DNA from: Isoptericola halotolerans
GTDB taxonomy: Bacteria; Actinomycetota; Actinomycetes; Actinomycetales; Cellulomonadaceae
Assembly (NCBI RefSeq): GCF_013149785.1
Contig: NZ_JABEZU010000001.1
Location: 1,054,001-1,118,000, forward strand
Length of the DNA stretch: 64,000 nt
Direction of reading: 5' to 3'
A program made the translations under genes and the position numbers. The notes under the pieces are model-generated. The model had not been told where the DNA came from. It ran no database searches and saw only the letters and a list, made by a program, of their open reading frames with translations. Positions 1 through 64,000 of the stretch are shown one piece after another. How positions within the stretch are numbered: the first letter of the stretch is position 1; each line of letters opens with the position of its first letter.

Positions 1-675
1 GGCGGGGTCGGCGACGCGGGCGTCCGCCCACCCGCTGATGCTGGTCACCCGCTGACCGGTCACGAGCACCTGGTCGGGTGCGAGGTCGCCGTGCACCACC
101 ACGGGCTGGAAGCGCCACAGGCTCACGTCCTCCAGCGCCGTCTCCCACCGACGCAGCAGGTCACGGGGGACGCGACGGGTCGCGGCGGCCTCGTCGAGCT
201 CCACGAGCCGGCGCTCCCGGTACTCGGCCGAGGTGTACGACGGCATCCCGCACGCCTCGACGAGCGCGGTCGGCAGCTCGTGGACGGCGGCGAGGGTCCG
301 GCCGAGGTCAGCCGCCAGGCCGGGGCCAGGGTGCAGCGCCGAGACGTCGAGCGGCGCACCGCCGAGCCGCTGGTGGACGACGGCGCGGCCTCCCTCGGGC
401 AGCAGGGCCGAGCCGGCGATGCGCGGCACGGCGAACGGCAGCACACCGGCGTCGACGTAGAGGTGCAGCGCCTCGAGGAGCTCGATCTCGGCCTCGAGGG
501 CAGCCCCGGCCAGAGCCGTCGTCGGTGCGCGGACCATCCACTCGTCGCCGGTGCCCGCCGTCACGACGGCGACGTCGTAGTCGCCGGGCACGTCCTCGTG
601 CCGCACGGTCCGGGCGTCGAGGCCGGGGACGGCGGCCGTCGACAACGCGGCGAGGGCGAGCTGGCTGCGGGGCAC
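1..675 (-). CDS. Phosphotransferase (APH/kinase-like fold), 3' end outside window
   Basis: The minus strand is open from a GTG at 675 through the window edge, giving 225 residues without the C-terminus. Near residue 190 the protein has VVHGDLAPDQVLV, the HGD-x4-N/Q catalytic loop of aminoglycoside/macrolide phosphotransferases and related small-molecule kinases, followed by a degenerate metal-binding segment around ISGWADA. The N-terminal half resembles the nucleotide-binding lobe of that fold. The substrate cannot be told: resistance kinase and metabolite kinase are both possible. It is divergent from nudC with only 74 bp between the starts. The GTG has no Shine-Dalgarno; TACGGT lies 6 nt upstream, so a leaderless mRNA is likely. 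Confidence 0.8.
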   Translation of the reverse strand, partial: MPRSQLALAALSTAAVPGLDARTVRHEDVPGDYDVAVVTAGTGDEWMVRAPTTALAGAALEAEIELLEALHLYVDAGVLPFAVPRIAGSALLPEGGRAVVHQRLGGAPLDVSALHPGPGLAADLGRTLAAVHELPTALVEACGMPSYTSAEYRERRLVELDEAAATRRVPRDLLRRWETALEDVSLWRFQPVVVHGDLAPDQVLVTGQRVTSISGWADARVADPA

Positions 676-681
676 CTGCCC

Positions 682-687
682 ACCGTA
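682..687 (-). promoter_or_regulatory. Putative -10 element of leaderless phosphotransferase mRNA
   Basis: TACGGT on the minus strand is followed by 6 nt and then the GTG start at 675, the spacing expected if the G of GTG is the first transcribed base. No good -35 is visible. Confidence 0.5.
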
Positions 688-736
688 GTGCGGTCACCTG
701 CCCGGGCCGGGCTGCGCGACCGGGCGTGTCCTGGCG

Positions 737-742
737 TACGGT
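737..742 (+). promoter_or_regulatory. Putative -10 element of leaderless nudC mRNA
   Basis: TACGGT followed by 7 nt and the GTG start at 750. There is no Shine-Dalgarno before the GTG, which supports a leaderless transcript. Confidence 0.5.
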
Positions 743-749
743 CGCTGCC

Positions 750-1700
750 GTGCACCCCCTCGAGCTCCCGTTCTCCCGCGCCGGACACGATCGCGCGGCC
801 CACCGCCGGGCCGAGCCGGACCTCGTGGAGCGGCTGCGCGCCGACCCGCGCACCCGGGTGCTGGTGCTGCGGGGTGGCCGCCTCGCCGTCGTCGGGCAGG
901 AGCCGCAGCGTGTCGCCCTGCTGCCGGCCGACGAGCCGGCCCGCGGTGCCGACGGGTCGTGGGCGTTCCTCGGCGAGGCGGACGGGGCCTCCTACCTCTC
1001 CCTCGTCCTGCCCGACGGCGACGAGGGGCCGCCGCAGGGAGCCGACGGGTGGGCAGGTCTGCGGCAGGTCGTGCTCGGGCAGTCCGCCGCTCTCGCGGCG
1101 GCGGAGCCGGACGTGGTGCTGGTCCACGGGCTCTCGGTGGCGGCCGTCGCGCTGGCGGGATGGCACGCCACCCACCGCAGGTGCGGGCGCTGCGGGGCCG
1201 AGACGACCGTCGTCCAGGCGGGCTGGGCACGGCGCTGCGCCGTCGACGACCGGGAGACGTACCCGCGCACGGACCCGGCGGTGATCATGGCCGTGGTGGA
1301 CGACGCCGACAGGCTGCTGCTCGGGCATGCCGCCACCTGGCCGACGGGGCGGTTCTCGACGCTCGCCGGGTTCGTCGAGGCCGGCGAGGCGCCCGAGGAC
1401 TCGGTGCGACGCGAGGTGGCGGAGGAGACCGGGGTGATGGTGGGCACGGCGCCCGGCGACGTCGTCTACCGGGGCAGCCAGGCGTGGCCGTTCCCGTCCT
1501 CCCTCATGCTCGGCTTCCGGGCACGGGCGGTGTCGACGGCGGTGCAGACCGACGACGAGGAGGTCACCGACGCGCGGTGGTTCACGCGGGACGACCTGCT
1601 CGCCGAGGTCACCTCGGGGGCTGTCGGCCTGCCGGGGCGGCACTCGATCGCTCGTGCCCTGATCGAGGAGTGGTACGGCGCGGAGCTGCCGGTCGTCTGA
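750..1700 (+). CDS. nudC: NAD(H) diphosphatase NudC (Nudix hydrolase)
   Basis: This 316-residue protein should hydrolyse NAD(H) to NMN(H) and AMP, and in some bacteria the family removes NAD caps from RNA. A zinc ribbon is visible at residues 145-163 (CGRC, later RRC); the fourth cysteine of the E. coli type is absent. The Nudix box runs from G207 to V229 with the REVAEETG core. The NudC signature follows at about 243-251 as SQAWPFPSS, with Ala where the family usually has Pro. The GTG at 750 was chosen because the protein then starts at the NUDIX-like N-terminal domain and a -10 sits 7 nt upstream; the reading frame is open further upstream but opposite the divergent kinase gene. It is convergent with mrx1. 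Confidence 0.93.
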   Translation: MHPLELPFSRAGHDRAAHRRAEPDLVERLRADPRTRVLVLRGGRLAVVGQEPQRVALLPADEPARGADGSWAFLGEADGASYLSLVLPDGDEGPPQGADGWAGLRQVVLGQSAALAAAEPDVVLVHGLSVAAVALAGWHATHRRCGRCGAETTVVQAGWARRCAVDDRETYPRTDPAVIMAVVDDADRLLLGHAATWPTGRFSTLAGFVEAGEAPEDSVRREVAEETGVMVGTAPGDVVYRGSQAWPFPSSLMLGFRARAVSTAVQTDDEEVTDARWFTRDDLLAEVTSGAVGLPGRHSIARALIEEWYGAELPVV

Positions 1701-1708
1701 GGGCCGGC

Positions 1709-1975
1709 TCAGCGCGCCAGCGCCGCCTGGACGTCCGCGAGGGACGGGTTCGTGGCGGCCGAACCGTCCGGGTAGACGACGGTCGGCACGGTCCGGTTGC
1801 CGCCGTTGACCTGCTCGACGTACTCGGCAGTCTCCGGCTGCTCCTCGATGTCGATCACCGTGTAGCCGATGCCGACGGAGCCGAGCTGGGTGCGCAGCCG
1901 GCGGCAGTACCCGCACCAGGCGGTCGAGTACATGGTGACGGTGCCGTGGTCCGGCAGAGCGGGGCGGGCGGTCAT
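1709..1975 (-). CDS. mrx1: Mycoredoxin (glutaredoxin-like, CGYC)
   Basis: A small 88-residue thioredoxin-fold protein. The redox motif WCGYC is near residue 20, followed by the cis-Pro segment TVPTVVYPDG typical of NrdH/mycoredoxin proteins. The family reduces mycothiol mixed disulfides in the cytoplasm and depends on mycothiol, which fits an actinobacterium. The ATG at 1975 has AGGAG upstream and gives the usual family length; a longer open frame to 2050 adds an Arg-rich extension with no homology and would overlap uvrD2. It is divergent from uvrD2 with 58 bp between starts, the same neighbours as in mycobacteria. Confidence 0.9.
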   Translation of the reverse strand: MTARPALPDHGTVTMYSTAWCGYCRRLRTQLGSVGIGYTVIDIEEQPETAEYVEQVNGGNRTVPTVVYPDGSAATNPSLADVQAALAR

Positions 1976-2033
1976 CGAGGTCTCCTGTGGACGGCGGGGT
2001 GGGTGTCGGCGACGCCTGCGACAATCGCAGACG

Positions 2034-4070
2034 ATGTCAGCTCTGACCAACTCCCCGGACGTCCCGCTTCATCCCGACGCCATCCTGGAGGCTCTCGACC
2101 CCGAGCAGCGCGACGTCGCGCTCGCCCTGGCGGGTCCGGTCTGCGTGCTCGCGGGTGCGGGGACCGGCAAGACCCGCGCGATCACCCATCGCATCGCCTA
2201 CGGCGTGCGGACGGGGGCCTACCCGCCCACCTCGGTGCTCGCGGTGACCTTCACGGCGCGGGCGGCGGGGGAGATGCGCACCCGGCTGCGCGAGCTGGGC
2301 GTGGCCGGGGTGCAGGCGCGGACGTTCCACGCCGCGGCGCTGCGCCAGCTCGGCTACTTCTGGCCGCGGATCGTCGGCGGAGCCCCGCCGCAGATCATGG
2401 AGCACAAGGCGCCCGCGGTCGCGGAGGCGGCGCGCCGCATCGGGGCGAGCGTGGACCGCGTGGCCGTCCGCGACCTGTCCAGCGAGGTGGAGTGGGCCAA
2501 GGTGTCGCTGGTCACCGCCGAGGACTACGTCAAGGCGGCCGCGGCCGACGACCGCCCCGCGCCGTCGGGCTACGACCACCAGACCGTCGCCCGGCTCGTC
2601 GCCGCGTACGAGGACGTCAAGACCGAGCGCGGCGTCATCGACTTCGAGGACGTGCTGCTCATGCTCGCGGACATGCTCGGCTCGCACCCGCACGTGGCCG
2701 ACCAGGTGCGGTCGCAGTACCGGCACTTCGTCGTCGACGAGTTCCAGGACGTCTCGCCGCTGCAGCAGTTCCTGCTCGACCAGTGGTTGGGGGGTCGCAA
2801 GGAGCTGTGCGTCGTGGGGGACCCCTCCCAGACCATCTACTCCTTCACGGGTGCGACGCCGCACTACCTGCTGGACTTCACGCGCACGTACCGCGACGCC
2901 CACGTGGTCCGCCTGGTGCGGGACTACCGGTCCACGCCGCAGGTGGTGCACCTGGCCAACGACGTGCTGCGGCGCGGCCGGGTGACCGGGGCGCTGGAGC
3001 TCGTGGCCCAGCGTCCGGCCGGACCGCCCGTGCGCTTCACCACGTACGACGACGACGAGTCCGAGGCGGCGGGGATCGCTGCCCGTGCCGCGCGGCTCGT
3101 CGCCGACGGTGTGCGAGCCAGCGAGATCGCGGTGCTGTACCGGACGAACGCGCAGTCCGCGGCGTTCGAGTCCGCGCTGTCCGACGCCGGGGTCAGCTAC
3201 CAGGTGCGTGGCGGCGCACGCTTCTTCCAGCGGCGGGACGTGCGCGACGCCGTCGTGCTGCTGCGTGGCGCCGCGCGGTCCGCCGACCCGGACCAGCCCA
3301 TGCCCGAGCAGGTGCGTGACGTGCTGCTGTCCGCGGGCTGGTCCGAGAAGTCGCCGGCGGTGCGCGGCGCCACGCGCGAGCGGTGGGAGGCGATGCAGGC
3401 GCTGGTCGGGCTGGCCGACGACCTCGCGTCGGCTGCGCCCGAGGACGCCCCCGCCACCCTGGCGAACCTGGTGGACGAGCTCGCCGAGCGCGCGTCCGCG
3501 CAGCACGCCCCGACGGTGGACGGCGTGACGTTGGCCTCGCTGCACGCGGCGAAGGGGCTGGAGTGGGATGCGGTGTTCCTCGCGGGGATGAGCGAGGGGT
3601 TGATGCCGATCTCCCTGGTGGAGACGGACGAGGGCGTCGCCGAGGAGCGTCGCCTGCTCTACGTCGGCGTCACACGCGCGCGCGAGCACCTCGACATCTC
3701 CTACGCGCGCTCGCGGAACCCCGGTGGGCGAGCGACGCGCAAGCGCACCCGGTTCCTCGACGGCATCTGGCCCGACGACGGCCGCGGCACACGCTCCCGG
3801 CCGTCGAAGGGTCAGGCCCGAGCCCGGCTGTCCGAGCAGGCCGACGTCCAGCTCTTCGACGCGCTGCGCGACTGGCGGCTGTCCGTCGCGCGCGAGACGG
3901 ACAAGCCCGCCTACACGGTGCTGGGCGACGCCACCCTGGCGGCGATCGCCGAGCTGCGGCCGACCTCGACGGCCCAGCTGGCGCGGATCAACGGCATCGG
4001 TCCCGCGAAGATCGATCGCTACGGCCCGACCCTGATCAGCCTGGTCGAGGCGGCTTCACCGGGAGCCTGA
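2034..4070 (+). CDS. uvrD2: ATP-dependent DNA helicase UvrD2 (SF1, HRDC)
   Basis: A 678-residue superfamily 1A 3'-5' DNA helicase. Walker A GAGTGKT is at residues 41-47, the DEAD-like motif II reads VVDEFQDV near 235, motif IV/V sequences are intact, and motif VI LLYVGVTRARE is near 545. A C-terminal HRDC domain occupies about 600-675 (LRPTSTAQLARINGIGPAKI). Mycobacterial UvrD2 has a four-cysteine zinc module between motor and HRDC; the linker here contains no cysteine at all. ATG 2034 was chosen because it directly precedes the conserved start (LDPEQRDVA) and a GACAAT -10-like element lies 8 nt upstream. The role in DNA repair is inferred from the family. Confidence 0.93.
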   Translation: MSALTNSPDVPLHPDAILEALDPEQRDVALALAGPVCVLAGAGTGKTRAITHRIAYGVRTGAYPPTSVLAVTFTARAAGEMRTRLRELGVAGVQARTFHAAALRQLGYFWPRIVGGAPPQIMEHKAPAVAEAARRIGASVDRVAVRDLSSEVEWAKVSLVTAEDYVKAAAADDRPAPSGYDHQTVARLVAAYEDVKTERGVIDFEDVLLMLADMLGSHPHVADQVRSQYRHFVVDEFQDVSPLQQFLLDQWLGGRKELCVVGDPSQTIYSFTGATPHYLLDFTRTYRDAHVVRLVRDYRSTPQVVHLANDVLRRGRVTGALELVAQRPAGPPVRFTTYDDDESEAAGIAARAARLVADGVRASEIAVLYRTNAQSAAFESALSDAGVSYQVRGGARFFQRRDVRDAVVLLRGAARSADPDQPMPEQVRDVLLSAGWSEKSPAVRGATRERWEAMQALVGLADDLASAAPEDAPATLANLVDELAERASAQHAPTVDGVTLASLHAAKGLEWDAVFLAGMSEGLMPISLVETDEGVAEERRLLYVGVTRAREHLDISYARSRNPGGRATRKRTRFLDGIWPDDGRGTRSRPSKGQARARLSEQADVQLFDALRDWRLSVARETDKPAYTVLGDATLAAIAELRPTSTAQLARINGIGPAKIDRYGPTLISLVEAASPGA

Positions 4071-4090
4071 GCGGGACACGAGAAGTCGTC

Positions 4091-4141
4091 CGAAAAAAAG
4101 TCGGAAAAAGATGTGGCGAGCCCGGCGTGGGCGTCTATGCT
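4091..4141 (+). promoter_or_regulatory. Putative WhiB7-autoregulated promoter of whiB7
   Basis: A TATGCT -10 lies at 4136-4141. The -35 region (about 4112-4118) is poor, but two A-tracts, at 4092-4099 and 4104-4108, sit directly upstream of it. WhiB7 promoters are known to carry an AT-rich block just before a weak -35, contacted by the AT-hook of WhiB7 bound to the primary sigma factor. In sequence this GC-rich the A-tracts stand out. Autoregulation is inferred. Confidence 0.6.
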
Positions 4142-4145
4142 CGTC

Positions 4146-4193
4146 ATGACCGAGTTGGAGCGGTGCCTGCCGAGAGGCAGGGACCCGAGATGA
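4146..4193 (+). other. 15-codon leader ORF / tetraloop hairpin at 5' end of whiB7 leader
   Basis: An ATG at 4146, only 4 nt after the -10, opens a 15-codon frame ending at 4193. Inside it, CCTGCC and GGCAGG (4166-4171 and 4176-4181) form a 6-bp stem with a GAGA tetraloop. It may be a leaderless mini-ORF or simply a 5' stabilising hairpin. Confidence 0.3.
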
Positions 4194-4212
4194 CGAAGGA
4201 GGTGGGCACGAG

Positions 4213-4383
4213 ATGGACATCAAGACGACGCAGCTGATGGGCGGCACGTACGTCGCGGCAGGGGACACCTCTGCCCTGGGCGCACTCGTGCCGGCCTTCC
4301 GCATCCGTACGCGTCACGGCGCTGGGGCTTCCCTCGTCGATCTCGCACCCGACTCCGTCTCCTGGAGACCACCGGTCATCTGA
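4213..4383 (+). CDS. whiB7 leader peptide (upstream ORF, 56 aa)
   Basis: A 57-codon ORF with a strong Shine-Dalgarno (AAGGAGG, 4196-4202, 10 nt before ATG) placed in the long whiB7 leader. The peptide begins MDIKTTQLMGG and has no recognisable domain. Its stop codon is 7 nt before a strong hairpin at 4391-4421. Known whiB7/wblC leaders in mycobacteria and streptomycetes carry an uORF whose translation controls read-through into the regulator when ribosome-targeting drugs are present; position, length and hairpin here fit that arrangement. The peptide sequence itself may matter little. Confidence 0.7.
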   Translation: MDIKTTQLMGGTYVAAGDTSALGALVPAFRIRTRHGAGASLVDLAPDSVSWRPPVI

Positions 4384-4390
4384 CCGATCC

Positions 4391-4421
4391 AGGCCGCGGA
4401 GTCCACCGGGACCCGCGGCCT
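4391..4421 (+). terminator. Attenuator hairpin in whiB7 leader
   Basis: AGGCCGCGG (4391-4399) pairs with CCGCGGCCT (4413-4421), and after a bulged A an inner GTCC/GGAC stem closes an ACCG loop: 13 bp in all. The tail TCGTCATCT is moderately T-rich. It lies just after the leader ORF stop and 128 nt before whiB7, as expected for a transcription attenuator. Confidence 0.65.
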
Positions 4422-4444
4422 TCGTCATCTCCCCACCGGGAGAG

Positions 4445-4495
4445 CGGCCATCGTTGGCCGGACGATCCGTCCCTCTCACAGCAGAGGGTCGTCCG
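4445..4495 (+). promoter_or_regulatory. Overlapping secondary hairpins before whiB7
   Basis: CGGCCA/TGGCCG (4445-4460, TCGT loop) competes for bases 4459-4460 with a larger hairpin: CGGACGA with TCGTCCG (4459-4465, 4489-4495) stacked on CCCTCT/AGAGGG (4471-4476, 4483-4488). The two cannot fully coexist, which suggests a switching leader. Confidence 0.4.
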
Positions 4496-4549
4496 CAGGT
4501 CCTGAACACCGACGTTCACACCACACCCAGGACCTGACGGAGGAACATC

Positions 4550-4921
4550 GTGCGTCTCGCACAGCTGTTGGACGAGCGGCTGCTCGACGCTACCCCCGCC
4601 GGTGGCACCAGTCGCTGGACCCCCCATCAACCGGTGGCGCAGAGCCCCGAGGAGGCCGCCGAGCTCGAACGGCAGTTCGCGGCCCTCCTGCCCTGCCGTA
4701 CCAACGACCCCGAGCTCTGGTTCGCCGAGCACACCGACCAGGTGGAACGGGCCAAGGCGCTCTGTCGCGCCTGCCCGCTGCAGCGTGGCTGCCTGGCTGG
4801 CGCCCTCGAGCGGTCGGAGCCGTGGGGAGTCTGGGGCGGCGAGGTGTTCGTCGACGGCGTCGTCGTCGCCCGTAAGCGGGGACGTGGGCGCCCTCGCAAG
4901 ACCGACCAGGCGGCCGCCTGA
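4550..4921 (+). CDS. whiB7: Transcriptional regulator WhiB7
   Basis: A 123-residue Wbl iron-sulfur protein. The cluster ligands are C49, C72, C75 and C81 (C-x22-C-x2-C-x5-C), followed by the EPWGVWGG turn at 90-97 that docks on sigma region 4. The basic tail at 110-117, RGRGRPRK, is an AT-hook, the feature that separates WhiB7 from other Wbl proteins. Family members activate intrinsic resistance genes (efflux, ribosome protection, drug modification) on translational stress. The GTG start has GGAGG 6 nt upstream. Control is probably by the leader uORF/attenuator and by autoactivation. Neighbours (uvrD2, ThiF-like, peptidase) match the mycobacterial locus. Confidence 0.93.
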   Translation: MRLAQLLDERLLDATPAGGTSRWTPHQPVAQSPEEAAELERQFAALLPCRTNDPELWFAEHTDQVERAKALCRACPLQRGCLAGALERSEPWGVWGGEVFVDGVVVARKRGRGRPRKTDQAAA

Positions 4922-4929
4922 ACCGATCC

Positions 4930-4962
4930 GATGCCCCGCGAGGTCGTACCTCGCGGGGCATC
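4930..4962. terminator. Bidirectional hairpin between whiB7 and the ThiF-like gene
   Basis: A perfect 14-bp stem (4930-4943 with 4949-4962) with a 5-nt TCGTA loop, 8 nt after the whiB7 stop and 17 nt past the convergent gene's stop. There is no U-run. Confidence 0.75.
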
Positions 4963-4979
4963 CCCATCCCCGAGACCGG

Positions 4980-6032
4980 CTAGCCCGGTGGCGTCGTGCA
5001 CGGGCAGGCCGGGTGCACCGGTACCGGTCGGACCCGCGGGAGCGCCTCCGGGAGCGTCACCTCGACCACGGCGCCGGCCGAGGCCGGCCGCGCACCGTCG
5101 AGATGGGCCAGCACCTGGCCCGTCACGAGGGCAGCGGCAGTGACGGACAGCACCGTCTCCTGCCCGGGGTCGCCCGGCACCTCGGCGAGCTGGCCGACCA
5201 TCGACGGCCAGCGGCCGTCGGCGTCGGTGGCGTGCCGGTGCCAGCAGGCCGTGCACGCGGTGGTGCCGGGCAGCACGAACGGCCCAAGCGTCACGTCGGC
5301 CTCTCCGACGACCACCGGCAGGTGGGGGATGTCGGAGCTCATCAGCAGGGTGAACGTCTCCGGTCGGGCGACCCGGTCGCTGACCACCACGACGGCGTCC
5401 GGAGGTTCGTCCTCGTGCCACGTCCTGGCCACGGTCGTGCGCGGGTACCGGGTCCGGAGCGCCTCCTGGAGGCGGCCTGCGCGGCGGCAGCCCACGTCCG
5501 TCTGCCGGTAGGTCCCCGTCCCGAGGTCCGTGAGCCGGACCGAGGAGTCGTCGTCGAGCAGGAGCGTGCCGACGCCGGCGGTCGCGAGGTGAGCGGCGAC
5601 CAGGGCGCCGATCCGACCGAGTCCGCTCACCCCGACCGAGCGCAGGGCGCGCTTCGCCAACGTCACCATGCCACCGCCGTCGGGCAGCAGCGCGCCCAGC
5701 ACCGGGGCGTCTGCCGCCCCGCCCGCCGTCGAGAGCACGTCGGGCGTGCGCCGGGCGGGGCGGACGAGGAAGCCGCAGCCGGCGAGCAGGGCGCCGATCT
5801 CCTCGCGCCGGTCCTCGTCGACCCCGAAGCGGGCGGCGGTGCGCTCGAGGGAGGCGTGCGGGGTGCCGGCGGTGGCCGCGAGCCAGCGGGACTCGGCCTC
5901 GTCGAGCCCCGACAGGACGAGCGACCAGCGTGGGTCGGTGCCGAGCTGGACCTCCCCACGGCCCCGGTCCAGCACCGGTGCCCCGGGTCGCAGCCTCAGC
6001 TCGGCCGGGCGGGGCCCGCTGGTTGATGCCAT
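4980..6032 (-). CDS. ThiF/E1-like adenylyltransferase-family protein
   Basis: A 350-residue protein with an N-terminal winged-helix-like region (about 1-110) and a ThiF/MoeB/E1-type Rossmann domain from about 125. The nucleotide loop is VGVSGLGRIG, followed by LLDDDSSVRLTDLG, where the acidic residues would bind Mg-ATP. A structural zinc site is suggested by CTACWHRH (about residue 270) and HPACPC at the C-terminus. E1-like proteins activate the C-terminus of a small carrier protein or a RiPP precursor; no such partner is seen nearby, so the substrate is unknown. Related genes sit next to whiB7 in other actinobacteria, where they are usually called ThiF family or cyclodehydratase-like. It is convergent with whiB7. 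Confidence 0.8.
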   Translation of the reverse strand: MASTSGPRPAELRLRPGAPVLDRGRGEVQLGTDPRWSLVLSGLDEAESRWLAATAGTPHASLERTAARFGVDEDRREEIGALLAGCGFLVRPARRTPDVLSTAGGAADAPVLGALLPDGGGMVTLAKRALRSVGVSGLGRIGALVAAHLATAGVGTLLLDDDSSVRLTDLGTGTYRQTDVGCRRAGRLQEALRTRYPRTTVARTWHEDEPPDAVVVVSDRVARPETFTLLMSSDIPHLPVVVGEADVTLGPFVLPGTTACTACWHRHATDADGRWPSMVGQLAEVPGDPGQETVLSVTAAALVTGQVLAHLDGARPASAGAVVEVTLPEALPRVRPVPVHPACPCTTPPG

Positions 6033-6074
6033 GCAGGCACGATGGCACGTGGTCGCTCAGGTCCGCCGAGTCCC

Positions 6075-6089
6075 TCCACAGGGTGTGGA
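6075..6089. repeat. Palindrome TCCACA-N3-TGTGGA
   Basis: A perfect inverted repeat in the divergent region between the ThiF-like gene and the metallopeptidase. The same half-sites with the same 3-bp spacer occur at 28943-28957. It may be a protein-binding site. Confidence 0.4.
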
Positions 6090-6162
6090 CCGGGTGCCAG
6101 GACGACGGGGTGCCGCCCGGCGCCGGCGTGTGTCACGGCTCACGGTTCAGGCCTGCTCCCGG

Positions 6163-6168
6163 TATGGT
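6163..6168 (+). promoter_or_regulatory. Putative -10 of leaderless metallopeptidase mRNA
   Basis: TATGGT, then 6 nt, then the GTG start at 6175, with no Shine-Dalgarno. Confidence 0.5.
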
Positions 6169-6174
6169 CAGGGT

Positions 6175-6723
6175 GTGGCCCGCGACACGTTGCCGTCCGT
6201 CGAGGTCCGGCGGAGCCGTCGTCGGACTGCGACGGTCAGCGCCTTCCGCGACGGCGATCGCACCGTCGTGGCCATCCCCGCGCGCTTCTCGCGCGCTCAG
6301 GAACGCGAGTGGGTCGAGAAGATGGTCGCCCGGCTCGAGGACAAGGAGCGCCGCCGCCGCCCCTCGGACGCCGAGCTCATGGAGCGGGCGCAGGACCTGT
6401 CGGTGAAGTACCTGGACGGCCGCGCGCGCGCCACGAGCGTGCGATGGGTCAGCAACCAGGAACGACGCTGGGGGTCGTGCACGCTGGTCGATGCCTCGAT
6501 CAGACTCTCGACGCGTCTGCAGGGCATGCCCGAGTGGGTCATCGACTACGTGCTGCTGCACGAGCTCGCACACCTGCTGCACGCCGGGCACGGGCCCGAC
6601 TTCTGGAAGCTGCTGGAGACCTACCCGCGCACCGAACGAGCCCGGGGGTTTCTCGAGGGCGTCGCGTTCACCAGCGACGGCTCACGCGAGGAGGACGCCG
6701 ACTCCGGCTCGTCGGCGTCCTGA
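6175..6723 (+). CDS. YgjP/SprT-like metallopeptidase (DUF45)
   Basis: A 182-residue protein with the zinc motif HELAH near residue 130 (VLLHELAHLLHAGHGPDFW), the third ligand being the His of HGPDFW. This arrangement is that of the YgjP/DUF45 group, related to SprT and WSS1 proteases; some members were reported as nucleotide hydrolases, so the true activity is open. The preceding SVRWVSNQERRWGSCT segment is also a family hallmark. The GTG at 6175 was preferred because a -10 lies 6 nt upstream and the family domain starts right after it; longer open frame upstream overlaps the divergent gene. The tail is acidic and low complexity. Confidence 0.85.
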   Translation: MARDTLPSVEVRRSRRRTATVSAFRDGDRTVVAIPARFSRAQEREWVEKMVARLEDKERRRRPSDAELMERAQDLSVKYLDGRARATSVRWVSNQERRWGSCTLVDASIRLSTRLQGMPEWVIDYVLLHELAHLLHAGHGPDFWKLLETYPRTERARGFLEGVAFTSDGSREEDADSGSSAS

Positions 6724-6732
6724 CCCCCCGCC

Positions 6733-8208
6733 TCAGTCGTCGCGTCCCGTCGCCGGGTCGTCGCCGGAGACGTCGTCCGCCTGCCGGGAGGGGTCGGACG
6801 ACGGTCCGGAGGACTCCGAGAAGATCTGCGCGAGCGCCTCGTCCACGTCGGCGTGCTCCTCGGCCTGCGCCGTGCGCCGGTCCGCGTAGCCCGCCGGGTT
6901 GTCGAGGTCTGCCGTGTCCGGCAGCAGGTCGGGGTGGTCCCACACGGCGTCACGTGCCTCCGCGCCACCGGTGGCGAGCAGGTGGGCGAAGAGCGCTGCG
7001 GCGTCCCGGGACCGGCGCGGTCGTAGCTCGAGACCGACCAGCGACCGGAACGTGTGCTCCGCAGGGCCCCCGGCGGCACGCCGGCGGCGGATCATCTCCC
7101 GCAACGGGACCGAGTGCGGCAGGTGCGGCAACGAGGCGGTGGCCGCGACCTCGGAGACCCATCCCTCGACGAGGGCGAGCGCCGTCTCCAGACGCAGCAG
7201 CGTCGCCTGCTGCTCCTCGGTGTTGTGCAGGCCGAACACGTCGCCCGACAGGGCCCCGCGCAGCGACTCCGCGTCCGACATGTCGATGTCACGGACCTGC
7301 TGCTCCAGCGCGTCGAGGTCGATCCGGATGCCCCGGGCGTACTGCTCGACCAGGGCGTGCAGGTGCGCGCGCAGCCAGGGCACGTGCACGAAGAGGCGTG
7401 CGTGCGCGGCCTCGCGGACCGCCATGTAGAGCTGGACCTCGTCGAAGGGGGAGTCGAGGCCGTCCGCGAAGGCCCGGACGTTCGAGGGGACGAGCACCGT
7501 GGCCGGCTCGCCCAGCAGCGGGACCCCGACGTCCGTGGCGCCGAAGACCTCCCGGGACAGGGTGCCGGCGGCCTGGCCGACCTGCATGCCGTAGACGGCC
7601 GAGCCGAGGCTGCGCATCATCGTGGCCGGGTCCAGGCCGCTCAGGCTCCCCCCGGGGAACACCGGCAGGCCGGGCATCCCGGGCAGCTCGAGACCGGCCG
7701 CGGCGTCGTCACCGAGCTGGTCTCCGAGCACCGTGGCGAGCGCGTCGGCGGCCGAGGCCGCGACGGGCGCCACGAGCTGCTGCCAGGCCGGCAGGGTCGC
7801 CTCGACCCACTCGCTGCGGCTCCAGGCCCGGGTGGGCCCTCCCGAGGGCGGCAGGTCGGTCGCGGCGTCGAGCCACAGCTCGGCGACGCTCAGCGCCTCC
7901 CGGGCCGAGCGGGCCTGCGCCGCCGTCAGCGACGGGTCACCCTCGGCGACGGCCACCTGACGGGCCAGGTCGTGCGCGACCTCCGTGTTCACCGGACCGT
8001 CCCCCGAGGTGAACAGGCGCTCGAGCTGGTTCATCAGGTGCTGCATGGTCGCGGGGTCGGGGGCCTTGCCCCCCAGCAGGGCGGCGGGATCGAGTCCCTG
8101 GCTGCGCATCTGGTCGAGCACCTCGTCGGTCCGTTCGCCGAAGATGCCGTGCAGGGCGTCGCGGAGCGCGCGCTCGCGCTCCTCGGGGTCGTCGGGCAGC
8201 TCGCTCAT
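6733..8208 (-). CDS. DUF2342 / zincin-like protein
   Basis: A 491-residue protein of the actinobacterial DUF2342 family, often annotated as zinc-dependent metalloprotease. The region that should hold the zinc motif reads VREAAHARLFVHVPWLRAH near residue 275: the second half of HExxH is present but the first His is Arg, so proteolysis is doubtful. The middle has a Gly/Pro-rich PGMPGLPVFPGG linker, the C-terminus is acidic and disordered. The start at ATG 8208 (MSELPDD) was chosen over an upstream ATG at 8253 because the conserved acidic N-terminus begins there and GAGGA lies upstream. It is divergent from the Lon-like protease gene, as in mycobacteria (Rv3195/Rv3194c). Confidence 0.8.
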   Translation of the reverse strand: MSELPDDPEERERALRDALHGIFGERTDEVLDQMRSQGLDPAALLGGKAPDPATMQHLMNQLERLFTSGDGPVNTEVAHDLARQVAVAEGDPSLTAAQARSAREALSVAELWLDAATDLPPSGGPTRAWSRSEWVEATLPAWQQLVAPVAASAADALATVLGDQLGDDAAAGLELPGMPGLPVFPGGSLSGLDPATMMRSLGSAVYGMQVGQAAGTLSREVFGATDVGVPLLGEPATVLVPSNVRAFADGLDSPFDEVQLYMAVREAAHARLFVHVPWLRAHLHALVEQYARGIRIDLDALEQQVRDIDMSDAESLRGALSGDVFGLHNTEEQQATLLRLETALALVEGWVSEVAATASLPHLPHSVPLREMIRRRRAAGGPAEHTFRSLVGLELRPRRSRDAAALFAHLLATGGAEARDAVWDHPDLLPDTADLDNPAGYADRRTAQAEEHADVDEALAQIFSESSGPSSDPSRQADDVSGDDPATGRDD

Positions 8209-8342
8209 CGCAGTCCTCGGCTCCTTCCGGTACGGCGTGTGCCGTACGTTCACGGTATCCGTGTCCGACGACGGGGTGCGGGCACGAGTTCCTTCGTTCG
8301 CTCACGGCGCACCGACCGGCGGGGATCGGCGATGATGGGCCG

Positions 8343-9527
8343 GTGAGCTTCGATCGCAGCCATCTCCCGGCCGAGCTGTCCGGGCACGCGTCGCACCTGG
8401 TCCCCGAGGACCACGCCGCGGTCGGCACCGACGAACCGGACCCCCGGGTCCGCCGTCTCCGGACCCACCGCAGATCGGTGACGCTCGTGGTGTCGATGCT
8501 GACGACCGCCGTCCTCGCCGCGGTCCTGATGGTGCTGCCCATGCCGTACGCCGTCCGCACGCCCGGTCCGACGGAGGACACCCTCGGCGTCCAGGACCGG
8601 GGCGCGGGGCAGAGCGCGAGCGAGCTCCCGCTGATCGCGATCTCGGGCGCCGAGACCTATCCCGCCTCGGGAGAGCTGCGGCTGACCACGGTGTCGGTGT
8701 ACGGCGGGCCCGGTGGCGACGTGCTGATCGGGGACGTGCTGTGGGGCTGGACGTCCCCGGAGCGTTCGGTCCAGCCCGTCGAGCTCGTCTTCCCCGAGCC
8801 GGTCACCCAGGAGGAGCAGCAGCAGCAGGGACAGGCGCAGATGATCAGCTCCCAGGAGTCCGCCACCGTGGCCGCCCTGACCGAGCTGGGCTACGAGGTG
8901 CCGACCGAGATGACCGTGGTCGCCGCCGCCGAGGGCACCGGGGCGGACGGCGTGATCGAGCCGCAGGACGTCATCGTGTCGCTCGACGGGGAGTCGTTGG
9001 AGAGCTATCCGGAGCTGCTCGCCGAGCTCGACGGGGTGGTGCCGGGCGCCGACGTCGTCCTGGGCGTGGAGCGGGACGGCGAGGTCACGGACCTGACGAT
9101 CACGACGGGCGCGGGCGACGGTCGTGCGCTGCTGGGTGTCCTCATCGACCCGGTGTACGACTTCCCGGTCGACGTGACCATCCAGATCGAGGACATCGGC
9201 GGGCCGAGCGCCGGCACGATGTTCGCGCTCGGCATCATCGACCTGTTGACGCCGCAGGACGAGCTGGACGGGGCGGTCGTCGCGGGGACGGGGACCATGG
9301 ACGTCGACGGCCGGGTCGGTCCGATCGGCGGCATCGGGCAGAAGATGTACGGCGCGCTGCGCGACGGAGCCGAGTGGTTCCTCGCCCCCGCGGACAACTG
9401 TGCCGAGGTGGCGGGGAACGAGCCCGACGGGCTCGAGGTGGTGTCGGTGAGCACCCTCGCCGAGGCGCGCGCGGCGATGGTGGCCATCGGCGCGGGGGAG
9501 GGCGCGGACCTGCCGCGCTGCCGGTGA
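8343..9527 (+). CDS. PDZ-domain Lon-like (S16) serine protease, YlbL type
   Basis: A 394-residue membrane-anchored protease. Residues 1-45 are cytoplasmic and basic, one transmembrane helix spans about 46-68, a PDZ domain lies at about 175-265, and the S16 Lon-type proteolytic domain follows. The catalytic pair is visible: Ser289 in GGPSAGTMF and Lys334 in IGGIGQKMYGA. It lacks the ATPase domain of Lon, as in B. subtilis YlbL and M. tuberculosis Rv3194c. The catalytic domain should face outside. It precedes the UPF0182 gene with 145 bp between them. The GTG at 8343 is the only start that keeps the cytoplasmic head without running into the divergent gene. Confidence 0.9.
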   Translation: MSFDRSHLPAELSGHASHLVPEDHAAVGTDEPDPRVRRLRTHRRSVTLVVSMLTTAVLAAVLMVLPMPYAVRTPGPTEDTLGVQDRGAGQSASELPLIAISGAETYPASGELRLTTVSVYGGPGGDVLIGDVLWGWTSPERSVQPVELVFPEPVTQEEQQQQGQAQMISSQESATVAALTELGYEVPTEMTVVAAAEGTGADGVIEPQDVIVSLDGESLESYPELLAELDGVVPGADVVLGVERDGEVTDLTITTGAGDGRALLGVLIDPVYDFPVDVTIQIEDIGGPSAGTMFALGIIDLLTPQDELDGAVVAGTGTMDVDGRVGPIGGIGQKMYGALRDGAEWFLAPADNCAEVAGNEPDGLEVVSVSTLAEARAAMVAIGAGEGADLPRCR

Positions 9528-9672
9528 ACCGCCGATCGTGACCGCTTCGTGAGGGTCACGGCCCACTCGTGTGCAGGAATCGTGGGAACCTGGGGAGACG
9601 CCGGGGCGTTGACCAGACGTCCCCGCGTGTCTGCACGTGTCCCGTCCCGAGCACGAATGAGGTGCCCGCACC

Positions 9673-12600
9673 GTGTCCTTCGCCCCACCCCGTCGACCCG
9701 ACGGACCGCCGCCAGTGAGGCGTCGGAGCCCGCTGCTGATCACGGTCGTGGTCCTGGCGGCCGTCGTCGCCGCACTCATCTTCCTGGCGACCTTCTGGAC
9801 CGAGGTCCTGTGGTTCACGCAGGTCGGCTTCGCCAACGTCATCTGGACGCAGTGGATCGCCCGCGCCGTCCTGTTCGTCGTCGCCTTCCTGATCATGGGC
9901 GCAGCGGTGTTCAGCTCATTCACGATCGGCTACCGCTCGCGGCCCGTCTATGCGCCGTCGACGCCGGAGCAGGCGACGCTCGACCAGTACCGCGAGGCGG
10001 TCGAACCGCTGCGCAAGATCGTCACGTACGCCGGCCCGGTCGTGATCGCGTTCTTCGCGGGTGTGGCCGCCTCGTCGCAGTGGCGCACCGTGCTGCTGGC
10101 CCTCAACGGGCAGTCGTTCGGGCAGTCGGACCCGGAGTTCGGCATCGACATCGGCTTCTACGTCTTCACGTTGCCCGTGGTGCGCTTCGCCGTCAGCTTC
10201 TTCATGGCGGTCGTGGTCATCTCGGCCATCGCCGCGGTGGTGACGCACTACCTGTACGGCGGGCTGCGGATCGGTGCGCTGCCGGCCGGGATGTCGCGGA
10301 CTACGACGGCGGCCCGCATCCATCTCGCCGTGCTCGGTGCCGTCCTGATGCTGCTCATCGCGGCGAACTACTGGCTCGACCGGTACAGCATCCTCACGAA
10401 CTCGAACGAGCGGTACGACGGCGCCTCGTACACGGACGTGCACGCGGTGATCCCGTCCAAGGAGATCCTCATGGGGGTCGCCGTCCTGGTCGCCGCGCTC
10501 TTCGTGGCCGCCGCCTTCCGGGACACGTGGCGGCTGCCGGCGATCGGTGTGGGCCTCATGGTGGTCTCCGCGATCGCGATCGGCGGGATCTACCCCTCGA
10601 TCGTCCAGCGCTTCCAGGTGGACCCGAACGCCCAGTCGCTCGAGGCGCCGTACATCCAGCGCAACATCGACGCCACGCTCGAGGCGTTCGCGATCGACGA
10701 GATCGAGTCCCAGCAGTACGACGCCACCACCGAGGTCACGGCGGGCCAGCTGCGCGACGACGCCGCGACCACGGCGTCCGTGCGACTGCTCGACCCCCAG
10801 GTCGTCAGCCCCTCGTTCCGCCAGCTCCAGCAGAACAAGCAGTTCTACAACTTCACCGAGAACCTGTCGGTCGACCGGTACGAGATCGACGGCGAGTCGC
10901 GCGACACCGTGATCGCGGTGCGTGAGCTCAACCTCGACGGCCTGGGCGAGCGGAACTGGACCGTCGACCACACGGTGTACACGCACGGCTTCGGCGTCGT
11001 CGCGGCCTACGGCAACCAGCCGGGTCCGGACGGTCAGCCCGCGTTCTTCGAGGGGGGCATCCCGACGCAGGGCGCGCTCACCGACATGTTCTCGGACGGC
11101 TACGAGCCGCGGATCTACTTCAGCCCGGAGGCGCCGACGTACTCGATCGTCGGTGCGCCGGAGGACGTCGACCCGTGGGAGCTCGACTACCAGGCCGACG
11201 ACGAGGGCGGTCGCCAGGTGCTGTACCAGTTCCCGACGGACGAGGTCTCGGCCGGCCCGGAGATCGGGACGTTCGTCCAGAAGCTGCTGTACGCGCTGAA
11301 GTTCGGCGACGAGCAGATCTTCTTCTCAGACCGTGTCACGGAGGCCTCCCAGATCCTCTACGACCGGGACCCGCAGGAGCGCGTGGCCAAGGTCGCCCCG
11401 TGGCTGACCCTGGACAACAAGGTGTACCCGGCGGTCGTGGACGGTCGCGTCAAGTGGATCGTCGACGCCTACACGACCACCGACGCCTACCCGTACTCGA
11501 CGGCGGCACCGATGCAGGAGGCGACCACCGACTCGCTGACGCTCGCCGCGCAGGGTGTCCCGGTCGACCTGCCCCCGGAGGTCAACTACATCCGCAACTC
11601 GGTCAAGGCGACCGTCGACGCGTACGACGGCACCGTGACGCTCTACGCCTGGGACGAGGAGGACCCGCTGCTGCAGGCCTGGAGCCAGGTCTTCCCCGAC
11701 TCGCTGCAGCCGATCTCGGAGATCTCCGGCGACCTCATGTCGCACGTGCGGTACCCGGAGGACTTCTTCAAGGTGCAGCGGACGCTCCTGGAGCGGTACC
11801 ACGTCACCGATGCGGTGCAGCTGTTCTCCGGCTCGGACGAGTGGAGGACCCCGGAGGACCCCGTCGCCGCGTCCGATGCGGCGGCGTCCAAGCAGCCCCC
11901 GTACTACCTGACGCTGCAGATGCCGGGTCAGGACGAGTCGGCGTTCTCCTTGACGAGCACGTTCATCCCCGGTGGCAACACCGACCGGGAGATCTTGACG
12001 GGCTATCTCGCGGCCGACGCCGACGCCGGCTCGGCCGAGGGTGAGGTCGCCGAGGGGTACGGCACGTTGCGGCTGCTCGAGCTGCCTCGTGACGCGACGG
12101 TCCCCGGACCGGGTCAGGTGCAGAACAACTTCAACTCGAACCCGACCATCTCCGAGCAGCTCAACATCCTGGGCCGCGGGGACTCCGTGGTGGTGCGTGG
12201 GAACCAGCTGACGCTGCCGGTGGGCGGTGGCCTGCTGTACGTGCAGCCGGTCTACATCCAGTCGGCGGAGGGCACGCAGTTCCCGCTGCTGCGGCGCGTG
12301 CTCGTGGCCTTCGGTGACCAGACGGGTTACGCGGAGACGCTGGACGAAGCACTCGACCAGGTGTTCGGCGGTGACTCCGGTGTCCAGGCCGGGGACGCCG
12401 ACGAGGCGGAGACGGACGTGCCGACCGACGTCCCGACGGACGAGATCACGGACCCGGCGGCAGAGCCGACGGCCGAGCCGGAGGACCCGGAGACGCCGGC
12501 GGAGACCGAGGAGCCGGCCGAGACAGAGGCTCCTGCGGCGCCGACGGGTGACGCGCAGGCTCGCCTGAACGCTGCGTTGGCCGACGCCAACGAGGCCCTC

Positions 12601-12717
12601 ACGGACGGCCAGACGGCGCTCGAGAGGGGCGACTGGACGGCGTACGGCGAGGCTCAGGAGCGTCTGCAGACGGCGCTGGAGCAGGCGCTCGCGGCCGAGG
12701 AGGAGCTCGAGGGCTGA
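9673..12717 (+). CDS. UPF0182 family membrane protein
   Basis: A 1014-residue protein. The first 320 residues contain seven hydrophobic helices, starting after the Arg/Pro-rich head RRPDGPPPVRRR. A large extracytoplasmic domain follows (about 330-900), then a Glu/Pro/Thr-rich linker near 910-960 and a final amphipathic helix rich in Ala/Glu/Gln. Length and organisation match UPF0182 (Rv3193c-like), a widespread actinobacterial family without known function. It lies downstream of the YlbL-type protease, a conserved pairing that suggests a common job at the cell envelope. It ends at a hairpin before the tRNA genes. Confidence 0.9.
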   Translation: MSFAPPRRPDGPPPVRRRSPLLITVVVLAAVVAALIFLATFWTEVLWFTQVGFANVIWTQWIARAVLFVVAFLIMGAAVFSSFTIGYRSRPVYAPSTPEQATLDQYREAVEPLRKIVTYAGPVVIAFFAGVAASSQWRTVLLALNGQSFGQSDPEFGIDIGFYVFTLPVVRFAVSFFMAVVVISAIAAVVTHYLYGGLRIGALPAGMSRTTTAARIHLAVLGAVLMLLIAANYWLDRYSILTNSNERYDGASYTDVHAVIPSKEILMGVAVLVAALFVAAAFRDTWRLPAIGVGLMVVSAIAIGGIYPSIVQRFQVDPNAQSLEAPYIQRNIDATLEAFAIDEIESQQYDATTEVTAGQLRDDAATTASVRLLDPQVVSPSFRQLQQNKQFYNFTENLSVDRYEIDGESRDTVIAVRELNLDGLGERNWTVDHTVYTHGFGVVAAYGNQPGPDGQPAFFEGGIPTQGALTDMFSDGYEPRIYFSPEAPTYSIVGAPEDVDPWELDYQADDEGGRQVLYQFPTDEVSAGPEIGTFVQKLLYALKFGDEQIFFSDRVTEASQILYDRDPQERVAKVAPWLTLDNKVYPAVVDGRVKWIVDAYTTTDAYPYSTAAPMQEATTDSLTLAAQGVPVDLPPEVNYIRNSVKATVDAYDGTVTLYAWDEEDPLLQAWSQVFPDSLQPISEISGDLMSHVRYPEDFFKVQRTLLERYHVTDAVQLFSGSDEWRTPEDPVAASDAAASKQPPYYLTLQMPGQDESAFSLTSTFIPGGNTDREILTGYLAADADAGSAEGEVAEGYGTLRLLELPRDATVPGPGQVQNNFNSNPTISEQLNILGRGDSVVVRGNQLTLPVGGGLLYVQPVYIQSAEGTQFPLLRRVLVAFGDQTGYAETLDEALDQVFGGDSGVQAGDADEAETDVPTDVPTDEITDPAAEPTAEPEDPETPAETEEPAETEAPAAPTGDAQARLNAALADANEALTDGQTALERGDWTAYGEAQERLQTALEQALAAEEELEG

Positions 12718-12728
12718 CGCCGACCGGA

Positions 12729-12763
12729 CGGGTGGGGCGCGGGTGTGACCTGCGTCCCACCCG
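12729..12763 (+). terminator. Hairpin after the UPF0182 gene
   Basis: A 12-bp stem with one G-T pair (12729-12740 with 12752-12763) and an 11-nt loop, starting 11 nt after the stop. There is no T-run. Confidence 0.6.
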
Positions 12764-12773
12764 CCCGGGCCGG

Positions 12774-12804
12774 TTGGACTTCGGGCCGTCGGGTGCCGTA
12801 ATGT
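12774..12804 (+). promoter_or_regulatory. Possible promoter of first initiator tRNA gene
   Basis: TTGGAC at 12774-12779 and TAATGT at 12799-12804, 19 bp apart, 12 bp before the tRNA. The second copy has TAGTGT in the same place. Confidence 0.45.
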
Positions 12805-12816
12805 TCCAGACATCGC

Positions 12817-12890
12817 CGCGGGGTGGAGCAGTTCGGTAGCTCGCTGGGCTCATAACCCAGAGGTCGCAGGTTCAAATCCTGCCCCCGCTA
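12817..12890 (+). tRNA. tRNA-fMet (CAT), copy 1
   Basis: A 74-nt cloverleaf without encoded CCA. The anticodon is CAT. Initiator features are clear: base 1 (C) and base 72 (T) do not pair, and the anticodon stem ends in three G-C pairs (GGG/CCC). The T-loop reads GGTTCAAATCC. Confidence 0.95.
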
Positions 12891-12920
12891 CTCAGAGGAT
12901 CGCGTCAGGCGGTCCGCCTC

Positions 12921-12952
12921 GAAAGGCCCTCGGAAACTTCCGGGGGCCTTTC
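12921..12952 (+). terminator. Terminator of tRNA-fMet copy 1
   Basis: A 14-bp stem with one T-G wobble (12921-12934 with 12939-12952) and an AACT loop, 30 nt after the tRNA. Confidence 0.7.
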
Positions 12953-13047
12953 GCTGTGTCGTGCCGTTGTGTCGTGCCGCTGTGTCGTGGGTCGCACGCT
13001 GCCAGGTGGATCCTGCACCAGGGATGCCGTAGTGTTCGAGACATCGC

Positions 13048-13121
13048 CGCGGGGTGGAGCAGTTCGGTAGCTCGCTGGGCTCATAACCCAGAGGTCGCAG
13101 GTTCAAATCCTGCCCCCGCTA
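13048..13121 (+). tRNA. tRNA-fMet (CAT), copy 2
   Basis: Identical over all 74 nt to copy 1, which starts 231 bp upstream. It has the same unpaired position 1-72 and GGG/CCC anticodon stem, and it carries its own upstream -10-like element and downstream hairpin. Confidence 0.95.
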
Positions 13122-13150
13122 CTCAGAGGATCGCGTCAGGCGGTCCGCCT

Positions 13151-13184
13151 CGAGAGGCCCTCGGAATCTTCCGGGGGCCTCTCG
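13151..13184 (+). terminator. Terminator of tRNA-fMet copy 2
   Basis: A homologue of the copy-1 terminator: 15-bp stem with ATCT loop. Compared with copy 1, a stem A-T pair has become G-C on both sides, a compensatory change that supports a selected hairpin. Confidence 0.7.
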
Positions 13185-13281
13185 GCGTCCCGGTGCCGAG
13201 ATGCGACCACCGTGACGTCGGGGTCACGATGGCGCCGAGGCGACCGCCGTCGGGTGGCCGCCGGTGCGAAGGGAGAGAACC

Positions 13282-13551
13282 GTGCCGCGACGAGACCCCG
13301 GCCCCAGCGTGAAGGACGACGAGCTCTACGAGAAGCTCCGCGACGAGGGCAGCAGCAAGCAGAAGGCGGCGCGCATCGCGAACGCCGCGGCCAACGAGGG
13401 TCGCAGCAGTGTGGGCGCCAAGGGCGGTCGCTCCGGGTCCTACGAGGACTGGACGGTCGACGACCTCAGAGGACGCGCCGCCGAGATCGGGATCGACGGG
13501 CGGTCGAGCATGACCAAGGACGAGTTGATCGACGCGTTGCGCTCGCACTGA
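13282..13551 (+). CDS. DUF7218/Rho N-terminal-like (SAP-type) small protein
   Basis: An 89-residue, highly charged protein. The first half (SVKDDELYEKLRDEGSSKQK) matches a small domain seen in many actinobacterial stress proteins; the second half, from YEDWTVDDLRGRAAEIGI to the end, is a Rho_N/SAP-like helix-extended-helix that usually binds nucleic acid. GTG 13282 has GGGAG 7 nt upstream and was preferred to an upstream GTG at 13264. The function is unknown; a role in nucleoid binding or stress is inference. Confidence 0.75.
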   Translation: MPRRDPGPSVKDDELYEKLRDEGSSKQKAARIANAAANEGRSSVGAKGGRSGSYEDWTVDDLRGRAAEIGIDGRSSMTKDELIDALRSH

Positions 13552-13674
13552 GCTGCGACAGCGGTCGGCCGACGTGGTCACGCGCGACGACCGGACCTCC
13601 GGCACGCGAGCCCCCCGTTCCGGGCGCACCATGGAGGCACACCAGGTGCTCGACGACGCGACGGAGGGATCATC

Positions 13675-14178
13675 ATGAAGGCCTCGGTGGGCGACAGGAT
13701 CGTGACGGCCGCCGGAGTGGTCGGGGGAGCGGTGCGCGACGGCGTCGTGGTGGAGTGTCCTCACGAGGACGGTTCCCCGCCGTACCGGGTGCGGTGGTCG
13801 GACACGGGCGAGGAGACGCTGGTGTTCCCCGGTCCGGACTCCCTCGTGCAGCCCACCGACGACGATGCCGGTGACCAGGTGCCCGACGTGCGCCCGGCGC
13901 GTGCGGTGACCTGGCAGGTGCAGGTGGCGCTGGTGGAGGCAGCGGGGAGCACCACGGCCGAGGCGGTGCTGGTGGCCGGCCCACCCGAGCACTCCGACGT
14001 GGGTGCGCTGCGGGCGGTCGGCCACGCGCGCAAGGACCCGGATGACGCCGAGGTGCCCGTCATCGGCGACGAGGTGGCGGCCGGCCGGGCGCTCCGGCGC
14101 CTGGCCGACACCCTGCTCGGCCAGGCAGAGGCCGACATCGCCGCGTCGACGGGGCAGCAGGGGCACGTGCACGCCTGA
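13675..14178 (+). CDS. DUF1918-DUF1876 fusion protein
   Basis: A 167-residue protein made of two small actinobacterial domains. Residues 1-57 form a DUF1918 domain (KASVGDRIVTAAGVVGG, then PPYRVRWSDTGEETLVFPGPD), an SH3-like barrel. Residues 78-158 form a DUF1876 domain (dsRBD-like fold, VTWQVQVALVEAAGSTTAEAVL ending in a basic-acidic helix). In other genomes these domains are often separate genes. GGAGGG lies 7 nt before the ATG. It is convergent with the sigma remnant. The molecular role is unknown. Confidence 0.8.
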   Translation: MKASVGDRIVTAAGVVGGAVRDGVVVECPHEDGSPPYRVRWSDTGEETLVFPGPDSLVQPTDDDAGDQVPDVRPARAVTWQVQVALVEAAGSTTAEAVLVAGPPEHSDVGALRAVGHARKDPDDAEVPVIGDEVAAGRALRRLADTLLGQAEADIAASTGQQGHVHA

Positions 14179-14187
14179 GTCGCAGGC

Positions 14188-14727
14188 TCAGGCGAGCGCG
14201 TCCCGTCGCAGTCGGAGGTGCGCGCGCTCGGCCTCGTTCCCGCAGAGGGCGCACGCGGCGTCGTAGGCGTCGCGCGCCTCGTCCGTGCGTCCGGCCCGGG
14301 CCAGCAGCTCGGCACGGACGGCGGGGAGCCGATGGCCGCGCAGCACGACGTCGGCCAGTGCGTCCAGCCCGGCGTCCGGACCGTGCACCTCGCTGACCGC
14401 GACGGCCCGGTTGAGCCGGACGACGGGGCTGCCCGTCAGCCCGACGAGCTCGTCGTAGCGGGCCAGGATCCGGTCCCAGGCCGTCGCGGTCGGTTGCGGG
14501 GCGATGGCGTGCTCGGCGGCGATGAGGGCCTGCAGCAGCATGAGGGCCAGCAGCGCATCGAGCTCGCGTCGGTCCGCCGTGGGCGGCAGGACGTCACGCA
14601 GCACGCGGACCAGACGGATCGCCTCGCCCGCCAGGTCGACCCGGACGACGGCGTCGCCGGAGCCGGGCGTGTACCCGGCGGTGAAGGCCAGGTAGGCGAT
14701 GTCGGCGACGTCGTCGGTGGACGTCAC
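14188..14727 (-). CDS. Sigma-less C-terminal remnant of an ECF42-type sigma factor
   Basis: This 179-residue frame matches only the C-terminal helical (DUF6596/TPR-like) extension of ECF42 sigma factors: DIAYLAFTAGYTPGSGD, then AEAIRLVRVL, LLALMLLQ, SPVVRLNRAVAV and the GNEAERAHLRLR end. Regions sigma-2 and sigma-4 (about 170-200 residues) are missing, and about 40 residues usually found after LLALMLL are also absent. The GTG overlaps the stop of the YCII gene by 4 nt (GTGA), the same coupling seen between intact YCII and ECF42 genes, so the front was lost cleanly. The frame is open. It is either a decaying gene or a stand-alone regulatory domain. Confidence 0.7.
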   Translation of the reverse strand: MTSTDDVADIAYLAFTAGYTPGSGDAVVRVDLAGEAIRLVRVLRDVLPPTADRRELDALLALMLLQALIAAEHAIAPQPTATAWDRILARYDELVGLTGSPVVRLNRAVAVSEVHGPDAGLDALADVVLRGHRLPAVRAELLARAGRTDEARDAYDAACALCGNEAERAHLRLRRDALA

Positions 14728-15110
14728 GCCCCCGCGTCACCCGAGTGGTCGACGACCTGACGGACCTCGACGACGTCCTGCGTGCCCGGGAGGGCGGTGC
14801 CGGCGAGGACGCCGCAGACCTGCAGCAGGTCGTCGAGGTCGTCGGACTCGACGGTGTAGAAGCCGGAGATGTGCTCGGCGGCCTCGGCGTACGGGCCGTC
14901 GGTGACGGAGATGTTTCCGGCGGCGTCCTGGCGGACCGTCGTCGCCGTGTGCGCGGGCATGAGCTCCTCGCCGCCGGTGATCCGGTGGCCGCGTTCTGCC
15001 ATGAGCCGCGCGAACGTCTCGTGGAGGCCGACGACGGTGGCCTTCTGCTCGGCGGTGGCGTTCTCCCAGGAGTCGTCGCTGCCGGGAAGCAGCACGGTGT
15101 AGGTGGTCAT
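14724..15110 (-). CDS. YCII-related (DGPF) domain protein
   Basis: A 128-residue YCII/DGPF-family protein of the ferredoxin-like dimer fold, with the family motif as TDGPYAEAAEHISGFY. Such genes typically precede ECF41/ECF42 sigma genes and may sense or turn over a small molecule. ATG 15110 (MTTYTVLL) has AAGGAAGGA upstream; an upstream start at 15179 adds residues with no family similarity. It is coupled by a 4-nt overlap to the sigma remnant. Confidence 0.82.
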   Translation of the reverse strand: MTTYTVLLPGSDDSWENATAEQKATVVGLHETFARLMAERGHRITGGEELMPAHTATTVRQDAAGNISVTDGPYAEAAEHISGFYTVESDDLDDLLQVCGVLAGTALPGTQDVVEVRQVVDHSGDAGA

Positions 15111-15225
15111 GGTGACATCGTCCTTCCTTCGGGTGGTCCTGACACCTTGATGACGGACGAGGACCGCCCGGATCGACATCGTCCGGCACTGTGACGAGCC
15201 GCACGGCCGCGAGGGATGTCAGCGG

Positions 15226-15250
15226 TACCGTGACGTGTTGTGATGCATCA
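15226..15250 (+). promoter_or_regulatory. Promoter and palindrome upstream of the amino acid ABC operon
   Basis: A TACCGT -10-like element at 15226-15231 is followed by the perfect palindrome TGATGCATCA (15241-15250) close to the predicted transcription start, a position suited to a repressor. The regulator is unknown. Confidence 0.35.
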
Positions 15251-15293
15251 GGTGGTGCGACCCCGCGCCGCTCCGTGACCTGGAGGATCTCCT

Positions 15294-16166
15294 GTGCGAC
15301 CCCGCCCTGTGCTCGCCGTAGCGTTCGCCCCTGTCGTCGTCCTCGGCCTGGCCGCGTGCGGCCCCGACGACTCTCCCGCGGAACCCGCGACGTCGGCCGG
15401 TACCGAGGCACCCGCCGGAGCGGTCGGCTGCGACGCCGCCGACCTTCCCACGCTGACGTCCGGCACGCTGACCGTCGGCGCGTCCGATCCCTTCGAGCCC
15501 TGGTACGTCGGCGACCCCGCCGGCGGCGAGGGCTTCGAGTCCGCGCTGGTCTACGAGGTGGCGGACCGGCTGGGCTACGCGGCAGAGGACGTCGAGTGGA
15601 CGTCGGTGACCTTCGAGCAGATCGTCTCGCCGGCGATCAAGACGTTCGACATCGCCGCGTACCAGACGACGATCACCGAGGAGCGTGCCGAGGCGGTCGA
15701 CTTCTCCAGCCCGTACCTCACGAGCCGGCAGGGCGTCATCGTGGCCGACGACGGCGACTACGCCGACGCCACCGGCCTGGCGGACCTGGCCGGGGCGAAG
15801 ATCGGTGTGACCGCCTCGCAGACGTCCCTGGCGGCCGCTGAGCAGGCCTGGGGCGAGGACGCCGACGTGGTGCCCTTCAGCGCCGCCGGTGACGGGATGA
15901 CCGCGCTGACCTCGGGCACCGTGGACGCGATGGTGATGGACGTCGACCAGGGCGTGGCCGCCTCCACCGTGTACTTCCCGGACACCAGCGTCGTCGGGAC
16001 GCTGCCCGACGCCGGCGAACCCGAGCAGCTCGGCCTGGTGCTCGACAAGGACTCCGAGCTCACCGCGTGCGTCTCCGCCGCCGTGGACGAGCTGGAGGCC
16101 GACGGCACCCTGGACGAGCTGCGCACGACGTGGCTCGCCTCGGACGACATCGAGCAGCTCTCCTGA
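15294..16166 (+). CDS. Polar amino acid ABC transporter, substrate-binding lipoprotein
   Basis: A 290-residue family 3 solute-binding protein. The N-terminus is a lipoprotein signal with lipobox LAAC (Cys near 22), so the mature protein is tethered outside the membrane. The binding domain starts at about residue 55 (LTVGASDPFEPWY) and carries the usual SPAIKTFDIAAYQTTITEERAEAVDFS segment of the family. Fit is to polar or acidic/basic amino acids, not resolved further. GTG 15294 has GGAGG 7 nt upstream. The permease gene starts 5 nt after its stop: one operon. Confidence 0.9.
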   Translation: MRPRPVLAVAFAPVVVLGLAACGPDDSPAEPATSAGTEAPAGAVGCDAADLPTLTSGTLTVGASDPFEPWYVGDPAGGEGFESALVYEVADRLGYAAEDVEWTSVTFEQIVSPAIKTFDIAAYQTTITEERAEAVDFSSPYLTSRQGVIVADDGDYADATGLADLAGAKIGVTASQTSLAAAEQAWGEDADVVPFSAAGDGMTALTSGTVDAMVMDVDQGVAASTVYFPDTSVVGTLPDAGEPEQLGLVLDKDSELTACVSAAVDELEADGTLDELRTTWLASDDIEQLS

Positions 16167-16170
16167 GGCG

Positions 16171-17040
16171 ATGACCGACTGGCAGCCGTCGGAGCTCGCC
16201 CGGGAGCGAGAGGCCTTCCGCCGCACCCAGCGGCGCCGGGCGCTCGCCGTGGCGACCGTGGCGACCGCCGTCGTCGTGGGAGCGGTCGCGTACGTCGTGG
16301 CCACGGCGCCGGGCTGGGAACGCGCACGGCAGGCGTTCTTCTCGCCCGAGCGTGCCGTCGAGGTGCTGCCCGAGGTCGCCGAAGGGCTGCTGCTCAACCT
16401 GCGCGTGTGGGTCGTCGCCTCGGTGGTCGGGCTCGTGGTCGGCCTGCTGCTGGCCGTGGTCCGCACCTCGCGGCTGCCCGCGCTCTTCCCGCTGCGGGTG
16501 CTGACGGTGGTCTACGTGGACGTCTTCCGCGGCGTGCCGGTCCTGCTGGTGCTCCTGCTGGCCGGCTTCGGGCTGCCCGCCCTGCGCCTCGAGTGGTTGC
16601 CGGTGAGCGCGGCGTTCCTGGGCGGGCTCGCGATCGTGCTGACGTACACGGCCTACCTGGCGGAGATCTTCCGCGCGGGTATCGAGTCGGTGCACCCCTC
16701 GCAGGTGGCGGCCGCACGCTCGCTCGGTCTCTCCCGTGGGCAGACGGTGCGCCGGGTCGTGCTGCCGCAGGCGGTCCGCAACGTCACGGCGCCGACGGCC
16801 AGCACGCTCGTCTCCCTGCAGAAGGACTCGGGCCTCATCTCGATCCTGGGTGCCGTGGACGCCATCCGGGCCGCGCAGATCGCGACCACCGGGGACTACA
16901 ACTTCACGCCCTACGTCGTGGCCGGCCTGCTGTTCCTCCTGCTGTCGATCCCGCTCACGCGTCTGGTGGACGCCTGGTCCGCGCGGCAGGGCTGGCGCGG
17001 CCGCCTGCGCGGCGTGAGCGGCGGCGGGGTGATCCGATGA
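16171..17040 (+). CDS. Polar amino acid ABC transporter, permease
   Basis: A 289-residue inner-membrane permease of the HisM/GlnP group. There is a cytoplasmic basic head, then five or more hydrophobic segments. The ATPase-docking EAA loop is at about 168-200 (EIFRAGIESVHPSQVAAARSLG continuing to RRVVLPQA). A single permease gene implies a homodimer. Its stop overlaps the ATPase start by 4 nt (ATGA). Confidence 0.9.
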   Translation: MTDWQPSELAREREAFRRTQRRRALAVATVATAVVVGAVAYVVATAPGWERARQAFFSPERAVEVLPEVAEGLLLNLRVWVVASVVGLVVGLLLAVVRTSRLPALFPLRVLTVVYVDVFRGVPVLLVLLLAGFGLPALRLEWLPVSAAFLGGLAIVLTYTAYLAEIFRAGIESVHPSQVAAARSLGLSRGQTVRRVVLPQAVRNVTAPTASTLVSLQKDSGLISILGAVDAIRAAQIATTGDYNFTPYVVAGLLFLLLSIPLTRLVDAWSARQGWRGRLRGVSGGGVIR

Positions 17041-17792
17041 GCGCGTCGCTGCTGTCGTTGCGCGGCGTGCGCAAGACCTATCCCGGCCCCGGCAGGGGGG
17101 CGGCGCCCAAGGTCGTGCTCGACGGCGTCGACCTCGACGTCACCGAGCACGAGTGCGTCGTGCTGATCGGGGCGTCGGGGTCCGGCAAGTCGACCCTGCT
17201 GCGGGTGATCGACCTGCTCGAGGAGGTCGACGACGGCCAGGTGCTCCTCGACGGTGTCGACGTGGCCGACCCGTGGGTGGACGCGAACGCTGCCCGGGCA
17301 CGCATGGCGATGGTGTTCCAGCAGTACAACCTGTTCCCGCACCTGCGCGTCCTCGACAACGTCACCCTCGCGCTCCGGCTGGTGCACGGCCGCGGCCGGG
17401 CGGAGGCCGCGGCGTCCGGCCTGGCCATGCTGGAGAAGGTGGGGCTGGCGCACAAGGCACGTGCCTACCCGGACGAGCTCTCGGGCGGGGAGCAGCAGCG
17501 AGCGGCCATCGCGCGGGCGCTGGTCGGCGCGCCGGAGCTGCTGCTCCTGGACGAGGTGACCTCCGCGCTCGACCCCGAGCTGGTGGGCGAGGTCCTCGAC
17601 CTGCTGGTCGCGCTGCGCGACGAGGGCACGACGATGGTGGTCGCCACGCACGAGATGGGGTTCGCACGCGAGGTCGCCGACGAGGTGGTGTTCCTGCACG
17701 ACGGCCAGGTCCACGAACGTGGTACCCCGGCACAGGTGCTCGACGACCCGCAGCGGGAGCGTACCCGCGACTTCCTGCGTCGCCTGCGCTGA
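17037..17792 (+). CDS. Polar amino acid ABC transporter, ATP-binding protein
   Basis: A 251-residue ABC ATPase. Walker A GASGSGKST is at about 43-51, the Q-loop is in MVFQQYNLFPH, the signature is ELSGGEQQR at about 148, Walker B LLLLDEVTSALD follows, and the switch His is in ATHEMGFA. The QQYNLFPH segment is typical of GlnQ/HisP-type amino acid importers. The ATG overlaps the permease stop, completing a binding protein-permease-ATPase operon. Confidence 0.92.
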   Translation: MSASLLSLRGVRKTYPGPGRGAAPKVVLDGVDLDVTEHECVVLIGASGSGKSTLLRVIDLLEEVDDGQVLLDGVDVADPWVDANAARARMAMVFQQYNLFPHLRVLDNVTLALRLVHGRGRAEAAASGLAMLEKVGLAHKARAYPDELSGGEQQRAAIARALVGAPELLLLDEVTSALDPELVGEVLDLLVALRDEGTTMVVATHEMGFAREVADEVVFLHDGQVHERGTPAQVLDDPQRERTRDFLRRLR

Positions 17793-17816
17793 GGCTCCGG
17801 AGGGCGTGCTCGCGGC

Positions 17817-18197
17817 TCAGGCCCCGTAGGCGTCCTTGACCACCAGGACGGGCACGGGGGAGTCGAGCAGGACCCGTTGCGTCGTGGTTCCCATGAGGAA
17901 CGTGCCCTGGCTGGAGCGCTTGCGCGAACCGAGGACGACGAGCGTCGCCCCGGTCGACTCGGCGGCGTCCAGGATGGCGTCCGCGGGCTCGGTGAGCTCG
18001 TCGCGGGAGGTCACGACCGGGACGGCGCCGGCGTCGGCCAGCAGGGCCGTCAGCTCCGGGGGCGACGGGACGTCGGCAGGTTGCGGGTCCAGCACGAGCA
18101 CGTGCAGCGGCAGGTCGCGACGCTCGGCCTCCGCCAGCGCCGCGCGGACTGCCGCCTCGCCGTGCGGGGAGACGTTGTAGGCCACGAGCACGGTCAT
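17817..18197 (-). CDS. Universal stress protein (UspA family)
   Basis: A 126-residue single-domain Usp. The N-terminal strand is TVLVAYNVSPHGEAAVRAAL and the C-terminal nucleotide loop is LGSRKRSSQGTFLMGTTTQRVL, matching G-x2-x-G-x8/9-G-S/T only loosely (the second G is shifted), so ATP binding is uncertain. It lies 13 bp downstream of the exchanger gene and is probably cotranscribed with it. The role is presumably in stress survival. Confidence 0.82.
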   Translation of the reverse strand: MTVLVAYNVSPHGEAAVRAALAEAERRDLPLHVLVLDPQPADVPSPPELTALLADAGAVPVVTSRDELTEPADAILDAAESTGATLVVLGSRKRSSQGTFLMGTTTQRVLLDSPVPVLVVKDAYGA

Positions 18198-18210
18198 GGG
18201 ACCAACTCTG

Positions 18211-19326
18211 TCACACCTGTCGCCGCCCGCGGCGCAGCCCCAGCTCGTAGGCCGCCAGGGCGACGAGCCACACGGCCGTCACCGGCAGCACGAACCAGAG
18301 CATGGTGGCGCTGAAGGGTTGCAGCGCGGCGTGCTCGGTGGCGGCCAGCAGGACGAACGTGAGGTAGGCGAGGTACAGGGCCACGAAGAGGGCGCCCTCC
18401 CAACGCTTGATGATCTGTCCGGTGAAGGCCACCGGCAGCAGCGCCAGGGCGACCGCCACCATGAGCGGCAGATCGAAGTGCACGGCTGCGGGATCGACGC
18501 CGATCCCGCCCGGCGAGATGACGGCGGTCAGCCCCAGGACGGCGCCGATGTTGAAGATGTTGCTGCCCACGATGTTCCCGACCGCCAGGTCTCGCTCGCC
18601 CCGCCGCACGGCGATGATGCTCGTGGCGAGCTCGGGCAGCGAGGTCCCCACGGCGACGACCGTCAGCCCGATGACGAGCTCGCTCACCCCGAAGGTCGTG
18701 GCGATCTCGGTGGCCGCCCGCACGAGGAGCTGGGCGCCGGTCACCAGCAGCGCCACCCCGACCGCGACCAGCACCACGTCGACCAGGACGGAGCGTGCAC
18801 GGGTGGTGCGGAACCGGCTCGTGGCGCCCTGACCGCCGGCGGTGTCCTCGGGCGCCGGCGGTCGGTCGGTCCAGCCGCGCCGGGAGCGCAGCACCGTGAC
18901 GACGACGTAGCCGACCAGCAGCACGAGCAGCACGACGCCGTCCACGGTGCTGATCGTGCCGTCGAGGGCGAGCACCAGCGCGAGGACGGACAGCGCGATC
19001 ATCACCGGGATGTCGGTGCGGACGACGCGGGAGGTGACCGCCAGCGGGACGACGATCGCCGAGATGCCCAGGACCAGCAGGATGTTGGCGATGTTGCTGC
19101 CGACGACGTTGCCGATCGCCAGGCCGGGGGAGCCCGACAGCGCTGCGCCGGCGCTGACGGCGAGCTCGGGGCTCGACGTCGCGAAGGACACCACCGTCAG
19201 TCCGACCACCAGGGCGGACATCCCCATCGTGCGCGCGAGGGAGGCTGCCCCGCGGACGAGGGACTCCCCGCCGCCGACGAGCAGCACGAAGCCGGCGAGG
19301 AGCAGCAGGACGCTCGAGAGGCTCAC
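18211..19326 (-). CDS. Na+/Ca2+ exchanger-type antiporter (CaCA, YrbG-like)
   Basis: A 371-residue membrane protein with two homologous halves of about five helices each. The alpha repeats are visible: SFATSSPELAVS with GNVVGSNIANILLVLG in the first half, and GTSLPELATS with GNIVGSNIFNIGAVLG in the second. The acidic residues in these repeats form the cation site. A cytoplasmic loop near 150-175 is hydrophilic. It should export Ca2+ or a similar ion against Na+ or H+. It is in a same-strand run with sufE upstream and the Usp gene downstream. Confidence 0.88.
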   Translation of the reverse strand: MSLSSVLLLLAGFVLLVGGGESLVRGAASLARTMGMSALVVGLTVVSFATSSPELAVSAGAALSGSPGLAIGNVVGSNIANILLVLGISAIVVPLAVTSRVVRTDIPVMIALSVLALVLALDGTISTVDGVVLLVLLVGYVVVTVLRSRRGWTDRPPAPEDTAGGQGATSRFRTTRARSVLVDVVLVAVGVALLVTGAQLLVRAATEIATTFGVSELVIGLTVVAVGTSLPELATSIIAVRRGERDLAVGNIVGSNIFNIGAVLGLTAVISPGGIGVDPAAVHFDLPLMVAVALALLPVAFTGQIIKRWEGALFVALYLAYLTFVLLAATEHAALQPFSATMLWFVLPVTAVWLVALAAYELGLRRGRRQV

Positions 19327-19393
19327 GCGCCCAGGGTACGGGCGGGTGAGCCTCTCGGCGGGTCGGGCACAGGGAGCAGCGCGGGGAGTCCCG

Positions 19394-19849
19394 TCAGGAC
19401 GCTGCCAGCTGTTCGACGACCTGGCGCTTGGCGCGGGTCAGCATCCCTGCCATCCCGTTGAGGCGCAGCGCGCTGACCGCGCGGGTCAGGCCGAGCTGCA
19501 GCGGGAACTCCTCGGGCACGTCGAGGACCTGCCGGGGCGTGAGTCCGGACAGGCCCTGCGCCAGGATCGAGGCGAAGCCCCGGGTGGTGGGGGCCTCCGG
19601 CGGGGCCGAGGCGTAGAAGTGCACGACGTCGCCGTCCACCTCCGCGAAGGCGCGCACCGGTGACTGGCACTCCTCGACCTTCTCCAGCAGGCCGGGTGCC
19701 AGGGCGTACCGCTCGGGCAGCTCGGGCAGCTCGCGGGAGAACTCGAGCAGGAGCTGGAGCCGGTCGGGCTCGCTCAGCGCCAGGAAGTCCTCGCGGATCT
19801 CGGCGAGCTGTGCGGGCAGCTCGGCGGTGGTGGGCGCGTCGTCGGTCAT
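19394..19849 (-). CDS. SufE family sulfur acceptor protein
   Basis: A 151-residue SufE-fold protein. The sulfur-accepting cysteine is in VEECQSPV near residue 60, followed by the FYASAPPEAPTTRGFASIL segment typical of SufE. It can take persulfide sulfur from a desulfurase; in actinobacteria this copy sits beside sseA (like Rv3284/Rv3283), so it may work with that sulfurtransferase. ATG 19849 was chosen by family length. It lies 29 bp downstream of sseA. Confidence 0.88.
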   Translation of the reverse strand: MTDDAPTTAELPAQLAEIREDFLALSEPDRLQLLLEFSRELPELPERYALAPGLLEKVEECQSPVRAFAEVDGDVVHFYASAPPEAPTTRGFASILAQGLSGLTPRQVLDVPEEFPLQLGLTRAVSALRLNGMAGMLTRAKRQVVEQLAAS

Positions 19850-19878
19850 GGTCCCAGTGTCCCTCAGGTGCCCCGGTC

Positions 19879-20802
19879 TCAGGCGGCCCGGCGCGGTGCC
19901 TCGCCCGGCTGGTCGCCGGCGACGATCGGCACGCGCACCGCGTTGCCCCACTCGGTCCAGGAGCCGTCGTAGTTGCGCACGTCCGTCAGGCCCAGGAGGA
20001 AGTGCAGCGCGAACCAGGTGTGGCTGGAGCGCTCGCCGATGCGGCAGTAGGTGATGACCTTGTCCTCGGCGCGGATGCCGAGCCCGCCCTCGGAGGGGTC
20101 GGAGAGGTAGATCTTCTCGAGCTCGGCGCGCGGCTTGTAGGTGCCGTCCTCGGCCACGGCCGTGGCCCAGGGGACGTTGTGCGCGGTGGGGATGTGGCCG
20201 CCGCGCAGCACACCCTCCTCGGGGTAGTCCGGGATGTGCAGGCGCTCGCCGGTGAACTCCTGCGGCGAGCGGATGTCCACGAGCGGGCCGTTGCCGAGGT
20301 GGGCGAGCACGTCCTCCTTGAACGCGCGGAAGGTGGAGTCGTCGCGGTCCACGGCGGGGTAGCCCGCCGGCTCGGGCGCGGGCACGTCGGTGGTCAGCTC
20401 CCGGCCCTCGGCGACCCACAGGTTGCGGCCGCCGTCGAGGAGGCGGACGTCCTCGTGCCCGAACAGGGTGAAGACCCAGGCGGTGTAGGCGGCCCACCAG
20501 TTGTTCTTGTCGCCGTACAGCACGATGGTCGTGTCGCGCCCGATGCCCTTGGAGCCGAGCAGGTCGGCGAACCCGGGGCCGTCGAGGTAGTCGCGCTCCA
20601 CCGGGAGCAGGAGGTCGGTGTGCCAGTCGACCTTGACCGCGCCCGGGATGTGGCCGGTCTCGTAGAGCAGCACGTCCTCGTCGGACTCGACGACCACGAG
20701 GCCGGGGTCGTCGAGGTGGTCGGCGAGCCACTCGGTGGTGACGAGGCGCTCGGGGTGGGCGTACTCCTGCAGGCGGGGGTTCGGGTCCAGGGGTGCGGGC
20801 AT
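19879..20802 (-). CDS. sseA: Thiosulfate/mercaptopyruvate sulfurtransferase SseA
   Basis: A 307-residue double-rhodanese protein. The N-terminal rhodanese domain (about 20-150) is inactive; the C-terminal domain carries the active-site cysteine in [14 protein letters not shown] near 240. The CRxGxR loop is the thiosulfate-type rather than the CGSGVT of mercaptopyruvate enzymes. It should transfer sulfane sulfur to cyanide, thiols or SufE. ATG 20802 has GGAGGACAC upstream on the minus strand. It is divergent from the GAF regulator. Confidence 0.88.
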
Positions 20803-20890
20803 GGTGTCCTCCGGTGGGTGCGTGGTCGGTGCCGCGTGGTCTGCCCACACCCTAGGCAGGCATCCACCAGCGACGACACCCGCCGTCCAT

Positions 20891-20960
20891 GATGTGGGAC
20901 CAGGATGTGAGACAGGTGCGCACGACGGGCGGTCGCGGCCGGCGCGCGGCTGCCTACACT
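20891..20960 (+). promoter_or_regulatory. Direct repeats and -10 upstream of the GAF regulator
   Basis: GATGTG(G/A)GAC occurs at 20891-20900 and 20904-20913, 13 bp apart, and ends in TGAGACA. A TACACT -10 is at 20955-20960 with no good -35. The repeats sit about 50-70 bp before the start, an activator position; autoregulation or sseA control is possible. Confidence 0.4.
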
Positions 20961-20994
20961 GACAGCACCACCGCACGACGACGTCGGAGGCGCC

Positions 20995-22281
20995 ATGCTG
21001 GACCCCGTTGCCGGGCAGGAGCCCGCCGCTCCTCGCACGCCCCCTGCGGGCCCCGCCCGCACGGCCCGGCGCGACCGGCGTTCGGTGCGTACCGCCTACG
21101 ACAGGTTCCTCGGCACGGGGTCCCTCGCACCCGGGATCGACCCCCTCGTGGCCGCCTCCTGGCGACGCAGCCTGCTCAGCGGCGTCGACCCCGACGCGCC
21201 GCACGCGGACGGCGGGATCGACGACCGCGCGCTCGACGACTACCGCACGACCCACCCGCTGGCACCGTTCATGCCGCTCGTCCGCGACCTCGTCGTCGAC
21301 CCCGCCCGTGACGACGGGCTGGTCGTCGCGATCGGCGACGACGTCGGCCGGCTCCTGTGGGTCGAGGGCGACACCCGCACCCGCACGACGGCGGAACGGG
21401 TCGGGTTCGTCGCCGGAGCGCTCTGGCGCGAGGAGGACGTCGGCACCAACGCCCCCGGCACGGCCCTGGCCACCCGGCGGGCCGTCCAGGTGCTGGGCGC
21501 CGAGCACTTCTCCCGACCGGTCCAGTCGCTCAACTGTGCCGCCGCGCCCATCCGCACCCCCGACGGTCAGGTCCTCGGTGTGCTGGACGTGACCGGGGGC
21601 CGCGCCGCCGCCTCACGGGTCGTGCTCTCCCTCGTCCGGGCGACCGTCGCCAGCCTCGAGCGTGAGCTCGCCGGGCGTGGCCCGGCTCCCGTCGCCCGCG
21701 CCGGCAGCACCCCTGTGCTGCGGCTCCTCGGCGCACCGGTCCTCCGCGGTTCCCACGGCGACCAGCGGCTCTCGCCGCGGCACGCCGAGATCCTCGCGCT
21801 GCTCGGCGCCCACCCCCGGGGGGTCACCGCCGAGGAGCTCGCCGTGCTGCTGCACCCCGGTGACCTGTCCGACGTCGCGGTCCGCGCCGAGATCTCCCGC
21901 CTGCGCCGGGCCGCCGCCGGGATCGTCACCGGCTCGCGCCCCTACCGGCTCGCCCCCGGCGCACGCAGCGACGTCGACGTCGTGCGCGAGCTCCTCGCCG
22001 TCGGACGGACCACGCAGGCGCTCGCCGTCTACTCCGGACCGCTGCTGCCCCGCTCGGTCGCCCCCGGTGTCGAACGCCTGCGGGCCGAGCTGACCGCGGA
22101 GGTGCGCTCCGCCGTCGTCGGCAGCGCCGACCCGGCCGCCCTCGACGCCTGGACCAGGACGGACGAAGGTGCCGACGACGTGGAGGCCTGGGCGCTCCTG
22201 GTGCGCCGTGCCGATCACGGCAGCCCGCTGTGGCACCGTGCGCGAGCCCACCTCGCCGTCGTCGACGCGGCCCTGCGTTGA
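20995..22281 (+). CDS. GAF-domain transcriptional regulator (AcoR-like N-terminus, winged-helix C-terminus)
   Basis: A 428-residue regulator. Residues 30-90 resemble the AcoR/Fis-activator head ([16 protein letters not shown]), a GAF domain covers about 95-220 ([43 protein letters not shown]). Instead of the AAA+ and Fis domains of AcoR it has an OmpR/BTAD-like winged helix at about 255-330 ([28 protein letters not shown]). It is therefore not a sigma-54 activator. The next gene on the same strand is an aldehyde dehydrogenase, as in many actinobacteria, so it probably senses an aldehyde or alcohol-related signal. Confidence 0.85.
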
Positions 22282-22314
22282 GCGTCACAGCGCGGCGCTC
22301 CCCTCACCCCGGCC

Positions 22315-22377
22315 GCTGCAACGAGGCTGCAACCCTCCGCCGCCTAGCGTGAGCGCCACGGCGCGAGGAAGCGCCGT
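22315..22377 (+). promoter_or_regulatory. Operator, promoter and 5' hairpin of the aldehyde dehydrogenase gene
   Basis: GCTGCAAC is repeated at 22315-22322 and 22326-22333, 11 bp apart, i.e. one helical turn. A TAGCGT -10 is at 22345-22350, so the repeats overlap the -35 region. A 7-bp hairpin (ACGGCGC/GCGCCGT, 22358-22377) lies in the leader. The GAF regulator is the obvious candidate binder. Confidence 0.45.
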
Positions 22378-22432
22378 CGTCGGGCCCAGGGAGCCGACCG
22401 GGCCGACGCGAGTGCGCGAGGAGGCAGCACGC

Positions 22433-23956
<1,524 letters not shown>

Positions 23957-23959
23957 GCC

Positions 23960-24373
23960 ATGGCCGAGGCGACACGCGTCGCCGTCACCGGCGCCGCGGC
24001 CGAGCTCCTCGCTCGGCTGCGGCGCCGCCACGGCGAGCTGATGTTCCACCAGTCCGGCGGCTGCTGCGACGGGTCCAGCCCCATGTGCTACCCGGACGGC
24101 GACTTCCTCACCGGGGACGCGGACGTCCACCTGGGCGACCTGACGGTGGCGGACAGCGCGGACGGGCCCGGTGCCGGCGGGACCGGTACCTCGTTCACCG
24201 TGCCGGTCTGGATGAGCCGGGCCCAGTTCGAGTACTGGAGCCACACCCACCTGACGATCGACGTCGTGCCCGGGCGTGGCGCCGGGTTCAGCGTGGAGGC
24301 ACCCGAGGGGGTGCGGTTCCTCATCCGCTCACGGTTGTTCACGGACGCCGAGGCCGCGGCCCTGCGCGACTGA
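23960..24373 (+). CDS. DUF779 protein
   Basis: A 137-residue cytosolic protein with the conserved DUF779 core: FHQSGGCCDGSSPMCYPDGDFL near residues 29-50 and WSHTHLTIDVVPGRGAGFSVE near 95-115. The paired cysteines and histidines suggest metal or redox chemistry, but the function is unknown. The gene begins 3 nt after the aldehyde dehydrogenase stop; this pairing is conserved, implying a helper role for that enzyme. Confidence 0.88.
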   Translation: MAEATRVAVTGAAAELLARLRRRHGELMFHQSGGCCDGSSPMCYPDGDFLTGDADVHLGDLTVADSADGPGAGGTGTSFTVPVWMSRAQFEYWSHTHLTIDVVPGRGAGFSVEAPEGVRFLIRSRLFTDAEAAALRD

Positions 24374-24433
24374 CGGCGTCTCCATCGGGGGCCGGGGGGC
24401 CCGACGGGGTACCGCGCCACCACCCCGACCCGC

Positions 24434-24439
24434 TATGTT
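24434..24439 (+). promoter_or_regulatory. Putative -10 of a leaderless mRNA
   Basis: TATGTT followed by 7 nt and the GTG at 24447. The ATG inside this hexamer (24435) is therefore unlikely to be the start. Confidence 0.5.
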
Positions 24440-24446
24440 GCACTTC

Positions 24447-25484
24447 GTGAGCACCGAAGCAGAGGCCTTCCCGTCCGTCTCGTCGTTGCCGGCATGGCTC
24501 GTCCCGTCCGTGTACCTGAACTGGTCCACCGACTGGCTGAACGAGTCCATCGCGATCGCGACCCGTTCCTCCACGCACACCCTGCCGGGCGGACCGGACG
24601 GTCCCAAGCGGGGCGACGTCGTCGTCACCGTGCTGGGTGACGCGGGTGTCGTGGCCTCCGTGGAGCTCATGGGATCGTCCGACGGGGACTCCTGGGTCAC
24701 CGACGAGCTGTTCGGACCCGACCGGCCGATCGTGTGGGCCGACCTCTTCGACGGCGCAGACGCCTACATCGGCTCGTCCGGGTGGCTGCCCGCCGAGCAC
24801 GCCCGCGCCGTCCTGGACGGCGTCGCGAACCAGTTCCACGACGGCCCGGTGCACACCATCGACCCGGGTGACTGCGCCGAGGGCACGGCAGCCCCCGACG
24901 TGCACGTGCTGCGCGTCCTCGGCCACCGCGCCGTCTCCGGCTGGGCGATGCGCCGCGAGGAGCGCTGCGCCACCTGCGAGCGGTTCGTCGACGTGCACGA
25001 GCTGCAGGCGCACGACGACGGCGCGGTCCGGCTCGGCACCACGACGGCCGGGGGGCGCACCCTCGAGCAGGTTATCCGCGACGTGCACCTGATGTGCTCG
25101 CCGTGCCACGAGCTGATGCACGCACACTCCGTCTCCGCCCAGCGCGCACGCCTGCGCCCGCAGTGCCCCGGCTGCGGGGTCCGCGGCCGGACCAAGCGCA
25201 TCGTGTGGGGCATGACCTTCTCCGACGACGTCGTCAGCTCCGAGCCCGACGTCGTGTACGGCGGCTTCGAGGTCCCCGTCCCGGCGCCCGACTGGTACTG
25301 CACCGAGTGCCACGCCAACTTCGGCACCACCGTCGTCGCGACCCGGGTGCTGGACTCCGAGGGCCCGGCCGTGCCGCAGCCGGTCACGGGCGCGATCACC
25401 CGTGTCGGCGAGGTCGACCTCGAGGCGCCCCCCGCCGAGCCGGACGGCGTCGAGACGCGCTGGGAGCCCGTCGAAGGCGTCTGA
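24447..25484 (+). CDS. Protein of unknown function with paired CxxC zinc modules
   Basis: A 345-residue protein I do not recognise. The first half is acidic without clear motif. From about residue 170 there are three cysteine pairs: CATC, then CSPCHEL(M)H, then CPGC and CTEC. The HLMCSPCHELMHAHS segment looks like the second half of an HNH or zinc-finger nuclease, but a full HNH is not evident. There is no signal peptide or membrane helix. An in-frame ATG at 24435 exists; the GTG at 24447 was preferred because a -10 element covers that ATG. It ends 4 nt before a long hairpin. Confidence 0.6.
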   Translation: MSTEAEAFPSVSSLPAWLVPSVYLNWSTDWLNESIAIATRSSTHTLPGGPDGPKRGDVVVTVLGDAGVVASVELMGSSDGDSWVTDELFGPDRPIVWADLFDGADAYIGSSGWLPAEHARAVLDGVANQFHDGPVHTIDPGDCAEGTAAPDVHVLRVLGHRAVSGWAMRREERCATCERFVDVHELQAHDDGAVRLGTTTAGGRTLEQVIRDVHLMCSPCHELMHAHSVSAQRARLRPQCPGCGVRGRTKRIVWGMTFSDDVVSSEPDVVYGGFEVPVPAPDWYCTECHANFGTTVVATRVLDSEGPAVPQPVTGAITRVGEVDLEAPPAEPDGVETRWEPVEGV

Positions 25485-25488
25485 TCGC

Positions 25489-25548
25489 TTCGGTACGACG
25501 CGGCCGGGTCGGCACACCTGCTTGCCGACCCGGCCGCGTCGTACCGAA
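25489..25548. terminator. Very long perfect hairpin (26-bp arms)
   Basis: Arms 25489-25514 and 25523-25548 are perfectly complementary over 26 bp with an 8-nt loop. It lies 4 nt after the stop of the upstream gene and 20 nt past the stop of the convergent HNH gene, so it probably ends both transcripts. There is no U-run. Confidence 0.8.
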
Positions 25549-25568
25549 CAGATCGTCGAAGCCGCTGA

Positions 25569-26045
25569 TCAGGCAGCGACCGGTCTGGCGCGTCGATGGC
25601 GCCGGACGAGTCCGTGGTCGAACGGCGGCACGTACGGGGCCAGCCGCAGCGGCATCCCCGCCTCGAGCGGGGTGCGGTCCGCCTTGCGATGGTTGCAGGG
25701 CCGGCAGGCCGCGACGAGGTTCAGCCACGAGCTCTCGCCACCACGGGAGCGGGGGATCACGTGGTCGACCGTCTGCGCCGGACCTCCGCAATAGGCGCAC
25801 GCACCGTCGCGACGTTTGATGCCGTCCTTGGTGACCGCCGGGCGGCCACCTCCCCGGTAGAGCCACCGCATGGTCACGTAGCGCACCAGGCGCAGCACCC
25901 GGGGCAACGGGTAGGGACCGAAGGACTCGCCCTCGACGAACTCCTCGACGACCGCGACCTCACGGACCAGCATCGTGATGGCGTGCTTGACCGACACCCG
26001 GTGCAGCGGCTCGTAGCCGGCGTTGAGGACCAGCACGTCGGCCAC
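25569..26045 (-). CDS. HNH endonuclease family protein
   Basis: A 158-residue HNH protein. The N-terminal VLVLNAGYEPLHRVSVKHAI is a conserved lead-in of a widespread bacterial HNH family. The nuclease motif spans about 85-125: CAYCGG, then VDHVIPRSRGG (catalytic His), N of SWLNLVAAC and CRPCNHRK, with four zinc cysteines. The GTG at 26045 has GGAGGG at 8-9 nt and begins at the conserved segment. The substrate is unknown; these genes are chromosomal and common in actinobacteria, not phage-specific. Confidence 0.88.
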   Translation of the reverse strand: MADVLVLNAGYEPLHRVSVKHAITMLVREVAVVEEFVEGESFGPYPLPRVLRLVRYVTMRWLYRGGGRPAVTKDGIKRRDGACAYCGGPAQTVDHVIPRSRGGESSWLNLVAACRPCNHRKADRTPLEAGMPLRLAPYVPPFDHGLVRRHRRARPVAA

Positions 26046-26349
26046 GGTCCTGCTCCCTCCTGCGTCGCACCGGCCTGGTCGGGACGGTGCGGGTCTCGGC
26101 GGCTCCCTCGGTCGGACGGGTGACTCGGGCACGGCGCTCCCGGACAGGACCGCCGGACGGGCGCCCTGTGGCGTCCGTCACGGAAAATGTAAGGGCACGG
26201 CGCGTGGAGGTCCAGGCCTTTGAGGGTGGTTCTCCGCTGCTGCCGACGCCGGATGTCCCGGTTCGGGTCATGATGCGCGTTTCGCGCACTCCGTGTCGGC
26301 GCGCGGGAGATGCCGCGCGCCGCAGAGCGAGATCGCGTTCACTGGGCAG
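26046..26349. other. Divergent intergenic region, HNH / FUSC
   Basis: About 300 bp between divergent starts. It holds a TACATT -10-like element on the minus strand (26186-26191) and a small hairpin TGCGCG/CGCGCA (26274-26288). No convincing ORF or RNA is seen. Confidence 0.5.
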
Positions 26350-27438
26350 ATGGACACCCGGTGGAAGGCTGCGCGTGGGCGGGTCGGCGACTGGCTCCGG
26401 TCGCCGGTGAACCAGGTGGACCTCCTGCAGACGGCGAAGGCCGCGGCCGCCACGATGATCGCCTGGGCGCTCGCGGAGATGGTGCTCGAGCTGCACCAGG
26501 CGTTCCTCGCGCCGTGGGTGGCGCTCCTGACGGTCCACGCCACCGTCTACCGCACGTTCTGGCGTGGCACGCAGACGGTGCTGGCCGTCGGGACCGGCAT
26601 CCTGGTGTCCCTCGTCGTGGTCCAGGCGTTCGGGACCACCGTCCTGTCCTTCGGGCTGGCCCTGGTGGTGGCGCTGGTCCTCGCCCGCGCCCCGCTCTAC
26701 CGCGACGAGGGCATCACGATCGCGACGACGGTGCTGTTCATCATCACCGTCGGCTACGACTCCTCGACGGAGCAGACGATCGACCTGCTGCCCGACCGGC
26801 TGCTCTCCACCGCGATCGGCGTGGTCGTCGCCCTGGCCGTCAACGCGCTGGTCCTTCCCCCGCTCAACGACCGCAGCGCGCAGCAGCAGATCGACGCGGT
26901 CGACCGAGCCCTCGGAGCCCTTCTCGTCGGCATGGCGACCCAGCTCCGCCGCGAGTCGGAGGATCAGGAGGAGGACGACTGGATCGAACGCACCCGCGAG
27001 ATCTCGGACGACGTCGAGCGGGCCTGGTCGCTCGTGCGCACCGCGAGGGAGAGCGGTTCGTGGAACCCACGGCGCCGACGCCATCCCGGCGACGAGCTCG
27101 AGAACTACCCACAGGTGCTGATGCGGCTCGAGGAGGGTGTGTCGACCACACGGAGCATCGCCCGCCTGGTGCGTGAGTCCGACCGCGACGCCGAGACCTG
27201 GGACACCGAGTTCCGCGACCGGTACACCGATCTGCTCGCCGAGGTCGGGCGTCGCATCGCGCAGCCGGAACCCGACGTCGCCACGTTGGGGAACGACCTG
27301 CGCACCCTCGCGAGGGACATGTCGACGGAAGATCTCTCGGGAAAGCTGTGGCCGCTCTACGGAGCACTCATCGCGAACCTGCAGATGATCGTCGACGTGG
27401 TGGACGACGTGGCGACCGCGCGGCCGGTGCGGACCTGA
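26350..27438 (+). CDS. FUSC / aromatic acid exporter family membrane protein
   Basis: A 362-residue protein. Hydrophobic helices fill about residues 25-175 (APWVALLTVHATVYRTFWRGTQ is the typical FUSC-type first repeat), followed by a cytoplasmic helical domain rich in Glu/Arg (about 180-360). This half-size layout matches ArAE_1/FUSC-like proteins proposed to export aromatic or other organic acids; the substrate is not known. ATG 26350 was chosen because the helical domain begins soon after; an upstream ATG at 26293 is possible. Confidence 0.8.
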   Translation: MDTRWKAARGRVGDWLRSPVNQVDLLQTAKAAAATMIAWALAEMVLELHQAFLAPWVALLTVHATVYRTFWRGTQTVLAVGTGILVSLVVVQAFGTTVLSFGLALVVALVLARAPLYRDEGITIATTVLFIITVGYDSSTEQTIDLLPDRLLSTAIGVVVALAVNALVLPPLNDRSAQQQIDAVDRALGALLVGMATQLRRESEDQEEDDWIERTREISDDVERAWSLVRTARESGSWNPRRRRHPGDELENYPQVLMRLEEGVSTTRSIARLVRESDRDAETWDTEFRDRYTDLLAEVGRRIAQPEPDVATLGNDLRTLARDMSTEDLSGKLWPLYGALIANLQMIVDVVDDVATARPVRT

Positions 27439-27494
27439 CGGCACGCGGCCGCCGGCGCCCGGTGCCGTGGCCCCGAGTGCCGTGGCCCCGGAGG

Positions 27495-28412
27495 TCAGCG
27501 GCCGGACGCGACCTCGCGGAGGCGTTCGACGGCCTCCCGTGCGGTGTCGAGGTGCTCGGCCCCGCGGCGTGCCGCCGCCCGCGCGAGCCTGTCGTACGGG
27601 CCCCGGTCCCCGCCGTCGTCGGCCACCGCGTCGGCGACCGCTGTCACGTGGGCGGCGAGCTGGAACGCGTCGCGATGGTCGCCCAAGGTGGACTGCACCC
27701 GCTGGCCGGCCGCACCCAGCTCCCGGGCGGTCCCGCCGAGCGCCCTGGTGGGCTTCCGGGTCACCGCGCGGGCCGCGTGGGACACCCGGCGACCGGCCTT
27801 GCGCAGCCGGTGGGCTGCGGCGGACAGGTCCTCCAGCTCGTCTCCCGAGGCCGTGCTCAACCGTTCGAGGTCGACGTCCTCGGCGGTCCGCAGCGCCTTC
27901 GCGACCGCCTTGTCGAGGCGCCGTCGTGCCACCTTGCGCGCCGGGTCGTCCGCCTTCGGACCCCGCGGGGGGTCGGCCACCCAGCGCACGAGGGCGGCGG
28001 TGAGGTCGGCCATCTCCGGGCCGTTCAACCACTCCACCAGCCGGCGGTGGGCGGCGTCGTGGCGGCGGGTGAGGTCGTCGACCAGGTGACGGCGTGCCTC
28101 GACCGACACCCGCGCGCCGGCGCCCACGGCGTCGACGTCGGCGATCCGGACCTCCAGGTCGCGGACCTCTCCCAGGAGGTCGCCGAGCACCGTGAGCCGG
28201 TCGCGCAGGGCGTCCGCCTCCCGCTTGCCGAACACCGGGCGATAGACGGTCAGCACGGTGCGCAGCCTGCGGACCGCGGTGCGCAGGCGGTGGACGCCGT
28301 CGGGCTCGTCGGACAGCGCGGCCGGGACGCGCTGCTCGGTGCGGCGGACGTGCTCGGCCACCACCGCGGCGAACAGCTCACCGGCGGTGCTGGAGCTCCA
28401 GGGGTGCGACAT
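27495..28412 (-). CDS. CHAD domain protein
   Basis: A 305-residue, Arg/His/Asp-rich all-helical protein. The CHAD pattern is visible in VHRLRTAVRRLRTVL (about 40-54), GEVRDLEVR (about 80) and the later LRKAGRRVSHAARAV repeat. CHAD domains bind inorganic polyphosphate through basic surfaces and often accompany CYTH phosphohydrolases, which are absent here. It is 59 bp downstream of the next same-strand gene. Confidence 0.85.
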   Translation of the reverse strand: MSHPWSSSTAGELFAAVVAEHVRRTEQRVPAALSDEPDGVHRLRTAVRRLRTVLTVYRPVFGKREADALRDRLTVLGDLLGEVRDLEVRIADVDAVGAGARVSVEARRHLVDDLTRRHDAAHRRLVEWLNGPEMADLTAALVRWVADPPRGPKADDPARKVARRRLDKAVAKALRTAEDVDLERLSTASGDELEDLSAAAHRLRKAGRRVSHAARAVTRKPTRALGGTARELGAAGQRVQSTLGDHRDAFQLAAHVTAVADAVADDGGDRGPYDRLARAAARRGAEHLDTAREAVERLREVASGR

Positions 28413-28471
28413 CCGTCCACGCTACGTGGTTCGTGAAGGGGAGGGTCGTTCCTCGTCGGTTGCCGGCGCCA

Positions 28472-28900
28472 TCACCCCGCGTCGTCCATCGCGATCGGCC
28501 GCACCGCACCACCGGCCGCGACGAACAGCCCGTGCAGGCGGAAGTCGCGCTGCGCGGCCTGGGCCCTCAGGGCGGTGTTCCAGGCGCGGTCGGCGGCGGT
28601 GACGGACTGCTCGCCGGGGCGTTCCAGGATGGCGACGACGGAGCCGCCCGGGACGGACTGCTGGGTGACGGAGGCGATGACCCCGCCGAACCGGGCGGCG
28701 TCGTCGTCGCTCGGGTGCTGGGGGACCTCGCGGACCGGGACGGCGATGCCGGTGACGCGGTCGTCGGCGTCGAGCCAGGCCAGGGTGAGGATGCGTTCGC
28801 GGGGCAGGACGCCGCCGGCGAGGAAGGTGGCGAGCGCGAGGCGCTCGCCGTCGTCGGCGACCTTGTCGCCCGGTCGGAACGGTGTGGTGGTGAGGTTCAT
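28472..28900 (-). CDS. Hypothetical protein, DUF4192-like
   Basis: A 142-residue protein without a firm match. The pattern of alternating strands and helices (ERILTLAWLDADDRVTGIAVPV, then GGSVVAILERPGEQSVTAADRAW) recalls DUF4192 or RadC-like folds, but no catalytic motif is seen. ATG 28900 starts the conserved-looking part; an upstream frame to 29095 runs through a long hairpin and is not credible. It precedes the CHAD gene. Confidence 0.55.
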   Translation of the reverse strand: MNLTTTPFRPGDKVADDGERLALATFLAGGVLPRERILTLAWLDADDRVTGIAVPVREVPQHPSDDDAARFGGVIASVTQQSVPGGSVVAILERPGEQSVTAADRAWNTALRAQAAQRDFRLHGLFVAAGGAVRPIAMDDAG

Positions 28901-28942
28901 GCCGTCCACCCTCCCGAACCTGCGCCCACCCCGCCGCCACCA

Positions 28943-28957
28943 TCCACAGCCTGTGGA
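28943..28957. repeat. Palindrome TCCACA-N3-TGTGGA (second copy)
   Basis: Same half-sites and spacing as 6075-6089; located 43-57 bp upstream of the minus-strand gene starting at 28900, where a regulator could act. Confidence 0.4.
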
Positions 28958-28974
28958 CAGATCTCGTGCCTTGA

Positions 28975-29036
28975 TGCCGAACAGGAGGTTGGGCCCGCTT
29001 GGGGAGACCAAAGCGGGCCCAACCTCCTGTTCGGCA
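28975..29036. terminator. Very long perfect hairpin (26-bp arms) after aceB
   Basis: Arms 28975-29000 and 29011-29036 pair perfectly over 26 bp with a 10-nt loop, 6 nt beyond the aceB stop. It presumably terminates the aceA-aceB transcript. There is no U-run. Confidence 0.8.
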
Positions 29037-29042
29037 CCTCGC

Positions 29043-30779
29043 TCAGAAGTAGCGGGCGTAGGCGCTCGTGGTGAGGAACGGCGGGAACTCGTCACCCATC
29101 GCCACCTCGCGGAAGATCGCCGCGGCGTCGTCCACCCGGTCGCCGCGCGAGCGCGGCGTCGAGCGGAGGAACTCCCGGAGCATCGACTCGCAGAGCTCGC
29201 GGGTCACGGCGACACCGTCGTCGGTCACGGTGTGGCAGTGGATCCACTGCCACACCTGGGACCGCGAGATCTCGGCCGTCGCGGCGTCCTCCATGAGGCT
29301 GTCCAGGGCCGCGGCCCCGGTGCCCCGCAGCCAGGAGGCGATGTACCGCACGCCCACCGAGATGTTGGTCCGCAGACCTGCCTCGGTGATCGTCGCGCCC
29401 TCCCGGCGGGCCGAGGCCACGTCGAGGAGCTCCGCCTGGCCGACGGTGACGTCGTCGCGCAGCCGCTCCACCTGGTTCTCGCGCTTGCCGAGCACCTCGT
29501 CGAACGCCGCCCGCGCGACCGGGATGAGGTCCGGGTGAGCCACCCAGGAGCCGTCGAACCCGTCACCGGCCTCCCGCTCCTTGTCGGCCTGGACCTTGGC
29601 GAACGCCTGCTCGGTGACCTCCGGGTTGCGGCGGTCCGGGATGAAGGCGCTCATGCCGCCGATGGCGTGCGCCCCACGACGGTGGCAGGTGGCCACCAGC
29701 AGCTCGGTGTAGGCGCGCATGAACGGGGCGGTCATCGTCACCTGCGCGCGGTCGGGCAGCACGTAGGAGTCCCCGCGGTTGCGGAAGCACTTGATGACGC
29801 TGAACAGGTAGTCCCAGCGCCCGGCGTTCAGACCGGCGCAGTGCTCGCGCAGCTCGTAGAGGATCTCCTCCATCTCGAACGCCGCGGGCAGCGTCTCGAT
29901 GAGCACCGTCGCGCGGATCGTGCCGCGCGGGATGCCGAGCGTCTCCTGCGCCAGCTCGAAGACCTCGTTCCACAGCCGCGCCTCGCGGTGGCCCTCGAGC
30001 TTCGGCAGGTAGAAGTACGGCCCGCGCCCGCGCTCGATCAGCTCGGCCGCGTTGTGGAAGAGGTACAGCCCGAAGTCCACCAGCGAGCCCGACGCCGGCT
30101 GGGTGGAGCCGTCCGTGCCCGTGTAGGCCAGGTGCGACTCGAACAGGTGCCAGCCGCGCGGCCGGAACACGATGGTGGGCATCTTCGTCAGCTCGGACGT
30201 GTTCAGGGCGTACCGCTTGCCGGGGGTGCGACCGTCCGGCGACGGTGCCTCGAAGGTGAGCTCGCCCCGGATCGCGGACCGCAGCGCCCGCTGGCCGCCG
30301 ACGACGTTCTCCCACGTCGGGCTGGAGGCGTCCTCGGCGTCGGCGAGCCACACCCTGGCGCCCGAGTTCAGCGCGTTGATCGTCATCTTGGGGTCCGTGG
30401 GCCCGGTGATCTCCACGCGCCGGTCGGACAGCCCGGGTGCCCCGGCGGCCCCGGCGACGCGCCACGAGGAGTCCTCGCGCACCGCCCGGGTCACGGGCAG
30501 GAAGTCGGGGTCGGCGCCCGCGGCGATCTCGCGGGTGCGGCGCTGCCGGGTGAGCAGCAGCTCGGTGCGCGCGTCGGCGAACTGGTCGTGCAGCAGGGCC
30601 AGGAACTCCAGCGCCGCGGGGGTGAGGATCTCCTCGGAGCCGGGCACGGGGGGTCCGACGACGTCCATGGTTCCCTCCGCGATGGTGGCCGAGTCGGCGA
30701 GGGCGGTGCCGCGCGGCGGCGTCGCGGGCGAGCCGGTCGAGCGGGCCAGGGTGCGGGGAGGGTCGGCGATCGTGGTCAT
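29043..30779 (-). CDS. aceB: Malate synthase A
   Basis: A 578-residue malate synthase that condenses glyoxylate with acetyl-CoA. The TIM-barrel core holds DAEDASSPTWENV (about 148-160), PRGWHL, the signature segment KCFRNRGDSYVLPDR and GGMSAFIPDRRNPE. The C-terminal plug contains the conserved acidic/Arg residues in SQVWQWIHC. Length fits the A type (about 530-580), not the 720-residue G type. GGAGG lies 8 nt before the ATG. It is 65 bp downstream of aceA, forming the glyoxylate shunt operon. Confidence 0.95.
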   Translation of the reverse strand: MTTIADPPRTLARSTGSPATPPRGTALADSATIAEGTMDVVGPPVPGSEEILTPAALEFLALLHDQFADARTELLLTRQRRTREIAAGADPDFLPVTRAVREDSSWRVAGAAGAPGLSDRRVEITGPTDPKMTINALNSGARVWLADAEDASSPTWENVVGGQRALRSAIRGELTFEAPSPDGRTPGKRYALNTSELTKMPTIVFRPRGWHLFESHLAYTGTDGSTQPASGSLVDFGLYLFHNAAELIERGRGPYFYLPKLEGHREARLWNEVFELAQETLGIPRGTIRATVLIETLPAAFEMEEILYELREHCAGLNAGRWDYLFSVIKCFRNRGDSYVLPDRAQVTMTAPFMRAYTELLVATCHRRGAHAIGGMSAFIPDRRNPEVTEQAFAKVQADKEREAGDGFDGSWVAHPDLIPVARAAFDEVLGKRENQVERLRDDVTVGQAELLDVASARREGATITEAGLRTNISVGVRYIASWLRGTGAAALDSLMEDAATAEISRSQVWQWIHCHTVTDDGVAVTRELCESMLREFLRSTPRSRGDRVDDAAAIFREVAMGDEFPPFLTTSAYARYF

Positions 30780-30844
30780 GGTGTACCTCCAGGGTGCCGC
30801 GGCGGGACGAGGGGGGCGTCCCGCCGCGACGGGTGGTGAGCGAG

Positions 30845-32176
30845 TCAGAACTGAGCGGCCTCGGTGGAGCCGGCGAGAGCGAGGGTGGCGGCGTCGGGGT
30901 TGAGCGCCGTGGACACGCGGTCGAAGTAACCGGTGCCCACCTCCCGCTGGTGCTTGGTGGCGGTGTAGCCGCGGGTCTCGGAGGCGAACTCGGCCTCCTG
31001 CAGCTGCACGTAGGCCGTCATCTGCTCACGGGCGTAACCGTGGGCCAGATCGAACATGGAGTGGTTGAGGGCGTGGAAGCCCGCCAGGGTGATGAACTGG
31101 AAGCTGAAGCCCATGGCACCGAGCTCGCGCTGGAACTTCGCGATGGTGTCGTCGTCGAGGTGCTTCTTCCAGTTGAACGACGGCGAGCAGTTGTACGCCA
31201 GCATCTGGTCCGGGAACTCGGCCTTGACCGACTCGGCGAACCGGCGGGCGAGGTCGAGGTCGGGGGTGCCGGTCTCCATCCAGATGAGGTCGGCGTAGGG
31301 GGCGTAGGCGTGGGCCCGGGTGATGCAGGGCTCGATGCCGTTGGTGACCTTGTAGAAGCCCTCGGCGGTGCGCTCGCCGGTGAGGAACGGGCGGTCGCGC
31401 TCGTCGACGTCGGAGGTCAGCAGGGTGGCGGCCTCGGCGTCGGTGCGGGCGATGATGACGCTCGGCACGTCGGCGACGTCGGCGGCCAGCCGGGCGGCGT
31501 TGAGGGTCCGCACGTGCTGCTTGGTCGGGATGAGCACCTTGCCACCGAGGTGGCCGCACTTCTTCTCCGAGGCGAGCTGGTCCTCCCAGTGCACGCCGGA
31601 GGCGCCGGAGACGATCATCGACTTCATGAGCTCGTAGGCGTTGAGCGGGCCTCCGAAGCCGGCCTCGGCGTCCGCGACGATCGGCGCGATCCAGTTGCGG
31701 GTCGGTGCGCCGTTCTCCTCCACGTCGATCTGGTCGGCGCGCAGCAGCGCGTTGTTGATGCGCCGCACGACGGCGGGCACCGAGTTCGCCGGGTAGAGCG
31801 ACTGGTCGGGGTACGTCTGACCCGACAGGTTGGCGTCGCCGGCCACCTGCCAGCCGGACAGGTAGATCGCCTTGAGCCCCGCCTTGACCTGCTGCACGGC
31901 CTGGTTGCCGGTCAGCGCACCGAGGGCGTTGACGTAGTCCTCGGTGTGCAGCAGCTCCCACAGCAGCTCGGAGCCGCGGCGGGCGAGGGTGTGCTCCTCA
32001 CCGACGGAGCCCCGCAGCGCGACGACGTCCTCGGCGGTGTAGTCCCGCGTGGTGCCGGCCCAGCGCGGGTCGGTGGCCCACCGCTCGGCGAGGGCGGCGG
32101 CGGTGGTGACCTGGTCGCCGGGCCGGGTCGCCGTGGTGGTCCCGGGCGTGGAGCCGGTCTCGAGGATCGCGGTCAT
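30845..32176 (-). CDS. aceA: Isocitrate lyase
   Basis: A 443-residue isocitrate lyase, splitting isocitrate to glyoxylate and succinate. The catalytic loop KKCGH is at 205-209 (Cys207), the Mg-binding ADAEAGFGG at about 168-176, and the mobile C-terminal [14 protein letters not shown] is present. ATG 32176 has AGGCAGGA upstream; a longer open frame crosses the ramB promoter. First gene of the aceA-aceB operon and divergent from ramB, its likely regulator. Confidence 0.96.
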
Positions 32177-32272
32177 GGTCCTGCCTTTCGTCGTTCGGCC
32201 GGGGCGCCGAGGAGGTGCCCTCGGGAACGACTCTGCGGCCTGCGCAACCCCGGTGGCGAGCGATTCGTCGGA

Positions 32273-32302
32273 GAAGAACCAGGGTTCTTCTGCTTGGCAG
32301 AA
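32273..32302. promoter_or_regulatory. Two overlapping palindromes between aceA and ramB
   Basis: GAAGAACC-AG-GGTTCTTC (32273-32290) overlaps TTCTGC-TTG-GCAGAA (32288-32302). They lie directly before the ramB ribosome site and about 100 bp upstream of aceA. They are candidate RamB or general operators; the second has TGC/GCA cores like RamB sites but is not a clear match. Confidence 0.45.
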
Positions 32303-32312
32303 GGAGTGGCGC

Positions 32313-33872
32313 ATGTCACGCTGGATCATGGCCACGACGACGACGTACCGGCCGCCGGCGACACCTCCCGCGCCGCCCCCGGTCGAGAACGAACCCGACG
32401 CCCTGACGATCGGGCGGCGGATCCGACACCTGCGCACGCAGCGCGGGATGACCCTCGAGGAGCTCGGAGACGCTGTCTCACGTGCTCCTTCGCAGATCTC
32501 CGTGCTAGAGAACGGCAAGCGGGAGCCCACGATCGCCCGGCTGCAGGCCATCGCTCGTGCGCTCGGCACCAGCGTGGACGACCTGCTCTCCCCGGAGGCG
32601 CCGTCACGCCGGGACGCCCTCGAGATCGAGCTGGAGCGAGTGCAAAGAGGCCCGCTCTTCTCGGCCCTCGGGGTGCGTCCGGTGCGGGTCGGCAAGTCAC
32701 TGCCGACCGATGCGCTGGAGGCGATCGTCTCGCTGCAGGCCGAGCTCGAGCGCCTGCACTCGGAGCGGGCGCTGACCCCCGAAGAGGCACGACGGGCCAA
32801 CACCGAGCTCCGCGCCGACATGCGCGCGCAGGACAACTACTTCCCGGACCTGGAGATCGTCGCGCGTTCCCTGCTCGACGACGTCGGGCACACGCGTGGA
32901 CCGGTCCCGCAGCGCGCCGCCGTCGACATCGCGTCCCACCTGGGGTTCTCGATCCACTACGAGTCGGACCTGCCGCACTCGACCCGGGCCGTCATCGACC
33001 AGCGCCACCGCCGCGTCTACCTGCCGAGCAACGGCATCCGCGGGCGCTCCGACGCGCGCTCCGCCCTGCTGCAGGCCCTGGCCTCGCACGTCCTGGAGCA
33101 CGCCGAGCCGCGCGACTACGCGGGGTTCCTGCGCCAGCGGGTCGAGGCGAACTACCTGTGCGCCGCGCTGCTGCTGCCGGAGCGCGAGGCCGTCAAGCAC
33201 CTGCGCGAGGCCAAGGACGCCCGCGCGATCTCCATCGAGGACCTCCGCGACGCCTTCGCCGTCTCCTACGAGACCGCCGCGCACCGCTTCACCAACCTCG
33301 CCACCCGGCACCTCGGCATCGGGGTGCACTTCATGAAGGTCCACGAGTCGGGGGCCATCCACAAGGCCTACGAGAACGACGGCGTGCGCTTCCCGGCCGA
33401 CGCCCTGGGGACCGTCGAGGGGCAGCACGTGTGCCGGCACTGGACGGCACGGGTGGTCTTCGACATCGCCGACCGGCTGAGCCCGTACTACCAGTACACG
33501 GACACCCCCACCGGCACCTACTGGTGCACCTCCCGGGTCTCCGACACCCCGGACGGGCGGTTCTCCGTCAGCGTCGGCGTGCCGTACGCGCAGGTCAAGT
33601 GGTTCCTCGGCCGGGAGACGACGGCGCGGTCCACCTCCCGCTGCCCCGACGAGTCGTGCTGCCGGCAGCCGTCGCGCCCGCTCGCCGAGCGGTGGGACGG
33701 CCACGCCCTGCCGAGCGCGCGCCCCCACGCCTCGATGCTGGCGGCGATGCCCTCCGGCGCGTTCCCCGGCGTGGACACCACCGAGGTGTACGAGTTCCTG
33801 GAGCGGCACGCTCCCCGGGCCCGCGATCGCGACGCCGGCGGCACCGAGAGCCCGGGCGCCGCGGGCGGCTGA
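32313..33872 (+). CDS. ramB: RamB-like XRE/ScfR transcriptional regulator
   Basis: A 519-residue regulator. A Cro/CI-type HTH lies at about 30-90 ([24 protein letters not shown]), an ImmA/IrrE-like central domain at about 190-310 in which the protease HExxH is degenerate (LASHVLEHA), and an ScfR short-chain fatty acyl sensor at about 340-515. RamB proteins repress acetate and glyoxylate genes and respond to acyl-CoA-type signals. ATG 32313 has AAGGAG 6 nt upstream; ATG 32328 is an alternative. Divergence from aceA supports the assignment. Confidence 0.88.
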
Positions 33873-33962
33873 GGCGCCCGCGCCGACCTGGCGAGATCGC
33901 GTCCCTCGGATAGCATCGAACGGGCCAGTCATCATCGGTCCCGACGAAGAACGAAGAGGTTC

Positions 33963-36900
33963 ATGACCGACGACGTCGTCTCGAGCCAGGAGGCTCGCCG
34001 GGCCCTCGAGGAGCTGCCCGTCGAGATGCGGCGAACGGTGCGCAGGCTCCTCGGTGCGTACAGCGCGGAGGACCTCGCGGAACGTGACCCACGGGACGCC
34101 GTCGGCGCGGCCGCGTCGACCTGCCGCTTCGCCGCGCGTCGCCGACCAGGGCAGACGCTCGTGCGGGTCTTCACCCCGACGCTGCGGGAGGACGGCTGGA
34201 CGTCGCGCCGCACCGTCGTCGACGTCTGCACCGACGACGCCCCCTTCCTCGTCGACTCGGTCGACGCGGCGATCGCCCGGCACGGCGGCACGGTCCACGT
34301 GCTGCAGCACCCGGTGCTCGACGTCCGGCGCGACGACGACGGCGAGCTGGTGGAGATCGGTGCGCACGGTGGCCGGCTGGAGTCGTGGATCCATCTGGAG
34401 ATCGACCGCATCACCGCGCAGGAGGAGCGCGACGCCCTCGTCGCCCGGCTGGGGGACGTCGTCGGGGACGTGCACGCCGCCGTCGACGACTGGACGGCGA
34501 TGCGCCGCGCCTGCCTGGAGCTGTGCACCGACCTGCGCCTGCAGCCGCCGGCCACCGTCGACCCGACGACGGTCGCCCCCACGGTGGACTTCCTGACCTG
34601 GCTCGCCGAGGACCACTTCACGTTCCTCGGCTACCGGGAGTACGCGTTGGAGACGGACGACGGCGAAGAGGTGCTGCGTCCGCTGCCGCACACCGGGCTG
34701 GGCATCCTGCGCAGGGCGCGGACCGCCGTCGTGCACCTGCGCCCCGAGGCGCGCCGCACCGCGCGCGAGCCCCGGCTGCTCACGATCACCAAGGCGAACT
34801 CCCGTGCCACGGTGCACCGTGACGTGTACCTCGACTACGTCGGTGTGCGCAGCTTCGACGAGGAGGGCAACGTCACCGGCGAGCGCCGGATCGTCGGGAT
34901 GTTCACGTCGGCGGCCTACGCCTCGTCGGTGCTGACGCTGCCGATCGTCGCCGCGAAGGCACGGGCGGTGCTGGCCGACTCGGGGTACGCGCCGACGTCC
35001 CACTCGGGGAAGGATCTCCTGCAGGTGCTCGAGCAGTACCCGCGCGACGAGCTCTTCCAGGACACCGCCGAGCACCTGGCCCACGTCGCGGGCCAGGTGA
35101 CACGCCTGCGCGAGCGTCGCCGGACACGACTCTTCCTGCGGACCGACGAGTTCGGCCGGTTCGTCTCCGCCCTGGTCTACCTCCCGCGGGACCGGTACAA
35201 CACCACGGTGCGGCTGCGTATCGAGGCGTTGCTGCGGGACGCCTTCGACGCCGAGCGGGTCGAGCACACCACGCGGGTGGACGACTCACCCCTGGCGCAG
35301 CTGCACTTCGTGGTGCGTGTCCCGCGCGACGCCACGATCCCGGACGTGGACGAGGCGGACCTGCAGCGCCGCCTCGAGGCGGCCATCCGGACCTGGTCCG
35401 CCGCGTTGGTCGACGAGCTCCACCGGGTGCACGGCGAGGAGGAGGCCGCCCAGATCCTGGCCCGCTACGGGACGGCCTTCCCCGAGGCCTACAAGGAGCA
35501 GGTCACCCCGGCCGCGGCCGTGGGGGACATCGCCCGGCTCGACGCCCTCACCCCGGACAGCCCCATCGCGGTGCACCTCTACGCACCGGACGACGCCGAC
35601 CCCGCCCTGCGCCGGCTCACCCTCGCGTCCCTGCACGAGCACCGGCTCACCCAGGTGCTGCCCCTGCTGGTGGACCTCGGTGTGGACGTGCTGGACGAGC
35701 GCCCGTACACCGTGCAGCGGGCGGGCGGTCAGACCCGGTACATCTCGGACTTCGGTCTCACCGCACCGGACCCGGCGCTGTGGGACGCCGACGGCGCTGC
35801 CGGGGCCCTGGAGGTCGCCTTCGGCGCGGTGTGGTCGGGTGCCGCGGAGAGCGACGCGCTCAACGCGCTGGTGCTCCGCGCCGGGTTGTCCTGGCGGGAC
35901 ATCGTCATCCTGCGGGCGATCGGACGCTACCTGCGCCAGGCGGGCTCAGCGTTCTCCATGGAGTACATCGACGCCGCCCTCGTCGCCCATCCGGAGCTGG
36001 CGGCCGACCTGGTGCAGCTCTTCGCGGTACGCCTCGACCCGGATCTCGACGACGACCGTGACGCACGGGTGCAGGAGGCGACGGACGCCCTGCTGGCCGA
36101 CCTCGACGGTGTCGCGAGCCTCGACCACGACCGCATCCTGCGGTCCTTCGTCGGCGTCATCGGGGCGGTGTGGCGCACCAACTTCTACGTCCGGGACGAT
36201 GACGGCTCGCCCAGACCGTGGGTGTCGATGAAGCTGGACTGCGCGCGCGTTCCCGACCTGCCCCTGCCTCGACCGATGGCAGAGGTCTGGGTGTACTCGC
36301 CGCGGGTCGAGGGCGTGCACCTCCGGTTCGGCCGGGTGGCCCGCGGGGGACTGCGCTGGAGCGACCGGCGCGAGGACTTCCGCACCGAGGTGCTGGGTCT
36401 CGTCAAGGCGCAGATGGTCAAGAACGCCGTCATCGTACCGACGGGGTCCAAGGGCGGGTTCGTCGCCAAGAACCTGCCCGACGCCGACGACCGCGCCGCC
36501 TGGCTCGCCGAGGGCAAGGCCGCCTACCGCACGTTCATCCGCGGGCTGCTGGACATCACCGACAACCGCCGGGGCACCGAGGTCGTGCCGCCTCCCGGGG
36601 TCGTGCGCCACGACGGCGACGACCCGTACCTGGTCGTCGCCGCGGACAAGGGGACGGCGTCGTTCTCGGACCTCGCGAACGAGATCGCGCAGGAGTACGG
36701 CTTCTGGCTCGACGACGCGTTCGCCTCCGGAGGCTCGGCGGGCTACGACCACAAGGCGATGGGGATCACGGCGCGCGGGGCGTGGGAGTCGGTGAAGCGG
36801 CACTTCCGCGAGCTCGGGCACGACACGCAGACCCAGGACTTCACGGCGGTGGGCGTCGGGGACATGTCCGGCGACGTGTTCGGCAACGGGATGCTGCTCT

Positions 36901-38738
36901 CCGAGCACGTCCGGCTGGTGGCCGCGTTCGACCACCGCCACGTCTTCGTCGATCCCGACCCTGACGCGGCGGCCTCCTTCGCCGAGCGGCGTCGGCTGTT
37001 CGACCTGCCCGGCTCGTCGTGGGACGACTACGACCGCGAGCTGGTCTCCGCCGGGGGCGGTGTGTTCCCGCTGTCCCTGAAGTCCGTCCGTGTCACCCCG
37101 CAGATGGCCGAGGCGCTCGGGATCGGTGCCGACGTCACGGCGCTCACCCCGACCGAGCTGAAGCGAGCGGTGCTGCTCGCGCCGGTCGACCTGCTGTGGA
37201 ACGGGGGTATCGGCACCTACGTCAAGGCCTCCGGCGAGACGGACGCCGAGATCGGGGACCGTGCGAACGACCTCGTCCGTGTGGACGGTGCCGACCTGCG
37301 CGTCCGGGTCGTGGGGGAGGGCGGCAACCTGGGCGTCTCCCAGCGTGGCCGCATCGAGGCCGCCCACGCCGGGGTGCAGATCAACACCGACGCGATCGAC
37401 AACTCGGCCGGCGTCGGCACCTCGGACCACGAGGTGAACATCAAGATCCTGCTCGGGGCGGTGGTGCGCGACGGGCGGCTCGCGCTCGACGAGCGCGACC
37501 GGCTCCTGCAGGAGATGACCGACGAGGTCGCGGCGCAGGTGCTGCGTGACAACTACGAGCAGAACGTGCTGCTCGGCAACTCGCGCGCCAACGCCGCCTC
37601 GATGCTCCCGGTGCACGAGCGCTTCATGGAGTGGCTCGAGGCGCGCGGCGAGCTGGACCGCGAGCTGGAGGTCCTGCCCGACGCCGCGGAGATCGCCCGG
37701 CGGACCGAGCAGGGCCAGGGCCTGACGCGGCCGGAGTTCGCGGTGCTGGTGGCGTACGCGAAGCTCGCGCTGAAGTCGGACCTCACCGAGTCGGACCTCG
37801 CCGACGACCCGTGGTTCGCCAGGACGCTGGCGGGGTACTTTCCGGCAGCGGTCCGGGAGAGGTACTCGGGCGATCTCGCCGACCACCCGCTGCGCCGGCA
37901 GATCGTCGTCAACGCGGTGGTGAACTCCATGGTCAACCGGGGCGGCATCACGTTCGCGTTCCGGGCGACGGACGAGACGGGGGCGCCCACCGCGCAGATC
38001 GCCCGGGCGTTCGTCGCGGCCCGCGAGGTGATGGACCTGAGCGGTTTCGTCGCGGCGGTCGAGGCGACGGACAACGTGGTGGGCACGACGGTGCAGACCG
38101 AGCTGTACCTCGAGTTCCGACGACTGCTCGACCGCGCGGCCCGGTGGTTCGTCCAGCACCGTCCCGACCGCATCGACGTGGGCGAGGAGATCGACACGTT
38201 CGCCGCGCCGGTGCGCTCCTGCGCCGGCCGTCTGGCCGAGCTGTTCCAGGGTGAGGACGCCGTCTGGTACGCGGAGCGGGTCGCCGAGCTGGAGGCCGCC
38301 GGGTGCGGGCCCGAGCTCGCGCGGCGCGGTGCGGGCCTCCTGGCGTCGCTGCCGCTGCTCGACGTCGTCGAGCTGGCGGCGACCCGCGACCTGGACCTCG
38401 ACGAGGTCGCCGGGACGTACTTCGCCCTCTCGGCACGCGCCGGCGTCGGCGACCTGCTCAGCCGGGTGTCGGACCTGCCGCAGGACGACCGCTGGGACTC
38501 GATGGCCCGGTCCGCGCTGCGGGACGACCTGTACGCGGCGATGGTGGCGCTGACCGCGTCGGTGATCGACGGCTCGGAGCCGTGGGCTCCCGCGGACCGG
38601 ATCGAGGCGTGGCTCGCCGACGGCGGCGCGCCCGCCCGGCGCGCGATGGAGGCGCTGGCCACCGTGCACGCCGTCGAACGGCCGGGCATCGCCACGCTCT
38701 CGGTGGCGCTGCGCCAGCTGCGCTCGCTCGCGGGGTGA
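33963..38738 (+). CDS. NAD-specific glutamate dehydrogenase, large (about 180 kDa) type
   Basis: A 1591-residue enzyme deaminating glutamate to 2-oxoglutarate with NAD. The long N-terminal regulatory half contains ACT-like segments, the catalytic GDH domain lies at about 730-1230 with RGGLRWSDRREDFRTEV and the substrate lysine in PTGSKGGFV near 827, and a C-terminal helical domain follows. Size matches Rv2476c and Streptomyces L_180 enzymes. It stands alone downstream of ramB; with the glyoxylate operon it feeds the TCA cycle from amino acids. Confidence 0.94.
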   Translation: MTDDVVSSQEARRALEELPVEMRRTVRRLLGAYSAEDLAERDPRDAVGAAASTCRFAARRRPGQTLVRVFTPTLREDGWTSRRTVVDVCTDDAPFLVDSVDAAIARHGGTVHVLQHPVLDVRRDDDGELVEIGAHGGRLESWIHLEIDRITAQEERDALVARLGDVVGDVHAAVDDWTAMRRACLELCTDLRLQPPATVDPTTVAPTVDFLTWLAEDHFTFLGYREYALETDDGEEVLRPLPHTGLGILRRARTAVVHLRPEARRTAREPRLLTITKANSRATVHRDVYLDYVGVRSFDEEGNVTGERRIVGMFTSAAYASSVLTLPIVAAKARAVLADSGYAPTSHSGKDLLQVLEQYPRDELFQDTAEHLAHVAGQVTRLRERRRTRLFLRTDEFGRFVSALVYLPRDRYNTTVRLRIEALLRDAFDAERVEHTTRVDDSPLAQLHFVVRVPRDATIPDVDEADLQRRLEAAIRTWSAALVDELHRVHGEEEAAQILARYGTAFPEAYKEQVTPAAAVGDIARLDALTPDSPIAVHLYAPDDADPALRRLTLASLHEHRLTQVLPLLVDLGVDVLDERPYTVQRAGGQTRYISDFGLTAPDPALWDADGAAGALEVAFGAVWSGAAESDALNALVLRAGLSWRDIVILRAIGRYLRQAGSAFSMEYIDAALVAHPELAADLVQLFAVRLDPDLDDDRDARVQEATDALLADLDGVASLDHDRILRSFVGVIGAVWRTNFYVRDDDGSPRPWVSMKLDCARVPDLPLPRPMAEVWVYSPRVEGVHLRFGRVARGGLRWSDRREDFRTEVLGLVKAQMVKNAVIVPTGSKGGFVAKNLPDADDRAAWLAEGKAAYRTFIRGLLDITDNRRGTEVVPPPGVVRHDGDDPYLVVAADKGTASFSDLANEIAQEYGFWLDDAFASGGSAGYDHKAMGITARGAWESVKRHFRELGHDTQTQDFTAVGVGDMSGDVFGNGMLLSEHVRLVAAFDHRHVFVDPDPDAAASFAERRRLFDLPGSSWDDYDRELVSAGGGVFPLSLKSVRVTPQMAEALGIGADVTALTPTELKRAVLLAPVDLLWNGGIGTYVKASGETDAEIGDRANDLVRVDGADLRVRVVGEGGNLGVSQRGRIEAAHAGVQINTDAIDNSAGVGTSDHEVNIKILLGAVVRDGRLALDERDRLLQEMTDEVAAQVLRDNYEQNVLLGNSRANAASMLPVHERFMEWLEARGELDRELEVLPDAAEIARRTEQGQGLTRPEFAVLVAYAKLALKSDLTESDLADDPWFARTLAGYFPAAVRERYSGDLADHPLRRQIVVNAVVNSMVNRGGITFAFRATDETGAPTAQIARAFVAAREVMDLSGFVAAVEATDNVVGTTVQTELYLEFRRLLDRAARWFVQHRPDRIDVGEEIDTFAAPVRSCAGRLAELFQGEDAVWYAERVAELEAAGCGPELARRGAGLLASLPLLDVVELAATRDLDLDEVAGTYFALSARAGVGDLLSRVSDLPQDDRWDSMARSALRDDLYAAMVALTASVIDGSEPWAPADRIEAWLADGGAPARRAMEALATVHAVERPGIATLSVALRQLRSLAG

Positions 38739-38770
38739 CCTGGCGGCGGGTGCGGCGGGTGCGGCGGCGC

Positions 38771-39991
38771 TCAGGCCTCGAGCAGCAGCGCCTCGCCCTG
38801 ACCCCCGCCACCGCACAGGGCGACGGCGGCCCGGGCGCCGTCCTGTCCCTCGGCCCGACGGCGGGCGAGCTCGTGGGTGGCATGGACGGCCAGGCGCGCC
38901 CCGGACGCGCCGATCGGGTGGCCGAGCGAGATGCCGCCCCCGTGGGGGTTGACGACCTGCGGGTCCAGACCCAGTGCCCGCCCGGAGACGACGGACACGA
39001 CGGCGAACGCCTCGTTGATCTCGACGTGGTCCAGGTCGTCGGCCGACCACCCTTCGCGGGCCAGCGCCGCGTTGATCGCGTTCGCCGGCTGGGAGTGCAG
39101 GGAGGTGTCCGGGCCGGCGACCTGGCCGGCGGAGCGCACCGTGGCGAGCGCCGGCACACCGGCCGCCTCCGCCCGCGCCCTCGTGGTGAGGACGAGCGCC
39201 GCCGCGCCGTCGGAGATCTGCGAGGAGTTGCCGGCGGTCAGCGTGCCGTCGCCGGCGAAGGCCGGTCGCAGCCGGGCCAGGCCCTCGGCGGTGGTGTCGG
39301 GACGTACGCCCTCGTCGGAGGAGACGACGACGGGGTCACCCCGGCGCTGCGGCACCTCGACCGGTGCGATCTCCGCGGTGAACAGACCGTCCTTGGCGGC
39401 GCGGGCGGCGCGCTGGTGCGAGGCCGCGGCGGCGGCGTCCTGCTCCTCGCGGGAGACGAACACCTCGTCGCGGTTGTGCTCCTCGGTGCTCAGGCCCATC
39501 GCCTGCCCGTCGAAGGCGTCGGTGAGGCCGTCGCGGGCCACGGCGTCGAGCAGCGTGGCATCGCCGTACCGGAAGCCCGCACGGGCGCCGGGCAGCAGGT
39601 GAGGGGCGTTGGTCATCGACTCCTGGCCGCCGACCAGCACCACGGAGGCCTCGCCGGTGCGCAGCAGGCGGGCCCCGTCGACGACGGCGGTGAGCCCGGA
39701 CAGGCAGACCTTGTTGACGGTCACGGCGGGCACGTCCATCGCGACTCCGGCGGCCACGGCCGTCTGCCGGGCCGGGTTCTGCCCGGCACCCGCCTGCAGC
39801 ACCTGGCCGAGGATCACCGCGTCGAGGTCCGCGGCGAGGTCCGCTGCCGCGTCCAGGGCGTGGCGGGCGGCCACGGCGCCGAGCTGGACCGCGGACAGCG
39901 AGGCGAGCGCCCCGGCGAGACGTCCCTGGGGTGTGCGCGAGGCGGAGACGACGACGACGTCGTCGGGCCGCGGGGTGGTCGTGCCGGTCAT
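38771..39991 (-). CDS. atoB: Acetyl-CoA acetyltransferase (thiolase)
   Basis: A 406-residue thiolase. The acyl-accepting Cys is in VNKVCLSGL (about 95), the middle signature is QESMTNAPH, and the C-terminal [23 protein letters not shown] and [10 protein letters not shown] carry the catalytic His and Cys. It fits the biosynthetic/acetoacetyl-CoA type. Its ATG overlaps the stop of the CoA-transferase gene by 4 nt (ATGA), so acetoacetate would be activated and then cleaved to acetyl-CoA. Confidence 0.92.
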
Positions 39992-41508
39992 GTCTGGGCC
40001 TCTCGTGAGGGGTCGAGGTCGAGGTCGAGGAGGAGCGGGGCGGCCGTGGCGGCGACGACCTCGTCGACCGTCACGCCGGGGGCGAGCTCGCGCAGGACCA
40101 GGCCGTCGTCGGTCACGTCGATCACGGCGAGGTCGGTGATGATGCGGTCGACGACGCCGCGTCCGGTGAGCGGCAGCGTGCACTCGGGCAGGATCTTGGG
40201 CGAGCCGTCGCGTGCGGTGTGGTCCATGAGCACGACGAGGCGCCGGGCGCCGTTGACGAGGTCCATCGCCCCGCCCGGTCCCTTGACCATCTTGCCGGGG
40301 ATCATCCAGTTGGCGAGGTCGCCGGTGGCCGAGACCTGCATCGCCCCGAGGATCGCGGCGTCGATCTTGCCGCCGCGGATCATCCCGAAGCTGGTGGCGG
40401 CGTCGAACACCGAGGCCCCGGGCAGCAGCGTCACCGTCTCCTTGCCGGCGTTGATGAGGTCCGGGTCCACCTCGTCCTCGGTGGGGTAGGGGCCCACCCC
40501 GAGCAGGCCGTTCTCGGACTGCAGCACGAGGTGGCGGCCCGGCGGGACGTGGTTGGGCACGAGGGTCGGCATGCCGATGCCGAGGTTGACCGACGAGCCG
40601 TCGGCCAGCTCGGCGGCGGCGCGGGCGGCCATCTGGTCGCGGGTGCGGCCGTGCCGTGCGGGGTCCGTGCCGGTGTCGGCGCCGTCTGCCGGCCGGGTGC
40701 TCGGCGACGACCCGGCGGGACGTGTGGTGCGCTTCTCGATCCGCTTCTCGATCGCCGACCCGACCGGCACCACCCGGTGCACGTAGACGCCCGGCAGGTG
40801 GATCTCGTCCGGGTCGAGCTCGCCCGGCTCGACCAGCTGCTCCACCTGCGCCACGCACACGCGCCCGGCCATCGCGGCCTGCGGCGCGAAGTTGCGGGCC
40901 GACCGGTGGAAGACGAGGTTGCCGTGCCGGTCGCCCTTCGCGGCGTGCACGAGGGCGAAGTCGGTGCTGATCGCCTCCTCCAGGACGTACTCCGACTCGG
41001 TCCCGTCCGGCGCAGCCGGGTCCGTGAAGGTCCGGACGTCCTTCGGCGGGGACGCGACCACGACCCCGCCGTCGGCGTCGTAGCGCTGCGGCAGACCGCC
41101 GTCGGCCACCTGGGTGCCGATCCCGGCCCGCGTGTAGAACGCGGCGATGCCCGACCCCCCGGCACGCAGCTTCTCGGCGAGCGTGCCCTGGGGCGTGAGC
41201 TCCAGCTGGAGCTCACCGGACAGGTACCGGCGGGCGAACTCCTTGTTCTCGCCGACGTAGGACGCGGTGATGCGGCGGATGCGGTCGGCGGCGAGCAGGA
41301 CGCCCAGGCCCCAGTCGTCGACGCCGCAGTTGTTGCTGACCACCCACAGGTCGCGGGTGCCCCGGTCGCGCAGCGCCTCGATGAGGGCGATCGGGTTGCC
41401 GCAGAGGCCGAAGCCGCCGACGGCGACGCTCGCGCCGTCGGGGACGTCGGCGACGGCGTCCGCCGCGGATCGGACGACCTTGTCGATCCCGGTACCGGTG
41501 CTGGTCAT
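39988..41508 (-). CDS. Fused succinyl-CoA:3-oxoacid CoA-transferase (A+B subunits)
   Basis: A 506-residue protein joining the two SCOT subunits that most bacteria encode separately. Residues 1-250 are the A part ([19 protein letters not shown], then [21 protein letters not shown]), a low-complexity linker runs about 258-290, and the B part follows ([14 protein letters not shown]) with the catalytic Glu in [12 protein letters not shown] near 330. It transfers CoA from succinyl-CoA to acetoacetate or 3-oxoadipate. ATG 41508 has GGAGGG upstream. It is coupled to the thiolase gene. Confidence 0.92.
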
Positions 41509-41648
41509 GCGGGTCCCTCCGTGGTGCGGCACGGCGCGGCGTCGTCGCCGAGGTGTCTCGTGCGCGTCCTTCCTCGATGGTCGCAGTGCGCAGATGGGCA
41601 CGCAACGCACACCTCGGCACAGCACGCGTGCGTGGATGCAGATGCCCG

Positions 41649-41654
41649 TACCGT
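41649..41654 (+). promoter_or_regulatory. Putative -10 of leaderless LysR mRNA
   Basis: TACCGT followed by 7 nt and the ATG at 41662, with no Shine-Dalgarno. Confidence 0.45.
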
Positions 41655-41661
41655 GTGAGGC

Positions 41662-42579
41662 ATGCGGTCGCACCCCGTCTCGCCGGACCATCTGCTCTGC
41701 CTGCTCGCCGTGGCGCGCACCGGCCGGTTCACCCTGGCGGCCGACAGCCTCGGGGTGAACCACACGACGGTCTCGCGGACCGTCGCCGCCCTGGAACGGG
41801 CCCTCGGTGGGCGGGTGCTCGTCCGGGGGACGGACGGGTGGGAGCTCACCGCGCTGGGGGAGAGGGCAGCACGCGCGGCGGAACGCGTGGCGGAGGCCGT
41901 CGACGCGCTGGACGGGGACGACGACGACCCCGTCGCGGGGGTCGTGCGGATGACGGCCACGGACGCCTTCAGCGCCCTGGTGGTACCGCCCGCCGTGGCC
42001 GCCCTGCGCGAGCACCACCCGGCGCTCTCCGTGGAGGTCGAGACGGTCACCCGGCGACCGGCGCAGCACCGGTCAGGCGTGGACGTGGAGGTGGTCGTCG
42101 GCACGGTCGCCGCGACGCGGGCGAAGGTCGTGCCGCTCGGCGAGTTCGCGCTCGGCATGTACGCCGCACGCCGCTACCTCGCGCGGCACGGCACACCGAC
42201 GTCGGTGCCCGAGCTCGCGCGGCACGGGCTGGTGCACTTCATCGACTCCATGCTCCAGGTGGACGACCTGGACGCGCCGCGCCGGCTGGTCCCCGGCATG
42301 GTCGACGTGCTGACGTCGACCAACGTGTTCGTCCACGTCGAGGCCACACGGGCAGGCGTGGGCCTGGGGTTCCTGCCGTGCCTGGTGGCGGACCGGCACG
42401 ACGACCTGGTCAGGGTGTGCCCCGACGAGGTGCGCACCACGCTGAGCTACCACGCCCTCGTCCACCCCGAGTCCTGGCGCCGTCCTGCCGTGGCTGCCGT
42501 CGTCGAGGTGCTGGTCGCCGAGGTGCGCCGGCAGCAGCCCGCGCTCCTGGGCCTGCGGGGCGCACGAGGGTCGCGGTGA
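41662..42579 (+). CDS. LysR-family transcriptional regulator
   Basis: A 305-residue LysR regulator. The winged HTH is at about 8-66 ([35 protein letters not shown] with the usual L-L-A-V lead), and the effector domain follows from about 95. It is divergent from the SCOT-thiolase operon with 153 bp between the starts, so it probably controls that operon in response to a ketoacid or related signal. The ATG seems to be leaderless. Confidence 0.88.
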
Positions 42580-42599
42580 GCGGGCGGGCCGGAGAGCTC

Positions 42600-42959
42600 T
42601 CAGGCCCGCGGCTCGGCGTCGGCGGTGTCTGCTGCGTCCTCGGCGAGCTGGTCCGGCGAGGTCCCCTCGACCAGCGGTGAACCGACGAGGTAGCCGGAAC
42701 GGGCCAAGGCCATTCCTCCCACCGCCGACGTCGCCAGCTGCAGCACGACGGCGATCGCGGCCTTCACCACGTTCTCCGGGCCGGGCAGCAGGAGCACGGC
42801 GCCGACGATGATCTGCATCAGGCCGAACCCGGCCGCCGTCGAGATCGCCGAGATGCGCGTGTAGACGTCCGGCAGCTTGATCACGCCCAGCCCGGCGGTG
42901 GCGAACACCAGGGCCCCGAGGACGATGAGCACCTGGCCCACGATCTCCAGCACGGTCAT
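42600..42959 (-). CDS. mnhG: Mrp Na+/H+ antiporter subunit G
   Basis: A 119-residue membrane protein with three helices and the MnhG core GLGVIKLPDVYTRISAIS near 25-42. It ends in a hydrophilic, acidic tail. Last gene of the Mrp operon; its start overlaps the mnhF stop by 4 nt. Confidence 0.9.
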   Translation of the reverse strand: MTVLEIVGQVLIVLGALVFATAGLGVIKLPDVYTRISAISTAAGFGLMQIIVGAVLLLPGPENVVKAAIAVVLQLATSAVGGMALARSGYLVGSPLVEGTSPDQLAEDAADTADAEPRA

Positions 42960-43213
42960 CTTCTCCCTCTCGTCAGGGCACGGGCGAGCGACACCGCGGA
43001 CAGGAAACCGATGAGCGAGGCCACGAGCACCAGGTCGAACGTGCCCGTCGCCCCGGACCCCACCCCCGCCAGGGCGATGAGCGCGATCACGGCGAAGAAC
43101 AGCAGGTCGGCGGCCACCGTCCGGTTCGTGTCGTCGGGGCCGACCACGATGCGCCAGGTCGCGGCCAGCAGGGAGGCGACGATCAGCGCGGCGGCGATCC
43201 ACAGGGCGATCAT
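42956..43213 (-). CDS. mnhF: Mrp Na+/H+ antiporter subunit F
   Basis: An 85-residue protein with three hydrophobic helices and the conserved RIVVGPDDTNRTVAADLL segment at 21-38, which includes the Asp-Arg pair of MnhF. Its start overlaps the end of mnhE by 4 nt. It is part of the hetero-oligomeric antiporter complex. Confidence 0.9.
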   Translation of the reverse strand: MIALWIAAALIVASLLAATWRIVVGPDDTNRTVAADLLFFAVIALIALAGVGSGATGTFDLVLVASLIGFLSAVSLARALTRGRR

Positions 43214-43566
43214 GCGGCGGCCTCCCGTCGGGTGGCGGTGAACAGGTGGTCCTCGATGTGACGCACCGACGCCGCCAGCCCGTCCGGGGTCCGGTCGTAC
43301 ATGCTGTGCACGTAGAGGATGCGCGTGCCCGAGGGTTCGTCCCGCGTGCCCAGCGTCAGGGTGCCGGGCGTCAGGGTGATCGCCGTGGCGAGCAACGTCA
43401 GCTCCGCGTCGGACCGGCAGCGCGACTCGAAGCGGGCGATCAGCGGTCGCGAGTTCTGGCCGGGCGTGACGGTGTCCCAGATGACCGTCATGTTCGACCT
43501 GATCACCAGGGCCAGGAACCAGACGGCGAACCAGACCCAGCGCAGGGGCCACGTCAACCAGCTCAT
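43210..43566 (-). CDS. mnhE: Mrp Na+/H+ antiporter subunit E
   Basis: A 118-residue MnhE subunit; only one clear transmembrane helix at 7-23, then the family pattern LLATAITLTPGTLTL and ILYVHSMYDR. It is shorter than the typical 160-residue MnhE, lacking one N-terminal helix. The start overlaps the mnhD stop by 4 nt. Confidence 0.87.
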   Translation of the reverse strand: MSWLTWPLRWVWFAVWFLALVIRSNMTVIWDTVTPGQNSRPLIARFESRCRSDAELTLLATAITLTPGTLTLGTRDEPSGTRILYVHSMYDRTPDGLAASVRHIEDHLFTATRREAAA

Positions 43567-45113
43567 CCGCCCATCACCGCCTGTACGTAGCTCGAGGTGT
43601 CGACCAGGTTGCCCGCCGCGACCTCGCTGAGTGCCATGAGGCCCTGGGCACCGATCCCCAGCCCGACGGTCAACGCGGCGAGGAACACCGCCGGCGCGGC
43701 CAGCGCGAAGCTGATCTTCCGACGGGGCTGCACCGCCAGGATCGTCGCCGCGTCCCGCAGCGCGACCTCGTCGAACTCGCCGGTGACCTCGCCCGGCTGC
43801 TCGGGGGTCCGTCCGGCCCGTCCCCAGAAGGTGCCGGACCAGATCTTCAGCATCGACATCAGGGTGACGATGCTGACCACCAGCGCGACGACGGCGGCAG
43901 CGACCTGGCCGCCGTCGAACGCCGCCTGCAGCAACGACAGCTTGGCGACGAAGCCGGAGAACGGTGGGATGCCGGCCAGCGACATCGCCGCGACGAAGAA
44001 CGCCACCGCGACCAGGGGCTCGGCGCGGGCGATGCCGTGCACGGTCCCCAACGGCCCGGTGCCGTACCGGACCTCGATCGCCCCGGTCGACAGGAACAGG
44101 GAGGCCTTCACGATCATGTGGTGCAGCAGGTAGAAGATGCCGGCTGCCAGCCCGAGCGGTCCGAAGAGCGCCACACCCAGCAGGATGTAGCCGATCTGGC
44201 TGACCATGTGGAAGGCCAGGATCGAGCGCGTGCTGCCCTCGCCGACCGCGCCCAGCACCCCGACGGCCATGGTGAGCGAGAACATCACCACGCCGATCCA
44301 CAGGTACTCGGACATGCCCTCGAAGACGACCGCGTAGATGCGGTAGATCGCGTAGATGGCGACCTTCGTGTGCAGGCCGGAGAACAGGGCGGTCACCGCC
44401 GGGGACGCCGACGGGTAGGTCCTCGCCAGCCAGCCGTGCACGGGGACGACGGCCGCCTTCATCGACAGGGCGAAGAGGCAGACCGCGACGGCGATCGCGA
44501 CGGCGGTGGACTCGCGGGCCGCCCCGGCGAGCTCACCGAGGTTGACGGTGCCCGCGACGCCGTAGGTGACGCCGACGCCGGCGAGGAAGATCGTGGAGAT
44601 GAGCAGGTTCGCGGTGACGTAGAGCCGTGACCCGGAGACCCGCTTCAGCGGTGCCCGGCCGGGCGAGGAGAGGACCAGCAGCCCGTAGGAGGGCAGCAGC
44701 ATCACCTCGATGAACACGAACAGGTTGAACAGGTCCGCGGTGAGCAGGGCGCCGTTCACCCCGGCCGTCAGCACCAGCACGAGCGGGGCGAAGAACCGCA
44801 GGTGGGCGTGCGAGGACGCGACGGCGAACGCCACGCAGGTGATGGTCAGGATCCCCGTCAGGGTGATCATCAACGCCGAGAACTGGTCACCGACGAACGG
44901 GATCGAGATACCGGCCGGCCACAGCCCGACGGCGTGCCCGAGGGACGAGCCGTCGTACGTCGAGGCCACCATCCAGATGCCGCCGCCGATCGAGGCGAGC
45001 AGGGTCAGGCCGAGGGTGACGACCGACCACAGCCTGCCGAACGGGACGAGGACGAGGACGGCCGACACGACGAGCGGCACCGCGACGAACAGGGTGAGCA
45101 CGGAAGCGGGCAT
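43563..45113 (-). CDS. mnhD: Mrp Na+/H+ antiporter subunit D
   Basis: A 516-residue proton-conducting subunit related to NuoN/NuoM, with about 14 helices. The conserved Glu sits in LFVFIEVMLLPSYGLLVL (about 135-150) and the Lys in LFALSMKAAVVPVHGWL (about 220-235). The start shares one base with the mnhC stop (TGATG), giving tight translational coupling. Confidence 0.93.
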   Translation of the reverse strand: MPASVLTLFVAVPLVVSAVLVLVPFGRLWSVVTLGLTLLASIGGGIWMVASTYDGSSLGHAVGLWPAGISIPFVGDQFSALMITLTGILTITCVAFAVASSHAHLRFFAPLVLVLTAGVNGALLTADLFNLFVFIEVMLLPSYGLLVLSSPGRAPLKRVSGSRLYVTANLLISTIFLAGVGVTYGVAGTVNLGELAGAARESTAVAIAVAVCLFALSMKAAVVPVHGWLARTYPSASPAVTALFSGLHTKVAIYAIYRIYAVVFEGMSEYLWIGVVMFSLTMAVGVLGAVGEGSTRSILAFHMVSQIGYILLGVALFGPLGLAAGIFYLLHHMIVKASLFLSTGAIEVRYGTGPLGTVHGIARAEPLVAVAFFVAAMSLAGIPPFSGFVAKLSLLQAAFDGGQVAAAVVALVVSIVTLMSMLKIWSGTFWGRAGRTPEQPGEVTGEFDEVALRDAATILAVQPRRKISFALAAPAVFLAALTVGLGIGAQGLMALSEVAAGNLVDTSSYVQAVMGG

Positions 45114-45529
45114 CAGTCCTCCCTCCTCGGGGTCGGCTCGGGCGTCAGGCCGTGGGCACGCGCGACCTCCGCGATGTCCAGGGCGTCCTCGCTGGCGCCG
45201 TGGTCGGCGCGCGCCGCGTCCGACCGGTCCGCGGTGTCGTCGTCCTTGCGGCCCACGACGGCGAGGGTGAGCATGTAGATCGTGATGGCCAGGGCGATGA
45301 CGATCGCCGTCAGGACGAAGGCCTGCGGCAGCGGGTCCGCGGTGGTGGCCAGGTCCGGGGAGTCGCCGAGCGGCTGGTCGCGCCGGTCGGCGCCGCCGGC
45401 CGAGAAGATGAGCACGTTGACCGCGTGGCTCAGCAGGATGAAGCCCAGCACGATGCGCAGCATCTCGCGCTGCAGCACCAGGTAGACCCCGCCGGCCACG
45501 AGGACGCCGACGATGAGGGCGAGCGTCAT
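45113..45529 (-). CDS. mnhC: Mrp Na+/H+ antiporter subunit C
   Basis: A 138-residue NuoK-like subunit with three helices (VLVAGGVYLVLQREMLRIVLGFILLSHAVNVL is the core, with the DPLPQAFVLTAIVI helix later). The C-terminal 35 residues are hydrophilic and acidic. It overlaps mnhA upstream by 4 nt. Confidence 0.92.
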   Translation of the reverse strand: MTLALIVGVLVAGGVYLVLQREMLRIVLGFILLSHAVNVLIFSAGGADRRDQPLGDSPDLATTADPLPQAFVLTAIVIALAITIYMLTLAVVGRKDDDTADRSDAARADHGASEDALDIAEVARAHGLTPEPTPRRED

Positions 45530-48369
45530 GACTCCTCCTTCGTCGGTGCGCCCGTGGTCACGGGCTCACGCGTGGGTACCGGTGCGGGCTCGGTCGGGTC
45601 GGGCGGGGGATCGGGAGCCTCGGTGCGGGTGCCACCGGTCGGTTGCTTCGGAGCGGGCCAGCCGCCCAGCAGGTCGAGCGACGCGACCACCACGCCGATG
45701 ACGGCCAGGTAGACGCCCACGTCGAACAGCACCGCGCTGGTGAGGTGGAGGGTACCGATGTCGACGTGCAGGGGCTTGAGGAAGGAGCCTTCGAGGAAGC
45801 CCAGCAGCCCCGTCCCGGTGGCGATGAGGATCCCGGCACCGATGAGCCGGAAGTACGAGGCCCGACGCTGGGTGTCCGACGACGCCGCGAGGTACGCGAG
45901 CGCGAAGGCCGACGCCGCCACCAGCGCGCCGATGAAGCCACCGCCGGGGTTCTGGTGCCCCCGCAGGAGCAGGTACACCGAGAACGCGAGCATCAGGGGG
46001 ATGCCGAGCTTCGCGAACGTGCGGTTGAAGACACCGTTGGTCTCGGCGTCGACCAGCGGCGAGGTGGCGGGGACCCGCAGCACCGGCACGGGGTCGCGGT
46101 ACGTCAGAGGGAGCGCTCGGGCGGACTCCAGGAGGACGTAGATCACCACACCGGCGATGCCGAGCACGGTCAGCTCACCGAGGGTGTCGAGCGCTCGGTA
46201 GTCCACGAGGATCGTGTTGACGACGTTCGAGCCGCCGGTGTCGTCCGGGGCGTTGAGCAGGAAGTGCTCTCCGGTGGGCGAGAGGCCCCGCCGCCCGGTG
46301 AGGGCGAAGGTGGCCACCGCAGCGGCCAGCCCCCCGATCACGGCGACGACGCCGGTGACCGCGGCGCGTGACCGGGGGATCCGACGGAACCGCCGCGGCA
46401 GCCTGCGCAGCAGCAGGACCGCCACCACCACCGTGAGGATCTCCACCAGCAGCTGGGTGAGCGCGACGTCCGCCGCGCCGAGCGTGAAGAAGAGCAGGGT
46501 CACGGCGAACCCGGTCACGCCGATCACGGCCAGCGCGCCGATCCGGGACCGCAGCGACACCGCCGCGACCGTACCGGTCGTCACCAGCGCCAGCAGCACC
46601 CAGTCGAAGGGTCTGCTCGTGTCGCGCAGGTCTCCCAGGCCGGTCACGCCGACGGCTCCGACGGCGGCCAGCACGCCCATGGTGACGATCGGCACGGCGA
46701 GGTGCCGCGCCGGTGCGTCGGAACGCGTCAGGTCGCCGACCCGAGCGCCGAAGGCCACGGTGCCCCGCTGCCAGGCGGCCACGGCCTCGACCCCGGTGAA
46801 CGGGAAGAGCGGGCGGTCCAGCACCCGGTCCACCGACGCCGCGCGCCAGACCACCAGCGCACCCACGGTGTACACCGCCAGCGACAGGAAGAGGGCGGGC
46901 GTCAGCCCGTGCCAGAGCGTCAGGTGGGTGTGCACCTCGCTGCCGGCGGCCGCCGTCGCGCCGGCGCTGGTGAGCCCGTCGAGCATCCACGCGGCCGGGC
47001 CCAGCAGGACACCCAGGACGGCCGGGACCGCAGCCGGCAGGACCAGCCAGAAGCCGCCCTCGGACATGCCAGACAGGGACGCCGGGCGGGTGCCCGGCAG
47101 GGGCCGCAGCACCATGCGGGCGCAGTAGGCGAAGGTGAAGACGGCGCCGAGGGCGGCGATGCCGGCCACGAGCCAGCCGGCCCCGGAACCCTCCCACATG
47201 GCGTCGAGGATCGACTCCTTCGAGACGAACCCGAGCAACGGCGGGATGCCGGCCATCGACGCGGCGGCGAGCGCCAGCATCGCCGCGGTCCACGGCATGG
47301 CCCTGCCCACACCGGCGAGGGTGCGGATGTCCCGGGTGCCGGCCTGGTGGTCGATGACCCCGACGAGCATGAACGCGGCCGACTTGAACAGGGCGTGCGC
47401 CATGGTGTGCAGCGTGGCGGCGGCGATCGCCGCCGAGGAGCCGACACCGATCGTCGCGACGATCAGGCCGAGCTGGCTGACGGTCGAGTACGCCAGGAGC
47501 TCCTTGAGGTCGTTGCGCTGCAGGGCGAAGACGGCGCCCATCACCGTCGTGACGAGACCGATCGTGATGAGCAGGACGTTCCAGGTCAGCACGTCGCTCA
47601 TCGCGGGCGAGAACCGCAGGAGCAGGTAGATGCCGGCCTTGACCATCGCGGCGGCGTGCAGGTAGGCGCTGACCGGCGTCGGGGCGACCATGGCGTCGGG
47701 CAGCCACGCGTGGAACGGGAACTGCGCGGACTTCGTGAACGCCGCGACGGCGACGAGGACGGCGATCACGGCGGCGAACGTGGGGTCCTGGGACCACACC
47801 GGGTCCTCGAGGATGGCGCTGAGCTGGGTCGTGCCGGTGCGGACGGAGGTGGCGATGACGGCACCGAGCAGGCACAGCCCGCCGCCCACCGTGACGAGGA
47901 ACGTCCGCACGGCCGGAGCCTGAGCCTGAGGGCTGGTCCGGGCGATGAGGAAGAAGGAGCAGACGGTCGTGAACTCCCACATGACGAAGAGCAGGATCAC
48001 GTCGTCGGCGAGGACGAGCCCGGTCATCGCGGCGGCGAAGGCCGTCATCAGCCCGTAGAAGCCTGGGTGCGGCCCACGCTTGAGGTAGCGGGCCGAGTAC
48101 GCCAGGACGGCGGCACCGACGCCGAGGACGAGGAGCAGGAAGACCCAGCTCAACCCGTCGAAGCGCAGGCGGATGCCCACGTCGAGGCTGGGGATCCAGG
48201 GCAGGAACCAGGAGGTGCCCAGGGCGGGCGGCGCGAGGCCGACCCACAGAGCGAGGGCGAGCAGCCCGGCGGCGAGCGGCCAGCCGCCGGGGCGTCCGGC
48301 CCAGCGGCCCAGGAACGGGGCTGCGGCAGCGAGGAGTGCGACGAGCCCGAGGAGAGCGGCAAGCATCAC
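45526..48369 (-). CDS. mnhA: Mrp Na+/H+ antiporter subunit A fused with B
   Basis: A 947-residue protein with some 20 helices. The N-terminal NuoL-like part carries the conserved Glu in LFVMWEFTTVCSFFL and Lys in FTKSAQFPFHAWLPDA (about 220-235). The C-terminal part contains the MnhA tail domain and the MnhB domain (about 800-920, PVLRVPATSP, GHQNPGGGFIGALVAA). MnhB is thus part of this protein, as in other actinobacteria, so the operon still encodes all subunits. The GTG at 48369 is followed directly by ATG 48366; which is used is unclear. First main gene of the operon. Confidence 0.93.
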   Translation of the reverse strand: MMLAALLGLVALLAAAAPFLGRWAGRPGGWPLAAGLLALALWVGLAPPALGTSWFLPWIPSLDVGIRLRFDGLSWVFLLLVLGVGAAVLAYSARYLKRGPHPGFYGLMTAFAAAMTGLVLADDVILLFVMWEFTTVCSFFLIARTSPQAQAPAVRTFLVTVGGGLCLLGAVIATSVRTGTTQLSAILEDPVWSQDPTFAAVIAVLVAVAAFTKSAQFPFHAWLPDAMVAPTPVSAYLHAAAMVKAGIYLLLRFSPAMSDVLTWNVLLITIGLVTTVMGAVFALQRNDLKELLAYSTVSQLGLIVATIGVGSSAAIAAATLHTMAHALFKSAAFMLVGVIDHQAGTRDIRTLAGVGRAMPWTAAMLALAAASMAGIPPLLGFVSKESILDAMWEGSGAGWLVAGIAALGAVFTFAYCARMVLRPLPGTRPASLSGMSEGGFWLVLPAAVPAVLGVLLGPAAWMLDGLTSAGATAAAGSEVHTHLTLWHGLTPALFLSLAVYTVGALVVWRAASVDRVLDRPLFPFTGVEAVAAWQRGTVAFGARVGDLTRSDAPARHLAVPIVTMGVLAAVGAVGVTGLGDLRDTSRPFDWVLLALVTTGTVAAVSLRSRIGALAVIGVTGFAVTLLFFTLGAADVALTQLLVEILTVVVAVLLLRRLPRRFRRIPRSRAAVTGVVAVIGGLAAAVATFALTGRRGLSPTGEHFLLNAPDDTGGSNVVNTILVDYRALDTLGELTVLGIAGVVIYVLLESARALPLTYRDPVPVLRVPATSPLVDAETNGVFNRTFAKLGIPLMLAFSVYLLLRGHQNPGGGFIGALVAASAFALAYLAASSDTQRRASYFRLIGAGILIATGTGLLGFLEGSFLKPLHVDIGTLHLTSAVLFDVGVYLAVIGVVVASLDLLGGWPAPKQPTGGTRTEAPDPPPDPTEPAPVPTREPVTTGAPTKEES

Positions 48370-48421
48370 GTCGGTGGCCTTGTCGTTCGAGGAAGGACGG
48401 TGCGGTCAACGAGTCGAGGGT

Positions 48422-48562
48422 CTACCTCGCAGGGTCGGCATCCGGAGCGATGCCTGCCTGCTGGTCTCCCCAGGACGAGATGTATCCGTTGGTGCCGCGT
48501 GCCGACTGCCCAGGGCGGGCGGCACGGATGCGCGGTCGGCGCAGCGGGGTCGTCTCGGGCAC
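48422..48562 (-). CDS. Small leaderless ORF upstream of the mrp operon (46 aa)
   Basis: A 46-residue frame, Arg-rich at the start (TTPLRRPRIRAARPGQ) then GTNGYISSWGDQQAG. TAGACT lies 6 nt before its GTG, the same spacing as other leaderless starts here. It ends 53 bp before mnhA, so it may be a leader peptide of the operon. It could also be chance. Confidence 0.35.
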   Translation of the reverse strand: MPETTPLRRPRIRAARPGQSARGTNGYISSWGDQQAGIAPDADPAR

Positions 48563-48568
48563 CCGTGG

Positions 48569-48574
48569 AGTCTA
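48569..48574 (-). promoter_or_regulatory. Putative promoter -10 of the mrp operon
   Basis: TAGACT on the minus strand, 6 nt before the GTG at 48562 and about 200 bp before mnhA. Confidence 0.4.
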
Positions 48575-48702
48575 ACGGCCCGGTGGGACCGGCCGTGCCG
48601 TGACAGGGCCGGACGGCCCCCGTGTGAACTCTGGGTGACGACTTCGCGACGCGCCGGTCCCGTGACGTTCCTCACGCCGTCGGCGTCGTAGCGTGACGTT
48701 CA

Positions 48703-48723
48703 GGACGCACGCCCAGTGCGTCC
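48703..48723 (+). promoter_or_regulatory. Hairpin upstream of the phoH leader ORF
   Basis: GGACGCAC/GTGCGTCC, 8 bp with a 5-nt loop, ending 3 nt before the GGGAGG ribosome site of the small ORF at 48739; it may affect translation. Confidence 0.4.
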
Positions 48724-48738
48724 CCGGGAGGCCAACTG

Positions 48739-48858
48739 ATGGAGTGCTCGCTCCGCGCAGGAGGGCCGGCCCCGGTTCGACTGCACACCGTGCGCTCGGC
48801 CGGTCGCCCGCCCCGTCCACCGTCCCGCTCTGCGCGAGGAGCACATCGTGGCCACTGA
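48739..48858 (+). CDS. Small ORF overlapping phoH start (39 aa, possible PhoAT-like)
   Basis: A 39-residue, Arg/Pro-rich frame (starts [15 protein letters not shown]) with a good GGGAGG 7 nt before its ATG. It overlaps the phoH GTG by 11 nt in another frame, allowing translational coupling. Mycobacterial phoH2 genes are preceded by an overlapping small gene (phoAT) proposed as an antitoxin; sequence similarity cannot be judged here. Confidence 0.45.
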
Positions 48859-50185
48859 GAACACCAGCACCGACCTGCGGACGTTCGTCGTCGACACGTC
48901 CGTCCTGCTGTCCGACCCGAGAGCCATCCACCGGTTCGCCGAGCACGACGTCGTGCTGCCCGTCGTCGTGATCACCGAGCTGGAGGGCAAGCGTCACCAC
49001 GCCGAGCTGGGCTACTTCGCCCGCAGCGCGCTGCGGGCGCTGGACGACCTGAGGATCAAGCACGGGCGCCTGGACGCTCCGGTGCCGATCGGGGGCGACG
49101 GTGGGACGTTGCGGGTCGAGCTGAACCACACCGACCCCGAGGTGCTGCCGGCCGGGTTCCGGCTGGGTGACAACGACACCCGGATCCTGTCGGTCGCGGC
49201 GAACCTCGCCGCCGAGGGTCGGGACGTCACCGTGGTCTCCAAGGACCTGCCGATGCGGGTCAAGGCATCGGCCCTGGGTCTGCGGGCCGAGGAGTACCGT
49301 CACGAGCTCGCGGTGGACTCCGGGTGGACCGGGATGCGCGAGATCGCGATGACCGACGACCAGGTCGGGTCCCTCTACGAGGGGTCCACCGTGGAGCTCG
49401 CCGCCCTCGACCCGCAGGTGGTCGAGGAGGCCGCCCCGCTGCTGTGCCACACGGGCCTGGTGATCCACGGGTCCGGAGGCTCGGCGCTCGGCCGGGTCAC
49501 CGCGGACAAGCAGGTACAGCTCGTGCGCGGGGACCAGGACGTGTTCGGGGTCCACGGCCGCTCCGCCGAGCAGCGCATCGCGATCGACCTGCTGCTCGAC
49601 CCGGACATCGGCATCCTGTCGCTGGGCGGGCGCGCCGGCACCGGCAAGTCGGCGCTCGCCCTGTGCGCCGGGCTGGAGGCGGTGCTGGAGCGCCGCCAGC
49701 ACCGCAAGATCCTGGTCTTCCGCCCCCTGTACGCGGTGGGTGGCCAGGAGCTGGGCTACCTGCCGGGCAGCGAGTCCGAGAAGATGAACCCGTGGGCCCA
49801 GGCGGTGTTCGACACGCTCGGTGCGCTCGTCTCGCCGGAGGTGGTCGAGGAGGTCATCGACCGGGAGATGCTGGAGGTGCTCCCGTTGACCCACATCCGG
49901 GGGCGGTCGTTGCACGATGCGTTCGTCATCGTCGACGAGGCCCAGTCGTTGGAGCGCAACGTGCTGCTGACGGTGCTGTCGCGCATCGGGCAGGACTCGC
50001 GGGTGGTGCTGACGCACGACGTCGCGCAGCGGGACAACCTGCGGGTAGGCCGTCACGACGGGGTCGCCGCGGTCATCGAGGCGATGAAGGGCCACCCGTT
50101 GTTCGCCCACGTGACGCTCACCCGGTCCGAGCGGTCGCCGGTGGCGGCGCTGGTCACCGAGATGCTGGAGTCGCTCGAGATCTGA
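48848..50185 (+). CDS. phoH2: PIN-PhoH ribonuclease/ATPase (PhoH2)
   Basis: A 445-residue fusion. The N-terminal PIN domain (about 8-140) has the acidic residues in [21 protein letters not shown] and LGDNDTRIL. The C-terminal PhoH ATPase (about 235-440) has Walker [13 protein letters not shown] and Walker [12 protein letters not shown]. PhoH2 proteins unwind and cleave RNA in an ATP-dependent way and may act as toxins. The GTG at 48848 gives [16 protein letters not shown]. The 11-nt overlap with the small ORF, and no clear ribosome site except GAGGAG 6-11 nt upstream, suggest coupling. Confidence 0.92.
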
Positions 50186-50191
50186 GGTCCG

Positions 50192-50251
50192 GGGAGGCGC
50201 GCCGGCCCAGGTGGAACCCCCCAGCCCCGTGCACTCGGCGGCGCGCCTCCC
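50192..50251. terminator. Hairpin after phoH
   Basis: A 13-bp perfect stem (50192-50204 with 50239-50251) with a 34-nt loop, starting 7 nt after the phoH stop. It could equally be the body of a minus-strand RNA from the adjacent iron-box promoter. Confidence 0.55.
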
Positions 50252-50262
50252 TCGTAACGCTG

Positions 50263-50292
50263 ACGGTAGCAGGTGAGGTAAGGCTTACCAAA
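50263..50292 (-). promoter_or_regulatory. IdeR/DtxR-like iron box on an orphan minus-strand promoter
   Basis: The 19-bp palindrome at 50274-50292 matches the DtxR/IdeR consensus (TWAGGTWAGSCTWACCTWA) at 17 of 19 positions. On the minus strand TTGGTA (50286-50291) and TACCGT (50263-50268) are 17 bp apart, with the box covering the -35 and spacer, a repressor position. Neither neighbour gene starts here, as phoH and fumC converge. Confidence 0.6.
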
Positions 50293-50343
50293 CCCCTGTC
50301 CCATCCCTCGAGACCTCGGCCGCCGAACATGCCCTGAGACCGG

Positions 50344-50401
50344 CCGAACATGCGATGGCGGCCCGTCCTGGTACCAGGACGGGCCGCCATCGCATGTTCG
50401 G
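50344..50401. terminator. 58-bp perfect palindrome after fumC
   Basis: An uninterrupted palindrome of 29-bp half-sites, centred on GTAC, 23 nt past the fumC stop. Its outer end, CCGAACATGC, is repeated directly at 50323-50332. It probably terminates fumC and blocks convergent read-through. Confidence 0.75.
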
Positions 50402-50424
50402 AAGGCCCGGAGGGGGCGGGGGAG

Positions 50425-51858
50425 TCAGGCCTGGGGCGGTCGCGTCATCGACAGCACGTCCAGCGCCTCGTCGAGCTGGGCCTCGGTGACCTCGCCCCGC
50501 TCGACGAACCCGAGCGCCACCACGGCCTCCCGCACCGTGATGCCCTCGGCCACCGCCTTCTTGGCCACCTTCGCCGCGGCCTCGTACCCGATGACCCGGT
50601 TGAGCGGCGTGACGATCGACGGCGAGGACTCGGCGAACGCCCGCGCCCGCTCGACGTTGGCCGTCAGCCCGGAGACGGTCTTGTCCGCCAGGACCCGCGA
50701 GGCGTTCGACAGCAGGCGGATCGACTCCAGCACCCCCTGCGCGATGACGGGGATCTGCACGTTCAGCTCGAACGTGCCCGTGGCGCCGGCCCAGGCAACC
50801 GTCGCGTCGTTGCCGACCACCCGGGCCGCGACCATCAGCACGGCCTCCGGGATCACCGGGTTCACCTTGCCCGGCATGATCGACGACCCCGGCTGCAGGT
50901 CCGGGATCGCGATCTCCCCGAGGCCGGTGTTCGGGCCCGACCCCATCCAGCGCAGGTCGTTGCAGATCTTCGTCACGGAGACCGCGATGGTGCGCAGCGC
51001 GCCCGAGAGCTCCACGAGACCGTCCCGCGCGGACTGCGCCTCGAAGTGGTCGCGCGCCTCGGTCAGCGGCAGCCCGGTGTCCTCGCGCAGCAGCTCGATG
51101 ACGCGCTGGGGGAACCCGGCCGGTGTGTTGATGCCGGTCCCGACCGCCGTACCGCCGAGCGGGACCTCGGCGGCGCGGGGGAGCGCCGACTCCAGGCGCT
51201 CGATGCCGTACCGCACCGCTGCCGCGTAGCCGCCGAACTCCTGGCCGAGCGTGACCGGGGTGGCGTCCATCAGGTGCGTGCGTCCCGACTTCACCACACC
51301 GGCGAACTCGGTCGCCTTCGCCTCGAGGGCGACCGCCAGGTGCTCCAGGGCGGGCACCAGGTCGCGGACGACGCCGGCCGTCGCGGCCACGTGCACCGAG
51401 GTGGGGAAGACGTCGTTCGAGGACTGGGAGGCGTTGACGTGGTCGTTCGGGTGCACGTCGCGGCCCAGCGAGGTGCTCGCGAGGTTCGCCAGGACCTCGT
51501 TGGTGTTCATGTTCGACGACGTGCCCGACCCCGTCTGGAAGACGTCGACCGGGAAGTGCTCGTCCAGCTCCCCTGACGCGACCCGGTCCGCTGCGGCGGC
51601 GATCGCGTCGGCGACGTCGCGGTCGAGCACGCCCAGCTCGGCGTTGGCCAGTGCCGCAGCCTTCTTCACCTGCGCGAGCGCCTGGATGTGGCCCCGTTCC
51701 AGCGGCGTGCCCGAGATCGGGAAGTTCTCCACGGCGCGCTGCGTCTGCGCGCGGTACAGGGCGTGGGCAGGCACGCGGACCTCGCCCATCGTGTCGTGCT
51801 CGATGCGGTAGGCGGTCTCGGGCGCGTCGGCGCCGCCGGCGACGGTGTCGGAAGTCAT
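50425..51858 (-). CDS. fumC: Class II fumarate hydratase
   Basis: A 477-residue fumarase of the iron-independent class II superfamily. The signature loop is [13 protein letters not shown] (about 325-337), and [28 protein letters not shown] and [17 protein letters not shown] form the active-site regions. It interconverts fumarate and malate in the TCA cycle. ATG 51858 was chosen from the family start ([14 protein letters not shown]); a GATAGAC element is just 2 nt upstream, so the promoter is unclear. It does not need iron, notable next to an iron box. Confidence 0.95.
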
Positions 51859-51903
51859 GCGTCTATCGTGCCGCACCCGCCGGGGCGTCGACGTGTGAGA
51901 GGT

Positions 51904-51944
51904 GTCACGCGGTGCGGCCGAGACGTCCCGGCGCACCGCGTGAC
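51904..51944. terminator. Hairpin between carbonic anhydrase and fumC genes
   Basis: A perfect 13-bp stem (51904-51916 with 51932-51944), loop 15 nt, 9 nt past the carbonic anhydrase stop on the minus strand. It separates that operon from fumC. Confidence 0.65.
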
Positions 51945-51952
51945 GCGCTGTC

Positions 51953-52591
51953 TCAGCGCAGCGGTTCCTCGCCGACGTCGCCGGCGACCTCGACCAGTCG
52001 TGCCGACCCCTCGGCGAGGTCGTACTCGACGCCGACGATCGCCAGGCGCCCCTCGGTCACGGCCGCGTCGAGGGCCCGGGAGTACCCGCGCAGGGTCTCG
52101 ACCGTGTGCTGCACGTGGGCCGTGCGCAGCCGGTCGGCGAACGGCGACCCCTCCTCGTCGTCCGTCGACGTGCCGTCCAGGTCCGCGATCGACGGGATCA
52201 CCTTGTCCACGATCGAGCGCACGAAGCCCGGGGGCTGCTCGCCCGTGCGCAGCGTGTGGGCCGTGGCGCCGACGGCCCCGCACGAGTCGTGGCCGAGCAC
52301 CACCACCAGCGGCGCCCCCAGCACCTCGACGCCGTACTCGATCGAGCCGAGCACGGTGGTGTCGACCACGTGCCCGGCGGTCCTCACGACGAAGACGTCA
52401 CCGAGGCCCTGGTCGAAGATGATCTCGGCAGCCACCCGCGAGTCGGAGCAGCCGAACACGACGGTGTGCGGGTGCTGTGCCGCGGCCAGCTCGGCGCGGC
52501 GCAGCGACATCTGCGACCGCTCGGCCGGCTCGTCACGGACGAAGCGGTCGTTGCCGGACCGCATCGTGGCCCAGGCTTCCTTGGGGGTCAT
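51953..52591 (-). CDS. Beta-carbonic anhydrase
   Basis: A 212-residue beta-class carbonic anhydrase that interconverts CO2 and bicarbonate. Zinc ligands are in [11 protein letters not shown] (Cys, with the Asp-Arg dyad, about 46-50) and [11 protein letters not shown] (His and Cys, about 97-103). Its ATG overlaps the pfkB stop by 4 nt, so it is the last gene of xseB-pfkB-can. Bicarbonate supply for carboxylases is the likely role. Confidence 0.94.
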
Positions 52592-53511
52592 GCATCCTCC
52601 AGCTCGTGCGACCAGGGCGGGTTGGCTCCTGCCCGGGAGACGGTGACCGCCGCGACGGCTGCGCAGCGTCCCAGCAGCGCTTCGACGGTCGCGGCGTCGA
52701 TGGTACGCAACGCCTCGCGCCGGTCGGCACCCAGCAGGTCGGAGGACCACAGGCCGTCGAGCAGGGCGCCCATGAACGAGTCGCCCGCCCCGACGGTGTC
52801 GACGACGGTGACCGGGCGCGAGGCCTCGTGCACCTCGCCGGAGCGGGTCACCGCTGTCGCGCCGTCGCCACCGAACGTCACCACCACGAGCGCGGCCCCC
52901 AGGTCGTGGACCCACGACCGGGCGACGTCGAGCGGGGCCGTGCCGGCGGCGAGCCACTCCAGGTCCTCGTCGCTGACCTTGACCACGTCGGACAGCCGCA
53001 CGAGGGACTCCACCTGCGCGCGCGCCGCGGTGGGCTCGCCCATGAGGACCGGTCGGGCGTTCGGGTCGTAGGTGATCGTGGACGTCGCCCGCGCCGTCTC
53101 GACGAGCGCCCGCACGTCCGAGGCCCCCGGTTCGAGCACGGCGGCGATCGACCCCGTGTGCACGGCGAGGGTCTCGTCCGTCGCCGAGGCCCCCGGGGGC
53201 ACGCGCCAGGCCAGGTCGAACTCGTAGGTCGCCGATCCCGCGGCGTCCAGGGTGGCCTGCGCGACCGAGGTGCGCTCCGCGCCGTCGCTGCCCGGCGTCG
53301 TCGTCACCCCCGACTCCGCCAGCCACCCGCGGACCGCGTCGCCCCGCTCGTCGGGCCCGAGCCACGTGGCCAGCCGGGCCTCCCGGCCGAGCCTGCCCAG
53401 CGTGAGCGCGACGTTGGCGAGCGACCCGCCGGGGTGCTCGCTGCGCGAACCGTCGGCCCGGTGGACGACGTCGACGAGGGCCTCGCCCACGGCGAGGACG
53501 TGCCGGGCCAT
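52588..53511 (-). CDS. PfkB-family carbohydrate kinase (fructokinase-like)
   Basis: A 307-residue ribokinase-fold kinase. The N-terminal signature GGSLANVALTLGRLG is at about 28-42 and the C-terminal DTVGAGDSFMGALLDGL, with the catalytic Asp, is at about 250-266. The sequence is close to bacterial fructokinases, but the sugar is inferred. Its ATG shares one base with the xseB stop (TGATG) and its stop overlaps the carbonic anhydrase start. Confidence 0.9.
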   Translation of the reverse strand: MARHVLAVGEALVDVVHRADGSRSEHPGGSLANVALTLGRLGREARLATWLGPDERGDAVRGWLAESGVTTTPGSDGAERTSVAQATLDAAGSATYEFDLAWRVPPGASATDETLAVHTGSIAAVLEPGASDVRALVETARATSTITYDPNARPVLMGEPTAARAQVESLVRLSDVVKVSDEDLEWLAAGTAPLDVARSWVHDLGAALVVVTFGGDGATAVTRSGEVHEASRPVTVVDTVGAGDSFMGALLDGLWSSDLLGADRREALRTIDAATVEALLGRCAAVAAVTVSRAGANPPWSHELEDA

Positions 53512-53762
53512 CAGTCCTCCTCCACCGTGGGGCTCGCCGCGGCCTGGGCGGCGGCGAGCCGCTCCCGCGCGCCGTCGAGCCATTCCTGGCAGCGGGCGGC
53601 GAGCGCCTCGCCCCGCTCCCACAGGCTCAACGAGGCCTCCAGCGGTTCGCCGCCGGCCTCGAGCCGTGCGACGACCTGGACCAGCTCGTCGCGAGCCTGC
53701 TCGTACGTCAGGGAGCCGACGTCGGGTGCGTCGGGCGTCGTGGAAAGATCTGCGTCGGTCAC
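53511..53762 (-). CDS. xseB: Exodeoxyribonuclease VII small subunit
   Basis: An 83-residue XseB with the family core [34 protein letters not shown]. It forms exonuclease VII with XseA and degrades single-stranded DNA. The start is uncertain (GTG 53762 or GTG 53780); neither has a ribosome site. xseA normally lies directly upstream; here a gene on the other strand separates them. Confidence 0.9.
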
Positions 53763-53859
53763 GGGACCAGTCAACCGCACCGCACCGACATCGTGCCGCG
53801 TCGTCTCGCGTCCGCATATCTCTTTGCCCCTCGGAGCACCCGCGGGGGAGGATCGGGGG

Positions 53860-55491
53860 ATGGGTCATCTCGAGGTCGCGCACGTCGAGTACGTGCTGCC
53901 GGACGGGCGCGCGCTGCTCGACGACGTCTCCTTCCGTGTGGGGGAGGGCAGCGCGACGGCGCTCGTCGGCCCCAACGGGGCCGGCAAGACGACGCTGCTG
54001 CGGCTCGTCACCGGAGAGCTGCGCCCCGACGCGGGGACGGTCACCGTCAGCGGAGGGCTCGGCATCATGCCGCAGTTCGTGGGTTCCGTCCGCGACGGCA
54101 CCACCGTGCGCCAGCTCCTCGCGAGCGTCGCGCCGCCGCGGGTCCGGGACGCCGCGCGCGCCGTCGAGGAGGCGGAGCTCGCCGTCATGGGGCTCGACGG
54201 CGACGGCGACGAGACCGCGGTGCAGATGCGCTACGCGCAGGCGCTCGCCGACTGGGCCGAGGTGCAGGGCTACGAGTCCGAGACGCTGTGGGACGTGTGC
54301 ACGACGGCGGCGCTCGGCGTGGAGTTCGAGCGCGCCCAGTGGCGCGAGGTGCGCACCCTGTCCGGCGGCGAGCAGAAGCGGCTGGTGCTCGAGGCGCTGC
54401 TGCGCGGTCCGGACGAGGTCCTGCTCCTCGACGAGCCGGACAACTACCTCGACGTGCCCGGCAAGCGGTGGCTCGAGGAGCAGCTGCAGGCCACCCGCAA
54501 GACCGTGCTGTTCGTCTCCCACGACCGCGAGCTGCTCGCGAGGTCGGCCGACCGGATCGTCGCGCTCGAACCGGGGCCCGCCGGGGCGGACGCCTGGGTG
54601 CACGGTGCCGGGTTCGCGACGTTCCACGAGGCGCGGCGGCAGCGGTTCGCCCGGTTCGAGGAGCTGCGCCGGCGCTGGGAGGAGAAGCACTCCCAGCTCA
54701 AGAAGCTGGTGCTGACGCTGCGGCAGCAGGCGGCCAACAGCCCGGACATGGCCTCGCGCTACCGGGCCGCGCAGACCCGGCTGCGCAAGTTCGAGGAGGC
54801 CGGCCCGCCCCCGGAGCCGCCCCGCGAGCAGGACATCCGCATGCGCCTGCGCGGAGGCCGGACCGGCACCCGGGCGGTCACCTGCGAGGCCTTGGAGCTG
54901 GTCGGGCTCATGGACCCGTTCGACCTGGAGGTGTTCTACGGCGAGCGGGTCGCGGTGCTCGGCTCCAACGGCTCCGGCAAGTCGCACTTCCTGCGGCTGC
55001 TGGCCGGCGAGGACGTCGCGCACACCGGCAGCGCGCGGTTGGGTGCGCGGGTGGTGCCCGGGCACTTCGCGCAGACGCACGCCCATCCCGAGCTGGCCGG
55101 ACGCACGCTGCGGGACATCCTGTGGGAGGACCACGCGCAGGACCGGGGCAAGGCCATGGCGGCGCTGCGCCGGTACGAGCTGACGACGGCGGCCGAGCGG
55201 CCCTTCGACCGGCTCTCGGGCGGGCAGCAGGCCAGGTTCCAGATCCTGCTGCTCGAGCTCGGCGGGTGTACCGCGCTGCTGCTCGACGAACCGACGGACA
55301 ACCTCGACCTGGAGAGCGCCGAGGCCCTGCAGGAGGGGCTCGAGGCGTTCGACGGCACGGTGCTCGCCGTGACGCACGACCGCTGGTTCGCCCGCGGCTT
55401 CGACCGGTTCCTGGTGTTCGGGGCCGACGGCGCCGTCCGGGAGACGCCGGAGCCCGTCTGGGACGAGGGTCGGGTCGAGCGGGTGCGCTGA
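53860..55491 (+). CDS. ABC-F family ATPase
   Basis: A 543-residue protein with two ABC domains in tandem and no membrane part. Walker A motifs are [11 protein letters not shown] (about 38) and [11 protein letters not shown] (about 368); signatures are LSGGEQKR and LSGGQQAR; Walker B ends [11 protein letters not shown] and [11 protein letters not shown]. The inter-domain linker (about 240-320) is charged and coiled, as in ABC-F proteins that act on ribosomes. Whether it is a housekeeping factor or gives drug protection cannot be told. ATG 53860 follows a GGGGGAG ribosome site. It lies between xseB and xseA on the opposite strand. Confidence 0.9.
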
Positions 55492-55496
55492 GCGCC

Positions 55497-56756
55497 CTAC
55501 CGGGGCGAGGTGCGCGCCACCGTGGCGTCCAGCGTGCCGGCGGCGAGCCGCACGTGCACCTCGTCCCCGGCCGCGACGTCGTCGGACGCACGCACGACCG
55601 CGCCGTCGCCGCGCTGCACGACGGCGTAGCCGCGGTCGAGCGTGGAGGCGGGCGACAGCGTGCGCACCTGCGCCGCGAGCCGACCGATCTCGCCGGAGCC
55701 CTTGAGCAGCGCGGCGTCGAGGCGGTGCCGGGCGCGGCGCAGGTGCTGGGCGACCTCGTCCTCGCGAGCCTCGACCATGGTCAGCGGGTGGCGCAGCACG
55801 GGCCGGGAGCGCACGGCGTCGAGGCCGCGCTGCTCGCGGTCCAGCAGGGCGGTCACGCCCTGGCGCAGCCGCTGCCGGGCCTGGACGACGCGATGACGCT
55901 CCTCGCCGACGTCGGGCACGACCCGCTTGGCGGCGTCGGTCGGGGTGGAGGCCCGGTAGTCGGCGACGAGGTCGACCAGCGGGGTGTCCGTCTCGTGACC
56001 GATCGCGCTGACCAGGGGGGTGCGGCACGCCGCCGCGGCCCGGACCAGCGTCTCGTTGCTGAAGGGCAGCAGGTCCTCGACCGACCCCCCGCCCCGGGCG
56101 ACGACGATCACGTCGACGTCGGGCCGGTCGTCGAGCTCGGTGATCGCCTCGCACACCTCGCGAACGGCGTTGACGCCCTGCACGGCGACCTCGCGGATCT
56201 CGAAACGGACCTGGGGCCACCGGGCGCGGGCGTTCACCACGACGTCGTGCTCCGCCTTGGACTCCCGGCCGCAGACCAGGCCGACGACGGCGGGCAGGAA
56301 CGGCAGCGGGCGCTTGCGGTCGGCGTCGAACAGCCCTTCGGCGGCGAGCACGCGGCGCAGTTGCTCGATGCGGGCCAGGAGCTCGCCGACGCCCACCTGA
56401 CGGATCGTTGAGGCCCGCAGCGACATCCGGCCCGTCTTGACCCAGAACTCCGGCTTGGCCTGCACCACGACGTGCTGGCCGACCTCCGGCCTGGCGTCGA
56501 GGCCGTCGAAGGCGCGGGTCAGCATGTGCACCGGCAGCGACGCCTCCACGTCGGTGTCCCGCAGGGTGACGAACTGCATGCCGGACGTGCGGCGGTAGGT
56601 GTGCTCGACCACCTGGCCCTCGACCCACACCGGCGACATCCTCGCGACGTAGTCGCGGATCTTCGTCGACAGCAGGCGCACCGGCCACGGGCGCTCGGCG
56701 GACGTGTCCGCGGCACGGTCGGGCAGAGGCTGAGGTCCGGGGCTCGCGTCGGTCAC
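55497..56756 (-). CDS. xseA: Exodeoxyribonuclease VII large subunit
   Basis: A 419-residue XseA. An OB-fold lies at about 20-110 (VWVEGQVVEHTYRRTSGMQFVTLRD) and the catalytic region around 130-320 contains LVCGRESKAEHDVV, VIVVARGGGSVEDLLPFSNE and SAIGHETDTPLVDLVADYRASTPT. The GTG at 56756 (VTDASPG) was chosen; another GTG at 56780 is possible. It ends 5 nt from the convergent ABC-F stop. Confidence 0.94.
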   Translation of the reverse strand: MTDASPGPQPLPDRAADTSAERPWPVRLLSTKIRDYVARMSPVWVEGQVVEHTYRRTSGMQFVTLRDTDVEASLPVHMLTRAFDGLDARPEVGQHVVVQAKPEFWVKTGRMSLRASTIRQVGVGELLARIEQLRRVLAAEGLFDADRKRPLPFLPAVVGLVCGRESKAEHDVVVNARARWPQVRFEIREVAVQGVNAVREVCEAITELDDRPDVDVIVVARGGGSVEDLLPFSNETLVRAAAACRTPLVSAIGHETDTPLVDLVADYRASTPTDAAKRVVPDVGEERHRVVQARQRLRQGVTALLDREQRGLDAVRSRPVLRHPLTMVEAREDEVAQHLRRARHRLDAALLKGSGEIGRLAAQVRTLSPASTLDRGYAVVQRGDGAVVRASDDVAAGDEVHVRLAAGTLDATVARTSPR

Positions 56757-56836
56757 GCGTCCCAGGATGCCGCACGCCACCCACGGTGGACGTCACGAGC
56801 AGGCCGGGCCGTCACAGCGTCTCCACACGGGCCTCC

Positions 56837-56842
56837 TAGACT
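56837..56842 (+). promoter_or_regulatory. Putative -10 of leaderless ispH mRNA
   Basis: TAGACT followed by 6 nt and the GTG at 56849; there is no Shine-Dalgarno. Confidence 0.55.
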
Positions 56843-56848
56843 GGGGCC

Positions 56849-57889
56849 GTGACGACGACAGCCCCCGCCCCCGCCCGCACCTCCACCAAGCGTGTGCTGC
56901 TCGCTGCCCCTCGGGGCTACTGCGCCGGGGTGGATCGCGCCGTCGTCGCCGTGGAGAAGGCGCTCGACGCCTACGGTGCGCCGGTGTACGTGCGCAAGGA
57001 GATCGTGCACAACAAGCACGTCGTCGACACGCTGCGCGAGCGGGGGGCGATCTTCGTCGAGGAGACCGACGAGGTGCCCGAGGGCGCCCGCCTGGTGTTC
57101 TCGGCCCACGGTGTCTCGCCCGCCGTCCGCGAGTCCGCCGCCGCACGCGGCCTGGACACCATCGACGCCACCTGCCCCCTGGTGACCAAGGTGCACAAGG
57201 AGGCCGTGCGCTTCGCCAAGGACGACTACGACATCCTGCTCATCGGCCACGACGGTCACGAGGAGGTCGAGGGCACCGCCGGCGAGGCGCCGGACCACGT
57301 GCAGGTCGTCAACTCGCCGGACCACGTCGACGACGTCGTCGTGCGCGACCCGCACAAGGTCGTGTGGATCTCGCAGACCACGCTGTCGGTCGACGAGACG
57401 ATGGAGACGGTGCGCCGGCTGCGGGAGAAGTTCCCCGAGATGCAGGACCCGCCCAGCGACGACATCTGCTACGCCACCCAGAACCGCCAGGTGGCCGTGA
57501 AGAAGCTGGCGCCCGAGTGCGACCTCGTCATCGTCGTCGGATCGGCCAACTCCTCGAACTCGGTGCGGCTCGTCGAGGTGGCGCTGCAGGCCGGCGCCCG
57601 CACCTCCTACCGCGTCGACCGCGCCACGGAGATCGACGACTCGTGGTTCGACGGCGTCACCACCGTCGGGGTGACCTCGGGCGCGTCGGTGCCGGAGATC
57701 CTCGTCGACGACGTCCTGCGACAGCTCGCCGACCGCGGCTACGGGACGGTCGAGGAGGTGCGCACGGCCACGGAGGACCTGATGTTCTCGTTGCCGCGCG
57801 AGCTGCGCACCAGCCTCAAGAAGTCGGGGGAAGCCGGCGGCCGACCAGTCCCGCAGCAGCGTCGCGAGCTGCCGATCCAGCCGGTCTGA
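56849..57889 (+). CDS. ispH: 4-hydroxy-3-methylbut-2-enyl diphosphate reductase IspH
   Basis: A 346-residue LytB/IspH, the last enzyme of the MEP isoprenoid pathway, giving IPP and DMAPP. The 4Fe-4S cluster cysteines are in [12 protein letters not shown] (Cys25), [13 protein letters not shown] (about 109) and [11 protein letters not shown] (about 208). Substrate histidines lie in IVHNKHVVD and FSAHGVSP. The GTG appears leaderless. It is convergent with the SLC13-type transporter gene. Confidence 0.96.
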
Positions 57890-57907
57890 GCACGGCCCGT
57901 CGCCCGG

Positions 57908-59680
57908 TCAGGCGGTCGGCCAGAACACCGGGACGAGCACCACGGTCGCCACGATCACGAGCGTCGTGAACATCCAGCCCAGCCGTGCGTAGTCGGTGAA
58001 CCGGTAGCCGCCGGGACCGTAGACCATCATGTTGGTCTGGTAGCCGATCGGTGACAGGAACGACGCCGACGCCGCCACCGCGACGGCGATCGCCGCTCCC
58101 CGGGGGTCGACGCCGCCCGCCGCCGCGGCGTTGACCGCGATCGGCAGCATGAGCAGGGCTGCGGCGTTGTTGGTCACCAGCTCGGTGAGGATGATGGTGG
58201 CGAGCACGAGACCGAGGACGACGCCATGTGGTCCCAGGGCGCTGGTGAGCTGGACGAGGCCGCCGGCGACCACGTCGGCAAGCCCGGAGCTCTGCATGGC
58301 GGCGGCCAGGCCGAAGGCCGAGGCGATCACGAGGATGACGTCGAAGTCGATGGCGCGCCGGGCCTCGGGGAACGAGAGGATCCCGGTCATGATCAGCACC
58401 GCTGCCGCGATGAGTGCGCCGTTGAGGATGGGCACCAGCCCGGTCGCCGCCAGCACGACCACCGCGGCCAGGGCGGTGATCGGGATCCAGGCGCGCGGGG
58501 AGGCCACCGGTGGCCTGCCGTCGAGGTCCGCGACCAGCAGGAAGTCCGGCCGGTCGCGCCACCGCTCTCGGAAGCCGGGGTCGCTGACGAGGATGAGCGT
58601 GTCGCCCAGGCGGATCCGTTCGGTCCCGAGACGGTTGGCGACCAGGTGCCCGGAACGGTGGATCGCCAGGACCGCGGCCTGGTAGGCCGAGCGGAACCCG
58701 ACCGCCTTGAGCGTCTGGCCGACCAGCGGTGATCGCTGGCCCACCACCGCCTCGAAGTAGCGCACCGAGGGTTCGTCCAGGTCCAGCACGTGCTCGAGCT
58801 CGGCGGAGCGCAGACCCGGCATGCCCTGCAGGTCGACGACGCGGCCTGCTGGCCCGACGAAGTGCAGGCGGTTGCCCCCGCGCAGGACGGTCTCCGGCCG
58901 CACCGGGGCGATCACGGTGTCCCCCCGGTCGACGGAGGCAAGGAAGAGCCCGTCCAGCCGGCGCAGGCGGGCCTGCTCGACGGACCGGCCGTCCATGGGG
59001 CCACCGGGGACCACCTGCATCTCGAACGAGAAGCGCCTGCCGGCCTCCTCGACCTCGGCGCGGGCCGAGCGCCGGTCGGGCAGGACGACCGGCGCCAGGG
59101 TCACCAGCAGGACGAGCCCGATCGCAGCGATCGGGAGCCCGACCAGGGAGATCTCGAAGAAGCCCAGCTCCTCGAGCCCGAAGGTCGTCATCTGGCTGGA
59201 GACCACCAGGGTGGTCGAGGTGCCGATCACGGTGAGCAGACCGCCCATGATCGCCGCGAAGGAGATCGGCATGAGGAACTTCGACGCGGCGACGTCCCGT
59301 CGGTCGGCCCAGGCCGACACCTGCATCGCGAGCATCGCGACGACGGGCGTGTTGTTGAGGAACGCCGACGCGGCCATCGTCGGGGGCAGGGTACGCAGCA
59401 GCGGACGTCGGTACGTCCCGTTGTCACCGAGGGTGCGTTGCATCACCGGGGTGAGGGCACCGGTCTTCTCGACGCCGGCTGCGAGGACGTACAGCGCCGC
59501 CACCGTGATCGGGGCCGGGTTGGAGAACCCGGAGAACGCCTCCTGGGGCTGCACCACACCCAGGACGAGAACCGCGACGGCACCACCGAGCAGGACCAAC
59601 GACGGCGCGACCCGTCCTCGCACGAGCAGCGCGAGCACCACGACCACGACGGCCAGCGTCACCCAGGCATCAACGTTCAC
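57908..59680 (-). CDS. SLC13/DASS-type transporter with TrkA_C (RCK-C) domains
   Basis: A 590-residue membrane protein. About six helices (1-200) precede two cytoplasmic TrkA_C domains (about 215-375) and a second helical block (400-590). The NNTPVVAML and TNNAAALLMLPIA motifs are the paired SNT-type substrate-binding loops of the family. The substrate is likely a dicarboxylate, sulfate or another anion; it is not decided by sequence. GTG 59680 has GGGAGG 6 nt upstream, held in a hairpin (59687-59702). Confidence 0.88.
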   Translation of the reverse strand: MNVDAWVTLAVVVVVLALLVRGRVAPSLVLLGGAVAVLVLGVVQPQEAFSGFSNPAPITVAALYVLAAGVEKTGALTPVMQRTLGDNGTYRRPLLRTLPPTMAASAFLNNTPVVAMLAMQVSAWADRRDVAASKFLMPISFAAIMGGLLTVIGTSTTLVVSSQMTTFGLEELGFFEISLVGLPIAAIGLVLLVTLAPVVLPDRRSARAEVEEAGRRFSFEMQVVPGGPMDGRSVEQARLRRLDGLFLASVDRGDTVIAPVRPETVLRGGNRLHFVGPAGRVVDLQGMPGLRSAELEHVLDLDEPSVRYFEAVVGQRSPLVGQTLKAVGFRSAYQAAVLAIHRSGHLVANRLGTERIRLGDTLILVSDPGFRERWRDRPDFLLVADLDGRPPVASPRAWIPITALAAVVVLAATGLVPILNGALIAAAVLIMTGILSFPEARRAIDFDVILVIASAFGLAAAMQSSGLADVVAGGLVQLTSALGPHGVVLGLVLATIILTELVTNNAAALLMLPIAVNAAAAGGVDPRGAAIAVAVAASASFLSPIGYQTNMMVYGPGGYRFTDYARLGWMFTTLVIVATVVLVPVFWPTA

Positions 59681-59686
59681 GGCTCA

Positions 59687-59702
59687 CCTCCCTCGCGGGA
59701 GG
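59687..59702 (-). promoter_or_regulatory. GNRA hairpin sequestering the SLC13 ribosome site
   Basis: On the minus strand CCTCCC and GGGAGG pair over 6 bp around a GCGA tetraloop. The GGGAGG is the Shine-Dalgarno itself, so translation may be gated. Confidence 0.4.
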
Positions 59703-59722
59703 GTACAGGGGAAGGAGCAGGG

Positions 59723-61312
59723 TCACCCCGCCGCGCTGTCGGTGTCGTCCGCCGCGTCGTCGGACGCCGCTTCCATGGCACGGCGGTCGGCCTCGACCAG
59801 CGCCTCCAGGGTGGGGTCGGCGCTGATCGAGTCGATGGCGATCACACCGCCCCCCTCGGCGGCGAGCAGCTCGGGCTTGGTGACCGGCCGGGTGGTCTCC
59901 TCGACGACCTTCAGCGGTTCGATGGTGTTGGTCGCGTCGACGACCTTCAGCTCGACCATGCGCCGGGCCTGCGGGAGCACCCGTGTCTCCAACGACCCGA
60001 CGAACTCGTTGTACCGCCGCGTCGCGGTGGTCATCGACTGCCCGAGCCGGGAGATCTTGTCCGTCATCGTGATGATGCGGCTGTAGAGCTCCTTGCCCAC
60101 CTGCAGGACCTTCTGCGCGTCCTCGGCGATGGCCTCCTGCTGCCAGGCATAGCCCACGGTGCGCAGCATCGCGATGAGCGTCATCGGGGTCGCGACCAGC
60201 ACGTTCTTGCGTGCCGCTGTCTCGAGCAGGTCGGCCCGACGCTCGACCGCCGCCGCGAGGATCGGTTCGGCCGGGACGAACAGCACGACGAACTCCGGAG
60301 CGGCGTCGAACTGCGACCAGTAGGCCTTGTTCGCCAGGACGTCGACGTGCTTGAGCACGTCCTTCGCATGGGCGTCGAGCTGCTTGTCCACCTCCTCGCG
60401 CCCGGTGGCGGACTGGGCCTTGAGGTAGGCGCTGAGCGGCACCTTGGAGTCGACGACGATCTTCTTGCCGCCCGCCAGGTTCACCACCAGGTCCGGGACG
60501 AGCGACTCGCCCTCGGCGCTGGTGACGTGCACCTGCACGTCGAAGTCCACGTGGTCCAGCATCCCGGCCGCCTCGACGACGCGCTTGAGCTGGAGCTCGC
60601 CCCACACGCCGCGCGTCTGGTTCGAGCGGAGCGCCGCGACCAGGTCCGTGGTCCCGGTGCGCAGCTCGGTGTTGACCGCCTCGAGGTTGCGCAGCTGCTC
60701 GCTCAGCGTGCTGTGCCCCTGGCTCCGCGCCCGCTCGGCCTCGTCGACGCGCTGGTTCACCTTGTCGAGGGTCTTGCTCATCGGGTCGAGCAGGGCCCGG
60801 AAGGCCTGTTCGCGCTGGGCGAGGGTCTCGTCGTTCTTGACGGTGCTCGCCGAGAGCTTCTGCTCCGCCAGGTCGAGGAACTGCTTGCTGCTCGACTGCA
60901 ACGCCTCTCCGGCCAGCGCCCGGAACCGCTGCGCCATCTCCTCCTGGTCGCCCTTGGCCTCGGTGATCTGTCGCTCGAGGTCCTCGCGCACCTGGGCCAG
61001 GAACCGGTCGGCCTGCTCCCGGGTCTCGGCGACCCGCCGGTCCGCCTCGCGACGGCCGCGTTCGAGCTCGGCGTCGAGCTGGGCACGCTCCGCCTCGAGC
61101 CGGTGCCGAGACTCGGCCGCGGCGGACTCCAGGCGGTCGCGCAGCTCGGCGACGTCGCGGCGTGCGGCGTCGAGGTCGCCACGTGCCCGCACCAGCTCGA
61201 ACTCCTCGGAGCGCCGGGCGCCCGCAGCGCGGTTCGCGTGCCAGAGCCAGCCGACGAGGACCCCCACGACGAGGGTCCCGAGCGCGATGAGCAGAGCGGT
61301 CGTCGTGTCCAT
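59723..61312 (-). CDS. rmuC: RmuC family protein
   Basis: A 529-residue protein. One N-terminal transmembrane helix (5-24) is followed by a long coiled coil (about 30-220, Glu/Arg/Ala-rich) and the RmuC nuclease-like domain (about 230-440): NQTRGVWGELQLKRVVEAAGM, then PDLVVNLAGGKKIVVDSKVPLSAY and LVATPMTLIAMLRTV. RmuC limits inversion between short repeats in E. coli. ATG 61312 begins just before the helix and was chosen over a longer open frame. It is divergent from the ABC transporter genes. Confidence 0.9.
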   Translation of the reverse strand: MDTTTALLIALGTLVVGVLVGWLWHANRAAGARRSEEFELVRARGDLDAARRDVAELRDRLESAAAESRHRLEAERAQLDAELERGRREADRRVAETREQADRFLAQVREDLERQITEAKGDQEEMAQRFRALAGEALQSSSKQFLDLAEQKLSASTVKNDETLAQREQAFRALLDPMSKTLDKVNQRVDEAERARSQGHSTLSEQLRNLEAVNTELRTGTTDLVAALRSNQTRGVWGELQLKRVVEAAGMLDHVDFDVQVHVTSAEGESLVPDLVVNLAGGKKIVVDSKVPLSAYLKAQSATGREEVDKQLDAHAKDVLKHVDVLANKAYWSQFDAAPEFVVLFVPAEPILAAAVERRADLLETAARKNVLVATPMTLIAMLRTVGYAWQQEAIAEDAQKVLQVGKELYSRIITMTDKISRLGQSMTTATRRYNEFVGSLETRVLPQARRMVELKVVDATNTIEPLKVVEETTRPVTKPELLAAEGGGVIAIDSISADPTLEALVEADRRAMEAASDDAADDTDSAAG

Positions 61313-61403
61313 GTCCGCCAGGCTGCCACGAGGGTCCGACAACGCGCGCCCGACGCTCCGTCGTCCGTCACGATCGGCCGTGACCTGCAGCGGGATCACC
61401 CTC

Positions 61404-61409
61404 TACGGT
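61404..61409 (+). promoter_or_regulatory. Putative -10 of leaderless ABC transporter mRNA
   Basis: TACGGT followed by 6 nt and the GTG at 61416, with no Shine-Dalgarno. Confidence 0.55.
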
Positions 61410-61415
61410 GGGCGG

Positions 61416-62231
61416 GTGAGTACCCCGACGTTCCCGAGCACTCCTGACCTGCCGCCCCCGGACCCCGCAGCGGCGCTGTCCGTGCGCGGCCTGTGGAAGA
61501 GGTTCGGCGACAAGATCGCCGTCGCCGGGATCGACCTGGACGTCCCGGCCGGGTCGTTCTTCGGGCTCGTCGGCCCCAACGGGGCCGGCAAGACGACCAG
61601 CCTGTCCATGGCCACCGGCCTGCTGCGACCGGACTTCGGCACGGCCGCGGTCCACGGCACGGACCTGTGGGCGCGGCCCGACGAGGCGAAGGCGATGCTC
61701 GGTATCCTTCCCGACGGGCTGCGGCTCTTCGACCGGCTCACGGGCGCCCAGCTCCTCACCTACGCCGGGCTGCTGCACGGCCTGGACCGCGCCACGGTGG
61801 CCGACCGGACCGAGGACCTGCTGCGGGCGATGGACCTGGTCGCCGACCGCGACAACCTCGTCGTCGACTACTCGGCCGGGATGACCAAGAAGATCGCGCT
61901 CGCCGGCGCGATGATCCACGCGCCGCGCGTGCTGGTCCTCGACGAGCCCTTCGAGGCCGTCGATCCCGTCAGTGCCGCGAACATCCGCGACATCCTGCGC
62001 CGCTACGTCGACGACGGCGGCACGGTCGTCGTGTCCAGCCACGTGATGGACCTGGTGCAGCGGATGTGCTCGCACGTCGCGATCATCGCCGGCGGGCACG
62101 TGCTGGACGTCGGGACCGTCGACGCGGTCCGCGGTGAGCAGTCCCTGGAGGACCGGTTCGTCGACCTCGTCGGTGGGCGCAAGGGATCGGAGGGGCTGGA
62201 ATGGTTGCGCACTTCGTCCGGCTCAAGCTGA
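61416..62231 (+). CDS. ABC exporter, ATP-binding protein
   Basis: A 271-residue ABC ATPase. Walker A is [12 protein letters not shown] (about 53-60), the signature is reduced to DYSAGMTKKIALAGAM (about 151), Walker B is VLVLDEPFEAVDP and the switch His is in VVSSHVMDLV. The YSAGMTKK signature is typical of small actinobacterial two-component exporters. It overlaps the permease gene by 31 nt. Confidence 0.9.
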   Translation: MSTPTFPSTPDLPPPDPAAALSVRGLWKRFGDKIAVAGIDLDVPAGSFFGLVGPNGAGKTTSLSMATGLLRPDFGTAAVHGTDLWARPDEAKAMLGILPDGLRLFDRLTGAQLLTYAGLLHGLDRATVADRTEDLLRAMDLVADRDNLVVDYSAGMTKKIALAGAMIHAPRVLVLDEPFEAVDPVSAANIRDILRRYVDDGGTVVVSSHVMDLVQRMCSHVAIIAGGHVLDVGTVDAVRGEQSLEDRFVDLVGGRKGSEGLEWLRTSSGSS

Positions 62232-63826
62232 CCCTGCTCGCCAACACGCTGCGCCGCAGCGTGTGGCAGACGATCGGGCTCGCGGTCGCCCTGCTGTACG
62301 GCCTGACCGTGATCACGTTCCTGGTCGGCGCGGCGGTCGTCGGCGGCCGGGCCGATCCCGCGCTGACCGGACAGGTGCTCACGGTGGTGGGCGCCGCCGT
62401 CGTCCTCGGGTGGTGGGTGGTGCCGTTGTTCGCGTTCGGGGTCGACTCGACCCTGGACCCGTTGCGGTTCGCGACGTACGCGATCCCGCGTCGGCGGCTG
62501 CTCGCCGGGCTGGCCGCGGCGGGGGCGGTGTCCGTGCCGGCCGTCGTGACGCTGCTGGCGGGTCTCGGTGCGGCCTTCGCCTGGGCGAGCGACCCCGTGG
62601 CGCTGCTCGCCGCCCTCCTGGGGGCGGTCGCGGCGTTCGCCCTGTGCGTCGTGGGTTCCCGGGCGACGACGACGCTGCTCGCCCCGCTGCTCGACTCGCG
62701 CCGGTACCGCGAGATCCTCATGGTGGTGGCGATCGTCCCGTTGCTCGCCGTCGGACCGTTCTTCGCCTGGTTGGGGTCGAGCGCCGACAGACAGGTGGAC
62801 GGCTCCGGGGTGACGGTCACGACGACCGGTCCCGGCGAGGAGCTGCTCTCCGGGATCACCACGCTGGCCGGCATCGCCTCGTGGACGCCGTTCGGTGCGC
62901 CGTGGGCGCTCGCCGGTGCTGTGCACGACGGCGCGTGGCCGGCCGCCCTCGCCCGGCTCGCCGTCGTCGTCGTCACCCTGGCGGCCGCGGTGGTCGTGTG
63001 GGACCGTTCGCTCGCGCGCACGCTCGTGACGCCGCGGGGTGACGGCGCGGCCACGGCCTCCCGGCGGGGCCTGGGCTGGTTCGCCCGCGTGCCCGCCACG
63101 CCGACGGGTGCCGTGGCCGCACGCTGCGCCACGTACTGGGTCCGCGACCCCCGGTACGCCGCGAGCCTCGCGCTGGTGCCACTGCTGCCGGTCGTGCTGG
63201 TCGCCGTCGCGCTGAGCAGCGGGGCGGGCACGGAGCTGTTCCTGGTGGTGGCGCCGACCGCTGCGTTCATCCTGGGGATCGGGCTGTCGAACGACGTCGG
63301 TTACGACAACACCGCCTTCGCCCTGCACGTCGCGGCCGGCGTCCCGGGCCGCGCAGACCGCTGGGGTCGGGTGATCCCGGTCGCGGTCGTGGGTGTCCCC
63401 CTCGTGGTGGCGTTCGCCGTCGCGGCGGTGCTGGTCTCAGGGCGCTGGGACGCCTTGCCGGCCGTGCTGGGCACGAGCCTGGGTGTGCTGGGTGTCGGTG
63501 TGGGTGTGTCGAGCGTGGCGTCGGCACGCCTGGTCTACCCCGTGCCGAAGCCGGGGGAGAGCGCGTTCAAGACACCGCAGGGCGCGACCGTGGCCACGAT
63601 GGTGGCGCAGGCGGTGGCGTTCGCGATCGTGGCGGTCCTCACGGCTCCGACCGTCGTCCTGGCGCTGCTGGGCCTGTTCGGCGTCGGGTCGGGCTACGGG
63701 TGGGCCGCGCTCGCCGTGGGGCTGGTCAGCGCCGTCGTGGCCCTCGTGGTGGGTGTGCGGTGGGGCGCCCGGGTGTACGAACGACGCCAGCCGGAGCTGT
63801 TGGCACAGGTCACGGCGTTCTCCTGA
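62201..63826 (+). CDS. ABC exporter, permease
   Basis: A 541-residue membrane protein with about 12 hydrophobic helices in two halves and no ATPase part. Its ATG at 62201 lies inside the ATPase gene, so the two are coupled and surely act together. The substrate is unknown. An extracytoplasmic or loop segment near 205-225 (SADRQVDGSGVTVTTTG) is the main hydrophilic part. Confidence 0.85.
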   Translation: MVAHFVRLKLTLLANTLRRSVWQTIGLAVALLYGLTVITFLVGAAVVGGRADPALTGQVLTVVGAAVVLGWWVVPLFAFGVDSTLDPLRFATYAIPRRRLLAGLAAAGAVSVPAVVTLLAGLGAAFAWASDPVALLAALLGAVAAFALCVVGSRATTTLLAPLLDSRRYREILMVVAIVPLLAVGPFFAWLGSSADRQVDGSGVTVTTTGPGEELLSGITTLAGIASWTPFGAPWALAGAVHDGAWPAALARLAVVVVTLAAAVVVWDRSLARTLVTPRGDGAATASRRGLGWFARVPATPTGAVAARCATYWVRDPRYAASLALVPLLPVVLVAVALSSGAGTELFLVVAPTAAFILGIGLSNDVGYDNTAFALHVAAGVPGRADRWGRVIPVAVVGVPLVVAFAVAAVLVSGRWDALPAVLGTSLGVLGVGVGVSSVASARLVYPVPKPGESAFKTPQGATVATMVAQAVAFAIVAVLTAPTVVLALLGLFGVGSGYGWAALAVGLVSAVVALVVGVRWGARVYERRQPELLAQVTAFS

Positions 63827-63874
63827 CGCACCCCGCACCCGGGCGTGTCGCGGGGACCTGCGAGACTGGTCGGC

Positions 63875-64000
63875 GTGAATCCACCGAACGACCGCACGTC
63901 CGTGACACCTCCCGACGGGTGGACGGCGGTGGTTCCCGGCCTGGCGGACGTACCGCGGCTCGGTGAGCTGAGGGGACGTCACGCTGCTCCGTTCACCGGA
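63875..64000 (+). CDS. Start of an unidentified gene, cut by window end
   Basis: An open frame of 42 codons from GTG 63875 (MNPPNDRTSVTPPDGW, then TAVVPGLADVPRLGELR) running out of the window. GAGACT lies 7 nt before the GTG, resembling the other leaderless starts. Too little is visible to name it; the gene is 48 bp after the permease. Confidence 0.5.
   Translation, partial: MNPPNDRTSVTPPDGWTAVVPGLADVPRLGELRGRHAAPFTG

Follow-up and report, generated by a model that had tools for sequence, protein, structure and literature searches.

A predicted IdeR-switched hairpin RNA with a candidate aconitase target in Isoptericola and its relatives

Results

A box, a promoter and a hairpin between two converging genes

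The window is the whole 64-kb stretch of Isoptericola halotolerans DNA that was analysed. Two genes converge within it, and the interval between them holds the following features, listed with their neighbours:

48848-50185, plus strand: phoH2, which passes the NCBIfam PhoH2 cut-off and is convergent with the RNA gene
50425-51936, minus strand: fumC-type lyase of the class II fumarase/aspartase family, co-directional with the RNA and upstream of it
50274-50292, no strand: IdeR/DtxR-type box (17/19) that takes in the -35 of the minus-strand promoter and runs into its spacer
50286-50291, minus strand: -35-like hexamer TTGGTA, read from the sequence, with variants compared across 26 copies
50263-50268, minus strand: -10-like hexamer TACCGT, 17-bp spacer, conserved as TAnnnT in 26 copies
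50190-50256, minus strand: predicted small RNA of ~67 nt, its 5' end placed from the -10 and its 3' end at the hairpin foot
50192-50204, minus strand: 3' arm of the main stem (13/13 complementarity; covariation)
50239-50251, minus strand: 5' arm of the main stem (13/13 complementarity; covariation)
50213-50229, minus strand: apical loop CGGGGCUGGGGGGUUCC, identical in 13/13 genus copies
50222-50229, minus strand: proposed seed CGGGGCUG, which complements CAGCCCCG ahead of the acn ribosome-binding site
50344-50401, no strand: perfect palindrome of 58 bp from a dispersed repeat family, outside the RNA gene

The IdeR/DtxR consensus is TTAGGTWAGSCTWACCTAA, or TTAGGTTAGGCTAACCTAA when written as a plain string. 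The box, TGAGGTAAGGCTTACCAAA, has 2 mismatches to the former and agrees with the latter at 15/19 positions, as counted by eye. It is the sole match with three or fewer mismatches on either strand of the window, and 100 dinucleotide shuffles of the window gave 0 matches. The arms of the hairpin are separated by 34 nt, and the minus-strand RNA folds with z = -3.7. Every element named in a prior sequence-only reading, that is, a 17/19 box between converging genes, a minus-strand promoter with a 17-bp spacer overlapping it and a 13-bp hairpin, is therefore indeed in place. A generic sigma-70 scan reported no promoter at the box, TTGGTA-17-TACCGT being too weak for that scan, and support for the minus-strand promoter is therefore comparative.

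That reading also had a palindrome closing the other side of the interval. The palindrome is perfect (29+29 bp, spacer-less, 100% match), but it is a dispersed repeat copy that is not needed for the RNA; its family recurs at 11 or more further places in the same genome, with copies in several congeners, and the repeat stretch around it can also be taken as 50321-50401. It is perhaps the fumC terminator. An Rfam search of the sequence from 49900 to 50700 at E<=5 returned 10 matches, of which 9 fell on the palindrome, 1 in fumC and none on the RNA hairpin. The fumC call is itself impure: the lyase scores 557 bits with an aspartate ammonia-lyase subfamily model, above the cut-off of 510, but 555 bits with the class II fumarase equivalog, whose cut-off is 665.

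The hairpin, box and promoter are conserved together

When positions 50140-50440 were compared with 18 genomes of the genus, the most recurrent stretch was ~50191-50293, corresponding to the hairpin plus the box, which were kept while the flanks varied. A loop search allowing one mismatch found the element in 13/18 genus genomes, each once at zero mismatches. Read on the correct strand, all 13 copies have a TAnnGT -10 and an identical loop, CGGGGCTGGGGGGTTCCA, and have nearly every letter of TTGGTAAGSCTWACCTCACCTG in common. G003 carries an extra one-mismatch loop copy (G003:C1:473174-473190, L044), ~1.7 kb past the acn family match, and in G012, which lacks the element, an inverted repeat, seen by eye, occupies the phoH2-fumC gap and there is no box.

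We then used the hairpin alone, with the box excluded, as a covariance model (R1) for a search of 221 family genomes. R1 was built on a partly misaligned set; a later model is referred to as R2. R1 matched 20 of the 221 genomes, comprising 13 congeners and 7 genomes of a second genus, and in 7/7 of the latter a box of 17-18/19 lay upstream, although the box had not been used in finding them. A scan of contigs from 84,980 species for CCCCAGCCCC followed after 38-66 bases by the box gave 24 records: 9 from Isoptericola, 11 from Promicromonospora, 2 from Myceligenerans and 1 each from Krasilnikoviella and Antribacter. An order-wide search under strict filters found the element in 5 of the 396 genomes sampled, namely G165 from the same family plus 4 congeners, and in none of that sample outside the family.

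The promoter was compared across 26 copies, made up of the 24 named records, L069 and the window's own. The box is at the same place in all of them. The -35 hexamer reads TTGGTA, TTGGTT, ATGGTT or TCGGTA, and a TAnnnT -10 is found in 26/26, with a spacer of 17 in 18 copies and of 18 in 8; when spacers of 8-39 were scanned, the sole other TAnnnT spacer was 9 (7 copies). By this comparison, box, promoter and hairpin are one conserved gene across the five named genera, and the box, previously taken for an orphan, looks like the operator of that gene.

The stem covaries and the loop is invariant

Covariation was assessed with R2 as the guide for aligning 26 distinct sequences; the alignment is thereby fitted to the structure, which favours it. 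Alignment A6, which replaced an A5 containing wrong-strand matches, keeps 27/29 sources (L081 and L090 were lost). Under R2, 95.5% of cells were paired, versus 42-66% in slid controls. Eleven of 15 stem pairs were changed on both sides, giving 45 cells against a shuffle mean of 11.1, and 0/500 shuffles reached as high a value; another measure, the number of further pair types, was not beyond shuffles (69/500). With RNAalifold on a plain MAFFT alignment (A4, which took in 15 of the 20 copies known at that stage), 7/21 pairs had double changes.

The loop core CGGGGCUGGGGGG is invariant, and the core CGGGGCTGGGGGG is present in 21/21 model-found copies. Since the pattern of the named scan fixed ten loop letters, loop invariance was judged from unforced or one-mismatch searches instead. 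The loop's small inner helix is the same in every copy; this is silent on pairing and marks a strong sequence constraint. Between relatives, 1-2-nt indels lie next to the invariant loop and speak against a reading frame. G-U and A-C cells (11 versus 8) do not clearly pick a strand; on the comparative evidence, the strand is settled by the direction of the promoter. Taken together, the comparisons support a stand-alone, non-coding, structured RNA gene. In some Promicromonospora copies, for example L070, L086 and L093, a second long inverted repeat was seen by eye after the conserved hairpin, so that the RNA may be ~130 nt there with its own terminator at that repeat.

Boxes elsewhere in the genome point to iron control

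A scan of the genome for further IdeR boxes had been suggested from the sequence alone. Our pattern was shaped on the window site, so the zero mismatches at that site are circular; it gave 15 matches (8+7) versus 1+0 for a reversed control. Palindromic sites are counted twice, and the 15 matches thus represent 11 sites. Of the 10 other sites, 4 lie at siderophore or iron-transport loci: one precedes a siderophore-interacting protein, two precede siderophore ABC loci (the first of them an operon) and one precedes a solute-binding protein; a weak fifth site falls at that ABC operon. Three of the 10 lie by non-iron genes (tyrosyl-tRNA synthetase, an ECF-type transporter ATPase and a MerR-like/monooxygenase-like pair), and the annotation covered all loci but two, L129 and L131. 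The DtxR family (PF01325) gave two strong hits in each of 18/18 genus genomes. It is present in most control genomes too, and either of the two family members per genome may be IdeR.

The proposal of an iron-controlled minus-strand small RNA running from ~50256 across the hairpin thus gains support from conservation of the unit in five genera and from covariation of its stem. We consider a small RNA under IdeR control to be very probable here, with both IdeR binding and transcription predicted.

A complementary site next to the aconitase ribosome-binding site

The RNA sequence (CUG)CGGGGCUG complements a C-rich site next to the ribosome-binding site of acn, the aconitase gene. To place this site in context, acn leaders were read in 12 + 28 genomes, of which 20 bear the element, 4 are congeners without it, one is G191 and 15 belong to other genera. 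The count is without G015, whose contig starts inside the gene, and G016 (74% complete) had no acn-level match. AGCCCC lies just 5' of the acn ribosome-binding site in 20/20 element-bearing leaders and in 0/15 leaders of other genera; in G076 it overlaps the end of the ribosome-binding site. It is also found in 3/4 element-less congeners and in G191 (1/1), which had no R1 match, was kept apart from the element-less congeners in the final counts and may hold a diverged copy of the element.

When each loop was matched to its own acn leader (-40..+10), the longest Watson-Crick match was 8-11 in 16/20 genomes and 6-7 in G000, G001, G005 and G007. The acn site of the window's own genome gives 6 Watson-Crick pairs (7 with G-U). 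All 7 Promicromonospora reach 10-11 pairs, three of them with the 11-pair match CUGCGGGGCUG/CAGCCCCGCAG. G165, whose RNA resembles the Myceligenerans copies, has 10 pairs, and its flank differs on both partners (UCG/CGA); G009 has A-U in place of G-C in the pairing, and G014 has the same A opposite C. Over all pairs, the match was 9.35 for own pairs versus 9.13 for pairs swapped within genera and 9.07 for pairs swapped between them, a small excess; 441 of 10,000 permutations, uncorrected for kinship, were as good as the own pairing. In element-less congeners the longest match of the leader to an Isoptericola loop is 6-8, a range that overlaps with the 6-10 seen in congeners bearing the element. 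Together with the AGCCCC kept in 3/4 of them, this indicates that the site and the RNA do not strictly track each other.

Genome-wide, AGCCCC-(0-10)-AAGGAG, a pattern chosen after acn had been seen, has 5, 3 and 9 matches in G014, G003 and G188, acn being among them in all three; its reversed control is commoner (21, 17 and 13). One other string is common to G014 and G003, and acn is the match that was assigned to a gene. GGAACCCC within 20 bases of AGGAG has 4, 6 and 4 matches in the same three genomes. Among 280 leaders from a 400-kb sample of G014, taken with rough gene starts and with a clear ribosome-binding site in 185/280, acn ranks 2nd by longest perfect complement and 71st by duplex energy. 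As to the target prediction proposed for mRNAs of iron proteins, complementarity at acn is conserved, but energy does not put acn first and the site is weak in the window's own genome. With that energy rank, the weak site in its own genome and own pairs barely exceeding swapped ones, we regard acn as a likely, rather than a demonstrated, direct target; pairing and repression are predicted.

Several other candidates were tried and rejected. A long complementary target was sought with the 16-nt loop complement at up to two mismatches in 18 genomes: the 13 elements matched at 0 mismatches, and the 20 other places, all at 2 mismatches, compare with 49 for the reversed control. Conserved complementarity is absent from the leuC leader. 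In the sdhC leader, read in 15 genomes, both Promicromonospora tested (G188 and G189) have a 9-nt complement; G000, G009 and G014 have 8 nt at the start codon and the other element-bearing genomes 5-7, and since the C-run there also occurs in element-less congeners, sdhC was set aside as a conserved target. At two Promicromonospora sdhC loci (L246, L247) a loop-complementary CCCCCAGCC lies ~10 bases before the ribosome-binding site. AGCCCC is also found farther upstream of acn, before -45, in 20/20 element-bearing leaders. Duplex energies there, computed with the G007 loop sequence for every genome, were -34.5 to -47.5 kcal/mol in 8 element-bearing genomes versus -28.9 to -35.3 in the 4 element-less congeners; these ranges overlap and AGCCCCC also occurs in 4/15 leaders of other genera, so this second site is not decisive.

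Two side observations were made in these leaders. Many of the 40 leaders (for example L146) have a conserved palindrome, TATCTTGACGTCAAGATA or close variants, in the region of the acn promoter, likely the operator of another regulator. In G014:C1 at ~2637257, minus strand (L206), a gene that by eye resembles a pyruvate/2-oxoacid dehydrogenase E1 carries two stretches that largely complement the RNA loop, CCCAGCCCCG upstream of the gene and GAACCCCCAGCCC within its first codons, and has a 10-nt complement. It is a possible further target.

These data bear directly on a second interpretation, in which the RNA is IdeR-controlled but does not act on acn, its G-rich loop being used for different mRNAs, for a protein or in a G-quadruplex-like fold. 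The energy rank of acn, the longer complement of one other gene in the 400-kb sample, the 10-nt complement of the dehydrogenase-like gene in G014, the weak site in the window's genome, the 9-nt sdhC complement in two Promicromonospora and a loop core more invariant than one short seed requires all lean that way. Against it stand the contrast of 20/20 with 0/15 for the site adjacent to the Shine-Dalgarno sequence and the reported sharing of the aconitase mRNA by other iron-sparing RNAs (PMC9410917). We consider an RNA of this kind without acn as its target rather unlikely.

Neighbouring genes argue against simpler explanations

The nearest called gene downstream of the element converges on it in 24/26 loci (phoH2 in 18, a MarR-like gene, identified by eye, in 5, and one unidentified frame in L081), and at the other two, L078 and L085, phoH2 was seen converging downstream by direct look. 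The element is therefore neither a leader nor a 5' UTR. Upstream, on the RNA's own strand, fumC is found in 8/9 Isoptericola records (it is not visible in L088) and also in the Myceligenerans, Krasilnikoviella and Antribacter records, but in Promicromonospora another gene takes that side in 11/11 records. The adjacency of fumC pointed out earlier thus holds in the window without being universal, and we regard fumC as a neighbour rather than an established partner.

A hairpin 6 bases from the phoH2 stop, as in the window, could be a mere terminator of phoH2, read on the plus strand with a C-rich loop; the box would then be there by chance or as a relic. The plus strand folds as well (z = -2.3), and the counts of G-U and A-C cells leave such a strand open. 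However, the element lies 58-176 bases from phoH2 in 10/11 Promicromonospora records and, in the six congeners G002, G003, G004, G008, G011 and G014, ~2 kb from where phoH2 ends (in G014 with a MarR-like gene, by eye, in between). Nor would a terminator need an invariant 13-base loop core, or a box and -10 that hold a spacing of 17 or 18 in 26/26 copies. We therefore judge this explanation very unlikely. The same distances indicate that the overlap with the phoH2 3' end, from which antisense action had been proposed, is incidental; as transcription of the RNA probably stops at the foot of the hairpin, such action is beside the point.

A promoter under the box might instead serve a gene with a 5' leader there, or a small protein, and a minus-strand GTG (50234-50232) does lie in the loop region. 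A loop identical at each base in 13 congeners, the 1-2-nt indels between relatives and, for a leader, the converging next genes make this highly improbable. Finally, control of fumC or phoH2 themselves by the box can hardly be right even with fumC adjacent in four of the genera, since the box lies downstream of both genes and the Promicromonospora records have another neighbour.

Discussion

The comparison yields a conserved gene with a conserved box over its promoter, a stem that covaries, a loop core that does not change and a conserved complementary site at acn. This combination fits an IdeR-controlled iron-sparing RNA, for which we infer transcription, IdeR binding, the direction of regulation and pairing in the cell. 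When iron is plentiful, Fe-loaded IdeR on 50274-50292 would block RNA polymerase, since this site takes in the -35 hexamer and extends into the spacer. When iron is scarce, IdeR would leave the box and a hairpin RNA of ~67 nt would be made from the minus strand, from 50256 to ~50190. Its G-rich apical loop would then pair with C-rich sites in the acn leader, chiefly CAGCCCCG directly 5' of AAGGAG, and this pairing would lower aconitase synthesis and spare the iron of its iron-sulfur cluster. As a whole, a stand-alone RNA switched by IdeR and repressing acn is the explanation that we favour, with good though incomplete confidence.

Iron-sparing small RNAs have repeatedly been found under Fur. 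RyhB and FsrA follow the iron-sparing logic, with aconitase mRNA as a target, that we predict for the RNA described here, but their repressor is Fur and their sequence and fold are different.

The one IdeR-controlled precedent that we met is MrsI (ncRv11846) of mycobacteria, which is reported to have an IdeR site in its promoter, to be expressed in iron starvation and to repress iron-protein mRNAs, with hypF, bfrA and fprA as targets, through a six-nucleotide seed; it lies between blaI and rv1847 (PMC8628891). Like MrsI, the present element is an actinobacterial small RNA gene with a predicted IdeR site in its promoter. Unlike MrsI as described there, it lies by phoH2, with fumC or another gene, rather than between blaI and rv1847, and consists of one hairpin whose G-rich loop core is invariant, with acn as predicted target; the two are set apart by description, not by sequence.

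IsrR of staphylococci is Fur-controlled and iron-repressed, is conserved genus-wide together with its operators, has C-rich single-stranded regions as well as three stem-loops plus a terminator, and counts aconitase (CitB) among its predicted targets; that paper has aconitase mRNA targeted by all the iron-sparing RNAs that it discusses (PMC9410917). The present RNA resembles IsrR in its predicted aconitase target and in being conserved with its operator, and differs from what is described there in having IdeR instead of Fur and one hairpin with a G-rich loop. The 6C RNA of actinobacteria is likewise small with single-base runs in stem-loops, but its conserved bases are cytosines, and our Rfam scan gave no 6C match.

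Literature searches on small RNAs of Isoptericola and Promicromonosporaceae, on MrsI and IdeR, on DmdR1 and on iron sparing and aconitase gave no such RNA from this lineage among the matches listed, which left subscription papers mostly outside. The chances appear evenly balanced that this is a new family of IdeR-switched single-hairpin RNAs, confined to the Promicromonospora-Isoptericola lineage and independent of MrsI, RyhB, FsrA and IsrR, that has come upon the same target, aconitase, with inverted chemistry. If so, a G-rich loop reads a C-rich tag before the ribosome-binding site, in contrast to a C-rich loop reading the ribosome-binding site itself. A second IdeR RNA family in which operator, promoter, fold and candidate acn site are conserved jointly would suggest that iron sparing by RNA is wider in actinobacteria, and would provide non-mycobacterial species in which to study how an RNA chooses its targets in a very GC-rich transcriptome.
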